NCBI GenBank assembly: GCA_009841145.1
Contig: VXMJ01000101.1
Span: forward strand, 1-44,564
Direction of reading: 5' to 3'
DNA: 44,564 nucleotides
DNA from: Caldilineaceae bacterium SB0661_bin_34
Lineage (GTDB): Bacteria > Chloroflexota > Anaerolineae > Caldilineales > Caldilineaceae
Part shown: positions 1 through 44,564 of the stretch, piece by piece
Layout: every line of letters begins with the position of its first letter
How positions within the stretch are numbered: the stretch's first letter is position 1
Translations under genes and position numbers: made by a program
Notes under the pieces: model-generated
Seen by the model: only the letters and a program-made list of their open reading frames with translations
The model's database searches: none
What the model was told of the DNA's origin: nothing

Positions 1-613
1 TGTCCGTGGCCTGTCCCACGTTGCGGTCCAGGCCCAGCGCGCCGTCCGCGGCAGGTTGCCGCACCTGCTCCGCGGGCACCTCGTAGCAAACATACGCGTA
101 CCACTTGGGGTGCTGTTCCGTGCCTTCCATGCGCACACGCACGGTCAGCGGTTTACAGCCCGCGTACGGGTCGCTGCCCGCCAGCCGCAGCCAACCGACC
201 CTGGGCACATGCAGCCGGTCCCCGTCCATCCGGACGGCCTCGGGAATGGTGAATCCTGGCACGGTGCGGTGCCGGGCCTTGAACCGGGGCTTGCCTTCGT
301 TCTCCGAATCCGCAAAAAACCGCGTGTAGGCGTCGGCCAGGTACTTCAGGCTGTAGCGAACCACCCCGTATGGGTACTCCTTCAGCCAGGCGTGGTCCGG
401 GTCGTGGCGCAGTGCCGTGAACCGCAGGCCCAGGGTGAAGAAGGTCGGAACGGGCTTGGGGCCAATCCGGTACACCTGCCACAGGCGATAACGCCGCTCC
501 TGGTCGGCCAGCAGGTGGTTCCAGACGTAGCGGCAGGCCCCCGCGATGGCCGTCAGCAGGAGGCCGGTCGCGGCCTCGCCGGGGTACAGGCGCAGGCGGA
601 CCGTGCGGTGCAC
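1..613 (-). CDS. tnpB: TnpB-type RNA-guided endonuclease (IS200/IS605 group), 3' part beyond window edge
   Basis: Reading the minus strand from about 613 to 2 gives about 204 codons without a stop, so the gene runs off the left edge. The N-terminus reads HRTVRLRLYP, then ACRYVWNHLLADQ, then SLKYLADAYTRFFA, then KPRFKAR and DRLHVPRVGWLRL. This is the order of the N-terminal helical and wedge (beta-barrel) parts of ISDra2-type TnpB. The last visible residues, GLDRNVGQ, match the first RuvC strand, with the catalytic Asp at about residue 196. The Cys zinc finger, the remaining RuvC acids and any omega-RNA would lie outside. The start is uncertain: GTG at 613 is used here, and an in-frame GTG at 655 is possible. 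No tnpA is visible. Family assignment is firm; activity cannot be judged. Confidence 0.82.
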   Translation of the reverse strand, partial: MHRTVRLRLYPGEAATGLLLTAIAGACRYVWNHLLADQERRYRLWQVYRIGPKPVPTFFTLGLRFTALRHDPDHAWLKEYPYGVVRYSLKYLADAYTRFFADSENEGKPRFKARHRTVPGFTIPEAVRMDGDRLHVPRVGWLRLAGSDPYAGCKPLTVRVRMEGTEQHPKWYAYVCYEVPAEQVRQPAADGALGLDRNVGQATD

Positions 614-722
614 GGTCCCCGGGGCCTCTGTTGTCGGATGGCGGGTGTCGGGCACGGAACGGCTGCTTCCTGTCCGGTGGAGAGTCCGGATGTCCGCCGG
701 GCTCTCTTGTTTGCAGGACACG

Positions 723-734
723 ATTATAGCACAG
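723..734 (-). promoter_or_regulatory. Extended -10 promoter for tnpB
   Basis: The minus strand carries TGTGC followed by a perfect TATAAT (728 to 723). This is a TGn extended -10 element about 110 bp upstream of the tnpB start at 613. No convincing -35 hexamer sits 17 bp upstream, which is tolerated when the extended -10 is present. Inferred from sequence only. Confidence 0.5.
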
Positions 735-791
735 GTGTACAGGGTTGTGCCTGTCGCACCGACTGCGTAGTCAGGTATATAAGCCTCTTGA

Positions 792-1685
792 CTATCCCTT
801 GAGTCCGGTTAGCGTGATGCCCTCAATGAAATAGCGCTGGGCAAAGAAGAAAATCACAAGGACCGGCACTAGGGCAATGGTGGCTCCCACCATCAGCAGG
901 TTCCAGTAAATCGTGTACTGGCCCAGGAAGTAGGCCAGGCCCAGCGGCAGGGTCTTCATCTCGAGGGACGACACGATCAGGAGCGGCCACAGGAAGTTGT
1001 TCCAGCTCCACATGAAAACGAAGATGCCGAGAGTGGCCATGGCCGGCTTGGACAAGGGCAGCATGATATTCCAGTAGATGCGGAACCAGCTGCAGCCGTC
1101 GATTTTGGCGGCATCCTCCAATTCGAGCGGGATGGTCTTGAAGAACTGGCGCAGCAGGAAGGTGCCGTAGGGACTGAAAATCAGCGGGATGGTCAAGCCC
1201 CAATAGCTGTCGATCCAGCCGAACTCCTTGACCAGCACGAACAACGGGATCATGATCACCTGGAAGGGAATCATGAGGGTGGCCAGGTAGAGGACAAACA
1301 GCCGCTCGCGTCCGGGGAAGCGCAGCCGGGCAAAGGCAAAGGCGCCCAGCGAGCAGGTCGCCAGTTGCGCGACGGTCAGGACCAGCGAGACAAAGGCACT
1401 GTTGAGAAAAAAGAGATTGAACGGCAAGGCCTGCCAAGTGTCCAGGTAGTTGTTCCACGCCACGGGGGAGGGAATCCAAATGGGCGGGAACACGTAGGCC
1501 TGCCGGTCGTCCTTGAGCGAGGTCGAGAGCATCCACAGGAACGGAATGATCATCAACACGGAACCCAGCGACAAAGTCGCATAGGCGGTGACGTTCCGCC
1601 ACAGCAGGCGTCGGCGCCCGGAGTGCGCCTCGATCCGGGTGCGCGGCAGGCTGGTGGCCGGCGGCGCAATGGTGCCGCTACTCAT
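792..1685 (-). CDS. Carbohydrate ABC transporter permease, MalG/UgpE type
   Basis: The 297-residue protein has about six hydrophobic segments, beginning with SVLMIIPFLWMLSTS near residues 42-56. The cytoplasmic EAA loop that docks the ATPase reads ELEDAAKIDG followed by SWFRIYWNIMLPLSKPA. This is typical of the second inner-membrane subunit of CUT1 sugar importers. Its start overlaps the 3' end of the upstream permease gene by 8 bp, so the two are co-translated. No ATP-binding subunit lies nearby, so it presumably uses a shared MsmX/UgpC-like ATPase encoded elsewhere. The substrate cannot be read from the sequence; the neighbouring enolase-superfamily and epimerase genes hint at a sugar or sugar acid. 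Confidence 0.93.
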   Translation of the reverse strand: MSSGTIAPPATSLPRTRIEAHSGRRRLLWRNVTAYATLSLGSVLMIIPFLWMLSTSLKDDRQAYVFPPIWIPSPVAWNNYLDTWQALPFNLFFLNSAFVSLVLTVAQLATCSLGAFAFARLRFPGRERLFVLYLATLMIPFQVIMIPLFVLVKEFGWIDSYWGLTIPLIFSPYGTFLLRQFFKTIPLELEDAAKIDGCSWFRIYWNIMLPLSKPAMATLGIFVFMWSWNNFLWPLLIVSSLEMKTLPLGLAYFLGQYTIYWNLLMVGATIALVPVLVIFFFAQRYFIEGITLTGLKG

Positions 1686-2631
1686 AGAAGACCCAGCGCT
1701 CCTGCGTGCGCCACTGGATCAGGGTTACGCCCAGAATCAGGGCAAACAGCACCCAGGCCACGGCCGAGGCATAGCCCATCTTGTGCCATTCGAAGCCGTT
1801 CTCGTAGATGTAGTAAACGGTCGTGACCGTGGAGCGGACCGGACCGCCCTGGGTCATGATGTAGGCCTGTTCGAACACCTGGAACGATCCGATGATGGAC
1901 ATGATCAGGACGAAGAAGGTGGTGGGGGTCAGCAAGGGCAGGGTAATGGTCCAGAACTGTCGCTGGTTGGAGGCCCCGTCGATTTCGGCCGCTTCGTAGA
2001 GATGCCGCGGGATCCCCTGCAGGCCGGCCAGGAACAACACCATGTTGTAGCCCATGCCCTTCCACACGCTCATGAGGATGATGGCCGGCATGGCCCAGAC
2101 GGGACTCTGCAGCCAGTCGGGAGCGCGCAGCGGCAGGCGCAGGAAGGCGAAAGTTTCGTTGAGCATGTAGTTGAGAATGCCAGACGTGGGGTTGTACATC
2201 CAGCGCCACATCAGGGCCACCGCCACCATGGAGGAAACCACGGGGATGAAATATACGGTGCGAAAGAAGCGAATGCCCCTGATGCGTTGGTTCAGGGCCA
2301 ACGCCAGTGCCAACGACAGCACCAGTCCCAGCGGCACGCTGCCGAACAAGTAGTAGAACGTGGCCCGCAGGCTGCGCCAGAACTCGGCGTCACGGAACAA
2401 CTCCAGGTAGTTGCCCAGCCACACCACGTCTGGCGCACTGAGCAGGTTCCAGTCCAGCAGGGAGAAGCCCAGCGAGGCCAGCAGGGGACCGACCATGAAA
2501 ACCAGGAAGCCCACCACGTTGGGCAGCAGAAACAGGAAGGCGGCCCGGATTTCGCGCCGCCGCGCCGGGTTTCTGTATTCGGGACCAAGCCAGTTGGCCG
2601 GTGAGCGCCAGGCAGGAGCCGATGTTGCCAT
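1678..2631 (-). CDS. Carbohydrate ABC transporter permease, MalF/UgpA type
   Basis: The protein has about 317 residues from ATG 2631. An in-frame TTG at 2661 lies at the foot of a strong hairpin and is a poorer start. The N-terminus is a basic cytoplasmic stretch (RNPARRREIRAA) followed by the first membrane span FLFLLPNVVGFLVFMVG. Six spans are expected. The EAA loop reads HLYEAAEIDG followed by SNQRQFWTITLPLLTPT. It is the partner of the downstream MalG-type subunit, and with the lipoprotein encoded upstream it makes the import channel and receptor of a CUT1 system. The family is clear; the substrate is unknown. Confidence 0.92.
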   Translation of the reverse strand: MATSAPAWRSPANWLGPEYRNPARRREIRAAFLFLLPNVVGFLVFMVGPLLASLGFSLLDWNLLSAPDVVWLGNYLELFRDAEFWRSLRATFYYLFGSVPLGLVLSLALALALNQRIRGIRFFRTVYFIPVVSSMVAVALMWRWMYNPTSGILNYMLNETFAFLRLPLRAPDWLQSPVWAMPAIILMSVWKGMGYNMVLFLAGLQGIPRHLYEAAEIDGASNQRQFWTITLPLLTPTTFFVLIMSIIGSFQVFEQAYIMTQGGPVRSTVTTVYYIYENGFEWHKMGYASAVAWVLFALILGVTLIQWRTQERWVFYE

Positions 2632-2662
2632 GGGCGTCCCCAAGGACGGATTGGAAATCAAA

Positions 2663-2706
2663 GGGTTCCCGGTCCGGCCTGCATTTGGGGGCCGGACCGG
2701 GAACCC
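2663..2706 (-). terminator. 17-bp perfect hairpin between binding-protein and permease genes
   Basis: Two 17-base arms, 2663-2679 and 2690-2706, are exact inverted repeats around a 10-base loop. They fill the 80-bp gap between the binding-protein stop (2713) and the permease start (2631). No strong U-run follows on the minus strand. It therefore probably acts as a 3'-end stabiliser or partial terminator that keeps binding-protein mRNA in excess of permease mRNA, as seen in other sugar-uptake operons. The role is inferred. Confidence 0.6.
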
Positions 2707-2712
2707 GGGGGA

Positions 2713-4035
2713 TCAGGCGGTCTCAATCAGGATGGGATCAATCTCCTGGACGGCCTGCGGCAGGATGGCGGCCGCCGGCTCGTTGTTGATCATGATCTCG
2801 TCCATGTACTTGGCCAGCACGGCCGTGACCTGTGCAAAAGCCGGAATGAAGGTCGAGATGGAGTACTCCAGGACATCCAGGAAGTATTGCTGGTGCTCCG
2901 GATTCTCGTCGGTGATCAGAGCCTGCGCAATCGAGGCACGGCCCGGAATGCCCCGGCTGGGCTTGGCCACCATCTCTTCCAGGATCGGAGCACTGGTGTA
3001 GAACTTCACAAACTCCCAGGCCTCATCGGCATATTCCGTAGTGGAGCCGATGGCGAAGCTGCCACCCTGCACCGAGTTGCCGGGCTGTGTCTTCATGGGA
3101 AACAGGGCGACATCCCAGAGGAAGTTCTCGTTGTCGCGGGCTGGACCGACACGGGTGGCGATCGTCTGTACGCGTTCCGGATTCCCCCAGTGCATGGCCG
3201 CACGGCCCGATTCAAACAGGGGCACGTCGCCCTGTTGGGCAATCGTGGGCGAGACCTGGTGCACGTGCCGCAGATCGGACAGCCACTGGATGGTCTCGAT
3301 GGCTTCAGGGGTGTCGAGCAGGCACTTGAGGCCGTCCTCGGACACGAACCGAGCACCGTTGGTCGACAGGGGAATGTCGATGGTCCAGCTGGCCAGGTTG
3401 GGCATGAGCCAGCCCCACTGGTCGGTGTTGCCGTCGCCACTCGTGTCCTGGGTCAGCGCGATGCAGGTCTCCTGGAATTCGTCCCAGGTCCAGTCGCCGA
3501 TGGGCAACTCGACCCCGTTGTCCAGGAACATCGACTTGTTGTAGATCGGCAACACCGTAGACAGGTCGTAGGGGAAGGCATAAATTTCGTCCTGCCAGGT
3601 GTAGGCCAGCATGTTGGCGGGCCAGAAGTCGCCCACATCGACCTCCGGTTCAGCGTCGATGTAGCTCTGGAAGGAGAGCAGCGATCCCTGACGGATGTAC
3701 TGCTGCGAGAACATGGAGACCATACCCACGACATCGGGCAGGTTGTCCGCCACGGCCTCGGTCTGGAGCTTCGTCCAGTATTCGCCCCAAGGGGTGTTCT
3801 CCCATTTGATCTGGATATCGGGCCGCTCGTCCTTCCACTGCTCAATGCCCCAGTTCCAAGTGGGCATGTCGGCCAGGTCGCCCCAGAAGGTCAGACGCAG
3901 CTCGACGGTTTCGGGCATGGCTGCATCGCCTGCGTCTCCGGCGGGCGCAGGCGATGCACAGGCGGCCAACGCGGCAGCGGCCGACAAGCCGGCACTCAGC
4001 TTCAGGAAGTTGCGGCGGGATGTTGGATGAGACAT
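2713..4035 (-). CDS. Extracellular solute-binding lipoprotein, family 1 (sugar)
   Basis: This 440-residue protein opens with a twin-arginine signal (SRRNFLKLS) that ends in a lipobox, LAAC, with the lipidated Cys at residue 26. A short Ala/Asp-rich linker precedes a type-1 solute-binding fold (LRLTFWGD, then WKDERPDIQIKWENTPWGEYWTK in segments, then LPDVVGM). A DTSGDGNTDQWGW stretch near residues 190-205 resembles the Ca-binding-like loop common in these proteins. It captures substrate outside the membrane and delivers it to the two permeases encoded downstream. The Tat-plus-lipobox arrangement implies export of a folded protein followed by membrane anchoring. The ligand is not predictable; the Trp-rich sequence fits a carbohydrate. 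Confidence 0.93.
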   Translation of the reverse strand: MSHPTSRRNFLKLSAGLSAAAALAACASPAPAGDAGDAAMPETVELRLTFWGDLADMPTWNWGIEQWKDERPDIQIKWENTPWGEYWTKLQTEAVADNLPDVVGMVSMFSQQYIRQGSLLSFQSYIDAEPEVDVGDFWPANMLAYTWQDEIYAFPYDLSTVLPIYNKSMFLDNGVELPIGDWTWDEFQETCIALTQDTSGDGNTDQWGWLMPNLASWTIDIPLSTNGARFVSEDGLKCLLDTPEAIETIQWLSDLRHVHQVSPTIAQQGDVPLFESGRAAMHWGNPERVQTIATRVGPARDNENFLWDVALFPMKTQPGNSVQGGSFAIGSTTEYADEAWEFVKFYTSAPILEEMVAKPSRGIPGRASIAQALITDENPEHQQYFLDVLEYSISTFIPAFAQVTAVLAKYMDEIMINNEPAAAILPQAVQEIDPILIETA

Positions 4036-4100
4036 CTTGTCTTGTCCTTGACTGGCAGATTGGATAAAGAGACAACTCTTGACTTATGCGCAGGGACCCG

Positions 4101-4946
4101 TCAGATCGTGGTGCGCCTGGGTACAAACCCCAGTTCGTCGGCCACCCTCTGGATGCTGTACACCGCATCCCGCTCGTGGCCCGGCCGGTGGTAATGCGAC
4201 ATGTCGATGCGATCGGCGTCCGGCCCGTACCAAGCCTTGAGGAGGTCGGGCACGGGATCGGAGGTGCAGGCCGTGGCGGCCACGGCGTTCATCACCTGCA
4301 CGCCGGGCCGATACGGCCGTTCCACAGCCAGCGAAAAACACTCGACGGCATCACTGAGGTACATGCGCGAAAGCGCGCCAAAGGCCCACTCGCGCAGGGG
4401 ATCGGTGACCGAAAACAGTTCGGGCCTGGCATCGTCCGGCATGATCGACGCCAGACGGATATTGACGATGTCGAGATCGGGATTCTGTCGGCCGAAGTAC
4501 CGGGTCACCTCTTCCATCAGATACTTGGACAGACCGTAGCCGTCCCGGTCGAGGCAGGGATGTTCGTCCGACACCGGCAACTGCAGCGGTCGAAAGTGGA
4601 TGCTTTGCATCCCGACCAGGGCGATCGAACTGGCCAGCACGAACTTGCGGCAGCCGCGATCGACCAGGTAGCGAAGGAGACCGTGCGTGCCCTGGACATT
4701 GACCCGGATCCCATCCTCTTCGGAACAACCTCCGGTCACGGCAGCCAAGTGGACCAGCACGTCCACGTCGCAGCCGTCCAACCAGGCCAGGTCGTCGGAG
4801 TTCGCGAAATCACCGGTGAAGGCGGTCACGCCGTCAACCGGAGTCGCCTTGCGCGAGAGGCACAACACTTGGTGCCGAGGATGCAAGTGGGCAACCAAGG
4901 CACGCCCGATGAACCCGCTCGTACCCGTAATCAGGACTGTCGCCAT
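4101..4946 (-). CDS. NAD(P)-dependent epimerase/dehydratase (extended SDR)
   Basis: The protein has about 281 residues from ATG 4946; an in-frame ATG at 4964 adds six residues. The N-terminal Rossmann motif TGTSGFIG binds NAD(P). VLVHLAAV is the fourth-strand motif, LASS carries the catalytic Ser, and YGLSK is the YxxxK pair. At this length it resembles uronate/aldose dehydrogenase-like or UDP-sugar-epimerase-like SDRs. It is the first gene of the minus-strand unit, 65 bp ahead of the sugar-binding lipoprotein, and diverges from an enolase-superfamily gene. A role in processing the imported sugar is therefore likely but not shown. Confidence 0.85.
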   Translation of the reverse strand: MATVLITGTSGFIGRALVAHLHPRHQVLCLSRKATPVDGVTAFTGDFANSDDLAWLDGCDVDVLVHLAAVTGGCSEEDGIRVNVQGTHGLLRYLVDRGCRKFVLASSIALVGMQSIHFRPLQLPVSDEHPCLDRDGYGLSKYLMEEVTRYFGRQNPDLDIVNIRLASIMPDDARPELFSVTDPLREWAFGALSRMYLSDAVECFSLAVERPYRPGVQVMNAVAATACTSDPVPDLLKAWYGPDADRIDMSHYHRPGHERDAVYSIQRVADELGFVPRRTTI

Positions 4947-5214
4947 CCGGAACGGATCCAGCATGTGAATCTGAGGCAGAGACCGGATCGTAGCACACGA
5001 CCAATGTTACCGATCCGGCGACTTCGTCATCCCTCCCCACTGCGGCCGGAACGGATTCGGCATCGGTTTGGGACCGGGCATGGTTCTGGTAGGCTGACGC
5101 GGGACGCACGGCATGACCGTCCAAACCCGATCGAGGGTTCCTGCTGCGACATGAAACCATCGTCGGACCATCCCAATGCCCATGTCCCCTCCAAGTGGAA
5201 CTCCAGGCACTGCC

Positions 5215-6408
5215 ATGGACACCGTCGAACTCGTTGAGGCATTCCCCTTGCGCATTCCCCGGCCCACGCCCTATCTGGGAGGGTTGGAGCCCGGCGTTGA
5301 ACCGAACGCCAAGGGCCTGTTCATCCGTCCCGGCAACCGCACGGTCTACAGCGTGCACGACCACACCGTGCTGGTCAGGGTTACAACCCGGACTGGGCAG
5401 GTGGGCTGGGGCGAGTGTTTCGGCGTTGTGGCCCCGGAGATTGTGGCCACCATTGTGAAGGAGCTGGCCGAACCCATGGTGGTGGGCCGACATCCCCACC
5501 AGGTTGTCGAGGTGTTTGACGACCTGTACGACAGCCTCCGCGTGCGCGGCTACTTTGGCGGTTTCTGGCTTGATGCCCTGGCGGGTATTGATCAGGCCCT
5601 GTGGGACCTTAGGGGCAGACTGCTCAATCTGCCCGTGTGCCACTTATTGGGCGGCCGGCGTCGGAAGCGGCTGTCCGCCTACGTTTCGGGGCTGCCGGGA
5701 ATGGACCTGCAGGCCAGGGCTGCCGTCGCCAAGGACTGGATGGAACGGGGCTTCAGCGCAGTCAAGTTCGCCGGTGCCGTGGCACACGAGGGGGAACTGG
5801 CCGAGATCAGGGCGGTGCGGGAGGCGATTGGACCGAATCCGCAGATCCTGGCGGACTTCCACTGGCGCTACACCGGCAACGAAGCCGTAGCCATCATCCG
5901 CAGCATGGAGCCGCACGGGCTGGCCGTGGCGGAGGCACCGGTCAAGCCCGAGGATGTGACCGGCTTGGCCCATGTCGCGCGCAGTGTGCAAACCCCCGTT
6001 GCGGCCGGGGAGGAATTGCGCACAGTGCACGAATACCTGCCGCGCTTCGAGGCACGCGCCATGTCCATCATTCAGCCTGAAATGCTGCACACCGGCGTCA
6101 CCGGCTTTCATCGCATCTGTCAGTTGGCGGACGCGTTCCATTGCCAGGTGATGCCGCACGCAACCATAGGCATTGGCATTGGCCAGGCCGCCAGCCTGCA
6201 TGTCGCGGCCGCCATCTCCAACTTCGAGATGCACGAATTCCAGCACACCATCTTCCACCGCAATCTGCGGTTGGTGGACACGGACATGGACTGCCGCGAA
6301 GGCTACTTTCACCTGCCGGAAGGACCGGGTTTGGGGGTGACTCCCAAACCCGAGGCATTCAGATACATGGTTGAACCCTGGCCGCCGCCACAGGACGGCA
6401 CGATGTGA
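5215..6408 (+). CDS. Enolase-superfamily enzyme, mandelate racemase/muconate lactonizing group
   Basis: The protein has about 397 residues from ATG 5215 (MDTVELVEAF); an upstream in-frame ATG at 5176 would add 13 residues without conserved sequence. The capping domain ends near residue 130. The barrel shows KFAGA (Lys184) and the metal-ligand set Asp214 (LADFHW), Glu240 (VAEAP) and Glu266 (AGEE), then MPH with His315. This pattern fits acid-sugar dehydratases of the family, which abstract a proton alpha to a carboxylate. Divergence from the epimerase and sugar-import genes suggests catabolism of a sugar acid. The exact substrate is not assignable by reading. Confidence 0.9.
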   Translation: MDTVELVEAFPLRIPRPTPYLGGLEPGVEPNAKGLFIRPGNRTVYSVHDHTVLVRVTTRTGQVGWGECFGVVAPEIVATIVKELAEPMVVGRHPHQVVEVFDDLYDSLRVRGYFGGFWLDALAGIDQALWDLRGRLLNLPVCHLLGGRRRKRLSAYVSGLPGMDLQARAAVAKDWMERGFSAVKFAGAVAHEGELAEIRAVREAIGPNPQILADFHWRYTGNEAVAIIRSMEPHGLAVAEAPVKPEDVTGLAHVARSVQTPVAAGEELRTVHEYLPRFEARAMSIIQPEMLHTGVTGFHRICQLADAFHCQVMPHATIGIGIGQAASLHVAAAISNFEMHEFQHTIFHRNLRLVDTDMDCREGYFHLPEGPGLGVTPKPEAFRYMVEPWPPPQDGTM

Positions 6409-6591
6409 GGTCTTCAGGTCGGCAACATCAGTCGGTTGCCCGGTAACCAAATGGCAAGACCGCGCGTGCACCGTGGTTACAGCACGGGGCTCTGGATTTG
6501 GTTGGACCGCTGCAGAACGAGGAGAGGCGGCATCGCTTCATGCGACACACAAAGACGAGGGGCCTGAATCACTGAACGGAGACCTGCAACA

Positions 6592-7314
6592 TTAGGGCCT
6601 GTGGACATTAGCAAAGGGATTGCGCAGCCATTGGCGCGCCGCGGCGAACAGGACAAAGCCCAGATAGCTGGCCGCAGTCTTCTCATAACGCGTGGCAATG
6701 CGGTGGCCCTGCTTGAGCCAGCCGATGGACCGTTCCACGAGGTTGCGCTCCCGGTACAGCACCCGGTCGTAGGCGATCGGCTCCCGCCGGTTGCGCCGCC
6801 CCGGAATCACCGGTTCGGCTCCCTGGGCCACGATGTACCGTCGCAGCTCGTCGTCGTCGTAGCTCCGGTCCGCCAGCACGTAGTCGGGACGGACCCCCTC
6901 CAGCAGGCCCTCCGCCTGCGGTCGGTCATGGGCCTGCCCCGGCGTCAGGCGGTAGGCCAGCAGGCCGCCCTGGGCATCGACCAGGACATGCAACTTGGTG
7001 CCGAAGCCACCCCGGCTGCGTCCCTGGGCCTGCGCGTCCTGACCGCCCTGGTCACGTCGGGCACCGGCCGAGACCGGGTGGGAGCGCACATGGGTGGTGT
7101 CCAGGTGCACCCGGCATTCTTGCTTCCGTTCCTCGGCGCAGGCGGCCGCCAGCCGTTCCCAGACCCCGGCCAGGCACCAGCGCCGATAGCGGCGAAAGAG
7201 GCTGTTCCAGTGTCCAAAGCGGGGCGGCAGGTCGCGCCACGGGATCCCCGTGCGCAGGAGGTAGTGGACCCCGTGCAGGAAGCGGCGGAGATCCCGGTGC
7301 GACCCCACGCGCAC
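6592..7314 (-). CDS. IS5-family (IS427-like) transposase, N-terminus lost or frameshifted
   Basis: The reading frame of 240 residues from GTG 7314 carries GIPWRDLPPRFGHWNS and RRYRRW. The DDE triad is Asp in HLDTTHVRSH, Asp in LADRSYDDDELR and Glu in NLVERSIGWLKQ. An N-terminal stretch of about 30 residues usual in this group is absent. Upstream the same frame is closed by a TAA, and a start-like MARHALRTHEF (ATG 7384) lies in another frame and ends at a TAA. Either programmed frameshifting or decay is possible. The stop codon lies outside the left terminal repeat, in flanking DNA. The catalytic domain looks intact. Confidence 0.85.
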   Translation of the reverse strand: MRVGSHRDLRRFLHGVHYLLRTGIPWRDLPPRFGHWNSLFRRYRRWCLAGVWERLAAACAEERKQECRVHLDTTHVRSHPVSAGARRDQGGQDAQAQGRSRGGFGTKLHVLVDAQGGLLAYRLTPGQAHDRPQAEGLLEGVRPDYVLADRSYDDDELRRYIVAQGAEPVIPGRRNRREPIAYDRVLYRERNLVERSIGWLKQGHRIATRYEKTAASYLGFVLFAAARQWLRNPFANVHRP

Positions 7315-7473
7315 GGCCGGGTCTTGTTATCGCAGACGAAGAAGGACCTTAGAATTCGTGGGTGCGCAGTGCGTGACGGGCCATGGCAGAGGAGCTGTGA
7401 AGGGAAGGGCAACGTGGGCAAGATGATAGTCTCACGACCAACGACCTCATTCATGCCTTATGTCCACACGCCC
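6595..7473. mobile_element. IS5-family insertion sequence, 879 bp, with terminal inverted repeats
   Basis: The left end reads GGGCCTGTGGACATTAG (6595-6611). The right end, reverse-complemented from 7473, reads GGGCGTGTGGACATAAG (7457-7473). The two match at 15 of 17 positions. TA dinucleotides flank both ends (6593-6594 and 7474-7475), consistent with the TA target duplication of IS427-like elements. The element lies between the enolase-superfamily gene and the ankyrin lipoprotein and breaks no recognisable gene. It contains a single transposase frame on the minus strand. Confidence 0.85.
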
Positions 7474-7554
7474 TAAGAACTTGAGGTCCCGAATTTACAG
7501 GCTTCAACAATCCCGCGGCTTCGTGTCGCACTCCAAGGACCGGAAAACTGACAC

Positions 7555-9756
7555 ATGAACCTGTCAATTCTCAGGTTGCACCTGCTCCTTGGTTTAATGA
7601 CAATCCTTGTTGCCGGTGCACTCCTGACCGGCTGTGGCCGAGGCCAGTCCAGGCTTGGCCGCCAGCAAGCCCAGGCACCCGCGCCATCGGCTTCCCAAGC
7701 ACAACAGGCACCAGTAGCCGTACCCACCTGGACTCCGACTCCTGCCCCATCCCCTACACCGACAACTGTTCCCGCCACCGAAACACCGGAACCTTCCCTC
7801 GAAGCCATAACGGCAAGGGTACGAGTGCAGTCAAACGTGCGCGCGGGACCAGGCACCGGATTCGCCATCGTGGGAAGACAGGGCGAAGGGGATACGATCC
7901 TTCCTGTCGGGCGGACCAGTGATGGGCAATGGCTGGAACTCGGCCCTGGACGTTGGATCTTCGCCCCTTTGGTGGACGGTGAACTGGGCGGATTGCCAAT
8001 AAGCCAAGACATCCCGCAAATCCAATTGGTGGAAAGTGCTCCCACCCCGCCTCCTGCAGATGTGGAGGGTGATACGGGACCGTTACCCGTCGCGGCCGCA
8101 TTGGGCGCTCCCAATTCACCTCCTGTGTTCGTGACCTATGTTGACGGCAATCCCAAGGAAGTCACCGAGCTGACGAATTACGAAAACACATCCGGGTCCT
8201 CCGTTAGCGCGTTGGACGAGAACGAAGAGGATACGGAGTTTGGGTTCGAAATCACCGGTGGCGACGATGCCAGCCTTTTCACCCTGTACCGTGTCGCCCA
8301 AAGCAAGAGCGTTATCGTAACTTTCGTAAAAGAGCCCGACTTTGAAGCGCCTCACGACAAAAACGCCGACAACACCTACGAAATCCAATTGACTGTGACC
8401 AGCGGCACGGGAGACAGGACCCTTTCCACAACCACCAATTTCAAATACCGGGTGCTGGACAGGGAGGAACTGCCCGGCGTCCCTGTTTTTCTTGAAGGAC
8501 GGACCGACTCCTCGGATACGACCATCACCGTCCATTGGCGGCACGGTTCCGATACCGGGGCCCCGCCCGCCGACTACCTGCTTCGATATCGAGAGGAGGA
8601 TTCGGACGGCGACTACAGAAGCGGACCGGATCTGAACGGGAGCAACACCGAAGCAACCATTGAAGGCCTTGAACCCGGAACCGAATACCGCATCGAACTC
8701 AAGGCAATCGGCGATGACGGAGAAACCCAGTTCAGGGATGCCAGAACAAGAGCCACCACAACAGGCAGCGCTTTGGTCGGACCGGCCCAGCCCTCCTACG
8801 ACAGCGATGCCAGGGAAAGACTCTTCGATGCCATCAGGGATGAAGACGCAGACACCGTCAAAAGCATGATTGATGAACGCGGGTATCCCATATTCCTGTA
8901 CGAAATCGGCTTTGAATACATAACAGCCTTGCACTTTTCCGTGCGAAGCTCGCTGGAAACGATGCAGGTGCTGCTGGCACATCCCGATGCCGAACCGGAT
9001 TTGCGCTGCGACATTGGAATTGAGTTATGGGAACGTGACATCACCGCCCTACACAGGGCGGTCCTTGAAGACCGCTTCAACATGATCACAACACTGCTCA
9101 AGCATGGTGCGGATCCGAATGCCCGAACCGCAGGAGGCCTTACTCCGCTGCACCTGGTTTCCAAGGCCCGATCGCCCGATGAGACTTTCATGGTGATTCC
9201 AGCCTTGCTGGAGCATGGGGCCGACCCGAACTCTCTCAACGACGCCGGGCTTACTCCCATGCTCTACACAATCATTGAAAGGGCTTCCCAACGCTGGACA
9301 CTGAGTTTAGTTGTGTTGTTGCACCTGTTAGATGACCCGGATACGGATCCCAACATCAGCGATGGCGACGGGAAGACCGCGTTGTTCCATGCCGTGGGCA
9401 TAGGCATTGTGAATTTGGTGGAAGCCATCTTGAACCATCCGGCTACGGATCCGAACAAGACCACCGGCACGGCTCCGATACACGCAGCGATCGTGCTGGG
9501 GCAGCTGGACCATGCCATTTTGAAACTGCTACTTGGGCACGGGGACATTGATCCAAACGTGAAGGATTCGGATGGTCAGACACCACTTCACTACGCGGTT
9601 CTATATGGCAGTCCGGACACGATCAACCTGTTGCTGAAACAAACGGGTATTGATGTTTCCATCCAAGACAACGAGGGCAGAACCCCTTTGGAATACGCGG
9701 AATTCCTTGGCGGAAGAGAGGAGAAAGTCGCTCTGCTGCAACAACAGGAAGAGTAA
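7555..9756 (+). CDS. Lipoprotein with SH3b, cadherin-like, fibronectin-III and ankyrin domains
   Basis: This 733-residue protein is exported by a signal peptide ending in lipobox LTGC (Cys27). In order it has a Pro/Thr/Ala-rich stalk (about 37-80), a bacterial SH3-like domain (about 86-142, RAGPGTGFAIVGRQGEGD), a second Pro-rich linker, a cadherin-like beta-sandwich (about 188-302, ending FKYRVLD), a fibronectin type III domain (about 308-404, GLEPGTEYRIELKA), and about eight ankyrin repeats to the end (for example TALHRAVLEDRFNMI and TPLHYAVLYGSPDTINLLL). It should sit on the outer face of a membrane with the ankyrin solenoid presented outward. The codon choice looks less GC-rich than its neighbours. 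A host- or matrix-interaction role is inference. Confidence 0.88.
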   Translation: MNLSILRLHLLLGLMTILVAGALLTGCGRGQSRLGRQQAQAPAPSASQAQQAPVAVPTWTPTPAPSPTPTTVPATETPEPSLEAITARVRVQSNVRAGPGTGFAIVGRQGEGDTILPVGRTSDGQWLELGPGRWIFAPLVDGELGGLPISQDIPQIQLVESAPTPPPADVEGDTGPLPVAAALGAPNSPPVFVTYVDGNPKEVTELTNYENTSGSSVSALDENEEDTEFGFEITGGDDASLFTLYRVAQSKSVIVTFVKEPDFEAPHDKNADNTYEIQLTVTSGTGDRTLSTTTNFKYRVLDREELPGVPVFLEGRTDSSDTTITVHWRHGSDTGAPPADYLLRYREEDSDGDYRSGPDLNGSNTEATIEGLEPGTEYRIELKAIGDDGETQFRDARTRATTTGSALVGPAQPSYDSDARERLFDAIRDEDADTVKSMIDERGYPIFLYEIGFEYITALHFSVRSSLETMQVLLAHPDAEPDLRCDIGIELWERDITALHRAVLEDRFNMITTLLKHGADPNARTAGGLTPLHLVSKARSPDETFMVIPALLEHGADPNSLNDAGLTPMLYTIIERASQRWTLSLVVLLHLLDDPDTDPNISDGDGKTALFHAVGIGIVNLVEAILNHPATDPNKTTGTAPIHAAIVLGQLDHAILKLLLGHGDIDPNVKDSDGQTPLHYAVLYGSPDTINLLLKQTGIDVSIQDNEGRTPLEYAEFLGGREEKVALLQQQEE

Positions 9757-10166
9757 TGGGCATCGGACCGATACTTGAACCGGACTGTCGGGAGCGGGAG
9801 TGCGATGCCGGAGGCAGGTTGCCGGGTGCGAATTTGGGCTCATTCGGATCCGGTCTCCATTGCATGACGTCGGACTTTGCCTCATGCCGCGAAAAACGCG
9901 AACTTTGCATGGATTCCGGCCAGGTTTGCGTGCCCCTATGACGAAGAAGGGGATGCGACGTTCGAACCGATTCTTGCATCGGGGCACTGGGCCCTCTCCC
10001 CCGTTCGGGAACGAACGCATTGCCGCGCTTCAGGCATGCCTGTCTCGGCCAGTATGTCAACCCTGCTCGATCATTCCTGTCTTCGGAGGCAACAGGGGAG
10101 ACACGGGCGTTTGATGCGAACAGTCTCCCACGGAGACCTTCGTTGACTTGGCCTGGGAACAGGAGC
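9757..10166. other. Intergenic stretch without recognisable gene
   Basis: About 410 bp follow the ankyrin lipoprotein. Short frames exist in all directions, but none shows a family motif, consistent codon bias or a convincing ribosome site. I see no clear terminator hairpin, repeat array or RNA gene. It may hold remnants of a decayed gene. Confidence 0.4.
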
Positions 10167-10556
10167 ATGGATCACAGTCGCCAATTCGTCTCTGCCAACG
10201 ACACGGTCGACAACAAGGACATCACGCCTTCCCAACCCATGCCATGCCACGAACTGGAGACAATCTTGGCGACCCGTTACGCGAGTTCTCCTTTCCCCGA
10301 AGCACTACCCGACGGCGGTGCCGGCATGAGTGTCTCATGGGGCGATATCAAGCCGCTTGAACTCCACGTACCTTTCTGCCCATACAAATTCCGCTACTTC
10401 TACGGACCCAACGGCATCGACGACGATTCCTACGGCAAGGCCAAGGTCACAATCCCGGCCGGTCGCGCTTGCTGGATCAGCATCCTTGCAGCCAAACAGG
10501 TGGCTCGACAGCGGCTTGGCTGGGATTGGGTGCTTGGTACTACAGTTGTAAAGTAG
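10167..10556 (+). CDS. Hypothetical protein, uncertain
   Basis: An open frame of about 129 residues starts at MDHSRQFVSAND; the frame is open back to about 10020. It contains a fairly natural central segment (SVSWGDIKPLELHVP, then CPYKFRYFYGP, then YGKAKVTIPAGRACW). I recognise no family. A purine-rich AGGAG lies only one base before the ATG, too close to be a standard ribosome site. No signal peptide or membrane span is seen. It lies between the ankyrin lipoprotein and the convergent mtaB gene. It could be a real small gene or a chance open frame. Confidence 0.3.
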   Translation: MDHSRQFVSANDTVDNKDITPSQPMPCHELETILATRYASSPFPEALPDGGAGMSVSWGDIKPLELHVPFCPYKFRYFYGPNGIDDDSYGKAKVTIPAGRACWISILAAKQVARQRLGWDWVLGTTVVK

Positions 10557-10742
10557 TGGCTTGTGTGCGCGCCTTCGGTAGTGGCAACACAGGGCCGTCC
10601 AAGCTTGGCTCCGCTTCCAGTCCAGCCAGGTCGGGGCATTCACACAGTCATCACAGGGCCATAATCGGAACCCATCGAACAGGATTCCAGGCCACCATCA
10701 TTCTCAACGCCACCCTCCCAGGTCATCTGCGGAACACCCTAT

Positions 10743-12080
10743 TCAAACAAGGTTCCCGGACGTTGCGGCAACCCGACCCTGGAATACGATCCCATCCAAG
10801 GCCGTCAGGCTGGTGTCCGTAATTCGGTTCGACAGCGATTGACCAACTGGTGCTACGGTCTCCACCCTGAGGTAGTTGTCCGTATACCCCTGCCAAAGGG
10901 CACCGGCACCGTCATCAAGGGCCGTGCCGTCTCCTTCCCACAACACCTTGCGCCGGGTATCAAGGAAGCGCCTGCGTTCCTTGTCGCCGGTGACGGCCAC
11001 CACGGACTGAACCTCCCGCACGCGCCGACTCTTTTCGGCATTGGACATCTGTCCGTCAAAGGCGGCAGCCGCTGTGCCCGGACGGGCGCTGAACGGAAAC
11101 ACGTGGGCATCCGCGAACGAAATTTCCTCGATGAACTCCAGGCTGTCGTCGAAATCCCGATCCGTCTCCCCCGGAAAGCCGGCAATGACATCGGTGGTCA
11201 GCACCAGGTCGGGAACGGCAGCCCGGGCATCCGCCGCCAGCTGCCTGAAGCCGGCCCGTGTGCAGCGCCGGGCCATGCGCCGCAGGGTTTTGTCCGAACC
11301 GGACTGCAACGGCAGGTGCAAATGGGGGCAGAGGCGTCCGGGCCAGGTTTGCCAAAGATCGAAGAAACCGTCGGGAATGTCCCACGGTTCCAGGGAGCTT
11401 AGGCGCAGACGGGGGATGTCCGTTTCGGAAAGGACACGGTGCACAAGCTCCGCCAGATGCAAACCTTCCGGCTCCAGGTCCCGCCCCCAACTGCCCAGGT
11501 GTACGCCGGTCAGCACCGCCTCCCGGAACCCTTCGGCCGCCAGTGACTGAATCTCCAACACAACGTCCTTGGCGGGTCGGCTGCGACCGGCCCCGCGGGC
11601 GAGCGTGACCACGCAGAAAGTACATCGGTTCTCGCAGCCGTCCTGCACCTTGATGAAAGCCCTGGACCGGTCGCCCGCATCCTGGGTCAGGGGTGACCCA
11701 TCCGGTTCCAGCCGCAACAGCGTGTCCAAGTCGGGCAGTTCGGCGCTCCAGGCCTGCAGCAGGCTCGGCAACAGGTCCTTGTCCTGATTCGGGACCACCC
11801 GCCATACCCCCGGCAATTGGCCGGTGGCCGCCGGCTCAAGGGTCGCATGACAACCCGTGGCCACAATCCGCAGATCGGGATTGGAACGGTGCAGATGACG
11901 GATCAGGCGCCGGGACTTGCCGGAAGCCGCCACGGTCACGGCACAGGTGTTGACCACGGCCACATGGGCCTGTTCCGGACGATTCACGACAACATGGCCT
12001 GCGCCTTGCAGCGCACGGGCCAGTTGATGGTTCTCGGAAAAGTTGAGCCGGCAGCCCAGCTGGGCCAGATAGACGTTCAC
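10743..12080 (-). CDS. mtaB: tRNA (N6-threonylcarbamoyladenosine-C2)-methylthiotransferase MtaB
   Basis: This 445-residue radical-SAM methylthiotransferase has the three Cys of the N-terminal cluster domain at residues 10 (LGCRLN), 46 (NTCAV) and 77 (TGCHA). The radical-SAM motif CENRCTFC has Cys149, 153 and 156. A TRAM-like domain closes the protein. CENRCTFCVVT together with LGCRLN fits the MtaB branch (t6A to ms2t6A at tRNA position 37) rather than MiaB or RimO. The start overlaps the stop of the upstream histidine kinase gene by 4 bp (12077-12080), so the two are translationally coupled, which is an unusual partner choice. Confidence 0.9.
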   Translation of the reverse strand: MNVYLAQLGCRLNFSENHQLARALQGAGHVVVNRPEQAHVAVVNTCAVTVAASGKSRRLIRHLHRSNPDLRIVATGCHATLEPAATGQLPGVWRVVPNQDKDLLPSLLQAWSAELPDLDTLLRLEPDGSPLTQDAGDRSRAFIKVQDGCENRCTFCVVTLARGAGRSRPAKDVVLEIQSLAAEGFREAVLTGVHLGSWGRDLEPEGLHLAELVHRVLSETDIPRLRLSSLEPWDIPDGFFDLWQTWPGRLCPHLHLPLQSGSDKTLRRMARRCTRAGFRQLAADARAAVPDLVLTTDVIAGFPGETDRDFDDSLEFIEEISFADAHVFPFSARPGTAAAAFDGQMSNAEKSRRVREVQSVVAVTGDKERRRFLDTRRKVLWEGDGTALDDGAGALWQGYTDNYLRVETVAPVGQSLSNRITDTSLTALDGIVFQGRVAATSGNLV

Positions 12081-13834
12081 GGACTTTCGTCGGATGTGCT
12101 GTTCCGAACTACCGGCGAACCGGCCGCATCCTCGAGTCGGGAGCGGTCCCGGCCGGATTCCCGGGCTGCCGGTCCCTTAAGGGGCAGCGTCACCACAAAC
12201 GTGGAACCTTCGCCCAAGGTGCTGTTCGCAACCAAGGTGCCGCCGTGTGCCTCGACAATCGCCTTGGCGGAGGCCAGGCCCATACCGGTCCCCTTGGCCT
12301 GCCGGCCCGGACTCTGATCTACCCGGTGGAACTGGTCGAAGATCCTGAGGAGTTCGCCCTCGGGAATACCGATGCCCTCGTCCGCCACCCAGATCACAAT
12401 CCAGTCCTCGTCGTTCCAATGGAGGTTGCAGCCAATCGTGATTTGGCCACCGTCCGGAGAATACTTGATCGCGTTGCCCACCAAGTTGTCGAGCACCCTG
12501 TTCAGCATACCCTCGTCCGCCTGCAGGACCGTGTCCAGCGGGAGATCCAGGAACGACGAAATCCCGTGGTCCCGGGTCTGGTTGCGCGCCCTCAGTTCCA
12601 TGGCATGGAGGAAGTCCAACACGGGCACCGGCCGCAGGTTCAGCTCGAGTACGCCGGCCTCCGCCTTGGCGGCTTCCAACATGTCGTTGATCATCTGCTC
12701 CAGACGATCCGCCTCCGACAGGCAGGTCTCCAGCATCTCCAGCCGCTGCGCGGCTTCCAGGGAACTGTCGAGGGTACCCAACAGGTCCAAATTGGCCTTG
12801 ATGACGGTTAGAGGGGTCTTGAGATCGTGGCTGATGTTGGTCACGAAGGTGGACTTGAGCTTTTCCTCCTCCTTGAACCGCGTGATGTCCGTGGCGTTCA
12901 CGATCACATGGACCAGTTCTCCGCGTTCATCGCGCAGCGGGGTATAGGCCAGCATCAGATTGCGGGTCTCGGCCCCGACCCGGACATCCCCCTCGCACGT
13001 CACCGAACCGAGTGCCGGCAGGCCGGCAGGGCCCCGGGCATAGAAGTCGAAGCCGGTCACGTTGTGGAGGTCGAGGACATCGATCCAGTACCGGTTCTCG
13101 GCATCGGCAGGCTCCGTCTCCACGATGTCGGCCAGGACCCGATTGATACTGACCACGCCACCGCGCGCGTTCAGGATCATGATCCCCTCCGCATTGTTGT
13201 CAATCACAGTCTGGAGCAGAATCTGTTCCTCCTGCAGACGGCGGTAGAGGATGGCGTTGCGCACGGCAATGGACGCCTGCATGACAAAGCCTTCCAACAC
13301 CTCGCGGTCCAGCCGGCTGAAGTCGTCGCGCTCCCGGAAGAGAAAAAGCGAGCCCAGCATCTCGTCCCCGACGTGCAGAGCCTGAAACACGGTCTTGGGA
13401 TTGAGGTGGAAGGCCGTGCCGGCACCGTCCAGGTTGCGCCGCACCTGGGCGATGCGCTTCAGCATATCGGCGCGGTCCCACTCCACGATGTATTCGATGT
13501 CCGGCCCCTGTCCCGGCGTGTGGGCGACGGTTGCCCGAAGGTCCACCGGCAGGGATGTGGTCAGTGGCGCGAACTCCGGCTGCAGGTGAGCGGGCACCCC
13601 GTGGAACGCGGTCACCGGATGCGGCTGGTGGCCGCTGTCGGGATTGGCCGGCGGCCGGATGGCAATCAGGCCCTGCTTGCAGTTCATCAGGCCCAGCGCC
13701 GCCGCCAACGAGAGTTCCGCCGTGCGCTCGATGTCCAGGCGCGACGTCATGGCCCGGCTGAGCAACAGCAGGTACTGCCTCTGGCGCAACCGGAACTCGG
13801 CGGCCAGCAGGGAGGGAATGGGTCGAGCAGCCAT
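12077..13834 (-). CDS. Soluble sensor histidine kinase (GAF-PAS-HisKA-HATPase)
   Basis: This 585-residue protein has no membrane span. A GAF-like domain covers about residues 35-195 and a PAS domain about 203-320. HisKA follows with the phospho-accepting His336 in NISHDLKTP. HATPase_c spans about 436-555 with the N box (LDNLVGNAIKYSPDGG), VADEGIGIPEG and GTGMGLASAKAIVEAHGG. The architecture suggests a cytoplasmic small-ligand or redox sensor. No response regulator is adjacent, so its partner is elsewhere. It is co-transcribed with mtaB by a 4-bp overlap. The ligand is unknown. Confidence 0.9.
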   Translation of the reverse strand: MAARPIPSLLAAEFRLRQRQYLLLLSRAMTSRLDIERTAELSLAAALGLMNCKQGLIAIRPPANPDSGHQPHPVTAFHGVPAHLQPEFAPLTTSLPVDLRATVAHTPGQGPDIEYIVEWDRADMLKRIAQVRRNLDGAGTAFHLNPKTVFQALHVGDEMLGSLFLFRERDDFSRLDREVLEGFVMQASIAVRNAILYRRLQEEQILLQTVIDNNAEGIMILNARGGVVSINRVLADIVETEPADAENRYWIDVLDLHNVTGFDFYARGPAGLPALGSVTCEGDVRVGAETRNLMLAYTPLRDERGELVHVIVNATDITRFKEEEKLKSTFVTNISHDLKTPLTVIKANLDLLGTLDSSLEAAQRLEMLETCLSEADRLEQMINDMLEAAKAEAGVLELNLRPVPVLDFLHAMELRARNQTRDHGISSFLDLPLDTVLQADEGMLNRVLDNLVGNAIKYSPDGGQITIGCNLHWNDEDWIVIWVADEGIGIPEGELLRIFDQFHRVDQSPGRQAKGTGMGLASAKAIVEAHGGTLVANSTLGEGSTFVVTLPLKGPAARESGRDRSRLEDAAGSPVVRNSTSDESP

Positions 13835-14008
13835 CAGATCCGCAACCGCGCACTGCCGCCCGGGGATGTCAGGAACCGGAACATTCTTCTAGGACCGAAC
13901 TCTGCAAGTTCTGCCTATATCTGGTTCATAATCGACCTTGCCCGGTACGGATGCAAGATCCGGCCGCCGGAAGCCCTTGACAAGCCCGTGTGACCGAGCT
14001 GCCCAAAC

Positions 14009-14656
14009 ATGCAGTCAAGCCAACCTCGCCGGATCGCAATCCTCAGCCTTGCCTACGCTGCCACTTTGGTCCTGCAGGTGGGCTCGCGTCTCTTGAGCGA
14101 TCGAGACCAGGACACAGTGGAAACGATATATGCGGCCATTTCCAGCCATTTCGTCTGGCATGCAGTCTATTCGTTGTCCGTGATGGCCGCGGCGATGCTC
14201 CTGGTGGCCATAGTGGCAAACTGGAGGCGATGGCTGGAAACCCAACCTGCCCTGTTGGGCCGAGTGGCGTTTTGGATCGTCTTGGCAGCCGGCACCTGCT
14301 GGCTGGTCGGTGGCCTGACGACCATGCTCCAGACGTTAGCGGCCCCAGCGATCATGGCAGGAAACCTGGCCCCGCTATCGCCCGCGGGCCTGGAAGAGGT
14401 CCGGGCGGTCTTCGGCAAACTCGGCATGTCGCTGGCCGGTGCGGCCATCCTGCTCGTCGGTACCGGAATCCGGCTGGCCGGCCCGGCAGGCATCGTCATG
14501 GTGCTGACCGCGGCGGTGTCGGGGGTAGCCGCCCTCGGTATCTGGTGGGAGGCTCTGCCTTTTCACCGCCTTCTGGGCACACTCTATCTTGGCTGGTTTG
14601 TTGCCGGCGGCCTGATACTGCTCCGGTACGGCCGTTCCGCCCCCAACCCTGCCTGA
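14009..14656 (+). CDS. Integral membrane protein of unknown function
   Basis: The 215-residue protein has about six hydrophobic segments. These include AILSLAYAATLVLQVG (about 9-24), WHAVYSLSVMAAAMLLVAIVA (about 50-70), FWIVLAAGTCWLVGGL, AGAAILLVGTGIRLAG, VLTAAVSGVAALGIWW and TLYLGWFVAGGLILL. It carries no motif I recognise. It is divergent from the histidine kinase gene (174-bp gap) and convergent with the oxygenase gene, whose stop lies 4 bp after its own. The hydrophobic profile and clean boundaries support a real gene; no function is proposed. Confidence 0.72.
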   Translation: MQSSQPRRIAILSLAYAATLVLQVGSRLLSDRDQDTVETIYAAISSHFVWHAVYSLSVMAAAMLLVAIVANWRRWLETQPALLGRVAFWIVLAAGTCWLVGGLTTMLQTLAAPAIMAGNLAPLSPAGLEEVRAVFGKLGMSLAGAAILLVGTGIRLAGPAGIVMVLTAAVSGVAALGIWWEALPFHRLLGTLYLGWFVAGGLILLRYGRSAPNPA

Positions 14657-14659
14657 AAG

Positions 14660-15556
14660 CTACAGGCCCCACTCCTTCCGCAGTTCATCCATGGTGCGCA
14701 ACGGACCGTCCTCGCCCTGATAGCCGGAATGGCCGATGCCGTTGCGCCGCCAGCGCTCGTCCATCGGATCGCCGGCCGGTTGATAACGCACGTCGCAGCT
14801 CAATCGGTAGCGGTTCGTCAGGTTGGTGGTCGAGGCGTGCATCGTGTGCATGCCGAAGAGAATGATATCGCCGGCCAGGAAGTCCGCTGTCAGCCACCGG
14901 CCGCCGAACTGCTCCGTGATGTCCATTGGCTCCTTGGTGAACCAGCCCTCCGTGCGATCGCGGTCCACGTCCGACCGGCCATAGGTCTGCCGCAGGTGCG
15001 CGAACGAGTCGAGGTGGTTGGATCCTTCGCACACACACAGCGTTCCCTGTTCGACCTCGATGTCGCCAAAGGGGATCCAGACGGTGTGCAGGCGATCGGA
15101 GCCGCGCCCCATGTAGACGAAGTCCATGTGGGCGCCGGTGTACTGCTCGTTGCCCACGGCCCGCAGCCACTTGTAGGCAAACGTGGCGGCATCGCTACGG
15201 AACAGCCGTTCGAAGAACCGAAACAGGTGCGGATGCTCAAGCACACCGCTGACGGCAGGCAGCGTCACCACATCCTGGTTGTTCATCAGCTGCACCCGTT
15301 TGCCGACTTGCGGCATCACCCCTTCCAGCAGGGGCGTGCCCGGGGTCAGGGCCTCCTTCGCCGCCATGTAGGAAAGAACCGCCTCCCTGCCGGCCAGTAC
15401 ATGCTCCCGAGGCAGGAGGCCCCGCAGCAGCAGGTAGCCATCCTCCTTCAGGACTTGGGCCAGGCTGTCGATGTCCGTGTCCGGATTGCTGATGCGCAGT
15501 TCGCCCAGGTCGGCACCAGGGTATTCCAAAGGGTGGCTGCCAAAGACTGCGTGCAT
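14660..15556 (-). CDS. Phytanoyl-CoA dioxygenase (PhyH) family Fe(II)/2-oxoglutarate oxygenase
   Basis: This 298-residue protein has the double-stranded beta-helix layout of PhyH. An N-terminal KEDGYLLLRGLLPREHV precedes the metal site GAHMDFVYMG, with the H-x-D pair. A distal His lies in LFGMHTMHASTTN, and an Arg (NRYRLSCDVRYQ) is placed to bind 2-oxoglutarate. The metal triad is therefore complete, unlike that of the second oxygenase in this window (29715-30614). It probably hydroxylates a small organic substrate in the cytoplasm; the substrate is unknown. It runs alone, converging on the membrane-protein gene. Confidence 0.9.
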   Translation of the reverse strand: MHAVFGSHPLEYPGADLGELRISNPDTDIDSLAQVLKEDGYLLLRGLLPREHVLAGREAVLSYMAAKEALTPGTPLLEGVMPQVGKRVQLMNNQDVVTLPAVSGVLEHPHLFRFFERLFRSDAATFAYKWLRAVGNEQYTGAHMDFVYMGRGSDRLHTVWIPFGDIEVEQGTLCVCEGSNHLDSFAHLRQTYGRSDVDRDRTEGWFTKEPMDITEQFGGRWLTADFLAGDIILFGMHTMHASTTNLTNRYRLSCDVRYQPAGDPMDERWRRNGIGHSGYQGEDGPLRTMDELRKEWGL

Positions 15557-15771
15557 ATCGACCTATCCATCGTTCTCTCAGGCCGGGCCATCAGCCCGAT
15601 TGTCAGCGATCAATTTACACTAACCCACGGGGCGCGCGACCGCGCACCCGGGTTAAAGCTCCGTTGTCGACTTGACCCCGGCGGGAGCGGACTTCGGCCG
15701 GTTTGTATCCCAGAGGTTCAAGCCCGCGGCACCGGACCGGGTACACGACGTCGGCACTGTTGAACCCGGTT

Positions 15772-15802
15772 GGACCCCGAACCGAGCTACGGTTCGGGGT
15801 CC
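15772..15802 (-). terminator. Hairpin just after the seleno-DsbA gene
   Basis: The 12-base arms GGACCCCGAACC (15772-15783) and GGTTCGGGGTCC (15791-15802) are perfect complements around a 7-base loop. They start five bases after the stop codon of the DsbA-like gene on the minus strand. There is no U-tract. The placement right at the end of the extended frame supports this being the true 3' end of that gene. Confidence 0.6.
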
Positions 15803-15807
15803 GGATA

Positions 15808-16701
15808 TCAGTTCATGGCTTCCGCGATGGCGCGCTCGAACGCGTCATACGGCAACCCGCCCTGATAGACACTGTCATTGATCAGGAAGGCGGGCCGGCG
15901 CCGTATGTTCAGTTCGTTGGTCCGGTAGTCGTGCTGGGCCCTGATCTTGTCCAAGACGGCAGGATCCGCCATGCAACTGCCGAAGGCGTCCGTGTCCAGC
16001 CCCAAGCCCTCGGCGTATCCGACATAGGTGTCAACATTGGCACTGAACAAACTGCTGATGTTCTCGAACAGATGGTTGTGCATGGTCCAGAAACTGTACG
16101 GGTCCTGCTGACCGGCACACTCGGTCGCCGCCGAGGCCCGTTCGCTGGCCCCGCCGTGGTCCAACACGTGGTTGAAGCGCAGGTTCACGGTTCCGGCAGC
16201 CACATAGTTCTCAATCAGAAGGGGTTCCACTCGCAACACGTGCGAGGCGCACGCTCCTCACAGGAAATCCCCAGCATCCAATATGGACACCTCCGCCTCC
16301 GGGTTGCCCAAGACGTAGTAGCCCCCGTCCACAAAGACATGCGTGGTCCAGTCCGGAGGGTCCTCCACCACGGCCTCGTCCGGTTCCGGGTCCGACACAG
16401 GTTCAGGTTCGGCCTCCGCAACTTCCGTAGACTCTGCCGGTTCCGCATCCTCCGCCGAAGCTTCCTCGGTTGCCGGTTCGCGGCTGGCGGTGTCTGCTTC
16501 CTCCGGCTCCGCGGCGGCTGCCTCCGGAACCGCGGTGTCATCCTCGGAATCGACCATGGGCGCGGATCCGGGCCCACAGCCAACCGCAATCAGCGCTGCG
16601 CACAGCACGACTGCCAACAGGAAGGTGAACTTCGCGTGCCTGACCGAGGCTTTTGTGCCAGGTTTTCCGCTGGCCTGCCGTTCAGGAAGGAAATCGTCCA
16701 C
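15808..16701 (-). CDS. Probable selenocysteine-containing DsbA-like lipoprotein (in-frame UGA = Sec148)
   Basis: One frame runs from GTG 16701 (preceded by GGGAG at 8-base spacing) to the stop at 15808, with a single TGA at 16260-16258. The product would have 297 residues: an N-terminal hydrophobic export segment (FTFLLAVVLCAALIAVGC), a long Glu/Ala/Pro-rich linker, then a DsbA-like thioredoxin fold. Around the TGA the reading is DFL-U-GACASH. The neighbouring gene has DFHCPYCGRH and DFQCPYCQGH at this site, so the TGA falls exactly on the first catalytic Cys, with Cys151 as the partner. Downstream sequence remains conserved, including the cis-Pro loop (RRRPAFLI). A SECIS-like hairpin follows. 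The alternative is a nonsense mutation, since Cys TGC to TGA is one base. Confidence 0.75.
16230..16260 (-). promoter_or_regulatory. Candidate bacterial SECIS element with Sec UGA codon
   Basis: After the UGA (16260-16258) come 11 bases, then the 6-bp stem CTCGCA / TGCGAG (16246-16241 and 16235-16230) around the loop CGTGT (16240-16236). The loop begins 18 bases after the UGA and has a G in its second position. This fits the published bacterial SECIS description: an apical loop about 16-37 nt from UGA with a G in its first two bases. A competing 5-bp hairpin, GTGCG/CGCAC, overlaps it. The stem is inside the coding region, as in bacteria. Confidence 0.6.
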
Positions 16702-16767
16702 TTGAATTGCTCCCAATTGAAAATGTCCAGTGAGATTCTAAGGGCCGTGCTTAGCCGCTGAAATTCA

Positions 16768-18441
16768 TCATCCCGCTGCTTCGAGGGCGGCCAGCTGGGC
16801 GAAAATCTGCTCGAATACCGACTGGAACTGTTCAACCGGCAGCGCACCCACGATGGGCTGGACCAACAAACCGTAATCCCGATGCCAGATCACAAACGTG
16901 GGCGTGCCGCGCACAACCCCCTGTACCTGGGCCATGAACATGTCGATGAGCTCCATGCTGGTGGTGGTGCGGCACTCCTGGTAGGCCTCCTCGTCAAAGG
17001 CTGCCGGTGGAGATAGCGGCAGCACGGCCAAGTCGTCGAGCAGGGCGTGTCCCGCCTCGACCTCGGGCGGCAATGATGCCAGGTGCCAGTCGGCCGCCTC
17101 GGTCTGCGACAGGATGGCACCGAAGTTGTCCAGCGCCTCGTCCACGCCCCGATGGCTCCAGGCGGCGGGGTCCTCAAACAGCAGGTGGTGCAGATCCCAG
17201 AAGCGACCTTGAACTCCGGCGCACATGGTGGCGATAGCCGCAGTGCCGGACCATTGGGAACTGTCCAGCAGGAAGTGCTTGTAAATCCACATGATCTGGC
17301 CCGTGTCGACCCAGGCCACATCGAGTCCTTCCTGCACTGTTGCCGTGTGTCCTTGGCAATAGGGACACTGGAAGTCGCTGAATTCAAAGACGACAACCTC
17401 GGCCAGCGGTGAGCCCTTGAAGAAGTCCCCTGCCTGCGTCAAGCCGTGCCAGGCGCCGGTCGATGCACCTTCGGCATCCACATGGCCCCACAAAAACAGG
17501 GGCGTCAAGCCCTGTGCCGACAGCCAAAATGGTAGCGAGTCGGGGGTGTCGGCCTCTTTCGGATCGGCACCGGTGCCCTCGACTATGTACTGTTCGGCAT
17601 TGAACACGGCGTCCGCGAACCGCTCGTAGGGTTGCGCGCCCCGCAGGACCATGTACTGTTCCGGATCTCCCCGCAGATGAATGGTAAAGGTGGGGGTGCC
17701 TTGGATACCCATGTCAAGGGCATTGCCAATCGACTCGTCAATGCGCTGGTCCACATCGTTGGTGACATCGAGGAGACAGGACGAAAATGCCCCCAGGTCC
17801 ACCGTTGCGTCCGTGTCGGGCTGTTCGTTGTACCCGGCAGCCAGAGCCTCGAAGAAGGGAATGGGATCCCCGTTGCGGGCATGCTGCGACTGAGTGGAAT
17901 ACAGAGCTTCGTGCATCCACCAAAACGCCTCCATGTGTTGCAGTCCCATGCACCAGGCGGCCCGGTGGGCCAGCCGTGCCTGAGGATGAATGCTTTCGAG
18001 GGGCAGGTCCTTCACCACGTACTGGATCAGGCCGGTTTCAATCAGTTCCGTCCGAATCCTGGGCAACGTCTCGTTGGCGTGACGCCCACAGTACGGACAA
18101 TGGAAGTCCGAATACTCGGTCACCACCACCGACGCGTCGGGCGAGCCCATGTACGGCCAGCCGTCGTCTGTTAAACCCACCTGCACCGTCGCATGATCGG
18201 CTTCCGCCGATGCCTCATCAGCCACCGGCTCCGGGACGGCATCCGCCGGACTCTCGGTCGCAGGCGCTGATTCCACCTGCTGGAAGGCCGCCGCCAGTTC
18301 CTCTTCGATGACGGCCGTCACCGCCGGATCGGCCGTGCAACCGGCCAGGAGGACCAGACACGCGAGTCCGAACCAACGGACCCGATGGAACAGTGCGGCA
18401 GCGGGATGGATGCGGAACATTCTCGGAAGGGCTGGCGGCAT
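16768..18441 (-). CDS. Lipoprotein with two tandem DsbA-like thioredoxin domains
   Basis: The protein has about 557 residues from ATG 18441 (or 550 from ATG 18420); the open frame extends further upstream but without coding character. A signal peptide ends in lipobox LAGC (Cys35) and is followed by an acidic linker. Domain 1 has CPYC at 115-118 and a GTPTF cis-Pro loop near 248-252. Domain 2 has CPYC at 359-362 and a second GTPTF near the C-terminus. Both active sites look complete, so it should be a membrane-anchored disulfide oxidoreductase or isomerase outside the cytoplasm. It ends 67 bp upstream of the seleno-DsbA start and is in the same orientation, so the two probably form one operon. 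Confidence 0.88.
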   Translation of the reverse strand: MPPALPRMFRIHPAAALFHRVRWFGLACLVLLAGCTADPAVTAVIEEELAAAFQQVESAPATESPADAVPEPVADEASAEADHATVQVGLTDDGWPYMGSPDASVVVTEYSDFHCPYCGRHANETLPRIRTELIETGLIQYVVKDLPLESIHPQARLAHRAAWCMGLQHMEAFWWMHEALYSTQSQHARNGDPIPFFEALAAGYNEQPDTDATVDLGAFSSCLLDVTNDVDQRIDESIGNALDMGIQGTPTFTIHLRGDPEQYMVLRGAQPYERFADAVFNAEQYIVEGTGADPKEADTPDSLPFWLSAQGLTPLFLWGHVDAEGASTGAWHGLTQAGDFFKGSPLAEVVVFEFSDFQCPYCQGHTATVQEGLDVAWVDTGQIMWIYKHFLLDSSQWSGTAAIATMCAGVQGRFWDLHHLLFEDPAAWSHRGVDEALDNFGAILSQTEAADWHLASLPPEVEAGHALLDDLAVLPLSPPAAFDEEAYQECRTTTSMELIDMFMAQVQGVVRGTPTFVIWHRDYGLLVQPIVGALPVEQFQSVFEQIFAQLAALEAAG

Positions 18442-18528
18442 GGGACCGCCTCGAGCAGACGTGGGACCGGGCGGGCAGTCGATGTGATCGGATAGTCGGT
18501 GTACGGACTGCCGTGGATGATGGTAGTC

Positions 18529-18553
18529 GAAACCGGCCGCATGGGCCGGTTTC
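18529..18553 (-). terminator. Hairpin after the small conserved gene
   Basis: The 10-base arms GAAACCGGCC (18529-18538) and GGCCGGTTTC (18544-18553) pair perfectly around a 5-base loop. They begin three bases downstream of the stop at 18557 on the minus strand. There is no long U-run. It separates the small gene from the DsbA unit. Confidence 0.55.
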
Positions 18554-18556
18554 CGA

Positions 18557-18859
18557 TTACATCTGAAATGAACCTTCGTCCAGAACAACCACCTTGTAGG
18601 TGTAGTTGTCCACGAAGGTGGACAACTGCTTCTCCAGTTTGCGCCACGCTTCACTGTCCAGGATGGAACTAAGCTCATCCCGATCCTGAATCGTGCAGCC
18701 CATCAGGATTTGACGGCAGTCTCCGCACAGCGTGTACCAGAAATCACTCGGTTCCAAACCAAGCTTCTTGATCGCAGGTAGGAAGTTCCGAAGTATGAAC
18801 TCCTCGTACGGCCGCTCGCGACCGGACTGGATATCCCAGGACATCAGGAACTTGAACAC
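18557..18859 (-). CDS. Small conserved protein, possible alpha/beta-barrel (ABM-like), unknown function
   Basis: The protein has about 100 residues from GTG 18859 (VFKFLMSWDIQSGRE); ATG 18844 is an alternative. The frame is open further upstream, but that part is Arg-rich and reads as non-coding. The pattern of a short first strand, a helix with PYEEFILRNFLPAIKKLGL, then WYTLCGDC, ILMGCTIQDRDEL, and a final helix-strand resembles dimeric alpha/beta-barrel proteins of the antibiotic-biosynthesis-monooxygenase type. I believe similar small proteins occur in Chloroflexota, but I cannot name a family. It is divergent from the exported-protein gene at 19017. Confidence 0.65.
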   Translation of the reverse strand: MFKFLMSWDIQSGRERPYEEFILRNFLPAIKKLGLEPSDFWYTLCGDCRQILMGCTIQDRDELSSILDSEAWRKLEKQLSTFVDNYTYKVVVLDEGSFQM

Positions 18860-19016
18860 AAAAGGGCCTCGAAGCGGATTACAATCGACAGCGCGTCCCC
18901 ATGGGGCGCGCGAGCACCAGGAGCGCCTTGCCGGTCCGACGATGGTGCGTGATTTTAGGGCACATCCCTGCGTTTTCCCACCGCGTCCCACCCGGCGATC
19001 GTTCCAACCACAAGTC

Positions 19017-21071
19017 ATGCAGCTTTTCCGACTCGACCTCCCGGCCCGGCACAGACGGCTACTGGTCGCAATCCTGCTGGCCTGCAGCCTGACGGCAGGA
19101 CTGCCGTCTTCCACCCGGGCCCAAGGCCATGCCGGCGCAAGCCACCTGTTTTTGGTGCCGCGCGATCCCACGGGCATTCAGGTGCTGGCCCACGTCGCCG
19201 AAATCCGCATCGACCAATCCTTCGGCTACGAAACAATCCGCACCGTGGTCGCCTCGTATCAGCTCCACAACAAACAAGCCGAACCCACCGAGTTGACGCT
19301 CCACATCCAACCCGCCTCGGAATCACCTGCCGAGGCGCTGGCCCTGACGGGACCACCGGTCCTGAGACGCGATGGATCCCTCTGGCCGCTCGTGCAGGCC
19401 GCGGGCAACCCGACGTCCGCCATCATGGTGCTGGCACCGGATGAACGCGTTGAACTGGAACTGTCCTACGAACTCACCGGCAACACCAGCATCTTTCCCT
19501 CGGTCGCCTATCCGATCGAACCGCTGAGGCGCTGGAGCACACCTCCGGACAGCACGCGCATCAGCATCTTCATGGACTTCGCGCCTTCGCCGCGCAACCT
19601 TCAGGTACTGTGGCCGCAGGGCCATGAGGAACACCCGAACGAAATCCGCTGGCATTGGGAAAATGCCCTGCCGTGGCAGGGCCCGGCCATCCGTTTCATT
19701 CACCGGGTTGCCTGGGACGGCATTCGGGCAGCCGAAGCCGCAGACGACTGGATTGCCCTGGGCCAGGGCTTCCACGCCCTGTACTCGGCATCGGACGAAC
19801 CCGGTGGCCAACGGAGCCTTTACTACGACCAGGCCCTGGCCGCGTTTCTGGAGGCGATGGCGGAGCGGCCAACAGAAGCCCACTATGAACTGGCCCGCCT
19901 GTACCGTACCCGGATCACGGGCAGCGGCGGACAGGCGGACAGTCATTACCTTGACCTGGCCCTGGACCATGCCCGCACCGCCATGGCGCTCCTGCCCGGG
20001 GAACGGACCGTGGAAAGGCAGGAACTAATCCGCTGGATCGAGGAGGGACTGACCACCAAGGTGCGACAGGCAACCCTCGATGGGAACTGGCCCGCGGTTG
20101 ACAAGGCCCTGGCCGCGCTCGAGGAACTCCCGGAGGAGTTTGCCAACCCCGACCGCGTGGCCAGCCTCGAGGCGGAAACCGCCACGGAACAAGCCCTGCA
20201 ACTGTTGGGTGCCGGTGCGGTTGCGGAAGCCGTCGCCGTGGAAGGAGAGAGCATCCTGGATCCCAGCCTGTTGCCGGACTCCAGACTGATCCCCCTTTTC
20301 TCCGGCTGGCGCGTTGATGTCGTCGCCGGTACCCAACGGCTCGCAATCGACCTGATTGCCTGGTCGGAGGCCTCCCAGCGATCCCGGCTCGACACCGAAT
20401 TGGCCGGTCTCCGGCGTCTGGTGGCAAGCGTCGGCAACGACGCATCCCTGGACTGGTCCACGACCCGCGATCCGGAGTCCGTTCATCCGCAAACCGATCG
20501 GCTTGAACTCAACCTTACGGTAAGGGACAGCGACGCGGCGACGCGCATGGCCGACCGAATGGCGCCCGACTCGGAGTGGCTGCTACTGCGCCAAATCCTC
20601 AGAACCTCCTGGCCGTCCAAGATCAGGAACACGAGTCTGGTGGCCAGCCAAGTGCGCTGGGACTACACACTGGACTTGACCGAGGTGTACAGCTTCTGGG
20701 AAGCGAAAGCCGTATCCCTGGACAATCGGCTTGTCGAGTTGGCGAGCGCCGGCGCCTCGGACACCGCCGACAAGATTCGACAGGGGCATTTGGCCAACAC
20801 CGCGGCCGCGTGGCGATCCCTGGCCGACAACACCCTCATCCTGGTGAGCCTGGATGACGGCTCCGACATTTTCACCGACGACACCGTGTGGCTCGGCAGT
20901 CGGCTGGATCCGTTCATCCAGGCCACGCGGACCAGACGAAGCCCGGACCTACTGCGCCTGGGACTGGTCCTGATATGGACGACCGCGGCAGTGTCCTTTG
21001 CGGCTGTGGGCATGGGCCGACTGCTGACTTCGGCACCGGCCTCCGAGAAGCAGGAACAGGCTGCCGCCTGA
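19017..21071 (+). CDS. Exported, C-terminally membrane-anchored protein, unknown; partner of transglutaminase
   Basis: The protein has about 684 residues from ATG 19017. A signal peptide (RLLVAILLACSLTAGLPSSTRAQG) leads into a large extracytoplasmic region. That region starts with a beta-rich half (YETIRTVVASYQLHNKQAEP, broken by loops) and continues with a helical half rich in Ala/Leu/Glu that looks TPR-like (AHYELARLYRTRITG, LDHARTAMALLPGERTVER). One span near the C-terminus (LLRLGLVLIWTTAAVSFAAVGMG) anchors it. The stop overlaps the start of the transglutaminase gene (TGATG), so they are a coupled pair. I recognise no named family; a scaffold role for the transglutaminase is only a guess. 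Confidence 0.8.
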   Translation: MQLFRLDLPARHRRLLVAILLACSLTAGLPSSTRAQGHAGASHLFLVPRDPTGIQVLAHVAEIRIDQSFGYETIRTVVASYQLHNKQAEPTELTLHIQPASESPAEALALTGPPVLRRDGSLWPLVQAAGNPTSAIMVLAPDERVELELSYELTGNTSIFPSVAYPIEPLRRWSTPPDSTRISIFMDFAPSPRNLQVLWPQGHEEHPNEIRWHWENALPWQGPAIRFIHRVAWDGIRAAEAADDWIALGQGFHALYSASDEPGGQRSLYYDQALAAFLEAMAERPTEAHYELARLYRTRITGSGGQADSHYLDLALDHARTAMALLPGERTVERQELIRWIEEGLTTKVRQATLDGNWPAVDKALAALEELPEEFANPDRVASLEAETATEQALQLLGAGAVAEAVAVEGESILDPSLLPDSRLIPLFSGWRVDVVAGTQRLAIDLIAWSEASQRSRLDTELAGLRRLVASVGNDASLDWSTTRDPESVHPQTDRLELNLTVRDSDAATRMADRMAPDSEWLLLRQILRTSWPSKIRNTSLVASQVRWDYTLDLTEVYSFWEAKAVSLDNRLVELASAGASDTADKIRQGHLANTAAAWRSLADNTLILVSLDDGSDIFTDDTVWLGSRLDPFIQATRTRRSPDLLRLGLVLIWTTAAVSFAAVGMGRLLTSAPASEKQEQAAA

Positions 21072-23509
21072 TGTCGGTTCGTAGCCTGATCCCTCAAGCG
21101 CCGGCCTCACGGCCGCACCGGCACTTCGTGCCCGCCAACGGTGCCGGTCTGCACACGGCCCTGTTGTGCATTGTGTACCTGACCATGGCGCTGCTCTTCA
21201 CGGCGGCCCAATGGACACTGACCGGGTCGGGGGTGTTTCTGACCACAACCGCCAGCGCCCTACTCTGCGGAGTGGCCGCGACCTGGTCCCGGACCGGACC
21301 GTGGACGATGGCCGGTTTCGGATTGCTGGCCAGTTTCTCGTTCGCTGTATTGCTGGTGGGCAGCACCATCCCCGAGACCAATGTCGAGGGCATGGTCATC
21401 CAGGGCCACACGTTGATACAGGCCCGGGCCTATTTCCTGCTGGACCGGTGGGGCGACTGGTTCCAAGCCATCCTGGCGCGACGGCCGGTAAGTCTCAACA
21501 CGGTCTTTCTACTGAACATGGCCTGGCTGCTCTGGTGGATTGCCTACTTCGGGGTGTGGACGTCCCTGCGCTACGGGCAATCCTGGAGTGCGACGCTGAC
21601 AGCCTGCGTGGTGGCCTCCGTCAACACGTACTATTCGCCGGAACCCCTGACCGCAATCTACATATTTTTCCTGTTCACGGCGCTGCTGCTCCTCACCAAT
21701 GCGCACTTGACACGGCTGCAGGAGCAATGGGCACGCGAACGGGTTCGCTTCAGTCAGGACATGGTCTTCGACCTGATGCGCAACGGTCTGTTGTTCAGCG
21801 TCCTGGTGGTGGGGGTTGCCTGGGCGGTCCCCGGCCTGGGTGCGCTGCCCCGCCTCAGCCTCCTGCTGGAACCCGCCAGCCAGGTCTGGGAGTCCGTCAC
21901 GAACCAGGTGAGCGACTGGAACCAGGGGGTGCGCAGGCAGATGCGTCCGGGCGATTCGGCATTCGATGCCTCCCTGTCGCTGGGCGGTCCCCGCAACTCC
22001 AGCCAGCAACCGATCATGCGCGTGGAAACGGTGGACGGACGGTACTGGCGCGCCAATATCTATGACAACTATGTGGACGGCACCTGGCTGAGCACCGGCA
22101 CGGAACGGATCCGGCTTCCCGCCCTCCGGACGTTCCCGGCGCCGGAGTGGCGGCTGCGCAACCAACGCATCCAGACCGTGACCCCGCTGAGCGACCTGGG
22201 CCATGTCATCCTGGGCGCCGCCGACATCCGGCAGTTGTCCCTGCCGGTCGTGGCCAACTACGAGGCGTGGCCGGGCGAAACCTTCTCCCTGCTGGAAGGG
22301 GCGGTTACCGAAGCCGGATCGGAGGAGACTCCCGACCGTTGGGAACTGCAACACCTTCGATCCGCCACGCGGTTGGAGCCCGGCACGGAGTATCAACTGG
22401 TGTCCTCGCTGCCGGATGTGACCCAGTGGGATCTGGCCCAGGCAGATGCTCGCGTGCCCTCGCTCCTGGATGACCGGTATCTGCAGTTGCCGGAGAACCT
22501 TGATGTCCGCATCGCCAACATGGCGCGCCTGATCACAGCAGAAGCCGACACCCGGTATGCCCAAGCCAAGGCGATTGAGGCGACGTTGCGACGTTATACC
22601 TACGACGAATCCATCCCGCCGCCGCCCCCGGACACCGATCCGGTCAGTTGGTTCCTATTCGACATCCAGCGAGGCTACTGCGACTACTACGCCACCGCCA
22701 TGGTGTTGATGCTCCGCTCCCTGGGCATCCACGCGCGGCTGGCCGCGGGCTATGCCGAAGGAACCTGGGAACCCGAAACCGAATCGTTCCTGGTCACCGG
22801 CAAGGATGCCCACTCGTGGGTGGAGGTGTTCTTCCCCGGCCTGGGTTGGATCGAGTTCGAGCCCACCGCCGGCGAAAGCGAACTGGCACGCGCGCCAGGC
22901 GGTCCTCCGGACCCGGCCGCCCTGCAGTCAAGACCGGAATCGGAACCGGCCCGGGACGGACCGCCCGAGGATCCGCCCGCGCAGTTGCCGGACGAGGGCC
23001 TCCCGGATGACGAGGCCTTCAATCCAGACCCGGCCGGCCCGGTGCTGACCCCGCCCTACGACCGGGCCCGGCCGTATGTGCCCTTGGCCGCAAGCGCCGC
23101 CGCCCTTGTCCTGCTGGCCGTACTGGCCCTGCGCGGTCGGCGCGGCGGCGATGAATCGGATCCCCTGGTCGATCACCGTCTGAACGGCATGTACCGCAAC
23201 CTGCTCAGGTGGGCGCGCTCGCTGGAACTGCCGGTTCTGCCGACGGCCACACCGATGGAGCGCACCGGGGTCCTTGCGCGGCACATCCCCGCGGGCGCGG
23301 CCGGAATTCGGCAGATCGGCAAGGCCTACACGCGGCTGCGGTTTGCGCGCCTGAGACCCGGAGGGTTCAGCACGCCGGACGAGTCGGCCGCCGAACGCAG
23401 TTGGCGGGAGATTCAGGCACCCCTGCGCGCCGCTTGGCTGCGGCATCAGGCGAACCGGGTGGCAGCCTACCTGACCGCGCGGGCCAAGCGTGTGGTTGGC
23501 GGGGACTGA
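21071..23509 (+). CDS. TgpA-like membrane transglutaminase (transglutaminase core + DUF4129-like tail)
   Basis: The protein has about 812 residues from ATG 21071. The N-terminal part has six or so membrane spans up to about residue 260. An external segment then carries the transglutaminase-like core: catalytic Cys in RGYCDYYATAMVLMLRSLG, His in GKDAHSWVEVFFPGLGW, and the acidic strand WIEFEPT. A Pro/Glu-rich linker, one more span (AASAAALVLLAVLAL) and a cytoplasmic DUF4129-like tail follow. This is the TgpA arrangement. Such proteins are thought to act on peptides or proteins outside the membrane, but the substrate is unknown. It is translated together with the upstream anchored protein. Confidence 0.9.
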   Translation: MSVRSLIPQAPASRPHRHFVPANGAGLHTALLCIVYLTMALLFTAAQWTLTGSGVFLTTTASALLCGVAATWSRTGPWTMAGFGLLASFSFAVLLVGSTIPETNVEGMVIQGHTLIQARAYFLLDRWGDWFQAILARRPVSLNTVFLLNMAWLLWWIAYFGVWTSLRYGQSWSATLTACVVASVNTYYSPEPLTAIYIFFLFTALLLLTNAHLTRLQEQWARERVRFSQDMVFDLMRNGLLFSVLVVGVAWAVPGLGALPRLSLLLEPASQVWESVTNQVSDWNQGVRRQMRPGDSAFDASLSLGGPRNSSQQPIMRVETVDGRYWRANIYDNYVDGTWLSTGTERIRLPALRTFPAPEWRLRNQRIQTVTPLSDLGHVILGAADIRQLSLPVVANYEAWPGETFSLLEGAVTEAGSEETPDRWELQHLRSATRLEPGTEYQLVSSLPDVTQWDLAQADARVPSLLDDRYLQLPENLDVRIANMARLITAEADTRYAQAKAIEATLRRYTYDESIPPPPPDTDPVSWFLFDIQRGYCDYYATAMVLMLRSLGIHARLAAGYAEGTWEPETESFLVTGKDAHSWVEVFFPGLGWIEFEPTAGESELARAPGGPPDPAALQSRPESEPARDGPPEDPPAQLPDEGLPDDEAFNPDPAGPVLTPPYDRARPYVPLAASAAALVLLAVLALRGRRGGDESDPLVDHRLNGMYRNLLRWARSLELPVLPTATPMERTGVLARHIPAGAAGIRQIGKAYTRLRFARLRPGGFSTPDESAAERSWREIQAPLRAAWLRHQANRVAAYLTARAKRVVGGD

Positions 23510-23540
23510 ATCCGCCGATCCACGGGAATGTCCTGTTCCG

Positions 23541-24305
23541 TCACCGGCGCGAGACGGGGGTCTCGGCCAAAATCACCGTGGTCATGCCGCCAAGGTTGTC
23601 GGCGGCCTTGGAACCCCGGGCGGTGCGAAAGCGCCGTTGGGGTTCGCTGTTGATGGTGCCCAACGTCCTTAGGGCCTGGGACACTTCCTCCAGGTCGGGC
23701 TCCTGCCAGTCCACGGGAATGCAGTAGCTGGGTTCGAGACGCCGGCAGGTATCCATCACCCAAGCCATGTCCTTGTCGGCACCCGAACCAATCGGCAAAA
23801 TCAGAATGTCGGTCCGGTTGTCCACCAGGGCACCGACCAGTTGCTGATCCCGAGGCCGGAACACCGCTCCGGGCAGGGCCAGGTGTGTGATCCGGACCGT
23901 GCCGAAATCCATGTGGTGCGCCATGCGCAATTGGCTGAAATCCGCTGCGGCCTGGTCCGTTGGTTTCGGTGCCACGCGGAAACTTTGCACGTAGGTGCCC
24001 CGGACCTCGAACTCCCCGGGGCTGGCCACCACGCGCGGTTGGCCAGGCAGACCATCCAGCACATCTTCGTCCGTCACGGGTCGACTGGAGACCACAAGCT
24101 GGGAATCGAAATCCGGTTGCAAAGCCGCGGGCTGCAGCTCGGTGACCAATGCCGGTTGAGTCTGGTGGGACGGGTCGAACAACGCAATCTGATCGACCTT
24201 GTTCGGCGGGGTCAGTACCGGCACAGGCTCCCAGGGATCGTAGAGAACCGTGGTGGTGCGTTCCTTGAAGCTGACGCAGTTGGCGCCGTGCCACGTGATA
24301 TCCAT
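23541..24305 (-). CDS. Lactamase_B_3-like (MBL fold) protein with degenerate metal site
   Basis: The protein has about 254 residues from ATG 24305 (MDITWHGANCVSFKE). The opening strand, DPWEPVP, the ...VDQIALFDPSHQ... segment and SPGEFEVRGTYVQSF match the layout of UlaG-like metal-dependent hydrolases found widely in Chloroflexota. The expected HxHxDH metal motif is not present: where THAHxDH is usual the sequence reads FDPSHQTQP. It may therefore have lost hydrolase activity or bind metal differently. It converges on the transglutaminase gene and is divergent from the phosphohexomutase gene (213-bp gap). Confidence 0.75.
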   Translation of the reverse strand: MDITWHGANCVSFKERTTTVLYDPWEPVPVLTPPNKVDQIALFDPSHQTQPALVTELQPAALQPDFDSQLVVSSRPVTDEDVLDGLPGQPRVVASPGEFEVRGTYVQSFRVAPKPTDQAAADFSQLRMAHHMDFGTVRITHLALPGAVFRPRDQQLVGALVDNRTDILILPIGSGADKDMAWVMDTCRRLEPSYCIPVDWQEPDLEEVSQALRTLGTINSEPQRRFRTARGSKAADNLGGMTTVILAETPVSRR

Positions 24306-24343
24306 GAAAAAATCCGGTTGCGGAAACCTGCCAGACGGCGGCA

Positions 24344-24352
24344 ATGTTAGCA
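24344..24352 (-). promoter_or_regulatory. Extended -10 promoter for the lactamase-fold gene
   Basis: The minus strand reads TGC followed by TAACAT (24349 to 24344), 39 bp upstream of the ATG at 24305. The TGn-TAnnAT form matches other candidate promoters in this window. No clear -35 is seen. Confidence 0.35.
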
Positions 24353-24450
24353 CTGTAAACCCCTTGCGGAAGCGTACGCGTGTACAGTCGGCGAACCCTT
24401 GACTTCCGCACACGAACCGCCCTGCGGCCCCGGATCCGGACCCGAATTCC

Positions 24451-24461
24451 TGTGATACGAT
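24451..24461 (+). promoter_or_regulatory. Candidate extended -10 promoter for phosphohexomutase gene
   Basis: TGTGATACGAT gives an extended -10 (TGn-like) 58 bp before the start codon. An 8-bp hairpin (24474-24481 with 24488-24495) lies between it and the gene, in the presumed 5' leader. Weak evidence; no -35 match. Confidence 0.3.
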
Positions 24462-24518
24462 CGGCCGGTTCCACGCCCCCGACGATACGGGGGCGCCTCG
24501 TTGGTTGCAGGGCAGTTC

Positions 24519-25955
24519 ATGGATGCGATCCGCTTTGGTACAGATGGCTGGCGGGGCCGGATAGCCCGCGACTACACCTTTGCCAACGTCCGGCGGTGCG
24601 CACAGGGATTTGCGACTTGGCTGAAGCGCCGGCCCGACCAGGGGCGCGGCCAAGTGGTGATTGGCTACGACCGCCGTTTCCAAAGCGATGCCTTTGCGGC
24701 AGGCGCCGCGGAAGTGTTGGCAGGGAACGGCTACCGGGTGCTGCTGACGGACCGTCCCACACCAACCCCGATCATTTCGTTCGGCATTGCGGACACCGGC
24801 TCGCTCGGCGGCATCAATATCACGGCCAGCCACAATCCGCCGGCCGACAACGGCTTCAAGGTGCGGGATCAGACCGGCGGCGCGGTGCCGCCCGAGCAGC
24901 TCGGCAAGATCGAAGCCTGCATTCCGGCCATGGACAGCCGAGCCCACATCCAAAGCCAGGACTTGGACAAGGCCCTGGCGGACGGATCCGTCCGCTACTT
25001 TGATCCGGGAACGGCGTACAGCGCGCGGGTTGCCGAACTGGTGGACCTGGTTCCCCTGCGCGCGGCCGATTTGATGGTGCAGGTGGATGCGATGTGGGGC
25101 AACGGCGCAGGCTGGCTGCCACGCTTCCTCGACGGGGGTTGCATCAAGGTGTCCGAAATCCACGGTGAGCACAATCCCCTGTTCCCCGACATGCAGCGGC
25201 CGGAACCGATTCCGCCCAACGTGGACGCCGGCCTGGCAGCCGCCCGGGCGGTCCGGGCCGACTGCACGCTGATCCTGGACGGCGACGCGGACCGGTGCGG
25301 TTTCGGCGATGAACAGGGCCGGTTCGTCGACCAGTTGCGCGTGTTCGGTTTGTTGGCCTACTACCTGTTGGAAGTGCGCGGCGAGCGCGGTCCGATCGTC
25401 AAGACACTGAGCACCACCTCGATGCTGGATCGTCTGGGAGAACACTACGGCGTGCCCGTGCACGAAACCGGCGTTGGGTTTAAATATGTGGCACCTGCCA
25501 TGCTGTCAACCGAGGCCCTGATTGGAGGTGAGGAGAGCGGCGGCTACGCCTTCCGCAACCATGTGCCGGAACGGGACGGTATTCTGGCCAATCTGTGCCT
25601 CCTAGACCTGATGGTCCGCACGGGCCGCCGCCCCAGCGAACTCATTGAGGACCTGTTCGCGATTACCGGAACCCACCACTATGCCCGCCGCGATCTGAAG
25701 CTGGCCGACGACGCCATGAAACAGGCCGCTGTGGCCGCCCTGGACCGAGTTGATGTGGACAATCTGGCCTTGGGTGGACGCCGGGTCACCGCCCTGGACC
25801 GTACCGACGGCTACAAGTTCAAGCTTGAAGACGGTGGCTGGGTGCTCATCCGGTTTTCGGGCACGGAACCGCTGATCCGGGTCTACACGGAAATTTCCGA
25901 CGCCGCGGCCACCGACGGTGTCCTCGACGATGGCGTCGCGCTGACAGGTGTCTGA
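24519..25955 (+). CDS. Phosphoglucomutase/phosphomannomutase family phosphohexomutase
   Basis: The protein has about 478 residues from ATG 24519 ([13 protein letters not shown]). The phosphoserine loop is in [13 protein letters not shown]. The Mg-binding loop is [10 protein letters not shown], the sugar-binding loop is [10 protein letters not shown], and the phosphate-binding loop is [12 protein letters not shown]. All four alpha-D-phosphohexomutase elements are present in order and the length is usual. It interconverts hexose 1- and 6-phosphates for polysaccharide or nucleotide-sugar supply. Whether it prefers glucose or mannose cannot be told by reading. Its stop overlaps the GTG start of the tatD-like gene by 8 bp. 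Confidence 0.92.
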
Positions 25956-26814
25956 AAAACACGTACGCGGGCCCTATCCGGAGGCGGCACCCGCCGCGAT
26001 CGTCGACACGCACTGTCATCTGGCGATCTCCGAATTCGAAGAGGATCGGCCGGAAGTCCTGCACCGGGCCCGCCGGGCAGGCGTGCGCTGGTTCGTCCAT
26101 GCCGGAACCAACCACGAGGATTCGGCCGACGCGATTGCCCTCGCCCGCAAACACCGCGACGTCAAGGTCGCGGTGGGTTTCCATCCCCGGTGGATCGGCC
26201 ACCGCCCACCGGATTGGACCCTCCGGCTGGAACGATTGACATCGACCCCGGAGGTAGTCGCCGTGGGCGAAATCGGCCTGGACTACTACCGCAGGTCCGA
26301 CAACAAGCCGGATCAGAAGGAAGCCTTCCGTCAGCAGTTGGACTTTGCGGCCGCGCGCGGCCTGCCCGTCATCATCCACTGCCGGGATGCCTGGGAGGAT
26401 GTGATGGCCATCTTGTGCCGGTGGCAGGAATCCTCCGGGTTCAGGGACAGTTCCCTGGCACAACGTCCGGTGCGCGGGGTTCTGCATGCCTTCAGCGGGA
26501 TGGCATCCCATGTCCGCACCGCCGGGGATCTGGGCTTCATGATTGGCCTGGGAGGCCCAGTCACATTCCGCAATGCGCGGGATCTCCATACCCTGGTGCC
26601 CAGCTTGCCCCTGGACCAGCTCCTGCTTGAGACGGATTGTCCCTACCTGGCCCCCCATCCCCACCGGGGCCGCCGCAACGAACCGGCCCTGCTGCCCCTG
26701 GTTTGTGCCCGGATTGCGGAACTCCGAGGCCAGACGGCAACTGAAGTTGCCAACGTTACGACCGCCAACGCCATGCGGTGTTTCGGCCTGCCCCAACCGG
26801 TTCCGGCAACGTGA
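25948..26814 (+). CDS. tatD: TatD-family metal-dependent DNase
   Basis: The 288-residue protein starts at GTG 25948. It carries the TatD metal-binding set: DTHCHL near the N-terminus, [27 protein letters not shown] and [16 protein letters not shown]. The fold is the amidohydrolase-like TIM barrel, with a 3'-5' exonuclease and repair or quality-control role in characterised members. It overlaps the phosphohexomutase gene upstream and the prenyl synthase gene downstream (GTGA), forming a three-gene translationally coupled string. Confidence 0.92.
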
Positions 26815-27854
26815 CAGGCCCACCTGCGGCCGCTTCGCCGCCGTCCCCGAACCTGATGTCCCTGTTGGAACCGGTCGCAGGGGATCTGGCGCGGGTGGAG
26901 GCGATGATGGCACACCGGGATGTCACGGGCCTGCAATCCCTAAGGAAGGCCTACCGGGACATCCTGGCCCGTGGCGGCAAGCGCCTCAGGCCCGCCATGG
27001 CGCTGCTGTGCGCCGGGCTGGTACCGACCCGCGATGCCGTGGAACTGCCCGACTCCGTGATCTCCCTGGCTGCGGCCGTGGAGATGCTGCACACGGCCAC
27101 ACTGGTACACGACGACGTTATCGACGGTTCGGCGCTGCGTCGGGGGGCTCCGACACTCAATTCGGTCTGGCCGCAGGGATCCACGGTCTTGGCAGGCAAC
27201 TACATGTTTGGTCAGGCTTCCCACTTCATCGCATTGACCGGACATGCCCGGGTAATTCAGGTGTTCAGCGAAACACTGCGGGAACTGGTCGAGGGCGAGA
27301 TCCTGCAGATGCACGCAATGCACGAGTTTCAGCTGGCACGCAACAGCTACTTCCACCGCATTGCCTGCAAGACATCCAGCATCTTCCGCGTTGCGACCGA
27401 AGGAGCGGCCCTGCTGCAGAGCTTCAGCGCCGACCGAGTCCGCCGACTGAAGCAGTTCGGCGTGCGGTTCGGCCTGGCCTTTCAGGTGGTGGACGACATC
27501 CTTGACTACACCGGCGACCAAGCAGACTTGGGCAAGCCGGCTGGCAGCGACCTGCTGAGCGGACACTGCACGCTGCCCTTCTTCCTCTACATGCAGGGCC
27601 ATCCCGATCGGGAGATGCTCATTGCCGAAATCCGCGAGGCCAGTTCCTATCGGAACCGGGAACCCGCGGTCTGGGCCGATCGCATCCGGAGCTTCGTGGC
27701 GGATGTTTGTGCCTCGGATGCCATCCGGGAGTCGTATCGCGTGGCGCGCGGCCATGTCGACGCGGGCCTGGCCTGCCTCGAACTCTTTCCCGACTCGGAA
27801 GGCCGGCGGGCACTGACAGCCCTGGGCCAAGAGATCCTGCAGCGCAGGACCTGA
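26811..27854 (+). CDS. Polyprenyl diphosphate synthase (trans-isoprenyl)
   Basis: The protein has about 347 residues from GTG 26811, overlapping the tatD stop, or 333 from ATG 26856. The first Asp-rich motif is LVHDDVIDGS and the second is VVDDILDYTGD. GGKRLRPAM supplies the diphosphate-binding Lys and Arg. It condenses isopentenyl diphosphate into the long chain for quinone side chains or carrier lipids, in the manner of octaprenyl/heptaprenyl synthase B subunits. Chain length cannot be fixed from the visible residues. It is the last member of the coupled string. Confidence 0.92.
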   Translation: MTGPPAAASPPSPNLMSLLEPVAGDLARVEAMMAHRDVTGLQSLRKAYRDILARGGKRLRPAMALLCAGLVPTRDAVELPDSVISLAAAVEMLHTATLVHDDVIDGSALRRGAPTLNSVWPQGSTVLAGNYMFGQASHFIALTGHARVIQVFSETLRELVEGEILQMHAMHEFQLARNSYFHRIACKTSSIFRVATEGAALLQSFSADRVRRLKQFGVRFGLAFQVVDDILDYTGDQADLGKPAGSDLLSGHCTLPFFLYMQGHPDREMLIAEIREASSYRNREPAVWADRIRSFVADVCASDAIRESYRVARGHVDAGLACLELFPDSEGRRALTALGQEILQRRT

Positions 27855-28357
27855 ACACATCCCGGCCTCCGGAACCTGCACCAATCCAAACAAGCCCCCA
27901 CTTTGCACACGGCCTGACCAAACGTGAAGCATGTTGGGGCAGGCAATGGGGTTGATGCTTCATCGCCGCCGTCGTCGGGTGTTGTGCCGATGACCTTCCG
28001 CGATCTCGGCATCTCGTGAATGGAGGGTGAACTCTCCGTCCGGAGTTTCAAGTTGACCGCGGTGTTGACGCGCGGTCCATGCCCCAACATTGGACACGGC
28101 AGGCATACCGGCAGCACATCGCCAAATCCATGCGGGCCTTCCGATTGCCTCTGCCGGAACTGGTCCTGATGGACGGACAGATACGCTCCAGTCTGTCCAC
28201 AGCCACCGAATGGACATGCACCTTGCAGAGCAGTTTGGCTGTGAACGCGTACAGGGACGCGTCGGGCAAGACCTTCGCCAACTGCCGGTTCCGCAACAGA
28301 CCAACCCGGATTGGAATCTTTGTAGAATGGCATCATCCATGTAGCGGGAGGCGGAAC
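27855..28357. other. 503-bp gap before Uma2 gene, no recognised gene
   Basis: The Uma2 frame stays open back to 28079, but that part has no conserved sequence and lies before a good ribosome site. Minus-strand frames here show no motif. A TAGAAT hexamer (28323-28328), 30 bp before the Uma2 start, is a possible -10 without a clear -35. I see no repeat array, RNA gene or strong terminator. Confidence 0.4.
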
Positions 28358-29545
28358 ATGGCTGCGGTTGATGTACAGGTACGGCCGTCCGCCACGGAGG
28401 CGGCCAATGGTTGGGTTCGTGTTCCGACCATGGACATTGCCGATCCGGACATGACGCGGAAAGCACGCCAAGCGCGGGCCGCTTGGCGACGGAAGCACCT
28501 TGATGAATGGCACCGCGATCTGAAGACCCTGTACCACTTCGATCCGGAGTTCATCTATGACCCCGCCCACGAATACGACCAGGAATCCACCACCGACCCC
28601 GACTATGGGGCCGAAGGCGTCCACTTTCTTGAATTCGATGCGGATGGCGTTGTGAGTCCTCTGGAAAAACGGGCGCGGAAAGTCCAGGAGCGCAGTGCCG
28701 GCACGGCCGCGGACACGCTTGCCCATACGGATCTTGAGGCGGACTATGAAGTGGAAGTCCGCTTTCGCCCCGACACCATTGCACGCGTCAACCAAGCCAC
28801 CAATGAAAGCCACCCTGTCAGAAAAGGCGTGCGACCCGACATGCTGGTGCGGGCAGCCATGTCGGCGCTGGAACGAGAACGGTTGATGCCCAATGGCATC
28901 CTGAGGCTCGACCTGGACGCACCTGTCCCGCCGCTGGTGCTGGAAGTGGTGTCCGAAGGCTCGGCGAATCGGGATCTTCACTACAAGAAGCTCCTGTATG
29001 CCGCGGCGGGGGTCTCGGAGTACCTAGTGTACGACCTCGGTGGCAAGCGGGGATCGGATTCGCCTCGGGAACTCCTGATGTACCGGCTGGAAGGTGGTTC
29101 CTACCGGCAGGAACCCGCCGCGGACGAGTACTGGAGCAACGTGTTTGGCACGCATGTGCGCTTCCAGCCGGACGCGCGGGAACGCGATGAGGAGTTTCGC
29201 GGGGTGGCAGAAGAGGAACGCTCCCCCCCACGCTTCCAGTGGTGGGACCCCGACACCGAACGCTGGCGGGACCGTGAAACCGACCGGGAGCACGAACGGA
29301 TCGTTGAAGCCGCGGCGGCTATGCGTTTGTTCCTGGAAGATGTGCTGTCGACGGCGGTCTTGGACCGCATCGAGAGTGTCTGGCTCTACAACAGACCTCC
29401 CGAAGGCTATCTCCAGGCCATCCACGCCGTTCTGCAAACACCCGCGGCATGGCGAATGCTGTTGCCGGACAATCCGGAAGGTGACAGCGATCCGGACCAG
29501 CCGACCGCAACGCGCAAGCCGGGACCAACCCTCGGTACCCGGTAG
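28358..29545 (+). CDS. Uma2-family (DUF820) putative endonuclease with long N- and C-terminal extensions
   Basis: The protein has about 395 residues from ATG 28358, behind GGGAGGCGG. The PD-(D/E)xK-like core lies in the middle: VRKGVRPDMLV (Asp), then PPLVLEVVSEGSANRDLHYKKLLYAAAGVSEYLVYD in consecutive pieces, carrying the Glu and Lys. Core-only Uma2 proteins are about 190 residues. Here there is a charged N-terminal part of about 150 residues rich in Asp/Tyr/His, and a C-terminal RDRETDREHERIVEAAAA helix. The function of this expanded bacterial family is not settled. It stands alone with a 22-bp palindrome downstream. Confidence 0.82.
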   Translation: MAAVDVQVRPSATEAANGWVRVPTMDIADPDMTRKARQARAAWRRKHLDEWHRDLKTLYHFDPEFIYDPAHEYDQESTTDPDYGAEGVHFLEFDADGVVSPLEKRARKVQERSAGTAADTLAHTDLEADYEVEVRFRPDTIARVNQATNESHPVRKGVRPDMLVRAAMSALERERLMPNGILRLDLDAPVPPLVLEVVSEGSANRDLHYKKLLYAAAGVSEYLVYDLGGKRGSDSPRELLMYRLEGGSYRQEPAADEYWSNVFGTHVRFQPDARERDEEFRGVAEEERSPPRFQWWDPDTERWRDRETDREHERIVEAAAAMRLFLEDVLSTAVLDRIESVWLYNRPPEGYLQAIHAVLQTPAAWRMLLPDNPEGDSDPDQPTATRKPGPTLGTR

Positions 29546-29588
29546 TGCAATGAAGGTGGGTCAGCGGTAAGGCCTGGACACCGCAGCA

Positions 29589-29610
29589 TTCCCCGCACCG
29601 GTGCGGGGAA
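29589..29610. terminator. Perfect 22-bp palindrome between Uma2 and oxygenase genes
   Basis: The 11-base arm TTCCCCGCACC (29589-29599) is followed directly by its exact complement (29600-29610). It sits 44 bp after the Uma2 stop and about 105 bp before the next start, with no T-run. It could be a hairpin terminator or a protein-binding site. Its core resembles a type I-E CRISPR repeat, but there is only one copy. Confidence 0.4.
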
Positions 29611-29714
29611 GTTGATCAAACCTGTCGCCCAAAGGGCCGCGACCTTCCGTCCTGTATCCTGAATACCGTCCTTGGAACCATCGCCGTTCCGTCATCACCT
29701 TTCATAAGGCCGCC

Positions 29715-30614
29715 ATGGAGAACTTCCAGCACCCGCGCGTGACCGCCGACACCGATCCGGAACTTGTGGACTACATGTTCGATCTGCACGGCTACATGAT
29801 CCTGGACCAGGCCATTGCCAAGCAGGACCTGGACGAGATGAACCAGTGGGTCGACGACCACTGGTCTTATGTCAAAAATCCCCGCCCCAAGACCGACCGC
29901 GCCGAGGTAGATCCCTGGATTGGCCATGTCGAAACCCACAGCTACAGCGAGGACGACGGCGTCAACTTCCAGAACATTGTGGAAGGGGGGCCGGTCTTCG
30001 AGCGGCTGATCGACTATCCCGCCTGGCTGCCGCTGGTCAAGCGATACGTCAACGAGGTCAACGGCCTGTCAATCCACGAAAACCTCCTCAACGTGCGGGG
30101 ACCGGGCGGCTTTCTCTGGATCCACAGCGGTGGGCACGCGCCCCTCTTCTACTTCACCTTTCGGCAGGCCAACACCGGCGAGTGGATGGTGGGGCAGATC
30201 AACATCCTGATGGCCCTGGGCGACATCGGACCCGGGGACGGGGCCACCTCCATCGTGCCCGGCAGCCACCGGGCCACGCTGGCCCATCCCCGTCTGGTGC
30301 GGGAAGGTCAGGGCATCATCGCCGCGGTCGACGAACGCGAAGCGGCGGGCACCGCCTATGGCGCCAAGGAGGTCTACCTCAAGGCCGGCGACGCCCTGTT
30401 CTTCGCCGACTGTGTCACCCACGGATCGGCGGAACGGACCAATCCCGGCTACCGGCGCGCCGTTATCTACCGCTATTCGCCGCGAACCCTGCGGACGCGG
30501 TTCAACTACCAGCTGTCGCCGGAACTGGAGCGGCGGCTTACCCTGGAACGCCTGGAAATCCTGCAGCCCATCGAACCCCGCTCCCCGGATCGCATCAAGC
30601 CGTTCACACGATGA
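29715..30614 (+). CDS. PhyH-family oxygenase with H-x-G in place of the H-x-D metal motif
   Basis: The 299-residue protein has the PhyH layout: LHGYMILDQAI, then the metal region GFLWIHSGGHAP, then INILMALGDIGPGDGATSIVPGSHR, a distal His in CVTHGSAERTN, and Arg in YRRAVIYRYSP for 2-oxoglutarate. The carboxylate ligand expected two residues after the first His is Gly (His-Ser-Gly). This matches a sub-branch of bacterial PhyH proteins that carries HGG or HSG. A missing carboxylate is also the mark of Fe(II)/2-oxoglutarate halogenases, so the chemistry is open. It overlaps the glycosyltransferase gene by 4 bp. Confidence 0.85.
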   Translation: MENFQHPRVTADTDPELVDYMFDLHGYMILDQAIAKQDLDEMNQWVDDHWSYVKNPRPKTDRAEVDPWIGHVETHSYSEDDGVNFQNIVEGGPVFERLIDYPAWLPLVKRYVNEVNGLSIHENLLNVRGPGGFLWIHSGGHAPLFYFTFRQANTGEWMVGQINILMALGDIGPGDGATSIVPGSHRATLAHPRLVREGQGIIAAVDEREAAGTAYGAKEVYLKAGDALFFADCVTHGSAERTNPGYRRAVIYRYSPRTLRTRFNYQLSPELERRLTLERLEILQPIEPRSPDRIKPFTR

Positions 30615-31630
30615 ACCGGACGGGAGAGGACACGGAGCACACCGCCCCGGACCTGTCATTGGTGCTGGTCAGCTGGAATGTCTGGGACCATGTGCGTGCC
30701 TGCCTGGACGAACTGGAAGCACACAGCCGCGCCACCGGTGAGGCCACTGTCCGCGCGCTGCCCTCCACGGAAGCCGGACAGCCCACTCTGACGTTCGAGG
30801 TGGTGCTGGTCGATGCCGCCAGCGGCGATGCCACCCCGGACCTGGTCCCGGTCCGCTTTCCCTGGGTCCGATTCCTGCCACAGCGGGACAACACCGGCTT
30901 CTCGCGGGGCAACAACATCGGATGGCGGGCTGCCCGCAGCGGATCGGTTTTTCTGGTGAATCCGGATACGTTGGTCAACCCCGCCGCCCTCCGTGAATTG
31001 CACCGAGCCCTGTGGAGCCGTCCCGACATAGGCCTTGTGGGGCCCCGCCTGGTGCGGAGCAACGGCGAGCTGCAACCGTCTCGGCGCCGGTTCCCCCAAC
31101 GCCTGACCGGCTTCTGGGAAAGCACCTGGCTGGGTCGTGCCTGGCCCGAGAACCCGTGGGCCCGGCGCTACCACTGCCGGCAATGGCCGGACGACTTTCG
31201 ACAGGAGGTGGACTGGCTGGAGGGCGCGGCCCTGATGGTGCGGAGGGACGTGCTGGAGGGAGTCGACGGATTCGACGAACGCCTGTTCATGTACAGCGAG
31301 GAAACCGATCTCTGCCTGCGCATCCGGGAGGCCGGTTGGCGCATCCAATACTGCCCCGAGGCGGAAATCATTCACCACGGCGGGGTAAGTTCGGACCAGG
31401 TGCCGGCCCAGACCCACATCATCTTCAACACCAGCAAGGTCCTTTACTACCGCAAGCACTTCGGCGTGTTGTGGGCCGAGCTCCTGCGCCGGTTCCTGCT
31501 GTGCGAGTTCGCCCTGCAACTGGGGCTGGAATTTGCCAAACTACTGGTTGGCCACCGCGTTGCGCTGCGGCGCGACCGGCTCCACAGCTATTGGCGAGTC
31601 CTCGGCACCGGGCTGCGTCCAACAGGCTGA
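30611..31630 (+). CDS. Glycosyltransferase family 2, rhamnosyltransferase-like
   Basis: The 339-residue protein starts at the ATGA overlap with the preceding oxygenase stop. The GT-A nucleotide-binding start is LSLVLVSWNVWDHVRACLDEL. The donor site includes DNTGFSRGNNIG and the metal-binding FLVNPDTLV. The acceptor side carries WLEGAALMVRRDVLEGVDGFDERLFMYSEETDLCLRIREAGW in consecutive pieces (the ED motif is EETD). The C-terminal helical part is amphipathic and basic, fitting membrane association. It probably transfers a sugar in surface-polysaccharide assembly. The coupling to an oxygenase is unusual. Confidence 0.9.
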   Translation: MNRTGEDTEHTAPDLSLVLVSWNVWDHVRACLDELEAHSRATGEATVRALPSTEAGQPTLTFEVVLVDAASGDATPDLVPVRFPWVRFLPQRDNTGFSRGNNIGWRAARSGSVFLVNPDTLVNPAALRELHRALWSRPDIGLVGPRLVRSNGELQPSRRRFPQRLTGFWESTWLGRAWPENPWARRYHCRQWPDDFRQEVDWLEGAALMVRRDVLEGVDGFDERLFMYSEETDLCLRIREAGWRIQYCPEAEIIHHGGVSSDQVPAQTHIIFNTSKVLYYRKHFGVLWAELLRRFLLCEFALQLGLEFAKLLVGHRVALRRDRLHSYWRVLGTGLRPTG

Positions 31631-31661
31631 CATACTAGGATTCAGAGGAATCAAACCACCC

Positions 31662-33038
31662 ATGGCAACACAGAACAATGCCCCGGCGGGGGGCATGCGC
31701 GACTTCCTGCCCGTGGAGGCCGGCCGACGGCAGGCGGTAATTCACACGATCCAGGAGGTGTATCGCACCTGGGGTTTCCTGCCCTTGGAGACTCCCGCCC
31801 TGGAGCGGCTCGCAACGCTGCAGGGCAAATACGGCGAAGAGGGCGAGAACCTCATGTACAAGGTTCTCAAGCGCGGGGCCAAGCTGGATAGGGCCCTGGC
31901 TTCCGACCCGCGGCCGGACGACTTGGCTGACATGGGCCTGCGCTACGACCTGACAGTCCCCCTGGCCCGGGTCATGGCAGCCCATCAGGCCGACCTGCCC
32001 GCCATCTTCAAGCGCTACCAGATCCAGTCGGTGTTTCGCGCCGACCGCCCGGCGCGCGGCCGCTACCGGGAATTCAGCCAGTGCGATGTGGACATCGTCG
32101 GTGTCGCGGGGGTGGACGCCGAAGCCGATGTGCTGGGTGCCGCCGCCGAAAGCTTGTGCCGCCTGGGATTCAAACAACCGGACGACTTCACACTGCGGCT
32201 CAACCACCGCCAGGTACTCGCGGGGCTGCTGGCCCGGGCCGGCATTCCCGAACAGCTTGCCGGCGAGGCCATGGTGGCCGTCGACAAGGCGGACAAAATC
32301 GGACTGGACGGTGTACGGCGCGAACTGGCGGAGCGCGGCATTGCTCCGGCCGCTGGCGACACCTTCCTGACGATGGCCTCTGACATGTCGGAACTGGCGT
32401 CCACGAAGGAATTGCTAACCATACTGGCCGACTGGCTGGGCGACTCCGGTCCGACTGGGGAAGGGGTTGCGGATTTGAAGCAGTTGACCGACCTGCTGGA
32501 AGCGGGACCCGCGGCCGGCCGCTATCGCATCGACCCGCTTCTGGCCCGGGGTCTCGGCTACTACACCGGAGCCATCTACGAAGTGCAGTTTCCCGACTTC
32601 TCGGGTTCCGGAGGCGGCGGCGGACGCTACGACAATCTCCTGGGCATGTTCTCGGGCCGTTCGGTGCCAGCCTGTGGATTCAGCTTTGGTCTCGAACGGG
32701 TGCTTCTGATAATGGACGAGCGCGGCATGTTCGGAGCCGGGATGGAACGAGGCCCACAGGTATTGGTGGCCCAGATGGATCCGGCGGTCGCCGGCCACGT
32801 ACACCGCGCGGCGAACCAGTTGAGGCAAGCCGGCCTGCGTACGGACCTGTATCCGTCAGCCGGCCGTCTGGGGCGGCAGTTCCGGTACGCTGAGAGCCAA
32901 GGAATCCGCTACGTGGCCCTGGCCGGCGCCAGCGAGGCCGAGGCTGGCCAGTTGTCGGTCAAGGACCTGGAGACCGGTGAACAGACGACCCTGCCCACAG
33001 CCGATGCCGTGGCGCGGCTCAGGACCCTGCTGGACTGA
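31662..33038 (+). CDS. hisS: Histidyl-tRNA synthetase
   Basis: The 458-residue protein starts at ATG 31662, with AGAGGAA as a plausible ribosome site 13-20 bp upstream. Class II motifs are present: motif 1 region GFLPLETPALE, motif 2 QIQSVFRADRPARGRYREFSQCDVD (as adjacent segments), the HisRS-specific LARGLGYYTGAIYEV, GGGGRYDNL and motif 3 CGFSFGLERV. The C-terminal anticodon-binding domain follows (QVLVAQMDPAVAGH). It charges tRNA-His in the cytoplasm. The length is typical. The aldolase gene follows after 23 bp. Confidence 0.95.
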   Translation: MATQNNAPAGGMRDFLPVEAGRRQAVIHTIQEVYRTWGFLPLETPALERLATLQGKYGEEGENLMYKVLKRGAKLDRALASDPRPDDLADMGLRYDLTVPLARVMAAHQADLPAIFKRYQIQSVFRADRPARGRYREFSQCDVDIVGVAGVDAEADVLGAAAESLCRLGFKQPDDFTLRLNHRQVLAGLLARAGIPEQLAGEAMVAVDKADKIGLDGVRRELAERGIAPAAGDTFLTMASDMSELASTKELLTILADWLGDSGPTGEGVADLKQLTDLLEAGPAAGRYRIDPLLARGLGYYTGAIYEVQFPDFSGSGGGGGRYDNLLGMFSGRSVPACGFSFGLERVLLIMDERGMFGAGMERGPQVLVAQMDPAVAGHVHRAANQLRQAGLRTDLYPSAGRLGRQFRYAESQGIRYVALAGASEAEAGQLSVKDLETGEQTTLPTADAVARLRTLLD

Positions 33039-33061
33039 AACCCGACAACGAGCCCACAAAC

Positions 33062-33844
33062 ATGTTTCGCAACAACCTCAAGGCCCGCCTTGCAGAAGGC
33101 AAGGTTCCGGTCGGCCATATGATTTGGGAGTTCGCCACCCGGGGCATGGCGACGATGGCGGAGACTGCCGGCCTGGACTTTGTCCTCATCGACATGGAGC
33201 ACGGCCCTTTTTCGGCCGCGCAGGTGGCCGACTTGATCGCCTGGTTCCGGGGCACTTCCGTGACGCCGATGGTACGGGTGCCGATGCCAGAATACCACTT
33301 CATCGCGCGCATGTTGGACGCCGGAGCCCTGGGCATCATGACTCCCAATGTGCGGGACGGAGCGACCGCAAGGCACATTGCCCAGTCCGTGCGCTATGCG
33401 CCCGCGGGCCGGCGGGGCCTGGGACTGGGGGGCTCGGTGTCCGGCTACGAGGCGGTGGATTTCCGGTCCTTCATGGATGCCAGCAACGAAGCGGTCACCA
33501 TCATCAACCAAATCGAAAGCCAGGAGGGACTGGACAACCTGGAGGAGATTGTGGAGGCGGGCACGGACGTGCTTTGGGTCGGTCAGGCTGATCTATCCCA
33601 GTCGCTGGGCATTCCGGGGGAATTCGGCCATCCCAGGTTCAAGGCTGCGCTGACACAGGTGGTGGACTGCGCCAGGGCCTACGGTCTGGGGGCGGGCATC
33701 CAGCCAACCGATGAAGGCCAGATGATGGATTGGCGGGACGCGGGTTTCAACGTGATCTCCTACAGCGTCGACACCGCCGTGTACGCCGCGGCACTGGCCG
33801 CGGGTTGCGAGGCCGTACGCGGCACCGAGGATGCCAAAACCTGA
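33062..33844 (+). CDS. HpcH/HpaI-family class II aldolase
   Basis: The 260-residue protein has the family's TIM-barrel markers: GLDFVLIDMEHGPFS, MVRVPMPEYHFIARMLDAGALGIMTPNV (as adjacent segments), the metal ligand Glu in QIESQEGLDNLEEI, and Asp in VGQADLSQSLGIPG. These fit 2-keto-3-deoxy acid aldolases such as HpaI or the rhamnonate-type enzymes. They cleave a 2-keto-3-deoxy sugar acid or homoprotocatechuate product to pyruvate plus an aldehyde, using a divalent metal. It could finish a sugar-acid pathway like the one suggested at 792-6408, but the linkage is inference. It lies directly after hisS. Confidence 0.9.
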   Translation: MFRNNLKARLAEGKVPVGHMIWEFATRGMATMAETAGLDFVLIDMEHGPFSAAQVADLIAWFRGTSVTPMVRVPMPEYHFIARMLDAGALGIMTPNVRDGATARHIAQSVRYAPAGRRGLGLGGSVSGYEAVDFRSFMDASNEAVTIINQIESQEGLDNLEEIVEAGTDVLWVGQADLSQSLGIPGEFGHPRFKAALTQVVDCARAYGLGAGIQPTDEGQMMDWRDAGFNVISYSVDTAVYAAALAAGCEAVRGTEDAKT

Positions 33845-34082
33845 GTCCAGGTGAACACGGCAGCCATTGCATTCCTGGACCTCGCCGGGAATTCTCCGGA
33901 GCTGCAATCACCGTCTGCAACTTGGCAATCCGCGGGTTCGCTGTAGGAACGGGCAAGCCTGGGTAGAAGGCCGCGACGAGAGTTCATTAACCGGTGGTTG
34001 ATAGGCACACAACCAAGCCTGGAGGATCCAGAGTCATGGGCTGGTTCACACAAACATCAACCAAAACCGAAACTGTGCAGAT

Positions 34083-34111
34083 TTGACACAGGATGTCCGC
34101 ACAGCCATAAT
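34083..34111 (+). promoter_or_regulatory. Consensus sigma-70-type promoter for the methionine operon
   Basis: TTGACA (34083-34088) and CATAAT (34106-34111) are separated by exactly 17 bp. Transcription would begin near 34118, just ahead of the SAM riboswitch at 34135. This is the best promoter in the window. Confidence 0.85.
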
Positions 34112-34134
34112 CCCGGCCACAACTGAACAGTTGC

Positions 34135-34239
34135 CTCATCCAGAGAAGTGGAGGGAATCGGCCCTGTGAAGCTTCGGCAACCCGTCCGCCACCGCCGGGC
34201 AGGGTGCTAATTCCGACAGAATTCGTTCTGGGAGATGAG
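34135..34239 (+). promoter_or_regulatory. SAM-I (S-box) riboswitch
   Basis: P1 is formed by CTCATC (34135-34140) and GATGAG (34234-34239). The core carries GGAGGGA, GGCCC, TGTGAAGC, CGGCAACC and GGTGCTAATTCC in the canonical order. P4 is the CAGAA-TTCG-TTCTG hairpin with a UUCG loop. It binds S-adenosylmethionine in the leader of metX. When SAM is bound P1 forms; when it is free, the 3' side of P1 is released to pair downstream (see the terminator). All conserved blocks of the S-box family are readable. Confidence 0.95.
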
Positions 34240-34267
34240 AGCGCGGTCCGTCCGGGACCCTCTTCAT

Positions 34268-34291
34268 CCCCCTTCCCACAGGGGGTTTTTT
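34268..34291 (+). terminator. SAM-responsive terminator; 3' arm also serves as metX Shine-Dalgarno
   Basis: CCCCC (34268-34272) pairs with GGGGG (34281-34285) and six T follow (34286-34291), ending one base before the metX ATG (34293). The alternative fold pairs GGGAGATGAGAG (34230-34241, 3' side of P1) with CCTCTTCATCCCCC (34259-34272) around an inner GGTCC/GGACC stem, which prevents the terminator. GGGGG is 7 bases before the ATG, so the terminator also hides the ribosome site. Confidence 0.88.
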
Positions 34292-34292
34292 G

Positions 34293-35486
34293 ATGCCAGC
34301 AACCGTAGCCCAGCCACCGCCTGCCGTTGCGCTCAATGGCAGATACCAGGGCGAGATCCAGGCCGAGGACCGGTTCCTGAGGTTCGGTCCCTTCCGATTC
34401 GCCTGCGGCGAGGAGTTGCCCGAGGTCGTCCTGGCCTACCAAACCTACGGCGAACTGAATGCGGACCGCAGCAACGCGATCCTGATTTGCCACGCGCTGA
34501 GTGGCAACCAGCATGCGGCCGGGCGCATGCCCGACCGTCCCACATCGCGGCCCTGGTGGGACGACTGTATCGGCCCTGGCAAGGCCTTCGACACCAACCG
34601 CTTCTTCGTGATTTGCAGCAACGTCCTGGGCAGTTGCTCCGGCTCCTCCGGACCGGCCGAGATCAATCCCGCCACGGGCCGGCACTGGGCCCTCGACTTC
34701 CCCATCGTGACCATTGCCGACATGGTGGAGGCGCAGGTCCGCCTGATCGACCATCTGGAAATCGAGAAGCTGCTCAGCGTGGCCGGCGGTTCCATGGGCG
34801 GCATGCAGGTCCTGCAGTGGGCCTCCCACCATCCCGACCGCTTGGTGAGCGCCATGCCGATTGCCACCACGGCGCGCCACAGCCCGATGCAGATTGCCTT
34901 CGATGCCGTCGGGCGTGAGGCAATTACGCGCGATCCGTACTGGCACGGCGGCGACTACTACGACCGGGCCGACAAGCCGGATGCCGGCCTGGCCGTGGCG
35001 CGCATGGTGGGCCATATCACCTATCTGTCCGAACAGTCCATGCACGAAAAGCAGTTCGGCGACCGGCTGAATCGGGACACCGACTCCGGCCGCACCGGCC
35101 GCGACTTCCTGAAACCAGAGTTCCAGGTGGAGAGCTACCTCCTGTACAACGGCCAGAAGTTTCCGGAACGCTTTGACGCCAACGCCTACCTTTATGTCAC
35201 CAAGGCCATGGACGATTTCGATCTGACCCAGGCCACGGGCCGGCTGGCAGACGCCTTCCGCCAGGCGGTCGACGTCAAATTTCTGGTGCTGAGCTTTACC
35301 AGCGATTGGCTTTACCCCAGCCACCAGAGCCGCGACCTGGTGCGGGCCCTGAACGCCCTGGGCATCACCGTCACCTATGTCGACATCGACAGCGTCTGGG
35401 GTCACGATGCCTTCCTCCTGGAGCCGGACAGGATGACCCGAATCCTGACCAACTACCTCAACGGGTTGGCCGCGGGCCAGGCCTAA
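34293..35486 (+). CDS. metX: Homoserine O-acyltransferase MetX
   Basis: The 397-residue alpha/beta-hydrolase-fold enzyme shows EVVLAYQTYGELNADRSNAILICHALSG (as adjacent segments). The nucleophile Ser167 is in AGGSMGGMQ, and the acid and His come near the end (WGHDAFLLE). It acylates homoserine for methionine synthesis. Acetyl- versus succinyl-transfer cannot be decided safely from motifs, though acetyl is the default for this family. It is the first gene behind a SAM-I riboswitch, which confirms a methionine role. The ATG follows immediately on the terminator T-run. metW follows after 12 bp. Confidence 0.95.
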   Translation: MPATVAQPPPAVALNGRYQGEIQAEDRFLRFGPFRFACGEELPEVVLAYQTYGELNADRSNAILICHALSGNQHAAGRMPDRPTSRPWWDDCIGPGKAFDTNRFFVICSNVLGSCSGSSGPAEINPATGRHWALDFPIVTIADMVEAQVRLIDHLEIEKLLSVAGGSMGGMQVLQWASHHPDRLVSAMPIATTARHSPMQIAFDAVGREAITRDPYWHGGDYYDRADKPDAGLAVARMVGHITYLSEQSMHEKQFGDRLNRDTDSGRTGRDFLKPEFQVESYLLYNGQKFPERFDANAYLYVTKAMDDFDLTQATGRLADAFRQAVDVKFLVLSFTSDWLYPSHQSRDLVRALNALGITVTYVDIDSVWGHDAFLLEPDRMTRILTNYLNGLAAGQA

Positions 35487-35498
35487 ACTGCCCTTCGC

Positions 35499-36110
35499 AT
35501 GCACAACGTACAGGCCCGGCCCGACCTGACGGCCATCGCCGAACTGGTGACCGAGGGAAGCCGAGTGCTCGACCTGGGCTGCGGCACGGGCGATTTGCTG
35601 GCCTACCTGATTGAGGCCAAGTCCGTCCGGGGAACCGGCATCGAACTGCACGAGGAGGCCGTGATGGACTGCGTCGGCAAGGGCCTGACCGTGGTCCAGG
35701 GCAACCTCAACGACGGCCTGGAGGACTATCCGGACCAGTCCGTGGACTACGTGATCCTGAGCCAGACCCTGCACTACCTCAATCGGCCGGTCCGGGTCCT
35801 GCAGGAGATGATGCGGGTGGGGCGACAGGTGGTTGTCAGCCTGCCCAACTGGGGCCATTGGCGAGCCCGGCTTGACCTGGTGTTGAAGGGCCGCATGCCG
35901 GAAGCCCCCATTCTTCCCGAGCCTTGGCACGGGGCTCGACGCTGGCAGGCGATTACCATCGCAGACTTCCTGGAGTTCTGCCTGATTGAACGAATCCAGG
36001 TGGTCGACTCGGTTTTCCTGGCCGGGCCGCGGGCGGTGAAGAATCCCGCAACGGCCAAGTGGCGAGCCACCACCGGCGTCTTTGTGTTGCAAGCGCCGCA
36101 CACCCGTTGA
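35499..36110 (+). CDS. metW: MetW, methionine-biosynthesis methyltransferase-like protein
   Basis: The 203-residue class I SAM-dependent methyltransferase fold has VLDLGCGTGDLLAYL (motif I), GIELHEEAV, then DYVILSQTLHYLNRP, and SLPNWGHWRARLDL. LPNWGHW is characteristic of MetW. metX and metW are commonly adjacent, and MetW is thought to support or activate MetX. The spacing to metX is 12 bp and to lysC 42 bp, in line with one transcript. Confidence 0.92.
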   Translation: MHNVQARPDLTAIAELVTEGSRVLDLGCGTGDLLAYLIEAKSVRGTGIELHEEAVMDCVGKGLTVVQGNLNDGLEDYPDQSVDYVILSQTLHYLNRPVRVLQEMMRVGRQVVVSLPNWGHWRARLDLVLKGRMPEAPILPEPWHGARRWQAITIADFLEFCLIERIQVVDSVFLAGPRAVKNPATAKWRATTGVFVLQAPHTR

Positions 36111-36152
36111 GCGGGCATCCGACCCGCGCCATTCCCCCGCGGAGACCTGGGC

Positions 36153-37577
36153 ATGATTGTGATGAAATTCGGCGGCACGTCCGTCGGCAGTGTGGAGGCC
36201 CTGCGACAGGTGGCCTCCATCGTGGGCAGGGAACTGGACGCCCAGGAACCGCGCCCGGGTGTGGTGGTGGTCACCAGCGCCATGAGCGGCGTGACGGATT
36301 TGCTGTCCAACGCGGCCCAGGCCGCGGCCCACACCGACCACGACCAGACCGAAGCCACCTGCAACCTTCTGCGCACCCAACATGCGGAGGTGACGGAAGT
36401 ACTCGTCGACGATGCCGACGCGCGCTGGCGTCTCACCGAGGATCTGGAGGAAACCCTCCGCCAGTTGCGGAGGGTCCTGGACAGCATTGCCGTGCTGGGC
36501 GAGCTGACGCCCCGCGGCAACGACTGGATCTGCGGCACGGGTGAACAGGTGATGGCCCCGCTGCTGACCGAGGTGCTGAAGTCCGCCGGCATTTCGGCAG
36601 TGCACGCCAACGCCCGTTCCCTCATTGTGACCGACGACAACTTCGGCGCGGCGGAACCCTTGGTCAGCGAGACCGAATCACGCTGCCAAACACAGTTGAC
36701 ACCCCTGTTGGCACAGGGCAGGGCAGTGGTCACCAGCGGCTTCATCGGCTCCACGTTTGACGGGCTCCACACGACGCTGGGCCGGGGCGGGTCGGACTAC
36801 TCGGCAGCCATTCTGGGAGCGGCCCTGGATGCCGACGAAATCCAAATCTGGACCGATGTCAGCGGAGTCAAGACCGCTGATCCCAAGGTGGTGCCGGACG
36901 CGCGCTCGCTGCGTGAAATCACGTTTCCGGAGATTGCGGAACTGGCCTACTACGGTGCCCGCGTAATCCATCCCAAGACCGTGCGGCCCGCCATCCGCAA
37001 GGGCATCGGACTGCGGGTTCTCAATACGTTCGAGCCGGACCATGTCGGCACCCGGGTCGTTGCAGACGAACACCGTGCCAAACAGGCCGGGATCAAGGCG
37101 ATTTCGGCCATCCGGGACATGAACATGATCATGATCGAAGGGCGCGGCATGATCGGCGTGCCGGGCATCGCGGCCCGGGCCTTCCGCGCCGTCTCGGACG
37201 TGAACGCCAACGTGCTCATGATCAGCCAAAGTTCCAGCGAGCAGAGCATCTGCTTCGTGGTTCCGGACGATTCGGCCGACATGGTGATCAACGCCCTGCG
37301 CCGGGAGTTCTCAATGGAGCTGGACCGCGGCTACATCGAACGCATCGACGGTGATCCCGACATCGTCATCGTGGCTGCCGTGGGCCATGCCATCCGCCAT
37401 ACGCCGGGCATTGCGGCCCGGGTCTTCTCGGCCCTGGGCGATGCCCGGATCAACGTCGTGTCCATTGCACAGGGCGCCAGCGACAACATGATCAGCCTAG
37501 TGGTGGTGCGGGATGCCGCCGACGCCGCGGTCAACGCCCTGCACCGAGCCTTCAACCTGGCACGGCCGACCAACTGA
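36153..37577 (+). CDS. lysC: Aspartokinase with C-terminal ACT domains
   Basis: The 474-residue protein begins with the aspartokinase signature MKFGGTSVG. The kinase domain continues with VTSGFIGSTFDG, TTLGRGGSDYSAAILGAAL and the WTDVSGV-type loop (IWTDVSGVKTADPKVV). From about residue 315 two ACT modules occur (ISAIRDMNMIMIEGRGMIG, and IVAAVGHAIRHTPGIAARVFSALGDARINV as adjacent pieces), which should bind an end-product amino acid such as lysine or threonine. The kinase commits aspartate to the Asp-family pathway. Its place behind metXW puts it under SAM control. Confidence 0.93.
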   Translation: MIVMKFGGTSVGSVEALRQVASIVGRELDAQEPRPGVVVVTSAMSGVTDLLSNAAQAAAHTDHDQTEATCNLLRTQHAEVTEVLVDDADARWRLTEDLEETLRQLRRVLDSIAVLGELTPRGNDWICGTGEQVMAPLLTEVLKSAGISAVHANARSLIVTDDNFGAAEPLVSETESRCQTQLTPLLAQGRAVVTSGFIGSTFDGLHTTLGRGGSDYSAAILGAALDADEIQIWTDVSGVKTADPKVVPDARSLREITFPEIAELAYYGARVIHPKTVRPAIRKGIGLRVLNTFEPDHVGTRVVADEHRAKQAGIKAISAIRDMNMIMIEGRGMIGVPGIAARAFRAVSDVNANVLMISQSSSEQSICFVVPDDSADMVINALRREFSMELDRGYIERIDGDPDIVIVAAVGHAIRHTPGIAARVFSALGDARINVVSIAQGASDNMISLVVVRDAADAAVNALHRAFNLARPTN

Positions 37578-37681
37578 TCACCCCGGCAATCCGTCCCGGA
37601 CACGCACATCCGACGGCATTTTCCTGACCGAATCCGGTCCGAATCCCTTCGCGGAGGACTGGATTCCGACGGTGTTTGCTG

Positions 37682-37690
37682 TGCTAGAAT
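37682..37690 (+). promoter_or_regulatory. Extended -10 promoter ahead of hom
   Basis: TGC followed by TAGAAT (37685-37690) is 38 bp before the hom start, in the 150-bp gap between lysC and hom. No strong -35 is seen. It may provide SAM-independent transcription of hom and the genes after it. Confidence 0.45.
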
Positions 37691-37727
37691 CCGCGTTTAT
37701 CCCGAGGAGACGGATTCACCAGATTTC

Positions 37728-38831
37728 ATGGTTGATGTTCCCGTCGTTGTGCTGGGGTTGGGTAGCGTTGGTCGTTCTTTCGTCTCCCAGATTCTGAGCC
37801 AACGCGCCTTTCACGATCGCCACTACGGCCTGCGCCTGTCCATCCGCGCCGTCGGCGACAGCCAAGGACTGGTTTCCACCGGGGACGGTGGCTTTCCGGA
37901 CACCGAGCTGGCGGCCATCCTGAAGCACAAGGCCGCCGGCCGGCCGTTGACCGAATGGGCCGGCGGCAGTGCCTGTAATTCGCCCTTGGCGGCGGCACAA
38001 CAGGGGACCGCCCCGGGATCCGTGGTGGTGGACTGTTCGGCGGCCGACGCGACGGCCGACGCCCTGCAGTGGGCATTGGAGGCGGGCCACCGCATTGTCC
38101 TGGCCAACAAGAAACCACTGACCCAGGACCTGACCGTCTGGGACCGGTTGACCCACACGCCCAAAGGAACCTGGAATCTGGGACGCAGCCGATGGGAGAC
38201 CACCGTGGGTTCGGGACTGCCGGTTGTGGCCACCTTGCACCGCCTGGTTGCCAGCGGAGATTCCGTGACCTCGGTGGAGGGGGCCCTCTCCGGCACTCTC
38301 GGTTATGTCATGACCGGGCTGCAGGAAGGCAAGGCCTTCAGCGAAGTCGTGACCGAGGCCAAGGCATCGGGCTACACCGAACCGGACCCCAGGGACGACC
38401 TGGGAGGTGTGGATGTGGCCCGCAAGGCCCTGATCCTGGCGCGCGGCATGGGCCTGGGCCTTTCGCTGGCGGATGTCGAGATTGAAAGCCTGTATCCCGA
38501 GGAGGTTGCGGACTTGACCGTGGACGAGTTCATGAAGGCGTTGCCTACCCTGAACCAAGGCTTCCAGAGCCACTGCGCAGCCGCGGCCCGGCGGAATGCC
38601 TGCCTGCGCTATGTGGCCTCGGTGTCGGCGGATGCCGTGCGGGTCGGCCCGCAGGAAGTGCCGTTGGACAGTCCTTTGGGACAGCTTCAGGGCACGGACA
38701 ACCTGGTCCAGTTTCGCAGCGGCTGGTACAACCCCCAGCCCCTGGTCCTCCAGGGACGGGGGGCCGGGGTGGACGCCACTGCAGCCGGCGTTCTGAGCGA
38801 TGTTGTCGACTTGGCCTTCGCCCATCCATGA
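37728..38831 (+). CDS. hom: Homoserine dehydrogenase
   Basis: The 367-residue protein has the NAD(P)-binding start VVVLGLGSVGRSFV. The central homoserine dehydrogenase blocks are VLANKKPLTQDL, then SGLPVVATLHRLVASGD, EGALSGTLGYVM and EPDPRDDLGGVDVARKALILAR. No C-terminal ACT domain follows, so feedback by threonine is not expected from this chain. It converts aspartate semialdehyde to homoserine. The ATGA at 38828-38831 joins its stop to the first possible asd start. Confidence 0.92.
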   Translation: MVDVPVVVLGLGSVGRSFVSQILSQRAFHDRHYGLRLSIRAVGDSQGLVSTGDGGFPDTELAAILKHKAAGRPLTEWAGGSACNSPLAAAQQGTAPGSVVVDCSAADATADALQWALEAGHRIVLANKKPLTQDLTVWDRLTHTPKGTWNLGRSRWETTVGSGLPVVATLHRLVASGDSVTSVEGALSGTLGYVMTGLQEGKAFSEVVTEAKASGYTEPDPRDDLGGVDVARKALILARGMGLGLSLADVEIESLYPEEVADLTVDEFMKALPTLNQGFQSHCAAAARRNACLRYVASVSADAVRVGPQEVPLDSPLGQLQGTDNLVQFRSGWYNPQPLVLQGRGAGVDATAAGVLSDVVDLAFAHP

Positions 38832-39985
38832 TCGTTCCCAATCGATCGGAGTTAGACCTGTTGCAAGCAATGAACGAGCGGATTAACGTAGGTGTCCTGG
38901 GCGCCACCGGCGCTGTCGGGCAGCGGTTCGTGTCGCTGCTGGACAAGCATCCCTGGTTCCGTCTGACCGCGGTCTGTGCCTCGGAGCGCAGCGCGGGCAA
39001 ACCGTACGCCGAAGCCTGTACCTGGATACTGCGCGATCCGATGCCGGAGGCCGTCCGCGGCATGGTGGTGCAGCCGGTCGAACCCGGCATCGAATGCACA
39101 ATCGTGTTCAGCGGCCTGCCGACCGACCAGGCCCGCACGGCCGAGAGGGCCTTCGCCCAGGCGGGTTACGGCGTCTACAGCAATGCCGGTGCCTACCGCT
39201 ATGCGGACGATGTACCCCTGCTCATCCCCGAAGTCAACCCGGACCACATCGGCCTGATCCCTATCCAGCAGCGGCAGCGCGGCTGGAGCGGCTACATCGT
39301 CACCAACGCCAACTGCACCACCACCCACTTGGTCTCCGCGTTGCACCCCCTGCACGAACGCTTCGGCATCTCCCGCTTGTTCGTCTGCACCATGCAGGCC
39401 ATATCCGGAGCGGGTTACCCCGGGGTCCCCAGCATGGACATCCTGGACAACATCGTGCCGTACATTGCCGACGAGGAAACCAAGGTCGAGGAAAAGGAAC
39501 CGCACAAGCTGCTGGGACACTTCGACGGCGAGCGGATCATCCCCCCGGACTTTCGGATTTCGGCGCATTGCAACCGCGTGGCCACGCGCAACGGCCATCT
39601 GGAGGCCATCAGCGTGGAATTCGACATCAAGCCCACCGCCGAGGAAATCCTGGAGACCTGGCGGGACTACCATCCGCTTCCACAGCAGTTGCGGCTGCCG
39701 TCGGCGCCGGACAAAGCCATCATCTATCGGGAGGCCGAGGACCGCCCCCAGCCGCGGCTGGATCGGCTGGCGGGATCCGTACCGGGCATGGCCACGGTGA
39801 CCGGACGTCTGCGCCCCGATCCGCTGTTCGACTTCAAGTTCCTGACCCTGGGCCACAACACCATCCGCGGCGCGGCGGGTGGCAGCCTGCTCAACGCCGA
39901 GTTGATGCACTCGTGGCACCCGGACGCCGACTCCCTGGTAGCCGCCAACGGCGCGGTTCCGTGCGCTGTCCCCACATCCACATAG
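38828..39985 (+). CDS. asd: Aspartate-semialdehyde dehydrogenase
   Basis: The protein has 385 residues from the ATGA overlap, or 371 from ATG 38870 just before NVGVLGATGAVGQRF. The catalytic Cys is in TNANCTTTHL and the substrate-binding His and Arg in AHCNRVATRNGH. The loop spacing and length match the fungal/archaeal-type branch rather than the E. coli type. It reduces aspartyl phosphate to the semialdehyde. Together with lysC and hom it completes aspartate to homoserine in one block. Confidence 0.93.
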   Translation: MIVPNRSELDLLQAMNERINVGVLGATGAVGQRFVSLLDKHPWFRLTAVCASERSAGKPYAEACTWILRDPMPEAVRGMVVQPVEPGIECTIVFSGLPTDQARTAERAFAQAGYGVYSNAGAYRYADDVPLLIPEVNPDHIGLIPIQQRQRGWSGYIVTNANCTTTHLVSALHPLHERFGISRLFVCTMQAISGAGYPGVPSMDILDNIVPYIADEETKVEEKEPHKLLGHFDGERIIPPDFRISAHCNRVATRNGHLEAISVEFDIKPTAEEILETWRDYHPLPQQLRLPSAPDKAIIYREAEDRPQPRLDRLAGSVPGMATVTGRLRPDPLFDFKFLTLGHNTIRGAAGGSLLNAELMHSWHPDADSLVAANGAVPCAVPTST

Positions 39986-40004
39986 CCAAGGCAAGGACCC
40001 CAGC

Positions 40005-41180
40005 TTGACCACCTCAATCACCACACCGGACTACGCTGTCCACGGCTTGGTCAGTCTTGCCGAATTCCTGGAGGACCGGGTCGTCTTCCGCGATTTGCAG
40101 CCGGTTGACCGCCGCTACCAGGGATTTATCCAGTGCGCCCGCGACTTCGCCTTGGATCCGAGCGACATCCCGCGCAAGACCGACCCGGACTACAACAAGG
40201 TTGCGGTCTGGATCGTGGACCACATGCAGGAGCAGCGCTCCGACACCGAAATCCAGGAGCTTCTGTTCGTCGGCGACACACGCGGTTCCGATCTGGTCGC
40301 GTTTGAAAAGATGATCACCTATGCCGACTGGAAAGGTTCCTGTTTCATCGGCGACGAGGTGGTGCACGAAGAGCCCGAGCTCAGGTGGGAAATCCATCCC
40401 CTGCTGGTGTCCGCCAACCGCTGGTCGCTATTGGCGGAATGGATCGAGGGTTTGGCCGAGGCGAGGATGGCCATGGACAGCCGCACCGCCGTCATTGTGG
40501 ACATCGACAAGACGGCCATCGGGGCCCAGGGCCGCAACCATCAGGTCATCAATGATGCCCGCGTGATGAGTCTGCGCAAATCCCTGGAAGTCCACATGTC
40601 GGCCAATTTCGACTTCCAGAACTTCCGCCGGGTCTACGACCAGATCAGCCGTCCCGAGTTCCAGGGCCTGACGGTGGACAACGAGGACTACATCATCTAC
40701 ATCTGTTTGATGATCATGGGCGGTGTCACCAACATCAAGGAGATCGGCGATCTGGTAGCCCAACGGATGTCGTTCCTCCATCTGGTGCGCTGGATTTCGA
40801 CCAAGACGGACAAGCCCCTGGTCATGCAGTTGCGACAGCTTCACGACCAGTACCAGATGTGCACGCGGACCGGCGACCGCACGCCGTTCAAGCAGTTTCG
40901 GAGACAGGAGTTCCTGGAAACCACCGGCCGCATGGGCATTCACAGCAGCCCCATGGCGGCCGCCAAGCGGCTCGAAACGGAAATCTGCATCACGCAGGAA
41001 GTCCGCGAGCTGTGCGACTGGCTCAACGAGCGCGGCTGCCTTCTGTTGGCCATGAGCGACAAGCCCAAGGAGGCCTCCATGCCGCACCAGCGCTGGCACA
41101 AGGGCATGCTGCCGGTACATCGTACGCCCACCCATGCGGTGGGCACCAGCATCAGGGAACGGCTGGATGCCCTGAACTGA
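40005..41180 (+). CDS. HAD-like hydrolase with apparently circularly permuted motif order
   Basis: The 391-residue frame starts at TTG 40005, behind an AAGGAC site. No exact family is recognised. Motifs of haloacid-dehalogenase phosphatases are readable in changed order. A motif III-like Lys (RKTDPDYNK, about residue 58) and motif IV (LLFVGDTRGSD, Asp91 and Asp96) come first. Motif I (AVIVDIDKTAIG, Asp166/Asp168) follows, then about 180 residues that could be a cap, and finally motif II (LLLAMSDKP, Ser351). The usual order is I-cap-II-III-IV. It sits 19 bp after asd in the same strand. A phosphatase role linked to amino-acid metabolism is inference. Confidence 0.72.
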   Translation: MTTSITTPDYAVHGLVSLAEFLEDRVVFRDLQPVDRRYQGFIQCARDFALDPSDIPRKTDPDYNKVAVWIVDHMQEQRSDTEIQELLFVGDTRGSDLVAFEKMITYADWKGSCFIGDEVVHEEPELRWEIHPLLVSANRWSLLAEWIEGLAEARMAMDSRTAVIVDIDKTAIGAQGRNHQVINDARVMSLRKSLEVHMSANFDFQNFRRVYDQISRPEFQGLTVDNEDYIIYICLMIMGGVTNIKEIGDLVAQRMSFLHLVRWISTKTDKPLVMQLRQLHDQYQMCTRTGDRTPFKQFRRQEFLETTGRMGIHSSPMAAAKRLETEICITQEVRELCDWLNERGCLLLAMSDKPKEASMPHQRWHKGMLPVHRTPTHAVGTSIRERLDALN

Positions 41181-41444
41181 CGGATCAATGCGCATCTCGT
41201 CCCTGAGAATAGCCATGGCATCGACAGGACGCGACCCGGTTGCAACCCACCACGGACAAAGCCCTTGCGAGGTCGCGGGGGCAGCCTCCATGTCCCCGCC
41301 ATCCGGGTACGGTCCCGGCTGTGCGGGGATGCTCGCGGGGTGCGCCCGGCCTCTCACATCCCTATGCGGATGGCATACGCTCACGCGCCGTTCCGCCACC
41401 ATGCCTTATGCTGAACCATCCAGAGCCTTGATCACCGCCACTTT

Positions 41445-43325
41445 ATGACCAACAACCCGGAAGGTGGCTCCGGCCCCCGCAACCGTCCCCCTCAAAAATG
41501 GTCCGATCTCCTGTCTCAGGGATGGGTCTGGATCCTGCTGGTCATTGTGGGGGTGGTGGCCGTGCGGCTCCTGGTCTTCAATACGTCCCGAAACGACACG
41601 ATTGGCCTTAACCGCGTGGCGGAACTGGCGAGTACGGGCAGGCTGGTCGGCATTGATGTCGAGGGCGACGCCATCGCGGTGCGCCTCAACAACGACAACG
41701 TGTTGCGCTCCCGCAAGGAGATGGAGACCAGCATCTACGACAGTCTGGCCAACCTCGGGGTGAATCCCGAGATCCTCAACTCCCTGAACATCACTTTCCG
41801 CAATCCGCCCCGGTTCGCGGCCATTCTGAGCGGGTTCCTAATCATCCTGCCCATGCTGATCATCCTGGGCTTTTTCCTGTTCATCATGCGCCAAAGCGGG
41901 GCCGGCCCCAACCGTGCGCTGCAATTCGGCCGGAGCCGCGCCAAGAAGGTTGAACCGGAGCACCACACCAACATCACCTTCGACGACGCGGCCGGCCTGG
42001 TTGAGGCCAAGCAGGAACTGCAGGAAGTGGTGGAGTTCCTGAACGAACCGGCCAAGTTTGAGGAACTGGGAGCCCGCATCCCCAAGGGGGTCCTGATGGT
42101 GGGATCGCCCGGCACCGGCAAGACCCTGCTGGCCAAGGCGGTGGCCGGCGAGGCCGGCGTGCCGTTCTTCTCCAGTTCCGGCTCAGAGTTTGTGGAGATG
42201 TTCGTGGGCGTCGGCGCCAGCCGAGTCCGGGACCTTTTCAAGCAGGCCAAGGAACAGGCTCCCTGCATCGTCTTCATCGACGAGATTGACGCCGTCGGCC
42301 GACACCGGGGCGCCGGCATGGGAGGCGGCAACGACGAACGGGAGCAGACCCTCAACCAAATTCTGGTGGAGATGGACGGGTTCGAAAGCGGCACCAACGT
42401 GATCGTCATTGCCGCCACCAATCGACCCGACATCCTGGACCCGGCCCTGCTGCGGCCCGGCCGTTTCGACCGCAAGGTGGTGGTCGACCTGCCCGAGCGG
42501 CATGAACGGCACGCCATTCTGGATGTCCACGCGCGCGGCAAGCCGCTCTCGGAGGATACGGACCTGGAGGCCATTGCGGCCCAAACCCCGGGCCTGGCGG
42601 GGGCGGACCTGGAAAATCTGATGAACGAGGCCGCCATCCTGGCCGCGCGCAAGGATCAGAACTCCATCACCATGCAAAACCTGGTGGAAGCCATCGAACG
42701 GGTCATGGCCGGTCCCGCCCGCAAGAGTCGGGTCATAACGGAGAAGGAGCGCCGCTACGTGGCCTACCACGAGGCCGGCCACGCGATCGTGATGGCCCTG
42801 CTGGACCTCGCCGACAATGTCGGCAAGGTTTCCGTCATCAGCCGCGGACAGGCGCTGGGCTACGTCATGCCGCTTCCCAACGAGGAGAAGAACCTGCTCA
42901 GCGTCTCGGACTTCGAGGCACAGCTGTCGGCTCTGCTGGGCGGGCGCGCCGCCGAGGAGCTTGTGTTCGAGGACATCACGACCGGCGCGGAGAACGACCT
43001 GGAACGGGTGACCCAGATTGCCCAGAGCATGATCACTCGCTACGGCATGAATGAATCCCTGGGGCCCATGCAGCTGAACCAGGGCGAACACAACCCGTTC
43101 ATGGGCATGGAGATCGGGGAGCAGCGACAGTACAGCGAGGCGGTGGCCCGGAAAATCGACAAGGAGGTGCGCGCCCTTGTCGATCGCGCCTACGCACACA
43201 CCCTCGATCTGCTGAAGGACAACATGGCGAACCTGAAGCTTGTGGCCGAAACCCTGCTGGAACGCGAGGTTCTCGAGCGGGAAGACTTCGAGGAGCTGCT
43301 GGGATTAACCCCTGCCTCCGCCTGA
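41445..43325 (+). CDS. ftsH: FtsH ATP-dependent zinc metalloprotease
   Basis: The 626-residue protein has two N-terminal membrane spans (about 27-45 and 125-148) around a small external domain. The AAA module has Walker A GSPGTGKT (220-227), Walker [13 protein letters not shown] and the second region of homology [19 protein letters not shown]. The zinc site HEAGH is at 442-446, with the third acidic ligand expected in the [10 protein letters not shown] region. It degrades damaged or regulatory membrane and soluble proteins. Length and motifs are normal. A 264-bp gap separates it from the HAD-like gene, so it probably has its own promoter. Confidence 0.96.
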
Positions 43326-43550
43326 TCCCCGGTGGTGGGCAAGGTTGGCCAGTTTGGATTCCGTCCCTTCGGTTTCCGACGCATCACCGCAGCGAGATCC
43401 GCACGTGTAGGTTCGGGGCCGGTGTCAACCCGCCGCCGGTGCCAAAGGGACCGGCCTTCATCCGGCATCGCCTTGATGGTCCTTGCCGCGACCACGGTTG
43501 GGCCAAGCCAATACCAATCCTGCCTGAAATTTTTCACATCCGGATTTTCC

Positions 43551-44336
43551 ATGACCCACACCGCAACCTTTATGACCGGATCCTCGTTTGTGCCAGTCCT
43601 ACTGCGAACGCTTGCCGCGGCTCTGCTGTTGCTGCTGTTGGCGAGCTGCGCCGACATGACCGTACCGGCCATGCCCGAAACTGCCGTCGAGGACGACACA
43701 CAGGAACCGGAAGAAACCCAGGCCGAGGACAGCCCGGCCGAAGCCCAGCCGGCCCAGGAAGAACCGGACGAATCCGTCACGGTGGTGGAACCTGCCGATT
43801 TCGTGCTTGACGCCACTGCCACCGAAGTCCGGTTCCTGATTGAGGAGACCCTGGCAGGCAATCACAAACTGGTGGTGGGTGCGACCTCGACCGTATCGGG
43901 AGCGTTCCGAGCCACGTCGTCCGATCTGATGGCCACAATCTTCGAGCCGGTGGTGATCGATGCCGCGACCTTTGTCACGGACAGCGATCGACGAAACGGG
44001 GCCATCAACAGGTTCATCCTGAAGACAAGTGCCTACCCGGAAATCGTCTTCACGCCCACAGGTTTCTCAGAGGTGCCCGCCATGGTGGAAGTGGGTCAGG
44101 AATTCGAGGGCCGGTTGGAAGGAACACTCAGCGTGCTGGGAAAGGAGATCCCCCTGTCCTTTGCGCTTTCCGCACGGTTTGCGTCCGAGTACGAGTTCAC
44201 CGGAAGCGGCACGACCACCATTTCGCGCGAGGAGTGGGACATTTCCGTCCCGATGCCGCCGCTCGTGACATGGGTGGCGGATCCCCTGGTCTTTGAAATG
44301 GACTTCACGGCCAAGGCGGAACAAACCGACCAGTAA
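43551..44336 (+). CDS. YceI-family lipoprotein
   Basis: The protein has about 261 residues from ATG 43551. A signal peptide (LLRTLAAALLLLLLASC) has a lipobox-like LASC. An acidic, Pro-rich linker (EDDTQEPEETQAEDS) leads to a lipocalin-like YceI domain: EVRFLIEETLAGNHKLVVGAT, then GAINRFILKTSAYPEIVFTPTG, GTLSVLGKEIPLSF and SREEWDISV. YceI proteins bind isoprenoid-like lipids in the periplasm; this one would be anchored on the outer face. The frame is open further upstream, but that part lacks coding character. Confidence 0.88.
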   Translation: MTHTATFMTGSSFVPVLLRTLAAALLLLLLASCADMTVPAMPETAVEDDTQEPEETQAEDSPAEAQPAQEEPDESVTVVEPADFVLDATATEVRFLIEETLAGNHKLVVGATSTVSGAFRATSSDLMATIFEPVVIDAATFVTDSDRRNGAINRFILKTSAYPEIVFTPTGFSEVPAMVEVGQEFEGRLEGTLSVLGKEIPLSFALSARFASEYEFTGSGTTTISREEWDISVPMPPLVTWVADPLVFEMDFTAKAEQTDQ

Positions 44337-44470
44337 TTTTTGTGGCGGCCGGCAGCGGTGGCGAAACGCCTTGCTTGGCTGCCGCTGGTTTGACCGGGGA
44401 GCAGGCCGGCCGTCGATTCGCCCCCACACCGGAACGGATGCCTCCGGTACCGCCCACCAGCCGCATTGAA

Positions 44471-44564
44471 CGGGGGGCGCGGGGGGGGGGCCGGCGGGTG
44501 TTTTGTTGTGGGGGGGGTCGGAGTCGAGGGGGGGGGGGGGGGGGGAGGGGGGGGGGGTGGGTGT
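44471..44564. repeat. G-homopolymer terminal stretch, probable sequencing or assembly artefact
   Basis: The final ~95 bases are dominated by runs of G with scattered other bases and no coding potential. This is typical of low-quality read ends. Nothing biological should be read into it. Confidence 0.8.

Follow-up and report, generated by a model that had tools for sequence, protein, structure and literature searches.

A predicted DsbA/DsbG-like selenoprotein of the Rcas_1661 family in a Caldilineaceae genome

Does a DsbA-like gene that standard open reading frame (ORF) calling cuts in two at a TGA codon represent a broken gene, or a single gene in which UGA is read as selenocysteine (Sec)? 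The question is raised by contig VXMJ01000101.1 of Caldilineaceae bacterium SB0661_bin_34, of which a stretch of 44,564 nucleotides (hereafter the window) was analysed, and for which a preliminary description had proposed a selenoprotein. Several independent lines of evidence, including the conservation of TGA or Cys at the codon, a covarying bSECIS hairpin and the presence of the machinery genes, all favour that reading and indicate that the two ORFs are one selenoprotein gene. The product is almost certainly a DsbA/DsbG-like thiol-disulfide oxidoreductase with a Sec-x-x-Cys site, exported, probably anchored in the membrane, and made by SelB-dependent UGA read-through.

An in-frame TGA at the catalytic site of a DsbA-like gene

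The frame contains a single internal TGA (16260-16258), as the preliminary description had stated, and is closed by a second TGA at 15810-15808 (Table 1). Listing of ORFs under translation table 11 broke the gene into 16258-16716 and 15808-16239. The earlier expectation that automatic annotation would split the gene thus holds for a listing of this kind, but a pipeline using the NCBIfam model NF041057 could recognise the gene. The internal TGA lies in the context DFL-U-GAC, aligned with DFHCPYC (18108) and DFQCPYC (17376) in the adjacent paralogue. We also found that the UGA residue aligns with the first CxxC Cys of Bacillus subtilis BdbD (PDB 3eu3), the best solved relative (E 2.1e-13), and of other solved DsbA proteins, in agreement with the position first assigned to it. 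BdbD has the same domain and an aligned active site, differing in its CxxC from the UxxC of the window protein. Beyond the TGA the frame stays open through DsbA sequence that includes the cis-Pro region (RRRPAF, at about 15903), again as described. The hairpin reported immediately after the stop is also present, with 13 perfect pairs; it was not among the terminators listed by a terminator scan, and of the three genus relatives two retain its 5′ arm whereas one has lost it.

Matches of the window protein above the Pfam cut-offs were Thioredoxin_4 (61.2 bits) and DSBA (27.6 bits). An AlphaFold2 model built on a four-sequence alignment had a mean pLDDT of 37 and was not used, so the fold assignment rests on sequence families. 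Of the earlier label of DsbA-like lipoprotein, the first part is upheld by these domain matches; the second draws partly on homologues, which carry standard lipoboxes (e.g. LMTAC, LAAC), the lipobox of the window protein (AVGC) being weak.

Table 1. Coordinates of the predicted selenoprotein gene and associated features in the window.
Feature	Coordinates	Strand	Basis
Predicted Sec-containing DsbA/DsbG-like (thioredoxin-fold) exported protein, Rcas_1661 family	15808..16701	-	Read through 16258-16260
UGA read as selenocysteine (predicted), first residue of UxxC site U-G-A-C	16258..16260	-	TGA/Cys alignment and BdbD
bSECIS hairpin CUCGCA-CGUGU-UGCGAG (predicted)	16230..16246	-	Loop 17 nt after UGA; stem -7.9 kcal/mol
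Putative signal segment (hydrophobic) with a weak lipobox, AVGC	16576..16632	-	Sequence by eye
Upstream partner, two-domain DsbA-like lipoprotein (LLAGC), sites DFHCPYC and DFQCPYC	16768..18441	-	Thioredoxin_4, motifs
Perfect 13-bp hairpin directly 3′ of the stop, no T run	15772..15802	-	13 perfect pairs

Conservation of the TGA and of the sequence beyond it

A scan of genome contigs found only three other members of the genus, all of them MAGs named Caldilineaceae or Caldilineales, which we take from their isolate names to be of sponge origin. Read through, the window protein shares 85-90% identity with its counterparts in these three genomes, each of which has one TGA; every one of the four genus genomes, including that of the window, has TGA as the catalytic codon. 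Among 52 family members taken as best matches from match lists across the phylum, a non-exhaustive sample, the same codon is TGA in 38 and Cys (TGC or TGT) in 14. Random stops elsewhere in the frames of relatives, which the preliminary description had named as evidence against a selenoprotein, were absent from the matched stretches. Recurrence of TGA at one codon in 4/4 genus genomes and 38/52 family members is far beyond chance. After the TGA, dN/dS was 0.15-0.19 in all six pairs of the four genus members, a sign of purifying selection, which argues that translation continues in frame past the stop.

These results bear directly on two alternatives. A dead or misread DsbA gene, split by a nonsense mutation or by an assembly error, would be broken at the TGA by table-11 ORF calling just as this gene is. 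Such an origin is extremely unlikely, however, given that the other three genomes of the genus and 38 of the 52 members share this TGA with no further stops in the matched stretches, and given the purifying selection after it and the covariation of the hairpin described below; the conservation of the TGA across separately assembled genomes refutes it. Genome-wide reassignment of UGA, for example to Trp, would likewise be compatible with one in-frame TGA within a conserved frame. Against this, UGA occurs both at the internal site and at the end of the gene in the window and in the genus orthologues, so the Sec reading must be local; moreover, the aligned residue in relatives is Cys and not Trp, and the genome holds a complete Sec machinery, leaving reassignment with a vanishingly small probability.

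On the tree of the family, seven Sec/Cys changes were needed, at least six of them forced by well-supported branches, and the family thus toggles repeatedly between Sec and Cys within one phylum. The gene selA is still present in 7 of the 14 genomes with a Cys form, which suggests that Cys also works in the role. Two sister loci, L073 (genome G286) with TGC and L074 (G255) with TGA, are nearly identical at the site and have the same hairpin; L073 probably arose by a recent replacement of Sec by Cys, and its genome has kept selA.

A covarying bSECIS hairpin and the selenocysteine machinery

In the published bSECIS model, a loop of 3-9 nt with G in its first two positions tops a stem of 4-16 bp, at 16-37 nt from the UGA and with a minimum free energy of at most -7.5 kcal/mol (PMC13188914). 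The window hairpin lies within every limit, having a 5-nt loop (CGUGU, G second, then U) on 6 bp, 17 nt from the UGA, at -7.9 kcal/mol. Minimum-energy folding of the 61 nt after the UGA did not choose this hairpin and gave a stability no better than that of shuffled sequences; comparative evidence took its place. The place of the hairpin is fixed in the 33 main-clade Sec genes, with stem arms at nt 15-20 and 26-31 (numbering from the U of UGA) and a loop that is almost always CGUGY. Across their 29 distinct sequences, 96% of cells were paired (63% in shuffles), 57 were double-changed (15 in shuffles) and the covariation score was 0.824 (0.203 shuffled; 0/500 shuffles), a signal that was destroyed by sliding the stem partner. 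Every one of the 33 main-clade Sec genes has codons at U+5 and U+9 that are exact reverse complements of each other, through ten different pairs (TCG/CGA, ACG/CGT, GCG/CGC, TTG/CAA, GGA/TCC, CTC/GAG, CGT/ACG, GCC/GGC, TTC/GAA and CGC/GCG); here the structure of the RNA clearly sets the identity of two residues in the protein. The bSECIS whose presence had been a point to check is accordingly in place, and it covaries.

The loop also accounts for the main feature in favour of a third alternative, that of two proteins, in which a short secreted linker protein would end at the TGA and a second one would start downstream of it, at GTG 16239. This GTG, seven codons past the TGA, is kept in most Sec members, but its conservation is explained by the loop sequence CGUG; a protein made from the downstream part alone would have neither the first thioredoxin strands nor the catalytic site nor an export signal, and the Cys homologues are continuous. 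We regard two separate products as very unlikely.

Consistent with a single selenoprotein gene whose hairpin serves Sec insertion, the hairpin is broken in 13 of the 14 Cys homologues, the exception being L073. In a covariance-model search, the window hairpin was the best match in its genome (E 1.6e-9, the next being 0.58); as the model had been trained on a set that included the window sequence, this E value shows uniqueness and not independent detection, and no second convincing bSECIS of the main type was found in the genome by this model. Several Cys homologues (L054, L056, L057, L059 and L061-L065) keep the three central stem pairs and have lost the loop and the loop-closing pairs, a pattern that resembles the vestige of an earlier bSECIS. 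A distant second clade (L028, L030, L031, L032 and L037) has UPYC or UPFC sites without the main hairpin. Four of its five members carry, 34 nt after the UGA, the sequence CGCTTC-NNNNN-GAAGCG, whose loop at 40 nt lies slightly outside the usual limit of 16-37 nt; in L037 the first-match search stopped elsewhere.

All four components that the preliminary description had suggested looking for are present in the genome of the window: tRNA-Sec (67.5 bits; anticodon TCA by ARAGORN), selA (478.5 bits), selB (above cut-off) and selD (313.9 bits; G000:C40:42966-43913, L047). The selD gene has a single in-frame TGA, and SelD of this genome is itself probably a selenoprotein, as is common in bacteria. 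For comparisons among genomes selA was chosen as the cleaner marker because the Rfam tRNA-Sec model also matched other tRNAs in controls. Matches to selA above cut-off were found in 37 of 38 genomes with the Sec form and 7 of 14 with the Cys form (Fisher p = 0.00018, a value that ignores kinship and overstates independence, since four of the seven selA-lacking Cys genomes belong to one genus). The single exception among the Sec genomes is G025 (86% complete), in which tRNA-Sec gave a match above cut-off.

Family membership, gene neighbourhood and proposed function

The window protein matched NF041057, "Rcas_1661 family thioredoxin-like (seleno)lipoprotein", with 213.6 bits over residues 32-294, above the curated cut-off of 190, and has in common with this family a UxxC site and the use of Sec or Cys as its first residue; a lipoprotein-type N-terminus is a further putative likeness. 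It differs in its long acidic Ala/Glu/Pro-rich linker and, in Caldilineaceae, in that its gene follows that of a two-domain CxxC paralogue. NF041057 appears in a 2026 review of prokaryotic selenoproteins as a 'DsbG-like protein, UxxC' and is rated there as a high-confidence prediction (PMC13188914); reports of DsbA-like and DsbG-like selenoproteins go back to 2006-2008 (PMC1794560; PMC2398784). Among the latter, the GOS survey described DsbA 1 and DsbG-like selenoproteins, marine metagenome families likened here to the window protein by description, which share its DsbA/COG1651-type thioredoxin fold and UxxC site (PMC2398784). The window gene is thus a well-supported new member of a known family, the family itself not being new. 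Neither Rcas_1661 nor the selenoproteins of sponge Caldilineaceae were the subject of any paper found in our literature search.

Immediately upstream, on the same strand and separated by 66 bases, lies the two-domain paralogue, whose start at 18441 was chosen within the ORF 16768-18678. It matched Thioredoxin_4 in two stretches (125.2 bits) and, as a Cys protein, NF041057 with 199.7 bits, also over two stretches. This neighbour is found beside the gene in most Caldilineaceae genomes that have the gene, in other genera too (e.g. G004, G007, G009, G014, G015, G020, G021, G023, G025, G032 and G034).

From family membership we infer function and substrate type, and the likeliest role is that of an extracytoplasmic thiol-disulfide oxidoreductase acting with the upstream partner. 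SelB carrying Sec-tRNA(Sec) would bind the hairpin 17 nt after the UGA, Sec being inserted there in place of termination, and the final UGA, which has no such hairpin, would terminate normally. Outside the membrane, the Sec selenolate would attack a substrate disulfide (or form a mixed bond), and the Cys three residues further on would resolve the mixed bond; its probable partner in this is the two-domain CxxC protein of the adjacent upstream gene. A more speculative proposal, to which we give distinctly less than even weight, is that the Caldilineaceae pair of a two-CxxC-domain lipoprotein followed by a UxxC lipoprotein may form a dedicated extracytoplasmic disulfide relay, with the selenoprotein as a fast terminal or recycling step. 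We found no description of such a CxxC/UxxC extracytoplasmic relay in our literature search.

None of the neighbouring genes, whether for VWA, Tubulin_2 or transglutaminase-domain proteins or for the two-domain partner, names a substrate. A transglutaminase-domain protein is encoded on the other side in both the window and G020. In several Caldilineaceae genera the DsbA pair is followed by an exported VWA-domain protein and a Tubulin_2 protein (L084:301-6827, with equivalents in L085-L088 and L092), which are absent beside the pair in the window.

Follow-up and report, generated by a model that had tools for sequence, protein, structure and literature searches.

Does a conserved, unannotated gene beside the aspartate-pathway genes of a Caldilineaceae bacterium encode a HAD-type enzyme whose two halves have exchanged places, and if so, which reaction might it catalyze? 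The original prediction, made from the sequence of one locus, proposed a circularly permuted HAD phosphatase in which motifs III and IV precede motifs I and II. HAD enzymes are among the largest phosphoryl-transfer superfamilies, and no natural circular permutant was described in the literature that we searched. A conserved one would show that the order of the catalytic halves is not a constraint on this active site. Separately, homoserine kinase is one of the commonest gaps in predicted amino acid pathways (low confidence in 20% of 148 diverse prokaryotes [PMC7311316]), and novel homoserine kinases appear to remain undiscovered (PMC5764234). The gene family described here is a candidate for filling this gap in one phylum.

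A conserved gene directly downstream of asd

The window analyzed here is a 44,564-nucleotide stretch of DNA from Caldilineaceae bacterium SB0661_bin_34 (GCA_009841145.1, contig VXMJ01000101.1, positions 1 to 44,564). The gene of interest encodes 391 residues from a TTG codon, which is preceded by an AAGGA motif at a distance of 7 nt, and lies 19 bp after asd and 264 bp before ftsH. The relevant features of the window are as follows.

34133..34241 (+), SAM riboswitch upstream of metX (Rfam RF00162, 75.7 bits), the likely control of this gene block
34290..35486 (+), metX, homoserine O-acyltransferase
35499..36110 (+), metW
36153..37577 (+), lysC, aspartate kinase
37728..38831 (+), hom, homoserine dehydrogenase
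38828..39985 (+), asd, aspartate-semialdehyde dehydrogenase (TIGR00978 type), directly upstream
40005..41180 (+), the predicted permuted HAD gene (391 aa, TTG start)
40005..40454 (+), N-terminal module, residues 1-150: strand S3 with R29, motif III, S4 with motif IV, and S5 (strand labels inferred), corresponding to the C-terminal half of an ordinary HAD
40173..40178 (+), R57-K58, with the motif III lysine
40272..40292 (+), motif IV GDTRGSD, residues 90-96
40458..41177 (+), C-terminal module, residues 152-391: S1, helical cap, and S2, corresponding to the N-terminal half of a C1-capped HAD
40500..40514 (+), motif I DIDKT, residues 166-170
40515..40994 (+), all-helical cap, about residues 171-330, with conserved GRN, TxDNQD, and GDPTPFKxFR blocks
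41055..41066 (+), motif II SDKP, residues 351-354

Pfam, NCBIfam, and PDB sequence searches returned no match for the protein, and the nearest named records were Caldilineaceae/Caldilineales metagenome assemblies. The gene is nevertheless real and conserved. It was found in 49 of 61 related genomes, including 46 of 46 genomes of its own family by profile, where it occurs in one copy (in two pieces in two of the genomes, G008 and G034). In a sample of 301 genomes drawn evenly from the phylum, 23 carried a full-length match; a further 47-residue hit (genome G209) was left out. Full-length relatives without internal stops occur in nearly all carriers, whereas no phage or plasmid relatives were found.

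HAD motifs are conserved in a permuted order

To test whether the motifs could be due to chance, we aligned 53 homologues (27-97% identity to the window protein). Only 25 of 391 positions were invariant, and these included K58, G90, D96, D166, D168, K169, D352, and P354. D91 was kept in 52 of 53 sequences, T170 in 52 of 53 (one S), and S351 in 52 of 53 (one T). The motif order was III-IV-I-II in all 53 sequences, in contrast to the order I-II-III-IV of collinear HAD families such as Pfam PF00702, and both spacings of the motif IV pattern GDx3-4D occur. Since the residues had been chosen from one sequence, their conservation is an independent confirmation. The original prediction also placed the cut between motifs II and III correctly. 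Small corrections are that D168 is the second motif I aspartate, that motif II is S351, and that motif III is the invariant K58. A second, diverged copy (28% identity; L045:2995-4161, minus strand, in genome G043) has GNRQSRD instead of GD in motif IV (D91N) and SDRP instead of SDKP, perhaps representing an altered or inactive paralogue.

At the sequence level, PF00702 was matched in 6 of 53 homologues with a best E value of 7.7e-4, but not by the window protein, and there was no significant match to any HAD family. The family profile touched one HAD structure (2hcf) in three blocks whose order is rearranged as expected (156-183 to 4-31, 318-348 to 85-115, and 69-117 to 157-205); however, each block was weak. 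De-permuting the alignment did not raise the HMMER scores against PDB and Pfam over those of the native order. A cut-point scan with hhalign against small HAD, SerB, and ThrH profiles gave matches of single motif blocks (E 0.002-0.04 per comparison), but no cut point stood out, because the local scores rest on one block. A search of the host genome with the de-permuted profile for a nonpermuted close relative found only this gene, as two pieces.

The predicted fold is consistent with a circular permutation

AlphaFold2 with the 53-row alignment gave a confident model (pLDDT 92, pTM 0.90). The strands fall where a permuted HAD needs them: 25-29 (only partly assigned as strand), 85-90 ending in motif IV, 110-116, 161-165 ending in motif I, and 346-350 ending in motif II, while helices fill 179-342. 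K58 precedes helix 63-78 and strand 85-90. A sequential Foldseek search with the whole model listed no HAD, which neither proves nor excludes a relation, and a second structural comparison (VIA) listed only generic Rossmann folds with Z values up to 6.6. A search of BFVD gave no significant match. When residues 152-391 were folded alone (pLDDT 89), the best Foldseek rows were HADs, although none was significant (E 0.8 and above). In the second comparison, all of rows 1-20 were HAD proteins or what appear to be designed enzymes built on a HAD scaffold, with 123-164 residues aligned. This contrast is what a circular permutation predicts; however, the Z values were only 4.4-5.3, and a Z under 8 is not proof by itself.

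Taken together, a naturally permuted HAD with a large helical C1-type cap and an intact set of catalytic residues is well supported, although active-site geometry was not measured. We infer that strands S3-S4-S5 from the N-terminal half and S1-S2 from the C-terminal half form the usual HAD sheet (order S3-S2-S1-S4-S5 [PMC6957218]). D166 is inferred to be the nucleophile that becomes aspartyl-phosphate and D168 the general acid/base, while S351 and K58 would hold the phosphoryl group and D91, D96, and D166 would bind Mg2+.

The gene is linked to asd and does not co-occur with thrB

Next, the neighborhood of the gene was compared in 41 loci of at most 19 kb (the window included). asd lies directly upstream on the same strand in 40 of 41 loci, lysC and hom were found in 26 and 23 by clustering, and ftsH lies downstream in 17. 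In one family (f43), mostly only the pair of asd and this gene remains, while thrC adjoins the block in three families. In the window, the block starts with the SAM riboswitch, so it is probably under SAM control. Long open frames in two loci (L001 and L038) suggested a fusion of asd with this gene; this was rejected, since the upstream stretch is asd read out of frame.

No carrier has the homoserine kinase gene thrB. In the phylum sample, ThrB was found in 0 of 23 carriers and 218 of 278 noncarriers (p about 1e-14 without correction for descent). With one genome per family outside the host family, inside the class, it was found in 0 of 13 carrier families and 8 of 12 noncarrier families (Fisher p = 0.0005). 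Overall, 0 of 79 carriers have it. Threonine synthase (thrC) passed its cutoff in 39 of 39 genomes tested, whereas two other homoserine kinase families (TIGR02535 and TIGR00938) passed theirs in none of 39 genomes. Weak TIGR02535 matches in the host family (162-208 bits, cutoff 446.3) also occur in thrB carriers and were therefore taken as phosphoglycerate-mutase-like enzymes. SerB, used as a control, showed no such exclusion (p = 0.56). In two carrier genomes (G052 and G195, 97-99% complete), thrC is present, but ThrB, TIGR00938, TIGR02535, and ThrH were not detected, nor was SerB over cutoff; the absence of ThrH there rests on the SerB profile, which found ThrH-like proteins at 27-52 bits elsewhere, and the shikimate-kinase-like homoserine kinase of Desulfovibrio (PMC5764234) was not included. 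Five genomes of the same class (G045, G053, G041, G048, and G131) have neither ThrB nor this gene, although threonine synthase is present in those tested (G045, G053, and G131), and show a further unfilled homoserine kinase gap.

A possible role in phosphohomoserine formation

Transfer of phosphate to homoserine, giving O-phosphohomoserine for threonine synthase in place of ThrB, is the best single explanation of the genome evidence. This assignment is an inference from genome context and remains tentative. It is likewise possible, but not more than that, that a natural permutant fixed across several lineages of one phylum evolved into a new, unrelated solution for homoserine phosphorylation and replaced ThrB. 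The host encodes a ThrH over cutoff (L147:1378-2007, minus strand, in contig C49 of the host genome; TIGR02137 and NF010109; 227.3 bits against 223.4, and 250 against 133), as do other Caldilineaceae. ThrH transfers phosphate from phosphoserine to homoserine (PMC1079889), so the host does not strictly need another enzyme. In family f43, proteins scoring 76-99 bits against TIGR00938 (cutoff 255.9; loci L158, L159, and L160) are possible diverged homoserine kinases that may play this part. Moreover, HAD enzymes are not known as ATP-dependent homoserine kinases.

The main rival is a permuted HAD phosphatase that hydrolyzes a phosphate ester or acyl phosphate of the aspartate pathway for cleanup or flux control, with ThrH or another enzyme filling the thrB gap. 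The invariant general acid D168, as in HAD phosphatases, the tight linkage to asd rather than to thrC, and the presence of ThrH in the host and relatives are in line with this reading. However, it does not explain why carriers never have thrB, nor carriers such as G052 and G195 with no detected alternative, and we consider it unlikely, if less so than the other alternatives. The original prediction had suggested a phosphatase for a pathway phosphate or a regulator; the genomic evidence points rather to phosphoryl transfer to homoserine, and nothing supports a regulator. The exclusion of thrB could also be a shadow of phylogeny, with asd and this gene traveling as a block in lineages that lost thrB for other reasons: the host family contributes many of the carriers, and four of the 12 noncarrier families also lack thrB. 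This seems improbable, since the pattern holds at family level within one class and in carriers elsewhere in the phylum.

A phosphoserine phosphatase filling the SerB gap would fit the absence of SerB over cutoff from 26 of 31 carriers. Yet SerB presence does not track the gene, as 5 carriers have SerB and the 8 tested noncarriers do not, and the neighbors belong to the aspartate rather than the serine pathway, making this role very unlikely. Equally doubtful is the view that the protein is not a permutation but comprises two incomplete HAD-like domains, or a flavodoxin/CheY-like fold that converged on HAD-like motifs. The sheet order of a permuted HAD equals that of CheY-like folds, HAD and CheY have been described as sharing a Mg2+ site through a nonsequential match (PMC10400377), and the full model aligns to generic Rossmann folds. 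On the other hand, each half lacks exactly the motifs that the other holds, the lysine precedes S4, as would be expected in HADs, instead of following the last strand as it appears to do in CheY, and the C-terminal half, cap included, matches C1 HADs.

Comparison with known systems

ThrH, a phosphoserine phosphatase/phosphoserine:homoserine phosphotransferase, is an ordinary HAD that works through an aspartyl-phosphate, and phosphohomoserine production is the proposed shared role. It has the ordinary motif order and about 205 aa, while the protein described here does not match its profile and has a much larger cap and swapped halves. C1-capped HAD phosphatases and mutases such as CbbY, beta-phosphoglucomutase, and PH1655 share the S1-helical cap-S2 arrangement of the C-terminal half and all catalytic motifs; in the protein described here, motifs III and IV lie N-terminal to motif I instead of C-terminal to motif II. 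A permuted HAD has the same strand order as CheY-like receiver domains, with acid residues, phospho-acceptor Asp, and Ser/Thr in the same linear order. The GHMP-type homoserine kinase ThrB (TIGR00191) shares only the proposed pathway step, has an unrelated fold, and was never found in the same genome here; no known homoserine kinase family (TIGR00191, TIGR00938, or TIGR02535) matched the window protein over cutoff. TIGR02535, the proposed homoserine phosphotransferase of the phosphoglycerate mutase family, is likewise a nonkinase family proposed for the same gap on genome context (PMC7311316), but its fold is unrelated, and complementation of an E. coli thrB strain failed for its Bacteroides member, so that assignment is also open.
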